DNA from: Candidatus Zipacnadia bacterium
Lineage (GTDB): Bacteria > Armatimonadota > Zipacnadia > Zipacnadales > JABUFB01
DNA length: 40,336 bases
Assembly (NCBI GenBank): GCA_029821745.1
Contig: JALGSS010000003.1
Coordinates: 1 to 40,336 of the forward strand
Direction: 5' to 3'
Notes under the pieces: model-generated
Told to the model about the DNA's origin: nothing
Seen by the model: the letters and a program-made list of their open reading frames with translations, nothing else
The model's database searches: none
Made by a program: the position numbers and the translations under genes
Part shown: positions 1 through 40,336 of the stretch, piece by piece
How positions within the stretch are numbered: position 1 is the stretch's first letter
How the letters are laid out: each line of letters opens with the position of its first letter

Positions 1-1052
1 TCACGTTCAGGCGTGAGGAAGAGCGGGTCGGCGTGCTGAAGCGTGATCTCTACGAGCTGCACGGGCACGGACTTCTTCAGGAAGTCGTCGTGGGAGTCCT
101 CTTGGGCGAGGGTCACCAGCTTGGCCTTGGCCAACGCCGCTTCGAGCTGCTCACGGAAGGCGGACCCATCGCAGCCGACCTCGCGCCAGAGCGCCAGCGC
201 GTCCCCCTCGCCAGCGTCAATGGTGAACTCCAGCAGCTCCGGCGGGTCGCTCAGGTCAGCCTTCACGACCGCCTTCGACACCGTCTCAGGCAGCTTGGCG
301 TCCGGCTCGCGCAGGATGTAGAGCCGTTCGCAAGGCGGGAGGCAGCTGACCCATTCGGGCTTGAAGATGTTCTGGCCGGGGGCGCCCGCCGCCGTGAAGC
401 CGCAGTGCCAGAGAACTTGGCAGTCTGACTCGCCCTCAACGATGATGATCGGTCGTTGGGCCTCGGGCAGCCGGTCGCGACCGTAGAGGTAAGACCTCTC
501 GCCACCGATGTCCGGCTTGCCCCACCATCGCCTGCTTCCGTGCCGCATCCGCGCCCGCAGGTTCTGACCGTCCATGTCGCGGTAGAAGATGAGAACGTTG
601 CCCCCAGCACCATCGCACACGCCCCACTCCTGCAGCTCTTCCTTGGGCAGCAGCACGTGCGCCGCATAATCATCGAGGGTGTAGGGTGCCCAGGGCTCTT
701 CAGGCTTTGTCTGCTTCTCGGCTCTGGGCCTTGTCGCGGCGACCTCGATGCCCAAGTCGCAGGCCAGGGCGAGGAGTGCCTCGCGGAAGCTGGGCATCGA
801 TTTCCGGCGCTGGCAGAAATCGATGATGTCACCGTAGGTGCCGCAACCAAAGCAGTAGAACCCGCCGTCGGGGTACACGGTGAAGCTTGGAGTTCTCTCG
901 TCGTGGAATGGGCACACGCCCACAAGCCTGTCGCCCTGCGTCTTCAGTTCACCGTCGTACCCGGACCGCCCGTAGGCATCCCTGGGACTGTCCTCAGCGG
1001 CCCGCTTGACTTGGTCCTTGAGTTCATCGAGTGTAGGCTTGGTGTGCTCCAT
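1..1052 (-). CDS. DNA primase-like protein (CHC2 zinc finger + TOPRIM-like), 3' end beyond window
   Basis: Manual reverse-strand translation from ATG at 1052 is open to the left edge: MEHTKPTLDELKDQV...VCPFHDERTPSFTVYPDGGFYCFGCGTYGDIIDFCQ...PIIIVEGESDCQVLWHCGFTAAGAPG... It contains a canonical CHC2 primase zinc finger and a TOPRIM-like 'IIVEGESDC' motif. Absent from the ORF track because no stop lies inside the window. Confidence 0.87.
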   Translation of the reverse strand, partial: MEHTKPTLDELKDQVKRAAEDSPRDAYGRSGYDGELKTQGDRLVGVCPFHDERTPSFTVYPDGGFYCFGCGTYGDIIDFCQRRKSMPSFREALLALACDLGIEVAATRPRAEKQTKPEEPWAPYTLDDYAAHVLLPKEELQEWGVCDGAGGNVLIFYRDMDGQNLRARMRHGSRRWWGKPDIGGERSYLYGRDRLPEAQRPIIIVEGESDCQVLWHCGFTAAGAPGQNIFKPEWVSCLPPCERLYILREPDAKLPETVSKAVVKADLSDPPELLEFTIDAGEGDALALWREVGCDGSAFREQLEAALAKAKLVTLAQEDSHDDFLKKSVPVQLVEITLQHADPLFLTPER

Positions 1053-1154
1053 TTCGTCTGCTCCTCTGGTCTGATGGCCGCCAGGCGGGGGCAGGAGGAG
1101 CAACCAGAGTCCATGTCTGCCATCCGCCCGGCGACCGTGTTGGGCGTGCAACGG

Positions 1155-1496
1155 CTACGTCCTCCCAGCGTTAGTTGACTGCGCGATGTCGCTCCCGCTT
1201 GGCCTCTGAAGCTCGGCCTCCTGGGTCTGGCCTCGAGCCTGATCCCACTGTGCGAGCAGCGTGAAGAGGTCCGTGACTCCGCGGACGGCCTCCCGCGCGT
1301 TCTCCTCCGACACCTGCTCGGCCGCGCGCTTCGTCCAGAAGCGCCGGGTATCTTCCAGCATGTGGCGACTTGGCCCGCGACCTGCCCGCTCGGCGACCTC
1401 CACCGACGACGGCAGACCATCCCCAGGGCCGCGACCGTCTAGCTGGTCGCTTCCCGAGGACCTGTTGCTCTGTGCAGTGCTATCGCTGGTGGGCAT
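1155..1496 (-). CDS. hypothetical protein (113 aa) immediately upstream of the primase
   Basis: Open ORF, same strand and tight spacing with the primase; no recognised family. Confidence 0.5.
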   Translation of the reverse strand: MPTSDSTAQSNRSSGSDQLDGRGPGDGLPSSVEVAERAGRGPSRHMLEDTRRFWTKRAAEQVSEENAREAVRGVTDLFTLLAQWDQARGQTQEAELQRPSGSDIAQSTNAGRT

Positions 1497-1606
1497 GATC
1501 GTCTTGAGTTTAGCCAGAACAAGGGGTGCGTGGGTGAAGTTATCGTGCTACTACTGTGGTGGTTTCGCACCGGGGAACGTCGGGGGTTTGCGCCCTGTAG
1601 GAGTCG

Positions 1607-2626
1607 TCAGTAGACGGCGACTTGCTTCTCACCCAACGAGAATTCGTAGGCGCTGCCTTCGCCGTGCCTGCCACGACGCGTGAGGATGGTGTCGCGCGCC
1701 TCCTGAGGGTCAAGCCCGGCCAGCTCAGCCGCTTCGGCCAGCTTCCTCCGGATCTCGGCAATCACAGCCCGGACAGAGCTGAAGTCGTAGAGGTCGCCAT
1801 CCCAAGCGGCCTCGTTCAGATCAAAGTAGGTCAGCGGGCGACAGGGCTGAGTGGCGAATGCGATGAGCACCTTCCGCTGCACTGGGGTTAGGATCACCTG
1901 CTGCCTAGCGTATGCCACTGTCAGGCCGCCCTCGGCGATGACCAGCAGGGGCTCGGTCGGGGTCTCGTCTTCGCTTGTTGCGGGAAGGGCCTCCTCAAGC
2001 GGCTTGCGGTCTAGGCCCAACTCGCCCCCGTTCACTGAGAGCGAGCGCACGAGGGATAGAGTCGCGACGGTGGCGGGAAGCCAGTCGGCCTGCTCCCGCA
2101 GAGCAGGCAGTAGGACGAGAGAGCGTACGCACTTCTGCAACCGTGCACAGTCGGCGAGTTCGTCAGTGTCGGCGGTGAGCCCACAGGCCAAGAAGACATC
2201 AGCTTGTCGCCCCGCGATGTCCGACCGCCCCAACCACCACAACCTGTCGCGGACGCATTCCTCGATCTCTTGGTCTCTGCCCAAGAGTCCGGCGACGACA
2301 CGGGCCAGCCCCTCAGCTGTCGCCTGCCACTGTCTGAGCCGGGCCAGTGACACCTCGACCCGGCCGATCTCGTCGCGCTCCTGGCAGACCACGTAGGCGC
2401 TCGTGTGCCCCGGTTCATCGTCGAGGAAGACTACCTCTTCCCGGCAGGCGTCATCGCACCCGTCGCAGGTAACAGAATGCGCGTACCCGACTTCCTGGAG
2501 CAGCCCGCAGGCCTCCAGAGCCGCGACCTCGCCGGGGTCTGCTTCGGCCAGGTCGTCATACCCGAAAAGTGCGCTGGACCGTTCGCTTAGGCAGCTCAGA
2601 ACCGTCTTCAGCGCGTCCTGAGACAT
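1607..2626 (-). CDS. hypothetical protein with N-terminal Cys cluster and C-terminal winged-helix-like domain
   Basis: 339 aa; 'CDGCDDACREEVVFLDDEPG' Cys cluster; C-terminus 'LTPVQRKVLIAFATQPCRPLTYFDLNEAAWDGDLYDFSSVRAVIAEIRRKL...ILTRRGRHGEGSAYEF' looks like an OmpR/Trans_reg_C-type winged helix. Confidence 0.75.
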   Translation of the reverse strand: MSQDALKTVLSCLSERSSALFGYDDLAEADPGEVAALEACGLLQEVGYAHSVTCDGCDDACREEVVFLDDEPGHTSAYVVCQERDEIGRVEVSLARLRQWQATAEGLARVVAGLLGRDQEIEECVRDRLWWLGRSDIAGRQADVFLACGLTADTDELADCARLQKCVRSLVLLPALREQADWLPATVATLSLVRSLSVNGGELGLDRKPLEEALPATSEDETPTEPLLVIAEGGLTVAYARQQVILTPVQRKVLIAFATQPCRPLTYFDLNEAAWDGDLYDFSSVRAVIAEIRRKLAEAAELAGLDPQEARDTILTRRGRHGEGSAYEFSLGEKQVAVY

Positions 2627-3782
2627 CGATACCCCACCGTTTCAGTAGTTGTCTCGCGACCTCGTGTGTTGTCTCATGCTTCAGGCTGCAACTGTTGGGG
2701 TAACTGACGTCGAAGGTCAGTGTGCGTGCCCTACCACCGCTCTCGGGGCGGAACCTCAGCCGCAGGGAGGCCCTGGTGACCCGGACCGCATCGCGCGGGG
2801 TGCGGGTGCTCTTCAGGACCTCATCGAGCAGTCCATAGAGCACACGGTCTCCTGCTCCGGCGTCGACCTCGATGGTGATCCGTGGTCGCCCCGCTCCCAC
2901 CAGTTCGAGCCGGAGCAGCTTGACGCGCACTTCTCCCACGCCGTCCTCAGGTCTGATCTCGAACGGGAAGTTGGGGGAGAGGAGGTCGTCGAGCTGGTAG
3001 ATAACTTCGGTTCGGTCCGCCAGATCGGGTTCTACTCCGAGTACCACTGCGCAGAAGATCCCCTGCAGGCTCTCAAGAACCTTCTTGACGCCGCTGACGC
3101 TGGTGTCGAGCGACCCGTCCGCACGGTCGTACACAAACACGATCTCGAATGCCGGGCGCTGGGTCTCCAGTTGCAGCTCGTGGCTATCGTCGTAGACCAG
3201 TCGCCCCTCCGCGTAGTCCTCCGGGTACACGAACCAGTAGAGGCGCTCGCCGCGCGCGTAGTGGTCCGCCTGGCAGCCCCGACCACGCCCTTCCGTCTTC
3301 AGGTAGTAATCGGAGATGGCGGCCGCCAGTCGGTCCTTCGTGTCATCGTCCGTGCCCGGTTCGACGGTAGGCAGGTCGCCGCGTTTACGCCAGCGCAGCC
3401 GGTCGGCATGGCGGAATCGCTTGGCGACCTTGAACACTTCCGGGTGATCGAGGAAGGCCCAAAAGGCCCGCTCCGTGTGGCTTCGCATCTTCTCGAAGGG
3501 TTCTGCTAGGGGAACCTGATGGTGCGGGTCTCGCCCTTCGTCAATGAGTGTCTGCGTCCCGCCCGCGTTGGCCATCTCGTGAATCTCTTGGAAGTCACAC
3601 CCGATCTGGACCCGGACCCTCTCTGACGCGGCCTCGATGGCCTTGTAGATCGGCTCAACCTGTGTCTCGGTCAACTGCTGCCAGCCAATGCCATCGTCTA
3701 GGCCGAGGCCCTCCAGATAGCGTTGCAGGAGGTCGTTGGGCGCGCGCCTGAGGAACGACTTCAACGAGTACTGACCGGCCAT
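2556..3782 (-). CDS. uncharacterised protein (~408 aa), first gene of the minus-strand operon
   Basis: Long ORF; likely start at internal Met (MAGQYSLKSFLRRAPNDLLQRYLEG...) at 3782 rather than 3986. Its 3' end overlaps the next gene by 71 bp in another frame. Confidence 0.72.
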   Translation of the reverse strand: MAGQYSLKSFLRRAPNDLLQRYLEGLGLDDGIGWQQLTETQVEPIYKAIEAASERVRVQIGCDFQEIHEMANAGGTQTLIDEGRDPHHQVPLAEPFEKMRSHTERAFWAFLDHPEVFKVAKRFRHADRLRWRKRGDLPTVEPGTDDDTKDRLAAAISDYYLKTEGRGRGCQADHYARGERLYWFVYPEDYAEGRLVYDDSHELQLETQRPAFEIVFVYDRADGSLDTSVSGVKKVLESLQGIFCAVVLGVEPDLADRTEVIYQLDDLLSPNFPFEIRPEDGVGEVRVKLLRLELVGAGRPRITIEVDAGAGDRVLYGLLDEVLKSTRTPRDAVRVTRASLRLRFRPESGGRARTLTFDVSYPNSCSLKHETTHEVARQLLKRWGIDVSGRAEDGSELPKRTVQRTFRV

Positions 3783-4009
3783 CCTGACCACTCCCCACTC
3801 ATTGTTGCTTTTCAGTATATCCGGCACTGCTTTGTGCCGCAACTGAGGGACGAGGATTCCAGAGTAGCTGCGGAGAAACAGAGTTCTATGGGAAGTGCAA
3901 GAGAGGGCAGTTGCGTGGCGAAGATATGCTTCGGTGCGGCGGGTGTTGGCAGCGAACGCCTCCCCCGATCGCCGTTGGCGCAGCACTCAAGGGATGGAGT
4001 GAGGGCGGC

Positions 4010-5572
4010 TTGAGCAAGGACGGAGCGACGCAGGGGAATGGCGCCAACCTCGGATTTGAGAAGGAGATGTGGGAGGCGGCCAACAGGTTGCGGGGGCATA
4101 TGGATGCCTCCGAGTACAAGCATGTCGTGCTTGGGCTCATCTTCCTGAAATACATCTCCGATGCGTTCGAGGAACTGCACCAGAAGCTTGCCTCAAGCGA
4201 GTTCGCTGACCCCGAGGACGCAGACGAGTACCTCGCTGAACGTGTCTTCTGGGTCCCAAAGGACGCACGCTGGAAGGTCATCCGGAATCGTGCGAAGATG
4301 CCCGAGATCGGCAAGGTCATCGACGACGCGATGATCGCCATCGAGCGCGAGAACTCCCCGCTCAAGGGCGTGCTCCCCAAGGACTACGGGCGGCCTGATC
4401 TGGATAAGACTCAACTGGGCGAGTTGGTGGACCTGGTCAGCCAGATTGGTTTCGGAGGTCAGGACGCCAAGGCGAAGGACGTCCTCGGCCAAGTGTACCA
4501 ATACTTCCTGGGCCAGTTCGCGGCGGCGGAGGGCAAGAAGGGCGGGGAGTTCTTCACTGCTCAGTGTGTGGTGCGACTGCTCGTCGAGATGATTGAGCCC
4601 TACGGGGGCCGAGTATATGACCCCTGTTGTGGAGCGGGCGGCATGTTTGTTCAGAGCGCTAAGTTCGTGAAGGAGCACGGCGGGCAGATCGGGAGGGTCT
4701 CCATCTTCGGTCAGGAGTCCAACCCCACAACCTGGCGGTTGGCGCGGATGAACCTCGCCATCCGCGGGCTGGACGCGAACCTGGGACCGCACCACGGCGA
4801 CAGCTTCCGCAATGACCTGCACAAGGACCTGAAGGCAGACTTCATCCTCGCCAATCCCCCGTTCAACATGTCGGCGTGGGGGCAGGAGGCGCTGAAGGAC
4901 GATGTGCGCTGGAAGTATGGGCTGCCGCCGGCGAGCAACGCCAACTTCGCCTGGATGCAGCACATGGTCCACCACTTGTCCCCGAAGGGTGTTGCGGGGA
5001 TCGTGCTGGCCAATGGCTCGATGTCATCGCAGCAGGGAGGAGAAGGGCAGATACGGCAGGCTCTCATCGAAGGGGACCTGGTAGACTGCATGGTGGCGCT
5101 CCCGGGGCAGCTGTTCTACACCACCGGCATACCAGTGTGCCTGTGGTTCTTGGCGAAAGACAAGCGGGACTCTGGAAAGCGCGACCGGCGCGGGGAGACC
5201 TTGTTCATTGACGCGCGGCAGATGGGCTCGATGATCGACCGCGTCCATCGGGACCTGACCGGTGAGGACGTGGAACATATCGCCCACACCTACCACACTT
5301 GGCGAGGGGAGCCCGACGCGGGCGAATACGAGGACGTGCCTGGCTTCTGCAAGGGGGCCACGACCGAGGAGATCGCCGGGCATGGCTACGTCCTCACACC
5401 GGGGCGATACGTCGGGGCGGCAGAAGTCGAAGACGATGGTGAGCCGTTCGACGCGAAGATGCAGAGGCTCACCACTACTCTCGCAGAGCAGTTGGCCGAG
5501 GGGGAGCGTCTCGCTGAGGCTATCCGGGAGAACCTCACCGGCTTAGGGTTCCCGATGGCGGGGGTGTCGTGA
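4010..5572 (+). CDS. hsdM: Type I restriction-modification system DNA methyltransferase subunit M
   Basis: HsdM N-domain '[39 protein letters not shown]'; SAM motif '[15 protein letters not shown]'; catalytic 'NPPFN'. Probable TTG start at 4010 (ORF open from 3911). Confidence 0.96.
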
Positions 5573-5644
5573 TCAACAGATCCTCGTTCCCCACGAGACT
5601 GGCGCAGGCCCACCGGACACGGGCCGCAGCGCCTACGGGAGATC

Positions 5645-5677
5645 ACGACCACTTGGTGAACAACACCAAGAGGTCGT
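5645..5677 (+). promoter_or_regulatory. intergenic hairpin between hsdM and hsdS
   Basis: ACGACCACTTGGTG-aacaa-CACCAAGAGGTCGT: 13 paired positions, one A/A mismatch, 5-nt loop, 28 nt upstream of the GTG start of hsdS. Confidence 0.6.
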
Positions 5678-5705
5678 CCGAACGCGAGAATGGGGGTGGG
5701 GCCGC

Positions 5706-7001
5706 GTGAGGCACACCACCTTCGGCTGGCAGTATGTGCGTGTGGGCGATTTGGTCGCCCGAGGGGCGCTCCTCATAGGCGACGGATACCGTGTCACGAA
5801 CGCGGAGCTGGCTTCAACTGGCACACCGTTTGTCCGAGGCGGCGACATCGGGGACGGTGATATCTGTACCGACGTTGCCGATCATATCGCTGAGGAGTTC
5901 TCTGATCGTCTCACAAGCAAGTTGACGATGCCGGGGGACAGCGCCTTCATAGCCAAGGGCACGGTCGGTCGGGTCGGGCACCTGAGGGCCAGACAACCGC
6001 AGGTTGTCTTCTCTCCTCAGGTGTGTTGGTGGCGTGTCCTGGACCACCGAGTGCTCGTTCCCGGCTTCGTGTACTATCTGCTGAGGGGACATGAGTTCCA
6101 GGCCAATTTGAATGCGGTCAAGACACACGGGGCGATGGCGGCGGACTACGTCAGCATGACTGACCAGTACGAGTTCAGATTGCCGATCCCACCTATCGGA
6201 GCGCAGCGAGCAATTGCCCACGTGTTAGGTTCGCTCGACGACAAGATCGATCTGAACCGGCGGATGAATGAGACGCTGGAGGAGATGGCACGAGCGATCT
6301 TCAAGTCGTGGTTTGTGGACTTCGACCCGGTCCGCGCGAAGATGGAGGGCCGCCAGCCCGTCGGCATGGACGCCGACACCGCCGCCCTCTTCCCCGATGA
6401 GTTTGAGGACTCCGAACTCGGGGAGATACCGAAGGGGTGGCGGCTCCGGCCACTCGACGAGGTGGCCGACTTCCTGAACGGCCTGGCCTGCCAGAAGTAC
6501 CCACCAGAAGATGGCGACTCATTGCCTGTGATCAAGATAAGAGAGCTCCGGCAGGGGTTCACGGAGAACAGCGACCGGGCGACCACGGCCGTTGACGAAG
6601 AGTACATCATCGAGGATGGTGATCTGCTGTTCTCCTGGTCGGGGAGTCTTGAGGTGGTCATGTGGTGTCGTGGCCGTGGTGTCCTCAACCAACACCTCTT
6701 TAAGGTGACGTCTCCCGACTACCCGAAGTGGTTCTACCACCAATGGCTCCTCCATCACCTGCCGGAGTTCCGGCACATCGCTTCCGGGAAGGCCACGACG
6801 ATGGGCCACATCAAGCGCGGCCACCTGACCGAAGCGCTAGTCGTCGTCCCGCCGGCAGACGTGATCGCCGCGGCGGACGCCGTCATGGCCCCACTGTTGG
6901 GCCTGACCATCGCCAACGAACTGGAGTGCCGCACACTCGCAGAGACCCGCGACACGCTTCTGCCCAAGCTGATGTCGGGGGAACTGCGGGTGCCTGAGTA
7001 G
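5706..7001 (+). CDS. hsdS: Type I restriction-modification system specificity subunit S
   Basis: Two TRD-like halves; conserved linker 'QRAIAHVLGSLDDKIDLNRRMNETLEEMARAIFKSWFVDFDPVRAKMEG' and 'TRDTLLPKLMSGELRV' C-terminus. GTG start with G-rich SD. Confidence 0.95.
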   Translation: MRHTTFGWQYVRVGDLVARGALLIGDGYRVTNAELASTGTPFVRGGDIGDGDICTDVADHIAEEFSDRLTSKLTMPGDSAFIAKGTVGRVGHLRARQPQVVFSPQVCWWRVLDHRVLVPGFVYYLLRGHEFQANLNAVKTHGAMAADYVSMTDQYEFRLPIPPIGAQRAIAHVLGSLDDKIDLNRRMNETLEEMARAIFKSWFVDFDPVRAKMEGRQPVGMDADTAALFPDEFEDSELGEIPKGWRLRPLDEVADFLNGLACQKYPPEDGDSLPVIKIRELRQGFTENSDRATTAVDEEYIIEDGDLLFSWSGSLEVVMWCRGRGVLNQHLFKVTSPDYPKWFYHQWLLHHLPEFRHIASGKATTMGHIKRGHLTEALVVVPPADVIAAADAVMAPLLGLTIANELECRTLAETRDTLLPKLMSGELRVPE

Positions 7002-7047
7002 GGGTGCCCACACACTCAATGCGTAGTAGTGAGAGGAGATGTTAGTC

Positions 7048-7254
7048 ATGAAGGTATCGATCAAGAAGTTCGATGTGGACATGGAAGTCAAGAACAAGGG
7101 CATCGAGATGGAGATACGCAAACCCAATGGGGACTTCATGGGTGATGTCGTTCTGACGAAGACCAAGCTCATTTGGTGCAAGGGACAAACCGGCCGACAG
7201 AACGGCGAGAGCGTCACTTGGGAGAAGTTCATTGAGTGGATGGAGACCCGCTGA
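7048..7254 (+). CDS. small hypothetical protein (~68 aa) inside the R-M operon
   Basis: MKVSIKKFDVDMEVKNKGIEMEIRKPNGDFMGDVVLTKTKLIWCKGQTGRQNGESVTWEKFIEWMETR; preceded by GAGAGGAG; co-directional. Confidence 0.75.
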   Translation: MKVSIKKFDVDMEVKNKGIEMEIRKPNGDFMGDVVLTKTKLIWCKGQTGRQNGESVTWEKFIEWMETR

Positions 7255-7324
7255 TCGGTAGGTTCCACATGAGTGATCGCACTGGTGCACGCGGTGACTG
7301 CCTCCACCGGAAGACACCGGGAGA

Positions 7325-7347
7325 TGCTGAGGCTACACGCCTCAGCA
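7325..7347 (+). promoter_or_regulatory. intergenic hairpin upstream of the DUF262 gene
   Basis: TGCTGAGGC-tacac-GCCTCAGCA: perfect 9-bp stem, 5-nt loop, 28 nt before the ATG at 7376. Confidence 0.55.
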
Positions 7348-7375
7348 AACGCCTGCTTGGCATGGGACAAAAGGT

Positions 7376-9130
7376 ATGAGTGGAACACTGTTCAAAGAAG
7401 TCAGCTACTCCCTCTCTAAACTGCTTGAGGATATCGAGATGGGGGAGATTGGTCTTCCAGACATCCAGCGCCCCTTCGTCTGGAAGAACCCGAAGGTGCG
7501 CGACCTCTTCGATTCCATGTATAAGGGCTTCCCCGTTGGCTATCTGTTGTTCTGGGCTAACGGGCTGCCGAACGGCCACCGCCAGGTGGGGGCAGAAACC
7601 AAGCAGAAGGTCGCGCGCCTGCTTATCGTGGATGGGCAGCAACGGCTGACTTCGCTCTTCGCAGTCCTCAAAGGGCAAGAGGTAGTCAGGGAGGACTACA
7701 GCAGAGAGCGCATACATATAGCCTTCCGCCCCCGTGATGCTACCTTTGAGGTGGCTGACGCCGCAGTCCGGAAGGACCCGGAGTTCATATCAGACATCAG
7801 TGAACTGTGGTCCGGGGAAGTACCGCGAAACCGCTTCGTCAAGGAGTTCATCACGAAGCTCCGAGACAGCAGAGAGGTCACCGAAGACGAGGAGGATTTC
7901 CTCTGCGAACAGATCGATCAGTTGTATGACCTGCAGAGCTACCCATTCACCGCACTGGAGCTTTCACCAACCGTGAATGAGGAGGACGTGGCGGAGGTCT
8001 TCGTTCGGATCAACAGCAGGGGCACACCCCTCAACCAAGCGGACTTCATCCTTACGCTGATGTCGGTCTTCTGGGACGAGGGGCGCGCTGAGATGGAGCA
8101 GTTCTGCCGTCTGGCACGCACCCCGAGCACGGGCGCTCCATCGCCATTCAACTACCACCTCCAACCCGACCCTGACCAATTGCTGCGCGTGAGCATCGCC
8201 CTGGGGTTCCGCCGCGCACGCCTGCAACACGCCTACAACGTGCTCCGCGGGAAGGACCTGGCAACCGGAGAGTTCAGCGAGGACCGGCGGGATGAGCAGT
8301 TCCAGATCCTGGGAGAGACACAGTCCTACGTTCTGGATCTCCAGAATTGGCACGACTTCTTCAAGGCGCTTCTGCGTGCTGGTTACCGGCAGAAGTCAAT
8401 GATCACCTCCAGCCTGAACGTGCTCTATACGTACGCCCTCTATCTGATAGGCAAGCGCGACTTTGGGGTCGACCACCATACGTTGCGGAATGTCATCGCC
8501 CGATGGTACTTCATGTCTGCTCTCACCGGTCGATACACCGGGTCTCCTGAAAGCGTCATGGAGGAGGACCTGGCACGCCTGCGGGACATTAGGGATGCCG
8601 ACGGCTTCGTCGAGCTCCTGGATGGGCTCGTGAAGGCCGCAATGCCCGATGACTACTGGACAATCACGTTGCCCTCTGACATGGAGACTTCGTCAGCGCG
8701 CACTCCGCCGCTCTTCGCCTACTATGCCTCACTCAATCTGCTTGGTGCGCGGGTGCTCTTCTCCAAACTGAAGGTCGCTGAACTCCTGGCGCCGGGCACA
8801 CAAGCCAAGAAGTCGGCACTGGAGAGGCATCACCTGTTCCCACGGAACTACCTCAAGACACTGGGGATCGACGAGACCCGGGAAATCAACCAGATAGCCA
8901 ACTTCGCCTTGGTGGAGTGGATGGACAACATCGACGTTTCGGACAGCCCACCGAGTGAATACTACCCGCAATACGCACAGCGCTACTCGGCAGATCAACT
9001 TTCCGAGATGTGCTACTGGCATGCCCTCCCGGAGGGATGGGAGCATATGGAGTACGCGGACTTCCTGGCGGCCCGGAAGAGCGCAATGGCTGGCGTAATC
9101 AGGGATGGGTTCCGGAAGCTGTGGGAGTAG
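7376..9130 (+). CDS. DUF262 domain protein with C-terminal HNH/DUF1524-like region (GmrSD-like)
   Basis: 'GEIGLPDIQRPFVWKNPKVRDLFDSMYKGFPVGYLLFW...LLIVDGQQRLTSLFAV...VFVRINSRGTPLNQADF' (DUF262) and 'ALERHHLFPRNYL...INQIANFALVEWMDN' (His-Me/HNH-like). Confidence 0.9.
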   Translation: MSGTLFKEVSYSLSKLLEDIEMGEIGLPDIQRPFVWKNPKVRDLFDSMYKGFPVGYLLFWANGLPNGHRQVGAETKQKVARLLIVDGQQRLTSLFAVLKGQEVVREDYSRERIHIAFRPRDATFEVADAAVRKDPEFISDISELWSGEVPRNRFVKEFITKLRDSREVTEDEEDFLCEQIDQLYDLQSYPFTALELSPTVNEEDVAEVFVRINSRGTPLNQADFILTLMSVFWDEGRAEMEQFCRLARTPSTGAPSPFNYHLQPDPDQLLRVSIALGFRRARLQHAYNVLRGKDLATGEFSEDRRDEQFQILGETQSYVLDLQNWHDFFKALLRAGYRQKSMITSSLNVLYTYALYLIGKRDFGVDHHTLRNVIARWYFMSALTGRYTGSPESVMEEDLARLRDIRDADGFVELLDGLVKAAMPDDYWTITLPSDMETSSARTPPLFAYYASLNLLGARVLFSKLKVAELLAPGTQAKKSALERHHLFPRNYLKTLGIDETREINQIANFALVEWMDNIDVSDSPPSEYYPQYAQRYSADQLSEMCYWHALPEGWEHMEYADFLAARKSAMAGVIRDGFRKLWE

Positions 9131-9144
9131 GCTCATAGGGGGCC

Positions 9145-12100
9145 ATGTCGATGAGTGTCGGGGCAATCGACGAAGCTGCTCTCGAAGCGAGTGCCTTGCA
9201 GTGGTTCATGCAGGCAGGCTACGCAGTGCGCTTTGGTCCAGACATCGCCCCTGGCGAACCGGGGGCGGCGCGGGAGCGCCATGACGAGGCGTTCCTGCCA
9301 GACCGTCTGCGCGACGCGTTGGCGGCCCTCAACCCCGACATCCCAGAAGAAGCCCTCCACGATGCCTACCGCAAGATCACCCTTGCCCCGAGCCCAAGCC
9401 TGATCGAGACCAACCATCAGTTCCACCAGATGCTGGTTGATGGCGTTGACGTCCGATACCGCAACGCAGATGGCCGCGACGTCTTCGAGAAGGTGCGAGT
9501 GCTGGACTTCGACGACCCGGACGCCAACGACTGGCTGGTCGTCAACCAGTTCTCAGTCGTTGAGGACAACTGCCACCGCCGGGCGGACGTCGTCGTCCTC
9601 GTGAACGGGCTGCCCCTCGCCGTCCTCGAGCTGAAGAGCCCGACATCGGAGACAGCCACCGCTCGGTCCGGCTACGATCAGCTCCAGACCTACCGCAACG
9701 AGATCCCGGCGCTCTTCCATCACAACGAGGTGCTGGTCGCTTCTGACGGGATGGCTTCACGGGCCGGGACGCTAACCGGAAGCTGGGAGTGGTTCCTCCC
9801 CTGGAAGACTGTTGAGGGAGACGTCATCTCGCCGCCCGGCATGTCCTCGCTGGAGGTCCTGATTCGGGGCATCTTCGATAAGCGGCGCTTCCTTGACCTG
9901 ATCCGGCACTTCATAGTGTTCGAGTCCGACGGCGCTGAGTACCAGAAGAAGATGGCGCTATACCATCAGTACCACGCGGTGAACAAGGCGGTCGAGAGCG
10001 TGGTCGCCGCCTCGTCGGCGGAGGGCGACGGCAAGGCCGGCGTCGTCTGGCACACGCAGGGCTCAGGCAAGAGTCTGAGCATGGTCTTTCTAGCGGGCAA
10101 GCTGATCCAGCGCGAGGAGATGGCGAACCCAACGCTGGTGGTAATCACCGACCGCATAGACCTGGACAGCCAGCTATTCAGCGTCTTCTCAGGATGCAGG
10201 GAACTACTGCGCCAGCGGCCGGAGCAGGCCCAGGACCGGGAGCACCTGAGGGATCTGCTGGAGGTCCCCTCTGGCGGTGTCATCTTCACCACGCTGCAGA
10301 AGTTCCTCGCTGAGCCGGGCGCCGATTACCCGTGCCTTTCGGACCGCAGGAACGTTCTGGTCATCTGCGACGAGGCCCACCGCAGCCACTATGATTTCGT
10401 GGACGGGCTTGCGCGCAACATGAGAGACGCGCTGCCAAACGCTTCCTTCATCGCCTTTACCGGGACGCCGCTGGAGTTGGTCGGCAAACACACAGTGCAG
10501 GTCTTCGGGGACTACCTGGACGTCTACAACATCCGCCAAGCGGTCGAGGACGAGGCCACGGTCCCGATCTACTACGAGGGCCGGCTGATCCCGCTGGACC
10601 TGTCGCCTGAGGAGGAGCCGCTCCTTGACGCGGAGTTCGACGACATAACCGAGGACGAGGAAGACGACGAGCGGGTGAGGCTCAGGAACAAGTGGTCGCG
10701 GCTGGAGCAGCTGGTGGGCGCCGAAGACCGCGTCGAGAGACTGGCCGCGGACCTGGTGGAGCACTTCGAGCAGCGCCTCGACGTGATAGAAGGTAAGGGC
10801 ATGGTCGTCTGCATGAGCAGGCGCATCTGCGTTGACCTCTACAACGAGATCACCAAGCTGCGGCCCGACTGGCACTCCGAAGACGATGCCGAGGGGTTCG
10901 TCAAGGTCGTGATGACGGGCTCGGCCAGCGATCCTGTGGACTGGCAGCAGCACATCCGCAACAAGGCCCGGCGAGAGGACTTGGCCAAGCGCTTCAAGGA
11001 CCCGGAGAGCACGTTCCGGCTGGCTATTGTGCGTGACATGTGGCTGACCGGATTCGACGCGCCGCCTCTGCACACCATGTACGTTGACAAGCCCATGCAG
11101 GGCCACGGCCTGATGCAGACCATCGCGCGCGTCAACCGCGTCTACCCGGGCAAGCCCGGCGGTCTCATCGTTGACTACCTCGGGATCGCCGCGAAGCTCA
11201 AGCAGGCGCTGGACTACTACTCCTCCGGCGACCGCGAAGCTGCGGGGATCGACCAGTCGGAGGCAGTCGCGCTGCTGTTGGAGGAACTGGAGATCGTGCG
11301 GGGCCTCTTGCATGGCTTCGACTACTCGGCAGCAGTCAGCGCGGACCTGGCGACGATGCTGCCGGTCGCAGAGGCAGCGGTCGAGCACGTCCTGGGGCAG
11401 CACGTCGCCGAGGGAGAGGAGCCGCTTCGGAAGAGATTCCTGCGTCACGTCAGGGGGGTGTCGGAGGCTTTCGCTCTGGCTGTCCCGGACGAGCGCGCCC
11501 TCGACGTGCGCGACGAAGTGCGCTTTCTGCAACTCGTGCGCGCAGGGACTATCAAGGTGACGAAGTCTGAGGGGACACCGGAGGAGGATATCGAGGCCGC
11601 CATCCAGCAGATGCTCTCTCGCGCGGTGGTCTCGGGGGAAGTCATCGATATCTTTTCCGAGGCCGGTCTGGAGCGACCGGATATCTCCGTGCTGTCGGAC
11701 GAGTTCCTGCGAGAAGTCCAGGGCATGGAGCACAAGAACGTCGCTGCCGAGGCGCTGCGGAAGCTGCTGGAAGGGCGCATCCGTATCCACGAGCGCAAGA
11801 ACCCGCTGCAGGCGCGGTCCTTCGCCGAGATGCTCAAGGAGGCCATGCAGCGCTACCACAACCGGGCCATCGAAGCGGCGCAGGTCATCGAGGAGCTGCT
11901 TGCTCTGGCCCATGCAATCAGGGACGCCGAGCACCGCGGGGAGGGAATGGGCCTCACCGATGACGAACTGGCCTTCTACGACGCCCTGGCAGAAAACCAG
12001 AGCGCCGTGGAAGTAATGGGCGACGAAGAGCTAATGGTTATCGCGCGGGAGTTGCTTGTGGTGGTCAGAGAGAACGCCACCATCGACTGGGCTCAGCGCG

Positions 12101-12240
12101 AGGCGGTCCGGGCGAAACTGAGGGTGATATGCAAGCGCATCCTCCGCAAGCATGGCTACCCCCCCGACCTGCAGCAGTCGGCCACCGAAACCGTCCTCGA
12201 GCAAGCCGAGCTGCTGTGTGAGGGTTGGGTGGGGGAGTAG
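9145..12240 (+). CDS. hsdR: Type I restriction-modification system endonuclease subunit R
   Basis: N-terminal nuclease region '[17 protein letters not shown]'; helicase motifs '[19 protein letters not shown]', '[12 protein letters not shown]', '[10 protein letters not shown]'; 14 bp after the DUF262 stop. Confidence 0.96.
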
Positions 12241-12255
12241 GAAGACAGGAAGCGG

Positions 12256-12281
12256 GTCTGGGTCAGCCACCGGACCCAGAC
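12256..12281 (+). terminator. hairpin just downstream of hsdR, possible transcript end
   Basis: GTCTGGGTC-agccaccg-GACCCAGAC perfect 9-bp stem starting 16 nt after the hsdR stop; no U-tract follows. Confidence 0.4.
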
Positions 12282-12422
12282 AGTGGTACTCTCCTCGGCA
12301 AGGCCTCCGAGACCGCCACGTCTCGTCGGATCCGGCTCAACGGTGCTTGAGTTGGGCGTGCGCGCGGACGCAGTCGTAGGAGCGAACAGTGCGTCGGCTC
12401 GCAGACCAACCGTCTCCCGATC

Positions 12423-12833
12423 GTGAACAGCGCTATGACCAATGCTCTCATACCCGTTCTGCTTGTAGGGAGGGCAATCAGTAGGTTCCCCGATGAGCAG
12501 AGAGAACACAGCACATTTCCTGACCTGCTTGCACGAACATCCCTGCTCGCGATGGTGATGGGCGATGATGAGCAGGTCTACTTGGAGTGGGCGCAGGGGT
12601 TGGGGCCGGAGAATGCCTGGGTGATCGCGGCAGAGGAGATAGCGGGGATGGGGAGCAAGAAGGAACAGGTGGAGAAAGCCAAGGAGATACTGAGCGGGGA
12701 CGCTGAACTTGGGGGCGGCTTTGATGCTTGGTTGGGTGGAGAAACGGTTGAGGTGGGGGAGGAGAACGAAGAGCAGGAGAGTGAGCCAAGGAAGAAGCGG
12801 GGAAGGCGAAGGGATACACGCCAAGCAGGATAG
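12423..12833 (+). CDS. hypothetical protein (136 aa), charged low-complexity C-terminus
   Basis: Open ORF with plausible composition; no recognised family. Confidence 0.4.
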   Translation: MNSAMTNALIPVLLVGRAISRFPDEQREHSTFPDLLARTSLLAMVMGDDEQVYLEWAQGLGPENAWVIAAEEIAGMGSKKEQVEKAKEILSGDAELGGGFDAWLGGETVEVGEENEEQESEPRKKRGRRRDTRQAG

Positions 12834-12964
12834 AGTGAATGGCACCATGATGTGGGAACGGCTCATAGTTCGATTGCTGGCGCAGGGATTGGGGAGAAGC
12901 CAGGAGAGCTGATTGGGGGATGGTTGTGCATTCAGCGCCAGTAGCAGGATATCCGTTCTAGAGG

Positions 12965-13058
12965 CTGAACTATCTCACTGCAGGTGGCACTAAGATGGGG
13001 GCAAGACCAGCCGGCCAAAGTACCACATAGAGACTGGTATCACTTGTGGGGGCAGGCA
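12965..13058 (+). repeat. composite repeat A1-B1 (IS-end-like)
   Basis: ctgaactatctcactgcaggtggcactaagatgggggcaagaccag + ggccaaagtaccacatagagactggtatcacttgtgggggcaggca; same A-B order and spacing at 27354-27450. Confidence 0.75.
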
Positions 13059-13196
13059 CCACCGCCCCAGGCGATACTAGTTCCCGACAGGGACAACTTT
13101 CTCGGATGCAGGTCCTGCCCTGATCGTTGCCGAGGACACTGCAGACGTTCCTGCCGGACAGACCGGATCGGGTCATCAGCCGCCAGGGAGGGTAAC

Positions 13197-16100
13197 ATGA
13201 AGAGATTTCTCGTAGGTCTCCTTGCCGTCACCACGATTTGCCCAGCCTTCGCCGCCAAACAGACCGTCGCTGAAGTCAAGATCGTGCCGAGTCAGGGCGG
13301 AGAGACAGAGCACTTCGGTGCCTCCGTCTCCGTAGATGGGGACTACGCCATCATTGGTGCGCCGGCTCCCAACCACATGGGGGAGGGCGGCTCGGCCTTT
13401 GTCTACAAGCGTGACGGCCAGACACTGGTGGAGCAGACAAGACTGACGAGACTCGGCGGCGAGGAGATGGAGCTGTTTGGCCAGTCCGTCGCGATATCCG
13501 GCGACTATGCCGTGGTCGGCGTCCCGGGACATGACATCGGGATCCACATAGACCCTGGGTCAGCCTTCGTCTATCGGCGCGACGGGGAAGGCTGGGTAGA
13601 GCAAGCCATGCTCGTGGCCGGTGATCCCGGCGGCGGCGACGAGTTCGGGCACTCGGTCGCGATCGATGGCGACTACATCATCGTGGGGGCGTTACATGGC
13701 GACGTCAACGGCTGCGCCTATATCTTCATGCGGAACGGCGAAGAGTGGGTGCAGCAAGCCAAGCTTGTCGGCGGCGGTGGCCCTCTGAGCGACCAGTTCG
13801 GGTACTCCGTCGCGATCGATGGTCCCTACGCCATTGTGGGCGATCCCGAGGACACCAAGCAGGGCCCGGGGTCCGCCTATGTCTTCGTACGTGACGGGAC
13901 AGGCTGGTCGCAACAAGCCAAGCTCGCCGGCACCAACGGCGAGGCGATGGGGATGTTCGGGGCGGCTGTGGCGATCGATGGGGACTGCGCCGTCGTGGGA
14001 GCGCCGGACGAGAGCCCCAAGGAGCCATTCTCTCACAGCGCGGGGGTGGGGCACATCTTCCGGCGCAACGGTACCGGCTGGACAGAGGAAGCCATGCTCC
14101 GGATGGCCGAACCCGAAGACATCGACGTTCCAGACTGCAGTGCTGGAGTATCCGTGTCGATATCCGGCAGTTCAGTAGTCCTGGGGGCAACTGGCGGGGT
14201 TGGCCCTTCAGCCGGCGGACTCGCGCGTACCGGCGTAGCCTACCTCTACCAGGGGGGCGGAGGCAACTGGGAGGGCGTGCAGAAGCTCGTGCCCGGTGAC
14301 GGCATTGAGGGAGGCAGCTTCGGGCCCGCGGTCTCGATCAGCGGCGACCTCATCATCGTGGGGGCGACTCACACCCATCCCCTCGCCCACGAGTCGGGTT
14401 CGGCCTACGCATACGGAGTGACGTCGGCCCAGCAACGGCCCAGAGCCACCCCGAAGATCGCGGTCGAGCCGCTCGAAGACCATCTCTTCTGGGACGACGA
14501 CGGCGGCTTCCAGCTCACCATCCGGCACGCCGGCTACGAGGACGGGGAGGGCGGAGAACAGGGCGCTGCTCGATCCACGGCCTGGGAGTCGGTGACCGTC
14601 GGCATCACGGTCAACACCCCTCCTGAGTTCCTCGAGGGTGACCTCGTGACCCAGACATTCCTCCTGCCACCGAAAGAGAAGAAGCAGTTCGACGTCGAGG
14701 TCGTTGACCTGCTGCCCTTGATTCGCAACTTCGAGCGAGACGTTCTGTTCGGCGCCAACGTTCAGATCAAGGCCTGGCAGGAAGACGATCCGGAGACGCT
14801 GATCTTCGACGACGAGTTCAACATCTATCGCTATCTCGACGCCGCCGACGACGAACACGACGACCGGACTATGTCGCTGGCCCCAACTTATCGGGACGGC
14901 CGCGACGGCGACGCGACCCGCAAGCGCGAAGTCGAGCTGTGGGGCGTTCACGAGGAGGCAGAGGCCGAGTTCGAGATCGATCCCGCGGAGGAGTTCCGGG
15001 TCGAGATGGCTCCGCCCCTGGCCACCTTCATCTTCGACCCGAGCGCCGGCAATCAGCTTGACCACTTCATCGAGGACCTGCAGGTCCGGAACAAGAGAAA
15101 GGACCGGGTGGCCGGGACGCTGTTCATCGCGGGCAAGGGGACGCCGACCTACAATGTCTTCCTCAACAAACGCGAACTCGTGGCGACACTCGAGCGCATA
15201 GCGGTCTACAACACCCCTGCTTACCATCTGCACACGGCTCTGCTCACGAACGACGAGGCCGTCCTTGTCCGCTCTGCGCCTGTTCGGCAGAGGATCGCCG
15301 ACCGGGTCCAGGCCCGCATGGAGCAGCTGCTCGAGGCCGTCTCACCGGCAATCAAGTTCGTCGAGAGCGCGGGCGACCCAAAGACCACGATCGTCTACTC
15401 CTGGCCAACGCGCCTCAACGGCCCTCGCGCGAACCCGGGGCCGGAGCCGGTCTCGGCGGACTACTGGCCGGAGCGCCTTGGCGAGGTCGACGCGGTAACC
15501 AACCCCATCGTCGGGCCCTTTGGTCATGCGGGAGCCGTTGACAACGTCGGCATGATCTACCGGCACCTGCGGAATCGCGAGAACTACAGCCGCGCGGAGC
15601 TGCACTACCGCCTGGCCACCGCGATCAACATGACCCCTCACGGCGGCATCGAGATCTTCGTCGACTCCATCATGGAGCACGTCGGAACCGGGGAGCCTCT
15701 CACGCTGAACGAGGACCAGATTGTCAACGCGGTCGCGAAGACTGCTCTGCACGAGTTGGGGCATGATCTGGGCGTGCTCCACACCGCCGCCATGACCACG
15801 AGTCCCGTCCCCGCCAGGAAGCTCGAGCACCAGCGGATCGTCTGGGACGGCGGGGACCCGGGCGGCTCGTTCTTCCTGGGGTTCAACGGCGAGGAGATCG
15901 CCGAGCCTCTGCCCCGTGACGCCACGGCAGCGCAGATCGGGTACGCGCTGCGCGGCCTGGACTCGATCTGGGGGCCCAACATAAGCATCCCGGAGAAGAG
16001 CCCGCTTGAGGACGGCTTTCCTCGCTGGGTGAAGGTCCGCTTCGGGAACGTGTTTGCGGGAGCGGATGTCCCCTTGCTCACGGCTCGCAGGAACCCCGAA

Positions 16101-16454
16101 GACGAGCCGCCCGGCGGCGATCTGAACGAGCTGCTTGACATCTGGGTCGAGGTCGCGCTGCCCGAGGGCCAGGTCGGCAGGCCCGAATTCGTCGGCCGAG
16201 GTGCGGCGACGCAGTTGGTCTTCGGCGTACCGGGCAACTCCCGCGGCGACTGGGATATCATGACTGGCGGACTGAACGACACCCAGGGCAAGCTGCGCTT
16301 CCTTCCCGAGCTCGGCCTTACCGGTCTGAGGATAGGCCTGCACCTGGGTTACGACGAAGAGGAGATTGAGAACTACACCCAGGTTCTCGAGCAGCACTAC
16401 CACATCGCGACCCAGACAAAGGGCAGGGGCGAGGCCTGGGACTCGGCCGACTGA
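13197..16454 (+). CDS. secreted FG-GAP beta-propeller protein with metzincin-type HExxHxxGxxH motif
   Basis: Signal peptide MKRFLVGLLAVTTICPAFA; repeated 'FG.SV.I.GDYA(I/V)VG.....GSAYVF.RDG.GW..QAKL' units; 'HELGHDLGVLH' at 15750-15782. The ORF-track start (12984) lies inside the A1 repeat. Confidence 0.85.
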   Translation: MKRFLVGLLAVTTICPAFAAKQTVAEVKIVPSQGGETEHFGASVSVDGDYAIIGAPAPNHMGEGGSAFVYKRDGQTLVEQTRLTRLGGEEMELFGQSVAISGDYAVVGVPGHDIGIHIDPGSAFVYRRDGEGWVEQAMLVAGDPGGGDEFGHSVAIDGDYIIVGALHGDVNGCAYIFMRNGEEWVQQAKLVGGGGPLSDQFGYSVAIDGPYAIVGDPEDTKQGPGSAYVFVRDGTGWSQQAKLAGTNGEAMGMFGAAVAIDGDCAVVGAPDESPKEPFSHSAGVGHIFRRNGTGWTEEAMLRMAEPEDIDVPDCSAGVSVSISGSSVVLGATGGVGPSAGGLARTGVAYLYQGGGGNWEGVQKLVPGDGIEGGSFGPAVSISGDLIIVGATHTHPLAHESGSAYAYGVTSAQQRPRATPKIAVEPLEDHLFWDDDGGFQLTIRHAGYEDGEGGEQGAARSTAWESVTVGITVNTPPEFLEGDLVTQTFLLPPKEKKQFDVEVVDLLPLIRNFERDVLFGANVQIKAWQEDDPETLIFDDEFNIYRYLDAADDEHDDRTMSLAPTYRDGRDGDATRKREVELWGVHEEAEAEFEIDPAEEFRVEMAPPLATFIFDPSAGNQLDHFIEDLQVRNKRKDRVAGTLFIAGKGTPTYNVFLNKRELVATLERIAVYNTPAYHLHTALLTNDEAVLVRSAPVRQRIADRVQARMEQLLEAVSPAIKFVESAGDPKTTIVYSWPTRLNGPRANPGPEPVSADYWPERLGEVDAVTNPIVGPFGHAGAVDNVGMIYRHLRNRENYSRAELHYRLATAINMTPHGGIEIFVDSIMEHVGTGEPLTLNEDQIVNAVAKTALHELGHDLGVLHTAAMTTSPVPARKLEHQRIVWDGGDPGGSFFLGFNGEEIAEPLPRDATAAQIGYALRGLDSIWGPNISIPEKSPLEDGFPRWVKVRFGNVFAGADVPLLTARRNPEDEPPGGDLNELLDIWVEVALPEGQVGRPEFVGRGAATQLVFGVPGNSRGDWDIMTGGLNDTQGKLRFLPELGLTGLRIGLHLGYDEEEIENYTQVLEQHYHIATQTKGRGEAWDSAD

Positions 16455-16510
16455 TATGGTCCGCATCCAGCATATTGGTCCACCTGGGATGAGAATGGCT
16501 GAAGACGTAT

Positions 16511-17160
16511 GCTGTCCCTACCGAAAACTCCATCTGACCGCTGAAGCGTCTTGAGGTCGAGGCCAACGCTCTCGTTCGACCGACGAACTGGGGGTTTGCG
16601 GTTCCGCTGCGAGGTCCGGATACAGTCATCGGGGGGGGCAATGCAGCCTGGGCGAGGTGACCCTCGGTATGCAGGCACGAGGGTCAGGTGAGCAATCGCT
16701 CTCTGCACTCCGGGCATCATCAACGCTCGGGCTTGTCAGGCAGTTCTTCGTTCGTAGTGATGGTGCAGGCCACCGACTTCGGGCACCTCGACGACTTCCC
16801 CCGCCTCCGCCTGTCCTTCCCGAAAACCCCATCCGGACGCCAGATCATCCTGAGTTTGGCGTAAGAAGCCCCGTCAGTGCGCGGCAATGCGTCCATTTCG
16901 GGGTTCGGCTGGGGTCTCGGCGCGTGTTGGTGGGCAGGGGTAAGGACTGCTCGAGGACTTGGCTTCTCGCAGCCGCCTGCGGGAAGGGAAGGGTGAGCAG
17001 AGCGAGAAGCAAACGAGCAGTTGTGACCAAGGAGGAAAGCACCACCCAAGCGGTCAAGAGGTCCCGTTGAGTGGTGGGTATTCCGTGGGGCGCAAGCCTT
17101 GCCCTGCAAGGCCGCGCAGGCCCGTCGCCCCAGTCGATACGAGTTTTCGATAGGGACAGC
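16511..17160. mobile_element. decayed ~650-bp element bounded by inverted repeats (D1/D3)
   Basis: Left GCTGTCCCTACCGAAAACTC (16511-16530); right end reverse-complements to GCTGTCCCTATCGAAAACTC (17141-17160), 19/20 identical. Internal related copy D2 at 16810-16837. Confidence 0.55.
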
Positions 17161-17164
17161 CCCT

Positions 17165-20100
17165 TCACCTGCGAAGCAACTCGATGGCGCTGAGGATCGG
17201 CGGAGCCTGGCCGCCCTCCGCCGCCTCGAACGCCAGCACCAGTTCTTCGCGGGCGTCGACCTCAAACTCCCGCACCAGCGCCGAGAGAACCCCGCCGGCC
17301 TCGGAGGCGACGTCCACGCCCTGCAGGACGGGCTCGCCCTGTGCGTGAACGTCGAAGACGCGGCCGCCTGCGGCAGCTTCGCCCGGCTCCGCGAAATGCA
17401 GCCGCACCAGGTAGCGCGCGGTCGTCTCCGCCCCCAGGCTTACCTTCAGCGTCTGGATGCCCTCGGCGCCACTGGCGTACAGCCACGTCGCCCCACTGCC
17501 GGAGATCTCCGTTTCGTCCGCGTTGAAGCGCCAGTACCGGCCCTGCTCGGCCAACGCCACCTCGACCGGGACCTTCACGCCGGCCGGTCGGGGAAACGCT
17601 AGCCAGATGTTCCCCTCATCATCACGCTGGTCGCCCGGAGCGCCCAGGTTGAGCGATGCGCTCGCGACAGGCGTGACGGCCCCGAGGCTTGAGAACACCG
17701 CCCACTCCTCGGCGCGCTCACCAGGCGCGAGCGCAACCGTCGTCTGGAAGTTGTAAGAGCAGGTGCAGGACGCGTCGCCCGGAGGCATCAGCACCATCCC
17801 CGCAGCGATGATGGCGTTGACATAGCACCCGGCTCGCAGGCTGCCGTAGTTATGTACGCCACTGTCGTCGTCAAGCCCGTAGAGGCCCAGGGCCCCCGAC
17901 CGGAATGCGAGCAGGTTCGGCGCGCCAGAGACCGCGCCGCAGCCATATGTCCGCGACATGGACCATGGCACCGTCTGGCCGGTCAGCGGGTGCTCGCGTG
18001 TGAGCCGTTCGCCGGTGCGCAGGTCGTATGCGTAGGGTTGACCGTAGATGACGTCGCCGACTATGACGGGGAAGCGCTGCATGGGCATGTGTCCCCAAGT
18101 GAGCGTTTTGCCGGTCTCAGCGTCGTAGGCGCTCATCCGCTTGTCGCCGGTCGCGAGCAGCACACCGCTGCTGTACCGCAGGTCGCGCCGCGGCAGGATG
18201 TCCGGAGAAGTCCATAGCGCCCGTCCGTCGCGAGCTCCAAGCGCGACCATCCTGGAGAGACCGTGCATCGGGCTGCCGCGGCGCCGCAGCCGGTCAAGCT
18301 CGCCAGGGGTGAGCGCGTCGATGACGAACACGCGGTCGCCCGCAACCGCCACGGAATCGTGCATCACACCGAATTGAGGCTCCCACGTCCAGCGGGTCTC
18401 ACCGGTGGCGCTGTCCAGCGCGACCAGTGGCCCGGCCGTGCTGCCCGTGCCCAGCAGCAGGTCGCCGGCAAGCCCAAGGTAGTCCCACGTCTGCTGGCTC
18501 TCGCCATCACCGGACGAAGGCAACGTGTGGGTTGCCAGGGTCTCGCCAGTGCGGGCGTCCAGTCGCAGGCACGTGTCGCCGGTCGCCACGTAGACGGCCG
18601 CACCATCGGCCACGGCGTTGCCACCCTTGCCCGACACTGGGAAGCGTCCGGCCGCCGGCAGTTCACGGGTCCACAGCTCCCGGCCGTTGTAGGCATCTAC
18701 GGCCGTGATGCGGTACTGCCCTATGACAAACAGCCTTCCGTCCACGCACAGCGGAGCCGGTCCGCGCCAGTGCCGCGCGACCATCATGGCCGGCCCCGGC
18801 TCCCCGAACCACTGCATCTCCAGCGGCACCCGCGCGACCCGGTCCTCGGAGCTGCCCGTCCGCGCCGCATTGCCGTACTGGTGGGTCCACTGCCCGGTGC
18901 CCTCCAGCGGCGCGCGGCGAACGGTCACGGCGGTGTCGTCCGACGAAATCTCGTCTCTCGGCACCCCACCCTTGCGTAGCCAGCGGGCAACTTGGTCAGG
19001 TGAGCCGAAGGCGCCCTCGCCCGCGCACTGGATCCACGCAAGCCCGCCGCCGGGTCTGAGTATCTGATGCATCGCCCCGGCATCCTCGCCCAGTTCATCC
19101 CGCGCGTCGGCGTCCACCACAATCAGATCGGCGAAGTTCTGCGGATAGCCAAGGTCCTCGAGCGTGCCCTGATGGACTGTCACGCGCGCGCCGTAGAGGC
19201 CCGCGTCACCGAGTGCGCGCCGCGCCGCATCGGCTTGCGCAGCGTCGGCCTCGATGCACCAGACGCGCATCTGTGTCCGCCCGGCTAGCTCCGCCGCCAG
19301 CTCCCCGCCACCTGCGCCCAGGTCCACGCAGAAGCCCTCGGTCAGTGCGGTTGCGTCCAGAGCTTCGGCTGCTGCCGTCGCCGCCCGCTCATGGGTGGGC
19401 GGCTGTGCCTGTCGCAGTGTCACCTCAGCGGATGCGGCACCGGCGTCCTGGCCGAAGCACAACACCCGGCCGTCCTTCAGACTGGCCAGCAGCTGCCCGT
19501 CCACAGCGGCCAGCCCGCGGACGTGTGAGTCCACGTTGGTCTGCCAGAGCACCGAGCCGTCAGTGGCGGAGATCGCCGTCACCTCGTCCCGGCCGCCCAC
19601 GAAGAGCGTGTCCGCGGCCATGATCATCTCGTAGACCCGGCCGTGGTCGGTGGACCAGAGCTGGCACTCCTCCGGCTTGTCTCCCTCCAGAAGCCGATCG
19701 AAGTCATGCGCGGTGACCGTTCCGCCACCGGACGCGTAAAGGATGTCGTCTCGGACGACCGCGTTGAGCTTGCCGAGGAACTCCCAGATCACGTTTCCGC
19801 TCTCGGCGTCAATCCCCGCCATGCCATCCTTCGGCCAGGGATCGTGCTCGCCCATCTCCACGTCCATATCGCCACCGGGCCGCGCACGCCAGCCGAACAC
19901 CATGTCCGAGGCGGCGAAAAGTCGTGTCCCTCCCCAGCGGTCGGCCCATCGGTTAGGGCCGGGGTTGTAGTACTGCAACTCGCCGGTAGTGAGATCGAAG
20001 GCCGCGGCAACATTCCGGCCGGTCGGCACAAAGAGCTGGTCGGCGTCGGCGACCAGGTAGCCCTGCGGCGACACGCCACTGAACGCCTTTGACGGAGGGT

Positions 20101-20776
20101 GCGGCTGCCGCAGATAGAGCCGACCGCTGGTGGAGTTGCGCCACAACACACTCCCGTCCTCAGCATCCAGCGCGTAGATGTACACGCCGTCGCTGGACCA
20201 CATCCCGGCGGTGAAGTAGGCCACTCCGTCCCGCACGATTACCCCTGAGCGCGGCGGATGGTGGGAGATGAGCTGCCCGTTCCCCATGAGCATGCGCCGG
20301 CTCGGCCCGCCGTAGAAGCGCCAGACAAGCGCGCCGTCGTCCGCGTTGAGGCAGTAGATATGCCCGTCATCGGAGGCGACGTAGACGCGGCCGTCGTGGA
20401 GCATCGGCGCGAACCGGATCGGGCCCCCGGTGAAGAAGCTCCAGCGCTCGCGTCCCGAGGTCAAGTGCAGCGCGCGGACCGCGTGATCCGAGGATGAGCC
20501 GAAGAACACCGTGTCGTCAGCCACGGCCACTTGATACGCGTAGTCGAAGGCCATCCGGTTCAGCTCCCGACCCGGCTCAGGCCACGCCGGGCGGGGCTCA
20601 TGGCGGGGCACGTGGGTCCACTGAAGCGCCAAAGGCGTCGCCACCTGTGCGTCGGTCAGGCCGCTACGGGCCGCGTCATGCCGATAGGTGCTCCAGTCCT
20701 GCGCGTGGCAGACGGCTGCGAGCATGATTGCTGCGCTCAGATGCAACGCGAGCATGGTCCGGGCGGTGCAATGCAT
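17165..20776 (-). CDS. secreted PQQ-like beta-propeller protein with internal SAM-methyltransferase-like domain and malectin-like C-terminus
   Basis: Signal peptide from Met at 20776; 'DWSTYRHDAARSGLTD' and multiple 'GxVLW' propeller repeats; 'FCVDLGAGGGELAAELAGRTQMRVWCIEADAAQADAARRAL...FADLIVVDAD...LRPGGGLAWIQ'; C-terminal 'RYLVRLHFAEPGEAAAGGRVFDVHAQGEPVLQGVDV'. Confidence 0.88.
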   Translation of the reverse strand: MHCTARTMLALHLSAAIMLAAVCHAQDWSTYRHDAARSGLTDAQVATPLALQWTHVPRHEPRPAWPEPGRELNRMAFDYAYQVAVADDTVFFGSSSDHAVRALHLTSGRERWSFFTGGPIRFAPMLHDGRVYVASDDGHIYCLNADDGALVWRFYGGPSRRMLMGNGQLISHHPPRSGVIVRDGVAYFTAGMWSSDGVYIYALDAEDGSVLWRNSTSGRLYLRQPHPPSKAFSGVSPQGYLVADADQLFVPTGRNVAAAFDLTTGELQYYNPGPNRWADRWGGTRLFAASDMVFGWRARPGGDMDVEMGEHDPWPKDGMAGIDAESGNVIWEFLGKLNAVVRDDILYASGGGTVTAHDFDRLLEGDKPEECQLWSTDHGRVYEMIMAADTLFVGGRDEVTAISATDGSVLWQTNVDSHVRGLAAVDGQLLASLKDGRVLCFGQDAGAASAEVTLRQAQPPTHERAATAAAEALDATALTEGFCVDLGAGGGELAAELAGRTQMRVWCIEADAAQADAARRALGDAGLYGARVTVHQGTLEDLGYPQNFADLIVVDADARDELGEDAGAMHQILRPGGGLAWIQCAGEGAFGSPDQVARWLRKGGVPRDEISSDDTAVTVRRAPLEGTGQWTHQYGNAARTGSSEDRVARVPLEMQWFGEPGPAMMVARHWRGPAPLCVDGRLFVIGQYRITAVDAYNGRELWTRELPAAGRFPVSGKGGNAVADGAAVYVATGDTCLRLDARTGETLATHTLPSSGDGESQQTWDYLGLAGDLLLGTGSTAGPLVALDSATGETRWTWEPQFGVMHDSVAVAGDRVFVIDALTPGELDRLRRRGSPMHGLSRMVALGARDGRALWTSPDILPRRDLRYSSGVLLATGDKRMSAYDAETGKTLTWGHMPMQRFPVIVGDVIYGQPYAYDLRTGERLTREHPLTGQTVPWSMSRTYGCGAVSGAPNLLAFRSGALGLYGLDDDSGVHNYGSLRAGCYVNAIIAAGMVLMPPGDASCTCSYNFQTTVALAPGERAEEWAVFSSLGAVTPVASASLNLGAPGDQRDDEGNIWLAFPRPAGVKVPVEVALAEQGRYWRFNADETEISGSGATWLYASGAEGIQTLKVSLGAETTARYLVRLHFAEPGEAAAGGRVFDVHAQGEPVLQGVDVASEAGGVLSALVREFEVDAREELVLAFEAAEGGQAPPILSAIELLRR

Positions 20777-21043
20777 GGTCAGTAGTGCCCCTCTCACTTC
20801 GACGCAGAGAAACGGTGCAGGTCCGGCTTGCTTGACGACTGTCTTCGCCGGCGACGACTGAGACTTCATGTGACCACCCGTCGCGGTCCGACATCCGGGG
20901 TCAGTACAGGTGCGCCTCTGCCTGCGGTTGCCGTAGAGCGCCTTCCTGGATGCCGTCGATCGGCTCGGCATGGTCTTCGCCGCGTCCGGGTCTGTCCCCT
21001 GCGCCGTGGCCGAGAGCAGGCCAGCCAGAACACTGTATAGGAA

Positions 21044-21123
21044 CCTGTCCTTCCCGAAAACCCCATCTGGCTGGCACGTAGTCCTGGGATCGGCGTCCAG
21101 ATGGGGTTTTCGGGAAGGACAGG
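21044..21123. repeat. perfect 27-bp inverted repeat (D4/D5), MITE-like
   Basis: CCTGTCCTTCCCGAAAACCCCATCTGG - 26-nt spacer - CCAGATGGGGTTTTCGGGAAGGACAGG; arm sequence recurs at 16810 and, diverged, at 16511. Confidence 0.9.
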
Positions 21124-21149
21124 ATCATGAAAAGGCTGGACCGTGTTTT

Positions 21150-21698
21150 GTGAGTCTGGCTGAGGGGCACGCAATGCTAGGGGACGCAGGGAAGGAGAGC
21201 ATTAGGTCTGACGTCCTTGACACAGCACTGTATTGGGCCCTGCACACTCCGTATCACCTTCGACTGGCCGGGCGAGAACTGGAGGCGGCAGGGCTACTGG
21301 CGGATGAACACTTCATCAGGCTACGACAACGTCTGGGCATCTCGATGGACCATCTCTGCTACAGCAATCAGGACAGGCATCTTGTCGAGGAGGTGAAGCA
21401 AGCCACAGAGGCGGGGGGCATTCTCGGATACTCTTTCGATGTGACACACCTGCGTGGTGGTGAGTTCTGGACCTCGGCGATGAGGGCGTCTATTGCTGAA
21501 GCAGACCGTTTCCATCTGCTCTGGTCATCGAATTCGATGAGTTCGGACTACGTCAGGGAGCAATGTGAGTATGCTCTATCACTAGACCGCCCCAACTTCA
21601 TCCTCCCCTCTTGCATCGAGGAATCGATTCCTCCCCCCCCAGAGCTACTGCACTTGTTGGCTCGTGCATATCCCGGCGCACCATCCGAAGCTGAATGA
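21150..21698 (+). CDS. TIR-domain-like protein
   Basis: 'HLCYSNQDRHLVEEVKQATEAGGILGYSFDVTHLRGGEFWTSAMRASIAEADRFHLLWSSNSMSSDYVREQCEYALSLDRPNFILPSCIEESIPPPPELL' matches the bacterial TIR pattern. GTG 21150 or ATG 21174 start. Confidence 0.8.
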   Translation: MSLAEGHAMLGDAGKESIRSDVLDTALYWALHTPYHLRLAGRELEAAGLLADEHFIRLRQRLGISMDHLCYSNQDRHLVEEVKQATEAGGILGYSFDVTHLRGGEFWTSAMRASIAEADRFHLLWSSNSMSSDYVREQCEYALSLDRPNFILPSCIEESIPPPPELLHLLARAYPGAPSEAE

Positions 21699-21949
21699 CT
21701 GCCTAGCCGTGGCGGCATGCACAGTCTGACAAGCCGTTTGGCGGGTGGCGTTTGTGGACCCCGCCGGTTGGGGGGCGATGAACTCAGCATTCTGCCGCTA
21801 CTGCCTTGGTCGATTAGGCTCGTGCATTTCGCTGGATTGCCCCTCAGGGAAACCCATACGCCTCAGCCGAGATTCAGCCCCTCACGCAGCAATTCCCCCG
21901 CGCCATTGCCTCCGTTCTCTGGTCAGAAGTAGCATGATCATCCCCCCAT

Positions 21950-22071
21950 GCCTGCCCATATCCCTCCGCGCCCCTTCCTCCCAGAACGCCCATACAAGCC
22001 CCTCATGACCCCATCCCGCACTACCCAAACTCGCCCAAATAGTGGTTCTGTATGACCTTGGGGTGGGGAGC
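21950..22071. repeat. intergenic repeat C1
   Basis: ...cgcccaaatagtggttctgtatgaccttggggtggggagcc resembles 37215-37340 (C2: cgcccagacagtggttctgtacgaccttggggtggcgagcct). Confidence 0.6.
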
Positions 22072-22325
22072 CAATCAGAACGACCACGCCCTTCTGCCAA
22101 CCAGCAGAAGGGTTTTGTGTATGTACCCCTTAGCCTCTCGCCGTCGTAGGTGCAGCTCGATAGTAGGATATCGAGCTGCTTCCTGCGCTCCGTTGCCTCC
22201 TGCTCAAGCCGCAAACCGTGGGCCTTCGCGGCCAGTTCGAGGATGCAAAATCCCTCCTCAAAACAGCACTGATTGGCCTGTTCATGGGCTCTCATCTTTC
22301 TGCGGCCAAGCGGCACGGCGACCAT
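22040..22325 (-). pseudogene. serine recombinase C-terminal relic
   Basis: 'ILELAAKAHGLRLEQEATERRKQLDILLSSCTYDGERLRGTYTKPFCWLAEG' resembles the C-terminus of large serine recombinases; catalytic N-domain absent. Confidence 0.7.
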
Positions 22326-22345
22326 CGCCGTTGTCTGTTGCGTGG

Positions 22346-25300
22346 TTAGCCTGGCAGGCTGATCACCACGAGCCGGTTCGGCTCGCAGGTCACGGCCACG
22401 ATGTCATCATGCCCGTCGCCATCCACGTCGGCAACGACCATGTCGCGCAAGCGCGCGCCCAGATCGTGGTGGCCAATCAGTCGACCGTCCGGGGTGACGA
22501 TGAAGACCTGCCCGTCCTTGCAGCCGGCAGCGAGCACCGGCGTCGCGCCCTCGTCGCGCACCAGCGCGGTGTGCGTGATCGCGCTCGAGAGTGGCATCCC
22601 CCACGCCTTCTCGCCCGCTTGGTCGAAGGCGCACAGGTAGCCGCTGTCAGAGCCGACCGCGACCACGCCGGGCAGGACCGTCAGCGAGCGGATCGGGCGC
22701 GTGAGGTTATTCGACCACAACGGCACAGTATGCTCCGAGTCGGTCTCCCACGCGCGGACATCACCACGATTGTTGCCACCGAACGCGGTCAGGTTGCCGT
22801 CGCCATCGAGGTCGCCCACAGCGATCGCGGGCAGCGCGGTGCACCACGAACCGTTGCGGTAGCGCTTGACCACCTCGCCCGCAGCGTCGAGTATCCACAG
22901 CGTCTCCGCCGATGATGTCAGGCCGTTGCCCGCCAGCACGAGGTTGCGTCCGTCGCCGAAGAAGTCGGCGGTGGTGATGGTGGTGCAAATCCCGTGGTCG
23001 GTGCGGTAGCGCCACAACTCCTCGCCCGCCGCGTCGTAGCAGTGCAGGTGCATGTTGCCCACGCCCATGAGCACCTCGGGGATGCCATCCCCGGTGATGT
23101 CGTCGGCGTAGATTCGGCGCACCTTCGAGCTGCCCAGCGTCCAATAGGGCCAGATGGGCTTGCCGAACTCGATACGGTCATGCCAGCGCTCGGACAGGTC
23201 GGCGTTGAGCGCGTAGACCTGCTCATCGTCCGAGCCCACCAGCAACTCCTCGTCGTTGTCGCCGTCCAGATCCGCCGCCTCCAGCGCGTGCACCGGTCCG
23301 TCGGTGAGCATCTCGCTTGCCGTCTGTCCAGCGGCGTCCCACGTCGTAACCATGCCGTCGAGATCGCCCACCGCCAGCCGCACGCCCTCACCTCCGTGAA
23401 CCATCTCTACCGACAGTGGCGAGGCGGCCAGATCGGCGGTCCACGCCTCGCTCAGCGGCGGCGCGGCGGCCCATGGGAGCCGGCCCTCCGCGCCTGTGGC
23501 GGACGTGGCGTCCCACGCTCCCTGCAGGGCCGCGCGGACCGCTTCGGGGTGCGCGCAGGTTCCTTCGGCGAGGTCAGTACCGCCCACGCTTGCGGCGGCC
23601 TGGCACAGCAGTACCCGCGTGGGGGAGACGAGGAACATCATGCCTGACGCCTGCACCGCGCCCGCCTGCGCCTCGGTGCCCTCGAGCGCCGCGCCGACCA
23701 TGGCCAGTTCGCCGTCGGAGCGGATCAGCGTGGCGTGGTCAGTCAGTCGGCGCAGTTCGACTGATCGCTGCGGGTCCTTGGTGGCGTAGAAGAGGTTCTG
23801 GAAGCAGGCTGCCTGGCCGGGCTCGAGCGTCGCGTTCATGGACTGCTCGAGGATGTTGAGATACTGGTCGCGGTGGCGGTTGAGGGGCAGGTACTGCCCC
23901 AGCGTTTCGTGGTCGCGGTCCAGCGAGACGGGCACGTTCTCGGGGAAGACCAGACGAAAGCGGTTTGGGCGGACGATCGGGTCGCCTGCGGTGCTCGGGG
24001 GCGCGAGGTTCAGTTCGCGGATCGCCATGTAGTAGTTGTCCGAGCGCTCGTTCCTGCCCACTGCGGTGAAGCGGACCTTGTGCTCGCCGGCCGCCAGCTC
24101 CAGCGTGCCAAGCCGGCGGGCGGTGACCTCGGGCATGCCGGCGCGGTACAGATCAATTGGCTCGCCGAAGGGCTCCCCGTCCACCGACACCCGGACGATG
24201 CCGCGACCGGTGTAGTCGAGCGTGGACACGGTCATCGCATACTCGCCGGCGTTCTCGATACTGACGGTCATCTCCAGCCAGTCGCCCTGCTCGTCGGTGC
24301 GGCATAGGAGCGCGTCGAAGGCCCTCATGTTGTAGTAGTACTTGCCCGAGGAGTCGGTGACGGCGTCCTCCAGCGACGCGGCAGACCATACGTAGCCATG
24401 CCGCCGCACCTCGTCCTGCTGGCACTCGAGCAGGCCGGTTGTGAGCGTCGGCCCGCCTAGGCTGCGCCAGCCGTCCACGAAGGAGTAGTCGCCCGGCTCC
24501 CGCGCGACCATCTCGTCGAGCACGAAGGTCCACGCGTTCGGCTGCCAGAGGGTGTGGCGCGTCCAATCGCACCCGTTGTACAGGGGCAGGCGCGTGGCGG
24601 TGTAGGCCCATCCCTCGCCCTCCGACGAGCGCATCACCTCGGCCGACTGGGGCGGGATGGACTCGCCCAGCCCGCCGCGCGCGATGGTAACCGCGTTGTG
24701 GAAGCTCATCGTCGGCCCGTTGAAGATGTCGATCTCGCACAGCCAGCGGCGCCCGTTTGCCGAGAACTCGCCGAAAGTGTTGGCGTCATCGTAGGAGTGG
24801 CTGCCGCCCGCAGTGCCGTCCATCATCAGGTACTCGTCGGCCGGGTCGAATCCCTCGCGGAAGGTCAGCTTGTCGAAGGCGCGCGCAAAGTCCACTCCCT
24901 CGGTGTTGTGCAGGCTCACATGGAAGAAGCGGTCGTCTGCCGGGATGACGGTGAGCCCGAAGTGGTCCTCGGGCGCGGCCGGCGCTATGCCCACGTCGAA
25001 TCCGCGCAGATATTCGTCGGTGGTGGTCCCGAGCGGCTGGCGCTGGTTGATCATGAACAGGTAGCGCGGATCGTCCAGCTTCCAGGCCAGCTTCGAGAAG
25101 ATGCTGGTGGGGTGGTCGCCGCTGCTGGTGTCGCCGAGCATGACCGTCTGGCCCATGTTGTTGCAGATGGCGATGCAGCGCTCGCCCATCTGGCGCGCGC
25201 GACCGGAGGCGAAGAACTCCTCCGACCACTCCGGCTCCTGGAAGGCGATGTCCAGCGTGTTGTCCATGCTCCCACCCAGTCCGTGCTGGGACAGCGAGTC

Positions 25301-26791
25301 CTCGAAGCTGCGCGAGCAGGCGAACGGTCCCGCCCAGAAGCCCGCCAACCGGTTGCGCCACCAGATCAGGTCCACCTCGATCTCGCCCCGGTAGTACTTG
25401 TTCAGGTGCCGCCAGGCGTAGTAGAAGCCGCGCGCCGAGCGCGTGGCGTGGTTCTCGCGCGGGCTCCGCGAGGGACGGACCATGTCCTCGCCTTCGCTCG
25501 AGCGCATGATGCGCAGCATGTGGTTGACCACCTGCACGCGCTCATCGTCACTGAACACTCCGCAGGCCTCCATCAGGTCCCACGACTGCGACTGGGTGTT
25601 CCAGGTCAGGTGGATGCCGCGATCGGCTCCGAACAGGTCCTCGTCGCTCTCAGACGCCGCGGCGAGGATCGCCTCGCGGAAGGCCTGCGCGTGCTCCATG
25701 TCGCCGCTCTTAAGGTAACTGACCGCTGGGACCATCTGGCGCCGACCGCCGCCGCCACGCCAGGGCAGCGTGGACACTCCGCCCCAGCCCGGGCCGGTCT
25801 CGACCGTCAGCGGCAGATCATGCGGCGGCCCGGCCTTCTCAAGCGATTCCACCAGCGTCTCCAGTCCGGTCGCCAGGCCGGCCTCATCCGACGCCTCCAC
25901 TACTAGGTAGTTGCCGCCCGTGCCCAGGCAGTCATACAGCGGACGCAACGCGTATCCGCCCGCTCCCGGGAACCAGTTGTCCGCGAGGGAATACATGCGC
26001 AGGTAGAGCGCCTCGACCGCCTCGCTGTTGGCGAGGTTCCCCAGGATGATCAGGTCGCGGCCGTCGCCGAGCAGGTCGATCTCATCGTGCGCCAGGATGG
26101 GCGACGCCAGGCCCAGCCCGCGTAGGGCGGCCTGGAGTTCCCGCGCGTGCTCATCCGCGCCCGCCGCCGACACGATCGCGCACGCTCCCGGCTCGCCCAG
26201 GCGCAAGCCGCGGCGGATCGAGCGCGGCCGGGTGATCGGCTTGCGGTCGAAGACCGCCACGCGCATGTCGTCGAACCATGCCGTGCCGGTCGCGTGGTAC
26301 AAGCGCACGTTGACGCGCACCCCCTTCACCTCGGGTGTGAGCTGGCTGACGGTGATGTGCCTCGCCCAGTCGTGTGTGGCCACCTCGTCGCCCGCTCCGC
26401 CCACGACGTACATCCCGCTCTGCCCGATGCGCGCGCCGTTCTCGTCGGTGTGGTAGAAGCCGATGAAGGCCCCGCTGCCCCCGGTCACCTGCTCCAGCTT
26501 CGCCCACACTGAGAACATGAATTGGGTCTCGCCGGGCTCGGGGATCGGGATCATCTCCGAGGTCCAACCTCGCCTGCCGTCGCCCTCGAGCTGTTGGAGC
26601 TTTAGTGACCGCGCGCCGGAGTGCACCTCGTCCTCGGTCCAAGAGCCCATGCCCCCCTCGTTGCGCCAGTTGAGGGGTGCGGTGTCACCCTCCTCGGCGG
26701 CGGAGTTGAGGAGCAGGTTCCCAGGCTGCTGGGCGCAGACGGCGGTCGCGGCCAGCATCATCGCGGCGAGCAGCAGGCATGTGCGGGGCAT
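22346..26791 (-). CDS. secreted heparinase II/III-like protein with CBM-like N-terminus and FG-GAP/VCBS C-terminal repeats
   Basis: Signal peptide MPRTCLLLAAMMLAATAVCAQ; CBM-like 'NLLLNSAAEEGDTAPLNWRNEGG'; 'YLMMDGTAGGSHSYDDANTFGEFSANGRRWLCEIDIF'; C-terminal 'ADLDGDNDEELLVGSDD', 'GDLDGDGNLTAFGGNN', 'ADVDGDGHDDIVAV'. Confidence 0.85.
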   Translation of the reverse strand: MPRTCLLLAAMMLAATAVCAQQPGNLLLNSAAEEGDTAPLNWRNEGGMGSWTEDEVHSGARSLKLQQLEGDGRRGWTSEMIPIPEPGETQFMFSVWAKLEQVTGGSGAFIGFYHTDENGARIGQSGMYVVGGAGDEVATHDWARHITVSQLTPEVKGVRVNVRLYHATGTAWFDDMRVAVFDRKPITRPRSIRRGLRLGEPGACAIVSAAGADEHARELQAALRGLGLASPILAHDEIDLLGDGRDLIILGNLANSEAVEALYLRMYSLADNWFPGAGGYALRPLYDCLGTGGNYLVVEASDEAGLATGLETLVESLEKAGPPHDLPLTVETGPGWGGVSTLPWRGGGGRRQMVPAVSYLKSGDMEHAQAFREAILAAASESDEDLFGADRGIHLTWNTQSQSWDLMEACGVFSDDERVQVVNHMLRIMRSSEGEDMVRPSRSPRENHATRSARGFYYAWRHLNKYYRGEIEVDLIWWRNRLAGFWAGPFACSRSFEDSLSQHGLGGSMDNTLDIAFQEPEWSEEFFASGRARQMGERCIAICNNMGQTVMLGDTSSGDHPTSIFSKLAWKLDDPRYLFMINQRQPLGTTTDEYLRGFDVGIAPAAPEDHFGLTVIPADDRFFHVSLHNTEGVDFARAFDKLTFREGFDPADEYLMMDGTAGGSHSYDDANTFGEFSANGRRWLCEIDIFNGPTMSFHNAVTIARGGLGESIPPQSAEVMRSSEGEGWAYTATRLPLYNGCDWTRHTLWQPNAWTFVLDEMVAREPGDYSFVDGWRSLGGPTLTTGLLECQQDEVRRHGYVWSAASLEDAVTDSSGKYYYNMRAFDALLCRTDEQGDWLEMTVSIENAGEYAMTVSTLDYTGRGIVRVSVDGEPFGEPIDLYRAGMPEVTARRLGTLELAAGEHKVRFTAVGRNERSDNYYMAIRELNLAPPSTAGDPIVRPNRFRLVFPENVPVSLDRDHETLGQYLPLNRHRDQYLNILEQSMNATLEPGQAACFQNLFYATKDPQRSVELRRLTDHATLIRSDGELAMVGAALEGTEAQAGAVQASGMMFLVSPTRVLLCQAAASVGGTDLAEGTCAHPEAVRAALQGAWDATSATGAEGRLPWAAAPPLSEAWTADLAASPLSVEMVHGGEGVRLAVGDLDGMVTTWDAAGQTASEMLTDGPVHALEAADLDGDNDEELLVGSDDEQVYALNADLSERWHDRIEFGKPIWPYWTLGSSKVRRIYADDITGDGIPEVLMGVGNMHLHCYDAAGEELWRYRTDHGICTTITTADFFGDGRNLVLAGNGLTSSAETLWILDAAGEVVKRYRNGSWCTALPAIAVGDLDGDGNLTAFGGNNRGDVRAWETDSEHTVPLWSNNLTRPIRSLTVLPGVVAVGSDSGYLCAFDQAGEKAWGMPLSSAITHTALVRDEGATPVLAAGCKDGQVFIVTPDGRLIGHHDLGARLRDMVVADVDGDGHDDIVAVTCEPNRLVVISLPG

Positions 26792-27018
26792 GGCGCACCT
26801 CTCGTGGTCCTTGGGCCAATCGAACTAACATTAGGAGAATTGCCCGCGGAAAGTGGGGAGTCCTCCACGAGTCAGTGTTGGGCCTCCTTCGTTCACAGCG
26901 CTCCCGGGTCTGACCCCCGAGTCCTGGTCCACCTGGAATGAGAGTGAATGAAGAGGCATGGTGGCCCAAAAAGGACTGATGTCGATGAATCGGGAGCGCT
27001 ACCCGGATCAGCAGGTGA

Positions 27019-27120
27019 GATCGCCGCAGCCAACTCCCGGCACTCCTCGGTGGCCATCCAGTTGCGAAGTTCGTCCAACTGGGGGAGCCGCCAATTTGGC
27101 GAATACTGCAGGCCGCCCTT
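27019..27120 (-). pseudogene. serine recombinase extreme C-terminal relic
   Basis: 'WRLPQLDELRNWMATEECRELAAAI' parallels 'WLPLSYELRNWMSSEECREMAAAI*' at 33797. Confidence 0.6.
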
Positions 27121-27275
27121 CGTCCGAGGGGCGGCCTGTCTGCATCTGCGTTGTGTGCTTGCCACGCCCCCCGCCGTGGATCAGGCTTCCCTCCGACCAC
27201 GCCACTTCGGGGAGTCAGGAGCCCAATGGCGCGGCAGACACCCCCATCGCCAATAGCAGGAAACGCGCCTCAAAG

Positions 27276-27322
27276 GCTGAACTCTGACGCTGCAGGTGGA
27301 CCAAAATCCGCGGTTCAGACCA
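27276..27322 (+). repeat. A-like repeat fragment (A4)
   Basis: ggctgaactctgacgctgcaggtggaccaaaatccgcggttcagacc resembles A1. Confidence 0.4.
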
Positions 27323-27353
27323 CTGCGATCAGGGCAGGAATTCTGCCTCGCAG

Positions 27354-27450
27354 GATGAACACTCCCATTGCGGGTGGCACTAAGACGGGGGCAAGACCAA
27401 GAGGATGCGAGCACCACATAGAGACTGGTATCGTTCGTGGGGGCAGGTCA
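27354..27450 (+). repeat. composite repeat A2-B2
   Basis: gatgaacactcccattgcgggtggcactaagacgggggcaagaccaag ... accacatagagactggtatcgttcgtgggggcaggtca. Confidence 0.75.
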
Positions 27451-27567
27451 GACCAGGCCAAACGGCTCAAAGAGTTGGAGAACGAAAACGCGCAACTCAA
27501 GAAGCTCGTTGCCAACCAAGCTCTGGACCTCGCGATTCTGAAAGAGACTGTTTCGGGAAATTACTGA
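27451..27567 (+). pseudogene. IS3-family OrfA C-terminal fragment (leucine-zipper part)
   Basis: 'QAKRLKELENENAQLKKLVANQALDLAILKETVSGNY*' in the frame of ORF 27151-27567. Confidence 0.8.
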
Positions 27568-28466
27568 GCCCGGACAAGCTCCGGGCGGCGGTGGTATATG
27601 TACGTGAGGTGATGGGCGAGGACGTGGTCTCAGAGAGACGCGCCTGCAAAGTGTTGGGGCAGCCGCGCTCCACACAGCGACGCAAACGGGTCGTGCCCGA
27701 TCGCGAGGTGCGACTGCGGGCGCGGATCATAGAGTTGGCGACGCAGTATGGTCGCTATGGCTACCGGCGGATAACGGCCAAACTAAAGAGCGAGGGCTGG
27801 CGGGTCAACCACAAGCACGTTGAGCGCATCTGGCGCGAAGAGGGCCTGAAAGTGCCTCAGAAGCAGCCTAAGCGTCGTCGGCTGTGGCTCAACGACGGCT
27901 CCTGCGTACGGCTCAGGCCACGGCATCCCGGGCATGTGTGGAGTCACGACTTCGTGCTGCACCGCACACACGACGGCCGAGCTTTCCGTCTGCTGACGAT
28001 CATCGACGAGTACACGCGCGAGTGTCTGGTGATCGTGGTGGACAGGAAGCTCAGCAGCGACCAAGTGCTGGAGCAGCTGACGCATCTGTTTGCCCAGCGG
28101 GGCGCTCCGGGCCACATTCGCTCGGACAACGGCTCGGAGTTCACCGCCAAGAAGGTGCGTCAGTGGCTGGCCGATCTGAGTGTGAAGACGCTCTTTATCG
28201 AGCCCGGCAGTCCGTGGGAGAATGGCTACATAGAGTCATTCAACGGCAAGCTGCGCGACGAACTGCTTGACGGCGAGATCTTCGACACGCTGTTTGAGGC
28301 GCAGGTGCTTGTGGAGCGGTGGCGAAGGTACTACAACACGGTGAGGCCGCACAGCTCGTTGGGCTATCGCCCCCCGGCACCCGAGGCGCGACAGCCCTGG
28401 GCTTCGGGCCTCGCTCCGCTCGGCCCTGCGCCCAGGGCTGTGTTGGTCGGCCAAAGTACCACATAG
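27561..28466 (+). CDS. IS3-family transposase OrfB (DDE/rve integrase core)
   Basis: 'YGYRRITAKLKSEGWRVNHKHVERIWREEGLKV', 'HDFVLHRTHDGRAFRLLTIIDEYTRECL', 'IRSDNGSEF', 'SPWENGYIESFNGKLRDELL', 'YNTVRPHSSLGYRPP'; -1 frame relative to orfA. No upstream ATG in frame after the orfA stop. Confidence 0.93.
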   Translation, partial: LLSPDKLRAAVVYVREVMGEDVVSERRACKVLGQPRSTQRRKRVVPDREVRLRARIIELATQYGRYGYRRITAKLKSEGWRVNHKHVERIWREEGLKVPQKQPKRRRLWLNDGSCVRLRPRHPGHVWSHDFVLHRTHDGRAFRLLTIIDEYTRECLVIVVDRKLSSDQVLEQLTHLFAQRGAPGHIRSDNGSEFTAKKVRQWLADLSVKTLFIEPGSPWENGYIESFNGKLRDELLDGEIFDTLFEAQVLVERWRRYYNTVRPHSSLGYRPPAPEARQPWASGLAPLGPAPRAVLVGQSTT

Positions 28467-28495
28467 AGACTGGTATCGTTCGTGGGGGCAGGTCA
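28449..28495 (+). repeat. repeat B3 = right end of the IS3 element
   Basis: ggccaaagtaccacatagagactggtatcgttcgtgggggcaggtca. Confidence 0.85.
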
Positions 28496-28728
28496 CACTC
28501 AAGGCCGAGAAGTGGGATGACGCGCGCAAGTATCTCGCAGAAGCCTGCGAGTGCATCCCGGATCAACGCGCAGCTTGGCTGGCGCTCGGACACGCTTGCG
28601 CACGCGGCGGGTACTGCGAGGAGGCCGTCAACGTCTACAATGTCTACCTCGCGGCGTGGCCGGAGGCGGCCGACGCTCGCGAAGTAGAAGCCTTCTTGCT
28701 GGAACTCCAGGAGCGCCTGGACCCGTGA
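28495..28728 (+). pseudogene. C-terminal fragment of a TPR-repeat protein, 5' end lost at the IS boundary
   Basis: Manual translation with no start: TLKAEKWDDARKYLAEACECIPDQRAAWLALGHACARGGYCEEAVNVYNVYLAAWPEAADAREVEAFLLELQERLDP*. Not in the ORF track. Confidence 0.8.
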
Positions 28729-28836
28729 AGCCCTCAGGCCGAGGTCTTGCGGTTCCCGTCACGGCAAACGCCACAGGCCGGCCACGGGCCAGTCTGGCGC
28801 ATGCTAGGTGTTGAGCGGCGCGGCTGCGTGGACCCA

Positions 28837-28881
28837 CCAAAGTACCGCATAGGGAGTGGTAGCGTTCGTGGGGGCAGGTCA
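28837..28881 (+). repeat. repeat B4 (solo IS-end-like)
   Basis: ccaaagtaccgcatagggagtggtagcgttcgtgggggcaggtca. Confidence 0.8.
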
Positions 28882-29037
28882 CTCAGCCACCCGTTTGTGT
28901 TCTTCCTCGCGCTCTACGGGACGGAGGGCTCGATACGGGTGATGAACCTCAACTACGCCGACCCCGAGGCGCTGCGGGTGGTCATCTCGACCGACGCGGA
29001 CGGCGCGGGCTGGCAGGACATGCCGATGGAGAGATGC
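28882..29037 (+). pseudogene. possible C-terminal gene fragment following B4
   Basis: Starts exactly at the B4 edge: 'SHPFVFFLALYGTEGSIRVMNLNYADPEALRVVISTDADGAGWQDMPMER'. No in-frame stop before the next gene, so the assignment is tentative. Confidence 0.3.
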
Positions 29038-29038
29038 C

Positions 29039-32000
29039 ATGGGGAAGCGCGCAATCGGGCGGATCGGCGGGCTGACACTCGCGCTCTTTGTCCTGCAGGG
29101 GGTGTCGCTGATGCAGCCGGCACAGGCCGCCGGGCGTGTGGCGCTGCAGGTGCTCGAGCCCGAGCAGCGCCAGGGCGTCGTCCACGATGTGCCCGTCAGC
29201 GTCGGCCTCGTCTTCCCCAAGGGCGAGCTGAGCGAAGTCCCCGGCGGGCGGCTGGTCGATGACCTCGGCAACGCCGTCCCCTTCGAGGCCGAGGCCACCG
29301 GCTGGTGGAACCCCGAGCGCTCGCAGGTCAAGTGGCTGCTGCTGCACTTCCGCGCCAGCGGCGACCGGCAGTACTTCTTCGAGCCAGGCCCCGTCGCCCC
29401 CGCACCGCCAGGCGAGCCCATCGCCGTCCGCGATGGCGACGCGATCGTCGTGTCCACCGGCCCGCTTGAGGTGCGGCTGGCCCCGGGCACTCGCCTCTTC
29501 GACGGGGTCAGCCTCAACGGCGCCCCCATGCTGCGGGGGGATGGCCCGGAGTTCACGCTGGTGGCCGACGACGGCGCGGCCCAGACCCCGGGCGCGCTGG
29601 GTGACTGGACGCTGGACCTGGAGGAGGCCACGCCCTACCGCGCCACGGTCAAGGCCACCGGGCAGTATCTGCTGCCGGACGGCAGCCCGCTGGCCCGACT
29701 GGAGCTGCGCTACCAGTTCTTCCAGGGCGAGAGCTTCGTGCGCGTCTACCACACGCTGACCTGGATGGTCCAGGACCCCGCCGTGGGAGCGAGCGAGATC
29801 AGCCTGCGCATCCAGCCGGATCTGGGTCTGCTGCGAACGCTGATCGGGCTCTCGGACTGGGGCGGCGAGACGCTCGACGTGGAGGCGCCGGACGGGGGCG
29901 TCTACGCGCATCAGGATGACGTGGAGCACTTCACCGTCATGGCGGGCCAGGCCGAGGCGCACGAGGGCCGCCACCTCGGCGGTTGGGTGGCGGCCGAGGG
30001 CGCGAACGGGCGCGGCGTGGCGCTGATCGTGCGCGAGCCGTGGCAGATGTTCCCGCTGGCCTTCGACGTGAGCGCCGACGGGCTCGCGGTCGAACTGTGG
30101 CCCTCGCGCGGCAAGCGCATGGGCTTCTCCCTCAACGACATCATGCCCGACAGCTTCTACTTCGGCAAGCACTGGAACCGCTTCAAGTGGATCGACGATG
30201 AGGCGCACTTCGTCCACGAGTACACCACGAACCCGCACTTCATGCACACCGCCGAGGGGGCCGCGCGCACCCACGAGCTGGTGGTGCATTTCTATGACCG
30301 CGCCTCCGAGCGCCGGCCCGCGCAGCTCAACTCGCTGACCCAGCACCCGGTGGCGGTGCGGCAGGACCCGGCAGACGCCATGCGCGTGCCCTTCCTGGGG
30401 CTCGACATCGGTCCGGCGGATGTCGAGGGCTACCCCGAGTTCGAGCGCGCCATCGAGCAGGTCGGGCGCATGTCCGTGGGGCGCTGGGCGGACATGCATG
30501 ACTACGGGCTGTGGCGCTACGGGATGATGCGCTGGGGCGCGACGGGGGTCTCCTACCGCTGGATGGACGGGCACCAGTACAGCCTCCAGGTGATCCCGTG
30601 GCTGCTCTACATGCGCGGCGGCGACCGGGACTGGCTGGAGGAGGCGGAGGCGACCGCGCGCTTCGCAATGGACGTGAGCACCAACCACTACAACACGGGG
30701 GGCAAGGAGACGGGCTACCAGTCCAACGCGTCGGGCATGCCCTTCCCCTGGCACCGGCATCACCTGGGCAAGCACACCAAGGCGCACTTCCTGGCCTACT
30801 ACTACCACCTCACCGGCTACCGGCGAGCCAAGGAGGTCCTCGACGAGGTCATCGCGGGCGCGAAGGCCGAGGCCCTGGCCGTCGACCTGACCCAGGCGGA
30901 CCCGCTCACCGTCCGCAGTTGGGGGCGCGAGCTGTACAACGTCAGCCAGTTCTGGGCCAACGCCTACGAGGAGACCTGGGACCCTGAGATCAAGGACCTC
31001 GCACGCGAGTGGGCGGACCTGACCGTCAACCGTGAGTACAACGCCGAGCTGCGCGCCTTCCGCACCCCCGCCCTCTACGTGTACGACGGCCTCATCCCCC
31101 AGCAGCTTCTGTGGGACGACGGGACCCTCAAGCCCACGATGCTCGAGCAACTGGCAGCGGCGGGCTACCCGGAGCTGAAGGACGGTGGGGTCTGCCGCGT
31201 CGAGGACGCCATCGCCTGCGGCTGGGCCCATGACCAGACCGGCGATGAGCGCTTCGCGCAGGTGGGCTGGGACATAGCCCGCACGCTGGCGGACGTGGTG
31301 CCGATGCACGACTGGGCCTCGTCGGAGGCGCCGAGGTATCCCTACCACGGCCACCAGTTCTACCGCCACTTCCTCATGCCGATCCTGGTCGGCTACTCGC
31401 TGGGCGCGCGCGAGGGGATGACAGAGGCCGACCCCTACGCCATGCGCGACACCTTCGTTTCGCTCCCCCCGGCGGGCGCGGGACTGGTGCAGGGAGAGAT
31501 CGCGCTGCGCCCCCGCCGGGACGGCGACCTGGCCGTCCGCATCGTCATGGTCGGACGCTGGGAGACCCAGTGCGAAGAGGTGCAGGCCACGGTGCTCGAT
31601 TCGGACGGGGCCGAGGTCGCCCGGCTCACGCTGCCGGAGACCGAGCGGCCGGAGGTCACCGACCGCCACTACCCGACGGACTTCCACATGACGCAGCAGG
31701 GCGAGGTCGTGATCCCCGCCGCCAGGCAGGGCGCGACGTACTCCCTGCGGCTCGACTGCGCGGACACGGACGGCCCCATGGCGCTGGTGCTCGCCGACGC
31801 GGACCTCGTGCACCAGATCCCCGAGGGCGTCCAGGTGGAGTTCTACAACCGGGCAGGGCAGTACCACGTCGGCGCTCGAGTGTTCACGCGCACGACCGCC
31901 GACGAGGTGACCGTCATCAACACGCAGGGCAAGCCCTACTGTATCCGGGACGCAGGGACCGGCGAGGTGTTGTTCCGCTCGAAACTGGATGAGCCGCTGA

Positions 32001-32149
32001 AGATCACGCACGACCTGGGCGCGGACCGCGCGATCCAGATCACGTCTCAGGGGCGGGTGGACGGCAAGCGCTTCGAGGGCCTGTCGCCGTGGCTGTCGCC
32101 GACACGCGAGGGCTGGTTCGACCCGGACGCACAGCCGCAAGACGAGTGA
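29039..32149 (+). CDS. secreted exo-rhamnogalacturonan lyase family (YetA/PcRGLX-like) protein
   Basis: Signal peptide MGKRAIGRIGGLTLALFVLQGVSLMQPAQAA; 'VSVGLVFPKGELSEVPGGRLVDDLGNAVPFEAEATGWWNPERSQVKWLLLHFRAS' resembles the YetA-like exo-RG-lyase N-domain; long (alpha/alpha)-type region with conserved Trp/His. Confidence 0.8.
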   Translation: MGKRAIGRIGGLTLALFVLQGVSLMQPAQAAGRVALQVLEPEQRQGVVHDVPVSVGLVFPKGELSEVPGGRLVDDLGNAVPFEAEATGWWNPERSQVKWLLLHFRASGDRQYFFEPGPVAPAPPGEPIAVRDGDAIVVSTGPLEVRLAPGTRLFDGVSLNGAPMLRGDGPEFTLVADDGAAQTPGALGDWTLDLEEATPYRATVKATGQYLLPDGSPLARLELRYQFFQGESFVRVYHTLTWMVQDPAVGASEISLRIQPDLGLLRTLIGLSDWGGETLDVEAPDGGVYAHQDDVEHFTVMAGQAEAHEGRHLGGWVAAEGANGRGVALIVREPWQMFPLAFDVSADGLAVELWPSRGKRMGFSLNDIMPDSFYFGKHWNRFKWIDDEAHFVHEYTTNPHFMHTAEGAARTHELVVHFYDRASERRPAQLNSLTQHPVAVRQDPADAMRVPFLGLDIGPADVEGYPEFERAIEQVGRMSVGRWADMHDYGLWRYGMMRWGATGVSYRWMDGHQYSLQVIPWLLYMRGGDRDWLEEAEATARFAMDVSTNHYNTGGKETGYQSNASGMPFPWHRHHLGKHTKAHFLAYYYHLTGYRRAKEVLDEVIAGAKAEALAVDLTQADPLTVRSWGRELYNVSQFWANAYEETWDPEIKDLAREWADLTVNREYNAELRAFRTPALYVYDGLIPQQLLWDDGTLKPTMLEQLAAAGYPELKDGGVCRVEDAIACGWAHDQTGDERFAQVGWDIARTLADVVPMHDWASSEAPRYPYHGHQFYRHFLMPILVGYSLGAREGMTEADPYAMRDTFVSLPPAGAGLVQGEIALRPRRDGDLAVRIVMVGRWETQCEEVQATVLDSDGAEVARLTLPETERPEVTDRHYPTDFHMTQQGEVVIPAARQGATYSLRLDCADTDGPMALVLADADLVHQIPEGVQVEFYNRAGQYHVGARVFTRTTADEVTVINTQGKPYCIRDAGTGEVLFRSKLDEPLKITHDLGADRAIQITSQGRVDGKRFEGLSPWLSPTREGWFDPDAQPQDE

Positions 32150-32176
32150 CCCACCGTCAGAGGGAGGTCCGCCCAC

Positions 32177-32377
32177 ATGCCATCATGTCTTGTCCGGCGC
32201 GGACTTGTGCTTGCCGCGCTGTCGCTGCTGGCGACTGCAGGGGCAGTCGCCGACGGTCCGGCCAACGCGCTGCCCAACCCCGGGTTCGAGGACGGCGTCG
32301 CGCACTGGACTATCGATGAGGACACGTCACGAGTGACCGCCGACGCCGCGCGCTCCGCCGTGATCATTGGCAGCTGA
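32177..32377 (+). pseudogene. N-terminal fragment of a secreted CBM-bearing protein
   Basis: MPSCLVRRGLVLAALSLLATAGAVADGPANALPNPGFEDGVAHWTIDEDTSRVTADAARS, then abrupt loss of coding; 'NPGFEDGVAHW' is typical of a CBM N-terminus. Confidence 0.7.
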
Positions 32378-32387
32378 TAGAGAGGAC

Positions 32388-32454
32388 TAGCCCAGCGACG
32401 GGGCCTTGCCCTGGTCGCTGAAACGCGTTCTGGGGGACCGAGTTGCGCAAGGCA
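32388..32454 (+). repeat. structured repeat E1
   Basis: tagcccagcgacggggccttgccctggtcgctgaaacgcgttctgggggaccgagttgcgcaaggca; hairpin CAGCGAC/GTCGCTG. Confidence 0.65.
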
Positions 32455-32849
32455 ATCTAGGAGGAAGGGCTCTAGGTGACCTTGGGATCGTCAAGGCGAT
32501 CCGGAGAAGGGCCGAGACCATGTCCAGCGACTCAGTCAGCGCCAGAGATGCCGGTCCTGCGGACCGCTGTCGCTCGAGTTGGCGCGCCATCCGGCGACCG
32601 CGGTCAGCAATTCTGGCCGTCGCGACGGACCCTTGCTTGTGCGCTCGGATGGGCCATCCCCAACACGATGCCGCACGGCGCCAAGCGCTGTCGGGAGGTC
32701 CGCTCAGCGCCTCGTATCCGTACTCTGAGAAAACTTCCCGTACTCTGGAAAATGGCAAGATGATTTGGGGCGCCCATAGGTATATGATTATGACACCCAG
32801 CCCGGAAGAACGAAGATGCGAGTACTAGCGGGAAGGTAGCGAAGGCCTA

Positions 32850-32925
32850 GACCACTAGCGCCGTGAGTGGCGCCGCTTGGTGCCCAAGGTCACCAAGGCG
32901 CCGAGGCGGTGGCGCCCTAGTGGTC
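32850..32925 (+). repeat. long imperfect hairpin (about 25 bp in three helical segments)
   Basis: GACCACTAG/CTAGTGGTC (9 bp), CGCC/GGCG (4 bp), GGCGCC(gc)TTGGTG/CACCAAGGCGCC (12 bp, 2-nt bulge), 8-nt loop. Confidence 0.75.
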
Positions 32926-32953
32926 CGCGTCGGGAACAACCTGTCTAGAGCAT

Positions 32954-33018
32954 TAGCCCAGCGACGGGATCTTCTCCCAGTCGCTGGAACCTGTTCTCAG
33001 GGGGACAAAACCGCAAGG
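32954..33018 (+). repeat. structured repeat E2
   Basis: tagcccagcgacgggatcttctcccagtcgctggaacctgttctcagggggacaaaaccgcaaggca; same architecture as E1. Confidence 0.65.
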
Positions 33019-33108
33019 CAGCCTTGTAATGGGCCCTTCGACTGCCAGCAAGACCGCCTCGTTGAGAGCGATGACTGTGAATGACACGTAGCGAAGGAGA
33101 TGATCTCG

Positions 33109-33714
33109 ATGAGTAGCGCAAAGCGAAGCACGTCACGGAGTGTTCTCGACCAGCTTGAGGTAACACAGCGGCAAGGAAGGGACCTGAATACGCTCCCGCA
33201 GATGATGAAGCCGTGTGTGGCGGCAATGCTCGAGGAGGGCGTGCTGCCTGGCTACGAACCTGATCCGAACACGGCGTGCTTCATGGTGGCGAGCGAGATG
33301 AAGCGTCTGGGCAAGACCCAGGATGAGGCAGGCAAAGCCTGCCATGAGTGGCAAGCGGAACACGGTGACGTGCTGGGATTCGGCGAGGTCGAGAGGACCG
33401 TCCGCTCCGCCTACGGAGGAGAATGCCAGTACGGGTGTGGCACCGAGAGCCGGCTCTACAACTCAGACTACTGCATGGGCCATGACAAGTGCCCCTACTA
33501 CAAGCAGCTTGGGGCTAGCCGGAAGCCGCGTGATCAGGACTACTTCGACTACGGATGGCCCGAGCGCCTCAACCCCGCAGCCCGCAATGTGTACGTGGCC
33601 ATTTGCGAGCTGGATAGGCGGGCGCAACGCCCCGGTGCGAAGCATTGCGTCACCTACCGTCGGCTCCACAAGTTGAGCGGCGTGAGTACTGGGCACATGA
33701 AGAAGCCGCTCCAA
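33109..33714 (+). pseudogene. primase-C-terminal (PriCT)-like / replication protein, 3'-truncated by repeat B5
   Basis: 'LPGYEPDPNTACFMVASEMKRLGKTQDEAGKACHEWQAEHG...FGEVERTVRSAYGG' followed by a Cys cluster 'CQYGCGTESRLYNSDYCMGHDKCPYY'; SD AAGGAGA. Its stop (TGA 33715-33717) is the terminal TGA of B5. Confidence 0.65.
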
Positions 33715-33761
33715 TGACCTGCCCCCACGAACGATACCAGTCTCTATGTGGTACTTTGGCC
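33715..33761 (-). repeat. repeat B5 (inverted orientation)
   Basis: tgacctgcccccacgaacgataccagtctctatgtggtactttggcc = reverse complement of B3. Confidence 0.85.
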
Positions 33762-33796
33762 GGCTTGGCCTTGCCCTCGTCCAGCAGGACGACCAG

Positions 33797-34493
33797 TCAG
33801 ATAGCAGCCGCCATCTCCCTACACTCCTCGCTGCTCATCCAGTTGCGAAGTTCGTACGATAGGGGGAGCCAACACAATCTCTCACGGAACCACCCCTCAG
33901 GACCGTCATCCCAGTCCTCAATGACAGTCGGGTGGTCATACAGCTCCAACTCCATGCGAGTTGGAGTTAGTCGTACCTGCTTGACCATCATCTTCAGCAG
34001 GCTCTGTCGATCCACAGGTCCAAGCTTTCCATACAGCTCAGTGAAGCTTCGGAGATTGGCAGCAAGCCTTTCCGGCTCAGCCTTCTGCCCCTCAAGCTCC
34101 TCAAGTTCCGCCTGCTTCAGAGCCATCTCCTTCTCAAGCTGCTCTATAGTCTCACTGGCTCTCTCACAGGCATTGCTGAGCAGCCCCAAGTCCTCAGCCA
34201 CCTTGTCAATCACTGCCTGCTCAGAATCTGCCGCAGGTAGGCTTGGCACTCTGCACTTCTGTCCATTGGGCTCCTTTGCAGGATGGCGGTAATAGTAGTG
34301 GTCCGCGCCCGTTCGGCTTGCTCCACTTCCATTGGTCAGGTCTAATCCACACTCCCGACAATGAACCAGCCCACTAAGTAGGAAGGTGTGCTTGCCTGGG
34401 ACTCTGCCCTTGCGCTGTGTGTTGCCGGCAAGGGTGTCCTGAACACGCTCGAAGGTCTCCCGCTCAATGATAGCAGGCCACGCCCGCTCCTAT
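33797..34493 (-). pseudogene. large serine recombinase, C-terminal part (zinc-ribbon + coiled coil), 5'-truncated
   Basis: 'PAIIERETFERVQDTLAGNTQRKGRVPGKHTFLLSGLVHCRECGLDLTNGSGASRTGADHYYYRHPAKEPNGQKCRVPSLPAADSEQAVIDKV...' contiguous with ORF 33797-34249; in-frame TAG just upstream; resolvase catalytic domain missing. Confidence 0.85.
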
Positions 34494-34543
34494 AGTGCTT
34501 CTGCATGGCCTCGCATGGGCAGCAGGTAACCGGCCCCTCCAGT

Positions 34544-34589
34544 CGAACACTCCCACCAGGGATGGCGCCAGGATGGGGGAGAGATCAGC
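34544..34589 (+). repeat. A-like repeat (A3)
   Basis: cgaacactcccaccagggatggcgccaggatgggggagagatcag resembles A2. Confidence 0.5.
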
Positions 34590-34635
34590 CTGCGCTGCGC
34601 GCCGATGACCCAGCCTGAACGGAAGAAGGGATAGC

Positions 34636-37185
34636 ATGTCACAGAAACTGGCCCTCGCTACGCTCCTTCTGGCGATATCCGGGTCCTGCGTGGCGGCGGA
34701 GAGCCTGGACCTGGTCAAGGTCGGCACAGCCGCGTATGTCATCGTGGTTCCCGACGGGCGTCCGCAACTGGCGATGGACGCGGCGAACCTGCTGGCCCGG
34801 ATCGTGGACCAGGCCTCCGGCGCGCGGCTGCAGATCGTGGAGGAGGGCACCGCGCTGGAGGGACCAAAGGTCTTCATCGGCATGACGAAGGCCGCGGAGA
34901 ACGCCGGGCTGGCCCTGGAGAACCTTCAAGGGCAGAGCTGTGTGATGAAGGTGGTTGACGGGGACCTCTTCCTGGCCGGACACGACCTGGTCCGTGCGAC
35001 CGACACGCCGCGGCCCTACTACACCGTCCCCGCGAGCCGTCGGGCAGTCCACATGTTCCTGCACGACTACCTGGGCGTGCGCTGGTTGTGGCCCAATCGC
35101 GAGGGCCTCGGTACCCACGTCCCGCAGAGCCCGACGCTATCATTCCCCGCCGACCTGGACCGGCGGTGGGCCCCGGACTTCCTGTGGGTGGCGAATACGG
35201 CCTTCCGGACGGGGGAGGGCTATGACCTCAACACTCACTTCAAGGCGAGCGTCCCCTTCGCCACCTATGGCGGCCATTCGTACTACAGCGCCGTGCCCAA
35301 GGACAAGTATGGCGAGTCGAACCCGGAGTACTTCGCCCTCATAGGCGGCACCCGCGTCAGTTCGCAGAACCACCTTTGCATCAGCAACCCCGAAGTACAG
35401 GAACTCATCTACGCGGAGATGCTCCGCCGTCTCGACATGGGCTTTGAGGCCGTCGAATTGGCGCAGACCGACGGGTACATGCCGTGCGAGTGCGACAACT
35501 GCCGCGCGATCCACCCCGACATCGGCGAGCAGCTATGGATTGTCCACGACAAGCTCGCAAGACGGCTGGCAGAGGAGCGGCCGGGCGCCAAGGCCATCAT
35601 TATTTCCTACGGCCCCACCGTGGAGCCACCGCAGACGATTGACCGGCTCGGCAGCAACGTCATCATCGAGTTGTGCAAGTACTCGCCGTCGCATGTGGCC
35701 AAGTGGCGGGAGAAAGCCGACACCTTCATGGTGTACATCTACAACTGGGGTTCCTACCACACCATTGGCTTTGGCCCGAAGACCACTCCGCAGATGGCCG
35801 CGCGCCAAATATCATTCTTCCGAGCCAACAACATCAAGGCCATCTACGTGTGCGGATGCGGTGAAGACTGGGGGCTTGAGGGTCCGGTCTACTACATCTG
35901 GAACCGCTGTGTGGACGATCCCAACTGCGACTGGCAGGCGGAGCTGGACGACTACTACCGCGCCGCTTTCGGCAAGGCCTACATCCCGATGAAAGCACTC
36001 TACAGCGCCCTCTACGAGCGGCTGGCGCTGTACGGTGGTATCGGGCGCTGGGCCGACCTGCTGCCGGGCGCGGACCCAGTGGGGCTGGGCAGACGCCCCG
36101 AGGCCCACTACACCCACTTCTTCCCGCCGACGCTGCTGAAGGCCCTGGCTGCGAACCTGGCTCGAGCCAGAGAGCTGGAGCCAGAAGGTGTCGTGCGCAG
36201 CCGAGTGGACATGGTCGGGCGTCACTTCCAGTACGTCCGCGACGTCGCCACTGTCTTCCATCTCTACCAGGCCTACCAGCTCAGGCCCGACGAGAACACC
36301 TTCGATGCCCTCGCTGACGCCATCGAGCTCCGCGAAGCGAACGTTCGGGCGCACTTCGACGTGGGCGGCGCCCTCGCCGAGATTGACGGCTTCCCCCCGA
36401 TGTTCGCGCGCGCGGACGTCGGGCGAGCCCTGCTGGGCGGCCGCATGACCGGCACGCTGTCATCACCCTTCTTCTGGGACGTAGACCTGCTGAAGGAGAA
36501 GGGCGTCCTTCCAGGGACCGGGCGCAAGAAGATCAAGGTCGCCCGCGCGAGCGAACCGCTGGAGATCGACGGGCGCATGGACGAGGCCGCCTGGGCAACC
36601 GCGGAGGCGGATGAACTGGGCGAGATCGGCATGGGCGGAGCCACGGTCCAGACCCGTGTGCGCCTGCTGTACGACGAGAGGAACTTCTACATCGGGTTCG
36701 AGTGTGACGAACCCTTCGCAGAGAGACTGGCGTCGGGCTGGTGGAAGAGCCATGGCCGAGACGGGAGGATCTACTCCCAGGATTGCCTTGAGATCCTCGT
36801 GGACCCGATAGGCGACCTGCAGCAGTACTACCATTTCATTTGCAGCGCCATGCCCGACTCAACCTACGACGCGGCCCGGGGCCTGCATAGGGACCCGATC
36901 CACCCGCTGTACGACAAGATCGATACGGGGTGGGACGGTGTATGGCGCTATGCTGGGACAACTGACGTCGACGCGGAACGCTGGACGGTCGAGTTGGCCA
37001 TCCCCTTCGAGACACTCGACGTGACAGCACCCGATAAGGGGAGCCTGTGGAAGATGAACTTGGGGCGCGAGCGGTTCGTGCAGAATGCCGACCGCGGAGA
37101 CCCGGAGCTGTTTATGTGGTCGCCGAACCTGGAGGAGCGCAGCTTCCATTCGCGGGCGGCCTTCGGTGATCTCATCTTCGATTGA
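34636..37185 (+). CDS. secreted DUF4838 (alpha-glucuronidase-like) protein with C-terminal CBM9/DOMON-like domain
   Basis: Signal peptide; 'VHMFLHDYLGVRWLWPNREGLGTHVP', 'YFALIGGTRVSSQNHLCISNPEVQELI', 'LAQTDGYMPCECDNCRAI'; C-terminal 'LEIDGRMDEAAWATAEADELGEI...VRLLYDERNFYIGFECDEP'. Confidence 0.88.
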   Translation: MSQKLALATLLLAISGSCVAAESLDLVKVGTAAYVIVVPDGRPQLAMDAANLLARIVDQASGARLQIVEEGTALEGPKVFIGMTKAAENAGLALENLQGQSCVMKVVDGDLFLAGHDLVRATDTPRPYYTVPASRRAVHMFLHDYLGVRWLWPNREGLGTHVPQSPTLSFPADLDRRWAPDFLWVANTAFRTGEGYDLNTHFKASVPFATYGGHSYYSAVPKDKYGESNPEYFALIGGTRVSSQNHLCISNPEVQELIYAEMLRRLDMGFEAVELAQTDGYMPCECDNCRAIHPDIGEQLWIVHDKLARRLAEERPGAKAIIISYGPTVEPPQTIDRLGSNVIIELCKYSPSHVAKWREKADTFMVYIYNWGSYHTIGFGPKTTPQMAARQISFFRANNIKAIYVCGCGEDWGLEGPVYYIWNRCVDDPNCDWQAELDDYYRAAFGKAYIPMKALYSALYERLALYGGIGRWADLLPGADPVGLGRRPEAHYTHFFPPTLLKALAANLARARELEPEGVVRSRVDMVGRHFQYVRDVATVFHLYQAYQLRPDENTFDALADAIELREANVRAHFDVGGALAEIDGFPPMFARADVGRALLGGRMTGTLSSPFFWDVDLLKEKGVLPGTGRKKIKVARASEPLEIDGRMDEAAWATAEADELGEIGMGGATVQTRVRLLYDERNFYIGFECDEPFAERLASGWWKSHGRDGRIYSQDCLEILVDPIGDLQQYYHFICSAMPDSTYDAARGLHRDPIHPLYDKIDTGWDGVWRYAGTTDVDAERWTVELAIPFETLDVTAPDKGSLWKMNLGRERFVQNADRGDPELFMWSPNLEERSFHSRAAFGDLIFD

Positions 37186-37209
37186 GGTGCGAGAGCTCGT
37201 GACAGGATG

Positions 37210-37340
37210 TGACCCGCCCCCACGAGCTCCCTCCTCGCTACCCCTTCCCAGACCCCACAGCCAAGCCTGTCAGAACCCCATGCATCTACATCAACCTTCG
37301 CCCAGACAGTGGTTCTGTACGACCTTGGGGTGGCGAGCCT
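37210..37340. repeat. intergenic repeat C2 with degenerate B-like end
   Basis: Begins tgacccgcccccacgagct (B-like); contains cgcccagacagtggttctgtacgaccttggggtggcgagcct (C-like). Confidence 0.5.
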
Positions 37341-37467
37341 CCGATGCTCTGATCCCACCTCTCGTCTCACTACACGCCTCCTATAGTGGTTCCGCAAGAC
37401 CCCGAAGTAGCAAGGCCCGAGGTTGGCGGACGCCTGCGTGTGCGCCGGTGACGTGGCGGTCGAGGCG

Positions 37468-39336
37468 TCACCCCTGGCCCACTTCCAGGAATGCCCGGAG
37501 TTCGTCCATCGTCGTTGCGTCATCCTCGGTCGCAACAGTCGCTCTTGGCGGGAGTTGCGCCGCCAGCACTTCCTTGGCCCGCACCGTGGCCCACTTGACC
37601 GCGGACGGTCCACCCTCGCCACCGAGGAACTTGGGGCTCTTCAGGTAAGCTAGCGAGATCCCCGTCACGCCGGGACACTGCTTGCCTCCGGCCCGATTCG
37701 CCAGAATCGACCATGTCAGCCCGCCCGGCGCCTCCCCTTCGTAGCCGCGGTGCATGACGCCGACCCAGTCCGTTCCCGGTATCTCGAAGGCCAGCGCGCC
37801 GAAGCACCCGCATGACGTGTGTGGCGCATCGCAGACCGCGTGGATCCGGACGCGGTCCAGCCCGCCGTTGGTGAGATCTCTCACCGCCTCGTTAACCCCG
37901 GCCCACTCACCAGCATCGGCGTCGATCGGAGCACCCTTGGGGATACGTCGTCTCAGATCCTCATCCATCTTCTCGCGTCGGGTCCACGGTCGCCCGTAGC
38001 CGCCCCACAGTGCTTGCGCCTTCATCGACAACCAACTCTTGCCGCACATCGGCGGGCGATCGGGGGTCACGACGCAGACGTGGTTCAGGGCAAATGGCTG
38101 GCAGTCAATGCACGCGTCGAACTCGTCGACATTCGCTTCGCTCTCCGCCGCCAACATCGCGTCTCGCATTCTCACGAACTCGCGCACGTCCTTCGCCTCG
38201 GCCTGCACCGCGTCTTCGCCAAGTCCGATCCGCACGCCGGCACGCCCAAGGCGAGGGAACCCGCACTTCAGGCCCGACACAATCACGTCGCCCAACAGCG
38301 CCGCGTCCAGTTCGACCCCGGTCGCCAACTCAAGGGTGAACTCCCCCGCATCATCGCGTCGCGTACGCACACCGGGAAGGTAGGAGCCATACCGCAGGGC
38401 CTGCGCCTCCAGATGGGCCGATATGGCTGGGTCGATGTCTGGATCATCGACATCGATGAGGATCGCGATCGCTCCGGACTGCACATCGCCTTCTACGCTG
38501 ACGCCTCCCTCAGTCGCCCCGGGCCTGAGCTGGAACAGGCCTCTGAGTGTGCGCTCGGGATTGACCTCCTCACCAACGTGAGCCGGATCGGCGGGTTCTG
38601 GCAGCGAGACGGTCTCCCCAGCCGCCGACCGCACACGCATATTGGGCAGGGCGAGTAGCGCCTCAAGGACTTCAGCATCGTCCCTGGCCACAGCCTTAGG
38701 CCCCAAGTCATAGGCGAAGTCCGGCCCCACGATGGCCGGGCATCCCAGCTTCATCAAGCTGAGCAGAACCAGTCCCTCAACGGGTCCAATCTCGCCCAGC
38801 ACCACCATCGCGCCGGGCATGTCGGCCTCCAGGAAGTGCCCCAACTCGTGGTCATCGCCCGGGGGGACCATCCCCCAGGTCATCCCGTACCGCACCATCA
38901 ACTGGCCATAGTAGATCGCGCCTGTCTCCCGTTCGGGAAGCGCGTGGTCAGCCTGCGCCCCGCGAGCGGCGGAGAAGATCATGTACTGATTGGCCTTAAG
39001 GAGCTCGACCGTTTCATCCGTGATCTTGCTCCCGGCCAGCAGCACCCAACCCGCGCGCCATTTGGCTCCGCCGAAGACCGCTCCACGGACGCTCGCGTCG
39101 TCCATGAAGTACGCGTCCCGGTCAGCCGCGATGGACTCAATCATCTCGGCCGCCAGGGCCACTGGCTCAAGAGATGACTTCAGGTCATCCGCCTCGATCA
39201 ACCACTCGCGCAGCTCGTCAGGGCCGATGTCACGCCCGAGAAGCGCACCCATCACGGGCATCGGGTACTCGGAACCATCGAAGGCTTGGGGCTGATCAGG
39301 CAGCGCGTCGGCTAACCAGTGGATCGCGTGCTGCAT
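37468..39336 (-). CDS. acetyl-CoA synthase beta-subunit homologue (CODH/ACS, AcsB/CdhC-like)
   Basis: 'CIDCQPFALNHVCVVTPDRPPMCG' (Cys at +0,+3,+12,+22, 38110 down to 38044) and 'TSCGCFGALAFEIPGTDWVGVMHRGYEGEAPGGLTWSILANRAGGKQCPGVTGISLAYLKSPKFLGGEGGPSAVKW' (CxC, 37804-37812); N-terminal 'GAMVVLGEIGPVEGLVLLSLMKLGCPAIVGPDF' resembles bacterial ACS. Confidence 0.85.
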   Translation of the reverse strand: MQHAIHWLADALPDQPQAFDGSEYPMPVMGALLGRDIGPDELREWLIEADDLKSSLEPVALAAEMIESIAADRDAYFMDDASVRGAVFGGAKWRAGWVLLAGSKITDETVELLKANQYMIFSAARGAQADHALPERETGAIYYGQLMVRYGMTWGMVPPGDDHELGHFLEADMPGAMVVLGEIGPVEGLVLLSLMKLGCPAIVGPDFAYDLGPKAVARDDAEVLEALLALPNMRVRSAAGETVSLPEPADPAHVGEEVNPERTLRGLFQLRPGATEGGVSVEGDVQSGAIAILIDVDDPDIDPAISAHLEAQALRYGSYLPGVRTRRDDAGEFTLELATGVELDAALLGDVIVSGLKCGFPRLGRAGVRIGLGEDAVQAEAKDVREFVRMRDAMLAAESEANVDEFDACIDCQPFALNHVCVVTPDRPPMCGKSWLSMKAQALWGGYGRPWTRREKMDEDLRRRIPKGAPIDADAGEWAGVNEAVRDLTNGGLDRVRIHAVCDAPHTSCGCFGALAFEIPGTDWVGVMHRGYEGEAPGGLTWSILANRAGGKQCPGVTGISLAYLKSPKFLGGEGGPSAVKWATVRAKEVLAAQLPPRATVATEDDATTMDELRAFLEVGQG

Positions 39337-39672
39337 CTTCCCACCTCACCGAGTCGACGCCGGGCTGACCCATACGGAGATGAGTCCCCGGCTCGTTGGT
39401 TGAACGGTCCGCCGTTCCTCAGGATGCTTCGCCCGTTGGCTTCCGAGAGCCTGCATACTCGTCTGCGGAACCCGCGGATGGGGCCAGTTGCCGGACCAAT
39501 CGGGCCGGTTCGGCGAGGTGTCGGTGTACGGAATTGAGGGCGCTCGTGTTGATGGGTGTGTGTCCCCGCACCAATTGACTCAAGCCCTGCAAGCGCCAGA
39601 GCGAGGGCGGATGGACTTCTTCGGAGGGACAGGCCCGGTAAGGGCAGCCCAGGGCGTGTATCGCCCGCCAGC

Positions 39673-40336
39673 TCAGACGTCCACGGGCAGTTCGGCACAG
39701 CCTGGTCCGGTTGCCGGCAGCGGCGGTAAGCTCTTCAGCGGCCGCTCCTCTGTGTCCAGGTACATGGCGTGCAGCCGTGCGTCACTCATGTTGAATTTCA
39801 GGCGCACCTCCTGCCCTGCCAGTCGCCCAAGATCCGCGTTCGCGGTCCAGCTCACCGGGTGGTTCAGAGCGTTGCCCTTGATGGCGGCCGCCTCCTGCGC
39901 CGTGAAGCCCTCGATGACCCGCCAGTCGCGGGCCAACACCTCCACCTCAATAGCGCCATCTCCCCAGGTGGCGGCGTTCAGGAACAGCTTCGCGTGCTCG
40001 ACAACGAACGGCTTCGTGACCACGCGAGACGGTGGCGGCGCGCCGGTCTCCAGGCTCACGAGGCGGTCACGCGTGAAAGTGCACAATCCGCCGCTGATGA
40101 TGGAATGGGGTCGACGGACATCCGGCTCAGTGTGTTTGTAGTTGCATGCCTGGTAGTAGAGGTACACCTGGTCGTCCACGATGACGGGTTCGGGCTGATG
40201 CCCCATGGTGATCTCGTGGTCATAGTAGTTGTGCGGCCCGCTCGGGACGAACACCTCGCGGCGGCAGCACCGCGTGAAGTGGATGCCGTCGCGGCTGGTC
40301 GTGAGCTGAACGTCAATGTTGCCGGCTCCCGGCGCC
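39673..40336 (-). CDS. glycoside hydrolase GH32/GH43-like beta-propeller protein, 5' end beyond window
   Basis: Open to right edge: 'APGAGNIDVQLTTSRDGIHFTRCCRREVFVPSGPHNYYDHEITMGHQPEPVIVDDQVYLYYQACNYKHTE...RLAGQEVRLKFNMSDARLHAMYLD'. Confidence 0.7.
   Translation of the reverse strand, partial: APGAGNIDVQLTTSRDGIHFTRCCRREVFVPSGPHNYYDHEITMGHQPEPVIVDDQVYLYYQACNYKHTEPDVRRPHSIISGGLCTFTRDRLVSLETGAPPPSRVVTKPFVVEHAKLFLNAATWGDGAIEVEVLARDWRVIEGFTAQEAAAIKGNALNHPVSWTANADLGRLAGQEVRLKFNMSDARLHAMYLDTEERPLKSLPPLPATGPGCAELPVDV

Follow-up and report, generated by a model that had tools for sequence, protein, structure and literature searches.

Two overlapping genes, P1 and P2, in the 40,336-nucleotide stretch of DNA analysed here (the window, which is the entire contig) are a real, obligate, and modular gene pair of mobile elements that is most likely a control switch. 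Specifically, our working hypothesis, to which we give slightly less than an even chance, is that P1-P2 serves a mobile element as a two-protein control switch that binds DNA and may also set the divergent defence operon. The initial annotation of the window had described a gene of ~408 aa followed by one of 339 aa with a 71-bp out-of-frame overlap, both divergent from hsdM; these coordinates were confirmed, and we additionally identified a primase gene and a conserved small ORF behind P2 that had been missed. The features of the locus are as follows.

3..1052, minus strand: primase gene with a CHC2 zinc finger (PF01807, E=9e-20), cut by the contig end
1155..1361, minus strand: small ORF of 68 aa, kept between P2 and the primase gene in the related elements L024, L027, and L033
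1607..2626, minus strand: P2, 339 aa (ATG at 2626, stop at 1607)
2556..2626, minus strand: P1/P2 overlap, 71 nt, out of frame (the starts are 1156 nt apart, which leaves a remainder of 1 on division by 3)
2556..3782, minus strand: P1, 408 aa (ATG at 3782, stop at 2556)
3783..4009: divergent intergenic region between P1 and hsdM, 227 bp
3814..3842, minus strand: candidate P1 promoter TTGCGG-17-TATACT, found by eye inside the block 3810-3849 and not reported by a promoter scanner
3822..3839: dyad CGGCAC-N6-GTGCCG, between the -35 and -10 elements, with its arms kept in L032 (GGCAC/GTGCC)
4010..5572, plus strand: HsdM (PF02384, E=3e-107), with which the divergent type I restriction operon begins (cargo)
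5706..7001, plus strand: HsdS (cargo)
7039-7254: ORF of 71 aa preceding the GmrSD_N gene
7376..9130, plus strand: GmrSD_N (DUF262) protein, within the restriction operon between hsdS and hsdR (cargo)
9151..12240, plus strand: HsdR (cargo)

Both P1 and P2 score as coding in coding-potential scoring, and orthologues are 35-51% identical in P1 and 30-43% identical in the P2 body. Because relatives keep the protein sequence as well as the arrangement, we conclude that P1 and P2 are real genes. With stop codons counted, four further pairs (L024, L027, L028, L029) also overlap by 71 nt, and L050 and L025 by 74 or 80 nt; the 71-nt overlap is more than chance. Because its length is kept across related loci, P1 and P2 are likely translationally coupled. 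In prophage relatives, the two genes usually overlap by 4 nt or abut.

The pairing of the two genes is close to invariant. Among 48 P1 genes of at least 300 aa from two phyla, taken from neighbourhoods chosen by P1 match so that a P2 without P1 elsewhere would escape this count, P2 was downstream of or fused to P1 in 46 (37 full-length P2, five partial P2, and four fusions of 597-735 aa). The partial P2s are explained by contig ends, a frameshift, and an insertion, and the two P1 genes lacking P2 (L051, L105) stop at contig edges; the recurrent pairing that the initial annotation had anticipated from a tabulation of neighbourhoods is, therefore, borne out. When ten element P2s were used to seed a P2 profile, all full-length P2 candidates (37/37) were recovered, and the profile's 12 other matches, out of 717 neighbouring genes, fell without exception at P1 loci, comprising the four fusions, the five partial P2s, and three loci (L092, L098, L099) that were fetched by P1 match and in which P1 went unreported by the simple gene caller. 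Based on the pairing counts and the profile matches, we conclude that P1-P2 is one obligate pair, and the fusions imply that the two proteins would form a complex. Consistently, in a P2 search across 101 relatives, full-length matches occurred only beside P1 and the remaining matches were confined to or strongest in the winged-helix part. Within the window's phylum, 17 of 292 genomes had P1, as did 34 of 399 genomes sampled from the phylum of a proteobacterial relative; tblastn at the sensitivities used detected no P1-P2 relatives in GenBank phages or plasmids.

P1 had been described as belonging to no recognised family. By profile match (E=1.7e-28, residues 7-385), it is a member of PHROG 37634 rather than merely similar to it, and 9/9 close P1 relatives match the same family. 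PHROG 37634 is a phage/prophage protein family with no assigned function and P1 has no Pfam, PADLOC, or PDB relative, so that the earlier description stands for function and domains but not for family membership; the coupling to P2 and the setting in defence elements are additions made here. P1 as a known defence protein or known domain was ruled out (PADLOC, Pfam), and neither P1 nor P2 matched any family among the known anti-phage defence profiles (PADLOC 2023, 0 families at E<=1). Neither P1 nor any of 37 relatives had a HATPase (GHKL) match at E<=0.1, and no enzyme-like conserved polar cluster was seen in P1. AlphaFold models, generated with two sequences as input, were of low confidence for both proteins (mean pLDDT 61.6 for P1 and 47.9 for P2); the low-confidence P1 model suggests a helical N-terminal half and a beta-rich C-terminal half. 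Fold searches with both models gave no significant match to a known fold. Thus, a match to a characterised family, which the initial annotation had named as evidence against its proposal, was not found.

P2 consists of an N-terminal Cys4 domain, a middle domain with an LWxLG motif, and a C-terminal OmpR-type winged helix (residues ~228-339). The Cys cluster and winged helix noted in the initial annotation correspond to C54, C57, C61, and C81 and to a Trans_reg_C match at residues 242-299 (E=1.1e-5; 25.8 bits, just below the Pfam cut-off of 26.2), which reaches E=1.6e-8 in the best P2 relative; response-regulator matches in the PDB had E-values of 0.012 to 0.98. Trans_reg_C is the only recurring Pfam domain among 32 P2 relatives, and the C-terminal HTH of the relatives in L001 and L095 is different or unclear. 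The four cysteines are kept in nearly all class I-body P2s of defence elements (L024 lacks C61) and are missing from most prophage P2s, suggesting that the presumed zinc site is a trait of the element branch. With the exception of the winged helix, P2 as a known defence protein or known domain was ruled out (PADLOC, Pfam). PDB matches of P2 to designed armadillo repeats contained no significant stretch, look compositional, and were rejected.

The primase gene and the conserved small ORF behind P2 place P1-P2 on a mobile element. In related loci, the order is recombinase, small genes, primase, small ORF, P2, and P1, followed by a defence operon on the opposite side; no recombinase is seen in the window, where it would lie past the contig end. 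Judged from its gene content, the pair in the window is part of an integrative element with hsdM-hsdS-GmrSD_N-hsdR as cargo. For a second primase-like match in the genome (contig C667), the neighbours point to the housekeeping DnaG. A small protein with the motif VVREYIG...GEWRRRR (L024 13487-13798; also in L027, L028, L033, and L126-L129) marks a wider group of primase/recombinase elements and occurs in 20/292 genomes of the window's phylum. Elsewhere in the window, a family of 40-96 bp repeats with 80-100% identity is present at 12962-13056, 27352-27450, 28448-28498, 28837-28882, and 33715-33781. An IS3-like transposase gene (27355-28466) is flanked by two copies, and the 12962-13056 copy, immediately past the restriction operon, is possibly a lone IS end close to the element's far boundary. 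An ORF at 33100-33717 that ends in a repeat copy resembles a fragment of a mobile-element replication protein and is possibly a remnant of another element.

P1-P2 occurs in two settings, i.e. integrative elements with recombinase and primase, and prophages. In the integrative elements, type I restriction is divergent from P1 in the window, L024, L032, L001, and L097; in L024, two genes at 5928-8100 (356 and 370 aa) without Pfam or PADLOC match separate P1 from hsdM/hsdS. Other loci have a divergent type III-like restriction system (N6_N4_Mtase and ResIII helicase; L027), a DISARM DrmD/BrxHII-like helicase (L028), CRISPR type I-E (L033), or, for a very divergent P1, ZacABC (L057). On the same strand and upstream of the pair, type I restriction is found in L050 and L051 (in L051 by DNA similarity to hsdR) and type ISP in L095. 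In L025, L026, L029, L053, and L096, several of them with short flanks, none of the neighbours could be recognised as a known defence gene. In the prophages, neighbours include a serine recombinase with a DUF2924-type gene, and AAA_24, HTH_17, and helicase genes, and at about 22 loci P1 adjoins S24/LexA-like, XRE+M78, or WYL genes that are either divergent or co-oriented directly upstream; the DUF2924 and WYL genes are what we take them to be by recognition of their sequences and not by profile match. In L083 and L084 (alphaproteobacterial-type), RecA, UmuC/DinB, and S24 genes, labelled by local similarity only, flank the pair, hinting at a link to the damage response.

The expectation of a conserved two-gene cassette beside hsdMSR, therefore, holds, in that the pair recurs there and next to other defence operons. 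By contrast, the idea of a restriction-linked accessory does not, because the same pair occupies prophage immunity regions without a defence operon. Moreover, the association with defence is partly a property of the carrier element. Among elements with the same backbone marker, defence genes were present in 4/4 with P1-P2 and in 2/5 without it (L126, type III; L128, HsdS), and, at p=0.17 (Fisher), attribution of the association to P1-P2 itself is unproven.

Comparison of the window with its sister element L032, from another family within the same order, revealed how the locus is put together. Their DNA shares 77% identity across 1-1352 (primase, small ORF) and 3765-4009 (the P1/hsdM intergenic region), and does not align at this level between or beyond these blocks; the P1-P2 and restriction genes differ, with protein identities of 27% for P1, 28% for the P2 bodies, and 42% for the P2 winged helices. 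One OmpR-type head, at 35-51% identity, is common to the window, L026, L032, L033, and L031. The bodies joined to this head are of class I in the window and L026, of class II in L032 and L033 (with P1 proteins 24-27% identical to that of the window), and unrelated in L031. Conversely, P1 of L028 and L025 is 51% and 46% identical to that of the window, yet the P2 head is unrelated. These identity patterns show that P2 head and body have been exchanged separately. In L031, the slot of the pair (3613-5478) holds a gene for a 621-aa protein, divergent from a restriction-type methylase gene, with the same winged-helix head (46%) and an unrelated N-terminal part. Between the window and L032, the P2 head stayed together with the intergenic DNA, in which conservation peaks at 90-95% over 3810-3849; for the core made up of promoter and dyad, the value is about 93%. 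By conservation and position, the dyad in this block is a candidate operator only, since by our estimate about 0.6 dyads of this kind are expected by chance in 230 bp. An operator shared across the other head-sharing loci was rejected because the best 16-mer score was 33 compared to 32-35 in shuffled sequences.

P1-P2 is unrelated in sequence to the known controllers CapW/BrxR, CapH+CapP, and CapK+CapS, which are found repeatedly next to many immune operons and react to DNA damage (PMC13373217, PMC9122601, PMC9122588). The closest parallel, which we use as a working model for the mechanism, is CapK+CapS (EMBO J 2026, PMC13373217), also an adjacent gene pair in which one protein has a C-terminal winged helix and which lies beside diverse immune operons including restriction-modification. 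However, CapK is HTH-STAS-GHKL and CapS is STAS-wHTH with 184 aa (PMC13373217), whereas P1 and P2 are of other sizes, lack GHKL and STAS (no STAS match in P2 or 32 P2 relatives in Pfam), and P2 has a Cys4 domain and an OmpR-type head. CapH+CapP and ImmR+ImmA (XRE repressor and M78 peptidase) similarly exert two-protein control of an adjacent operon, and XRE+M78 pairs lie directly beside P1-P2 in prophages, but P1, P2, and their relatives have no Pfam match to XRE HTH or M78 peptidase. BrxR/CapW is a winged-helix regulator co-located with many defence systems (PMC9122601, PMC9122588) but is a single WYL protein, and no WYL match was found in P1, P2, or relatives (Pfam). Because P1-P2 fails the defining domain tests of these three systems, it is not a member of any of them, although it may work like them. 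RptR, a repressor tied to type I restriction operons that acts at their promoter, is described as a small regulator made of one protein, with TAGCTA as its palindromic site (PMC12255303), in contrast to the 339-aa P2 with its obligate partner. OmpR/PhoB-type response regulators share the C-terminal winged helix with P2, which lacks their receiver domain, as no receiver (phosphoacceptor) domain was matched in P2 (Pfam).

Several lines of evidence argue that P1-P2 is a control switch. P2 bears a DNA-binding head and heads are exchanged independently of the body; the intergenic DNA of the window and L032 was kept, with its peak at the promoter-like/dyad block, while the genes were replaced; the pair adjoins many unrelated defence operons, a pattern shared with known controllers (PMC13373217, PMC9122601); its place in prophages is the immunity region, next to S24, XRE+M78, or WYL genes; and P1-P2 fusions, translational coupling, and a P1 without an enzyme-like polar cluster point in the same direction. 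The earlier proposal of a defence or regulatory cassette is thus best supported for DNA binding and control, the pair being neither restriction-specific nor purely a defence accessory. We suggest that P2 would bind operator DNA via its exchangeable winged helix, and that P1, translated in coupled fashion off the same mRNA, would be the partner that P2 always requires and would probably receive the signal or mediate oligomerisation. For the window, we consider it probable that the pair binds the 227-bp intergenic region and thereby controls the promoter from which it is itself expressed, with the divergent hsdMSR operon as a possible second target; at other loci, other defence operons would be controlled by the same logic. 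The signal may be DNA damage, which is a guess from the prophage neighbours. Counting against a switch are the absence of an operator motif beyond the window and L032, the differing HTH in L001 and L095, the low-confidence P1 and P2 models without fold match, and the share of the carrier element in the defence association.

The main doubt is that a prophage repressor is already adjacent, such that P1-P2 could be a controlled effector or an early gene and not the controller. The lambda RexA-RexB module also consists of two genes beside a prophage repressor, and RexB is a membrane protein. In the same manner, P1-P2 could be an immunity effector (superinfection exclusion or abortive infection) that is repressor-controlled in prophages and an extra defence module in elements, a reading that we consider unlikely but the most serious competitor. 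P1 often lies directly behind the S24, XRE+M78, or WYL genes, in L106, L107, and L093 with a start-stop overlap with the repressor-type gene as if in one operon, and in other settings WYL and XRE+peptidase pairs act as controllers of immune operons (PMC13373217). Also, P1-P2 clusters with defence genes in elements, and the allele in the slot was replaced en bloc between the window and L032, as expected under arms-race selection. Nevertheless, no catalytic, membrane, or known toxin domain was found, P1, P2, and relatives had no Pfam match to a RexA-RexB-type family, a DNA-binding head that can be exchanged would be more usual in a regulator, and in the defence elements P1-P2 has no controller gene beside it.

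Less probable still is that P1-P2 is an early element factor (replication, excision, or early-gene activation), with P2 acting on an origin or early promoter and defence adjacency arising only from cargo insertion. In both settings, the pair is usually just upstream of and co-oriented with replication/recombination genes (primase in elements; HTH_17, ParB, AAA_24, and helicase in prophages), but the gap from P2 to the next gene is usually about 250-450 nt, the replication genes are not downstream in L102 and L103, and elements with primase and recombinase exist without P1-P2 (L126-L128, L135). An overlapping gene pair carried on mobile elements, with a DNA-binding partner with exchangeable heads, would also fit a toxin-antitoxin pair that stabilises the element, P2 being the autoregulating antitoxin; we regard this as very improbable, because in the four fusions toxin and antitoxin would share a single polypeptide, P1 and P2 are both large, and neither matches a toxin family.

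Returning to the control switch, the novelty of P1-P2 lies in its putative function, since none was previously assigned in anything found here. Somewhat more tentatively than for the switch itself, we propose that P1-P2 represents an undescribed two-protein controller family in which a DNA-binding head and a sensor body, both exchangeable, regulate the carried defence operon or the lysogeny region, in elements and prophages of at least two phyla. Little is known about how mobile elements turn their restriction, CRISPR, and other defence operons on and off, and the handful of controllers described so far came to light as genes recurring beside many different immune operons. P1-P2 has the same recurrence pattern with unrelated proteins and spans prophages as well as defence-carrying integrative elements, and with two genes and a 227-bp shared promoter region it is a compact, testable unit.

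Follow-up and report, generated by a model that had tools for sequence, protein, structure and literature searches.

Acetyl-CoA synthase (ACS) is a nickel-iron-sulfur enzyme that joins one-carbon units. The origin of its bacterial form AcsB (CODH/ACS alpha) and its archaeal form CdhC (ACDS beta) is central to ideas on early carbon fixation, and to our knowledge there is no kind of A-cluster protein besides these two. The A-cluster ligands of Moorella ACS, which we take to be C506, C509, C518, C528, C595 and C597, are spaced at +0/+3/+12/+22/+89/+91, and F512 of the enzyme is described as highly conserved.

Roles have been assigned to the hinge glycine and the plug residue of the ACS gating helix, and CoA has been reported in contact with the middle domain (PMC12289521). 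The roles of the residues that form the CO alcove have also been described (PMC11321310, PMC11474084); Arg142 bonds the glycine of the CxC motif (PMC11474084), and the exchange F229W in Moorella ACS raises CO affinity about 80-fold, to nanomolar (PMC11321310). The monomeric ACS of Carboxydothermus and the CODH-free AcsB of Dehalococcoides are precedents for an ACS without a bound or encoded CODH; they differ from the protein described here in being ordinary AcsB proteins that work with CFeSP and CoA. That protein is encoded in a contig of 40,336 nucleotides from Candidatus Zipacnadia bacterium (Armatimonadota), the whole of which is hereafter called the window. We refer to the protein and its relatives as the short-ACS family, of which we found no description in the literature searched, although papers beyond that search could exist.

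Results

The short-ACS gene lies at 37468..39336 on the minus strand of the window (the features of the gene given below are all on this strand) and is an intact open reading frame for a divergent, stand-alone ACS-type protein of 622 aa, with an ATG start and a GAGG-type ribosome-binding sequence upstream of it. The product matches PF19436 (ACS/CODH beta C-terminal) with an E-value of 2.4e-42 and PDB chains of ACS with E-values down to 1.1e-46, and in a residue tally the six Cys and the Gly of the CxC are invariant among ten family members, 31 bacterial AcsB and 20 archaeal CdhC. Such agreement is not due to chance, and the homology of the window protein to ACS is certain.

Alignment to Moorella ACS places four ligands at C409, C412, C421 and C431 (38044..38112), and within the same stretch F415 corresponds to the alcove residue F512, which thus remains a Phe in the family; all five residues are unchanged in 10/10 members. 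The other two ligands belong to C509-G510-C511 (37804..37812), equivalent to C595-G596-C597 and present without exception in the family, in AcsB and in CdhC. The spacing, +0/+3/+12/+22/+100/+102, bears out the original prediction, which had read +0/+3/+12/+22 followed by a CxC, and its placing of the CxC 11 residues later than in Moorella ACS is exact. Between C431 and the CxC the family has an insert of its own, RPWTRR (37975..37992, from family alignments A2/A3), which accounts for this shift. Its P450 and R453 are nearly invariant in alignment A3, and the R453 column is a gap in 31/31 AcsB and 20/20 CdhC. H506, which precedes the CxC, and G526 are shared with the archaeal sequences and not with AcsB. 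Pseudogene decay was rejected, since ten diverged sequences (most pairs 31-46% identical) retain all ligands.

The protein is shorter than AcsB (622 versus about 740 aa) and differs from it in domain signatures. AcsB matches PF18537, PF03598 and PF19436, whereas the ten short-ACS members match PF19436 only: none of the ten matches PF18537, the bacterial form of the N-terminal helical domain (AcsB controls, 7e-24 and 1e-23), and none matches the middle-domain model PF03598 (controls, E 3.6e-67 to 5.2e-48), which strongly matches AcsB, CdhC and the Woesearchaeota ACS. Against the NCBIfam ACS models the window protein scores 211 (cdhC) and 202 (CODH_ACS_al_bet) bits, with E-values of 1e-59 to 1e-65, far under the cut-offs of 356 and 800 bits; AcsB controls reach 443-478 and about 988 bits with the same models, and AcsB and CdhC controls each surpass the cut-offs of their own models. 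Judged from its sequence, the window protein seems to have lost the recognised regions for the usual partner enzyme and for CoA.

A comparison of the short-ACS family with AcsB by hhalign covers 599 columns (Prob 100, E 4.5e-66), and thus the N-terminal Rossmann domain is homologous to that of ACS, though unseen by Pfam. When the AF2 model of the window protein (pLDDT 88.9, pTM 0.81) was compared with the PDB by Foldseek, the best matches were all ACS (1.1e-41, TM up to 0.66), with TM about 0.65 for several closed-state entries. These results show that the full-length ACS fold, with all three domains, is retained in the family, the N-terminal helical domain being truncated and carrying deletions.

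The middle domain has changed at conserved positions. In the stretch formed by residues 325-336 (38329..38364), the residue tally shows all four of the invariant AcsB/CdhC residues H, R, W and R to be replaced (H430, R434, W438 and R440 in P0006 numbering: 0/10 in the family versus 31/31 AcsB and 20/20 CdhC). Among the columns invariant in AcsB and CdhC, those kept in 10/10 members are the six Cys, the CxC Gly, P425, R427, N482, P505, R530 and W582. Invariants new to the family include K92, W97, N232, R234, R453, W542 and the His pair H163xxxH167 (38836..38850), which alignment shows to be absent from AcsB and which is a possible candidate for a new ligand or substrate site.

The surroundings of the CO alcove are likewise remodelled. 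By hhalign and residue tally, residues 80-91 (39064..39099) are the equivalent of the ACS gating helix, where R84 corresponds to R142, V87 to the hinge G145, F88 to I146, G90 to the plug position 148 and A91 to V149. The hinge Gly is replaced by Val and the plug position by Gly in all ten members, while Arg is found at the R142 position in seven and Gln in three. W154 (38875..38877) stands at the place of alcove F229 according to the Moorella alignment, hhalign and the tally. This position stays aromatic, with W in 7/10 and Y in 3/10 members versus F in 29/31 and Y in 2/31 AcsB. In Moorella numbering, the changes of the alcove are G145V (10/10), I146F (9/10, V in one), V149A/S/I (10/10) and F229W/Y (10/10). 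In the canonical AcsB sampled, the alcove position F512 is a Tyr in 21/31, mostly from Armatimonadota.

The F229W precedent (PMC11321310) makes the short-ACS family a candidate for high-affinity CO binding; a pocket made tighter by the combination of W, V and F could also shut out CO. With a Trp or Tyr at F229, where F229W confers nanomolar CO affinity (PMC11321310), the conserved middle-domain motif lost, and copies residing mostly in genomes that also have CO-handling pathways, the protein might be envisaged as a CO sensor or scavenger whose A-cluster binds CO tightly with no net C-C chemistry. We consider this role quite improbable, given that the full three-domain ACS architecture is retained and that neither an output domain nor an adjacent regulator is conserved across loci.

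A phylogeny with AcsB and CdhC, which the original prediction had named as a check, was calculated as an unrooted tree of the ten family members, 31 bacterial AcsB, 20 archaeal CdhC and one Woesearchaeota ACS. The window protein does not fall inside AcsB: the ten short-ACS sequences form one clade on a long branch, outside both AcsB and CdhC, with ultrafast bootstrap/SH-aLRT values of 100/100, and the AcsB clade is equally supported (100/100). Identity between the family and AcsB is 21-27%. The window protein is thus placed by its sequence as a member of a third, deeply separate ACS-type lineage, where third means separate from AcsB and CdhC and not older than either, the tree being unrooted. 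With CdhC the family shares the A-cluster domain with all its Cys; unlike CdhC it has an AcsB-like N-terminal domain and lacks the CdhC middle-domain motif. The N-terminal domain that it has in common with AcsB suggests that the short-ACS family may be closer kin to bacterial ACS.

Other unusual ACS genes were seen. A Woesearchaeota genome (G298) encodes a 665-aa ACS with a bacterial-type N-terminal domain (L075, 9920-11914) together with CFeSP-type genes; no prismane-fold CODH was found in this genome, a possible case of a CODH-free ACS in an archaeon. In G064:C55, G077:C19 and G103:C602, ACS matches lie inside open frames of 1129-1284 aa, which are possible fusions or read-through.

The family was searched for in 151 relatives, 291 genomes of the phylum and 85,462 species genomes, by a scan that relies on conserved peptides and may miss more divergent members. 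Ten full-length members (about 620 aa) were obtained, window copy included: Armatimonadota contributes four, of which two are Hebobacteria, and a single member comes from each of Planctomycetota, Sumerlaeota, Nitrospirota, Dehalococcoidales, another Chloroflexota and Bacillota. An eleventh copy, from Planctomycetota (L047 929-2038, genome G297), lacks most of the N-terminal half through an in-frame deletion; it is 93% identical to L039 elsewhere, and the deletion is either real or a misassembly.

The original prediction had proposed horizontal acquisition. The rarity and very patchy spread of the family (4/291 genomes of the phylum; 1/400 in a draw of Chloroflexota genomes, the one match being the query's own genome) agrees with it, and the Sumerlaeota and Nitrospirota copies, 72% identical across phyla, indicate horizontal transfer within the family; for the window copy itself, however, the nearest relative is found in the same order. 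Its GC3 of 0.77, slightly lower than the 0.82-0.94 of its neighbours, lends weak support to a foreign origin. Carriage by viruses or plasmids was rejected, as viral contigs held no relative and the plasmid collection gave one partial match, in one record.

The window spans the whole of contig C30, one of 1168 in a 7.0 Mb assembly that is 88% complete and has 6.5% contamination. As had been predicted, no Wood-Ljungdahl gene occurs among the window genes scanned, and the description of the neighbours as carbohydrate-active and mobile is broadly right: they include DUF4838+CBM9, PQQ/malectin and FG-GAP proteins, an IS3-type integrase and a type I RM system with a GmrSD protein. The latter region (4010-12240) holds HsdM, HsdS and HsdR with an inserted GmrSD/DUF262-type gene and forms a small defence island; at the contig edge, 6-1052 (minus strand) encodes a DnaG-type CHC2 zinc ribbon protein, perhaps derived from a mobile element.

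Partner genes were sought in the window genome by family searches, which found no second ACS C-terminal domain, no ACS/CdhC middle domain, no CFeSP-type PF03599 and no CODH. The sole prismane-fold match was rejected as a CODH, its N-terminus (MSMFCYQCEQTSGGTGCT) being that of a hybrid-cluster protein. FTHFS is present in this genome and also in three genomes of the same taxonomic family (85-98% complete) that have no ACS of any kind, and is therefore uninformative on the pathway.

An orphan state of this sort could be an artefact, with the contig misplaced or an acs cluster missing from a fragmented MAG, the more so as acs genes are usually clustered and could all be missed at once. This explanation is very unlikely: the three genomes of the same taxonomic family likewise lack ACS, and the Sumerlaeota genome G292 repeats the pattern, with no AcsB, CFeSP or CODH found and a hybrid-cluster protein as its prismane-fold match. 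Misbinning of the contig is also unlikely, since the best matches (56-69%) of a 1481-aa neighbour gene come from genomes of the same order and the tetranucleotide profile of the contig agrees with the genome. The separate-lineage result is independent of this question.

Whereas the window genome supports the idea of an orphan ACS put forward originally, across the family the gene mostly occurs alongside the pathway: 9/10 other genomes with a full-length or deleted copy (eleven in all, window genome included) have both an ordinary AcsB and CFeSP genes of the CdhD type, and most of these also have a CODH-size prismane protein. In G005, G067 and G121, AcsB is part of a normal acs cluster, with the short-ACS gene located elsewhere, and in the loci examined the gene is outside acs clusters. 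Short-ACS tends to accompany the pathway without being part of its operons, and can apparently occur without it.

The protein may accordingly serve the normal pathway, as a second ACS that has kept the synthesis or cleavage of acetyl-CoA with free CO and a methylated corrinoid protein, on the model of the Carboxydothermus or Dehalococcoides enzyme. Such an isozyme would suit the frequent co-occurrence with AcsB and CFeSP-type genes, the retained A3 core and alcove Phe, and the finding that D. mccartyi AcsB cleaves acetyl-CoA without CODH (PMC7005905). We nevertheless hold it to be unlikely, because 10/10 members have lost middle-domain residues that never vary in AcsB and CdhC, no CFeSP gene was detected in the window genome or G292, and the gene stands apart from the acs clusters in the loci examined.

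Gene neighbourhoods are not conserved across family loci, except in the near-identical pairs of close relatives L004/L034 and L039/L047, and thus genomic context gives almost no functional hint. In one locus (L044), a gene resembling the catalytic chain of ferredoxin:thioredoxin reductase (FTR) overlaps the short-ACS stop by 4 bp and is followed by thioredoxin, a pair that would suit a cluster in need of thiol or ferredoxin reduction. A putative metal-chelation gene (DUF364) lying upstream of short-ACS was likewise seen once (L040). Set aside as single cases were the URO-D genes beside L039 and an arsenic/thioredoxin island next to short-ACS in L033 (2167-7117), with ArsR, an ArsP-type permease, DGC, three thioredoxin-like proteins, a DsbD-type membrane protein and a truncated SBF-family transporter.

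Discussion

We propose, with a probability of roughly 0.5, that short-ACS acts as a stand-alone A-cluster protein, using free CO with no CODH involved and delivering its product to something other than CoA bound in the canonical way. The stand-alone part is favoured by the window genome and G292, which carry short-ACS with no AcsB, CFeSP or CODH found; the non-CoA acceptor is favoured by the loss of the middle-domain H, R, W and R in all members, together with the CoA contact reported for that domain (PMC12289521). A Ni-Ni-[4Fe-4S] A-cluster would be assembled on the six Cys, and free CO would be bound without a CODH tunnel, the hinge Gly and plug residue being gone and the F229 wall formed by Trp or Tyr. 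A Ni-carbonyl or Ni-acyl intermediate may then be made with a methyl donor and handed on to an acceptor that is not CoA held at the usual site in the middle domain; the simplest guess for this acceptor is a thiol, either small or on a protein.

The original prediction that the protein may be an ACS repurposed for new chemistry gains support from the lost domain signatures and the remodelled pocket. More tentatively, several bacterial phyla may possess a natural A-cluster enzyme that carbonylates or acylates a non-CoA acceptor from free CO, independently of CODH and CFeSP.

A match to 'acetyl-CoA synthase' confined to the C-terminal domain is no proof of a Wood-Ljungdahl pathway in a genome. 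As a third lineage with the same ligands, a different pocket and no CODH, the short-ACS family shows which parts of ACS the A-cluster itself needs. It also offers natural variation in the CO alcove, a feature under current study, and a new nickel-carbon reaction may be hidden in it.
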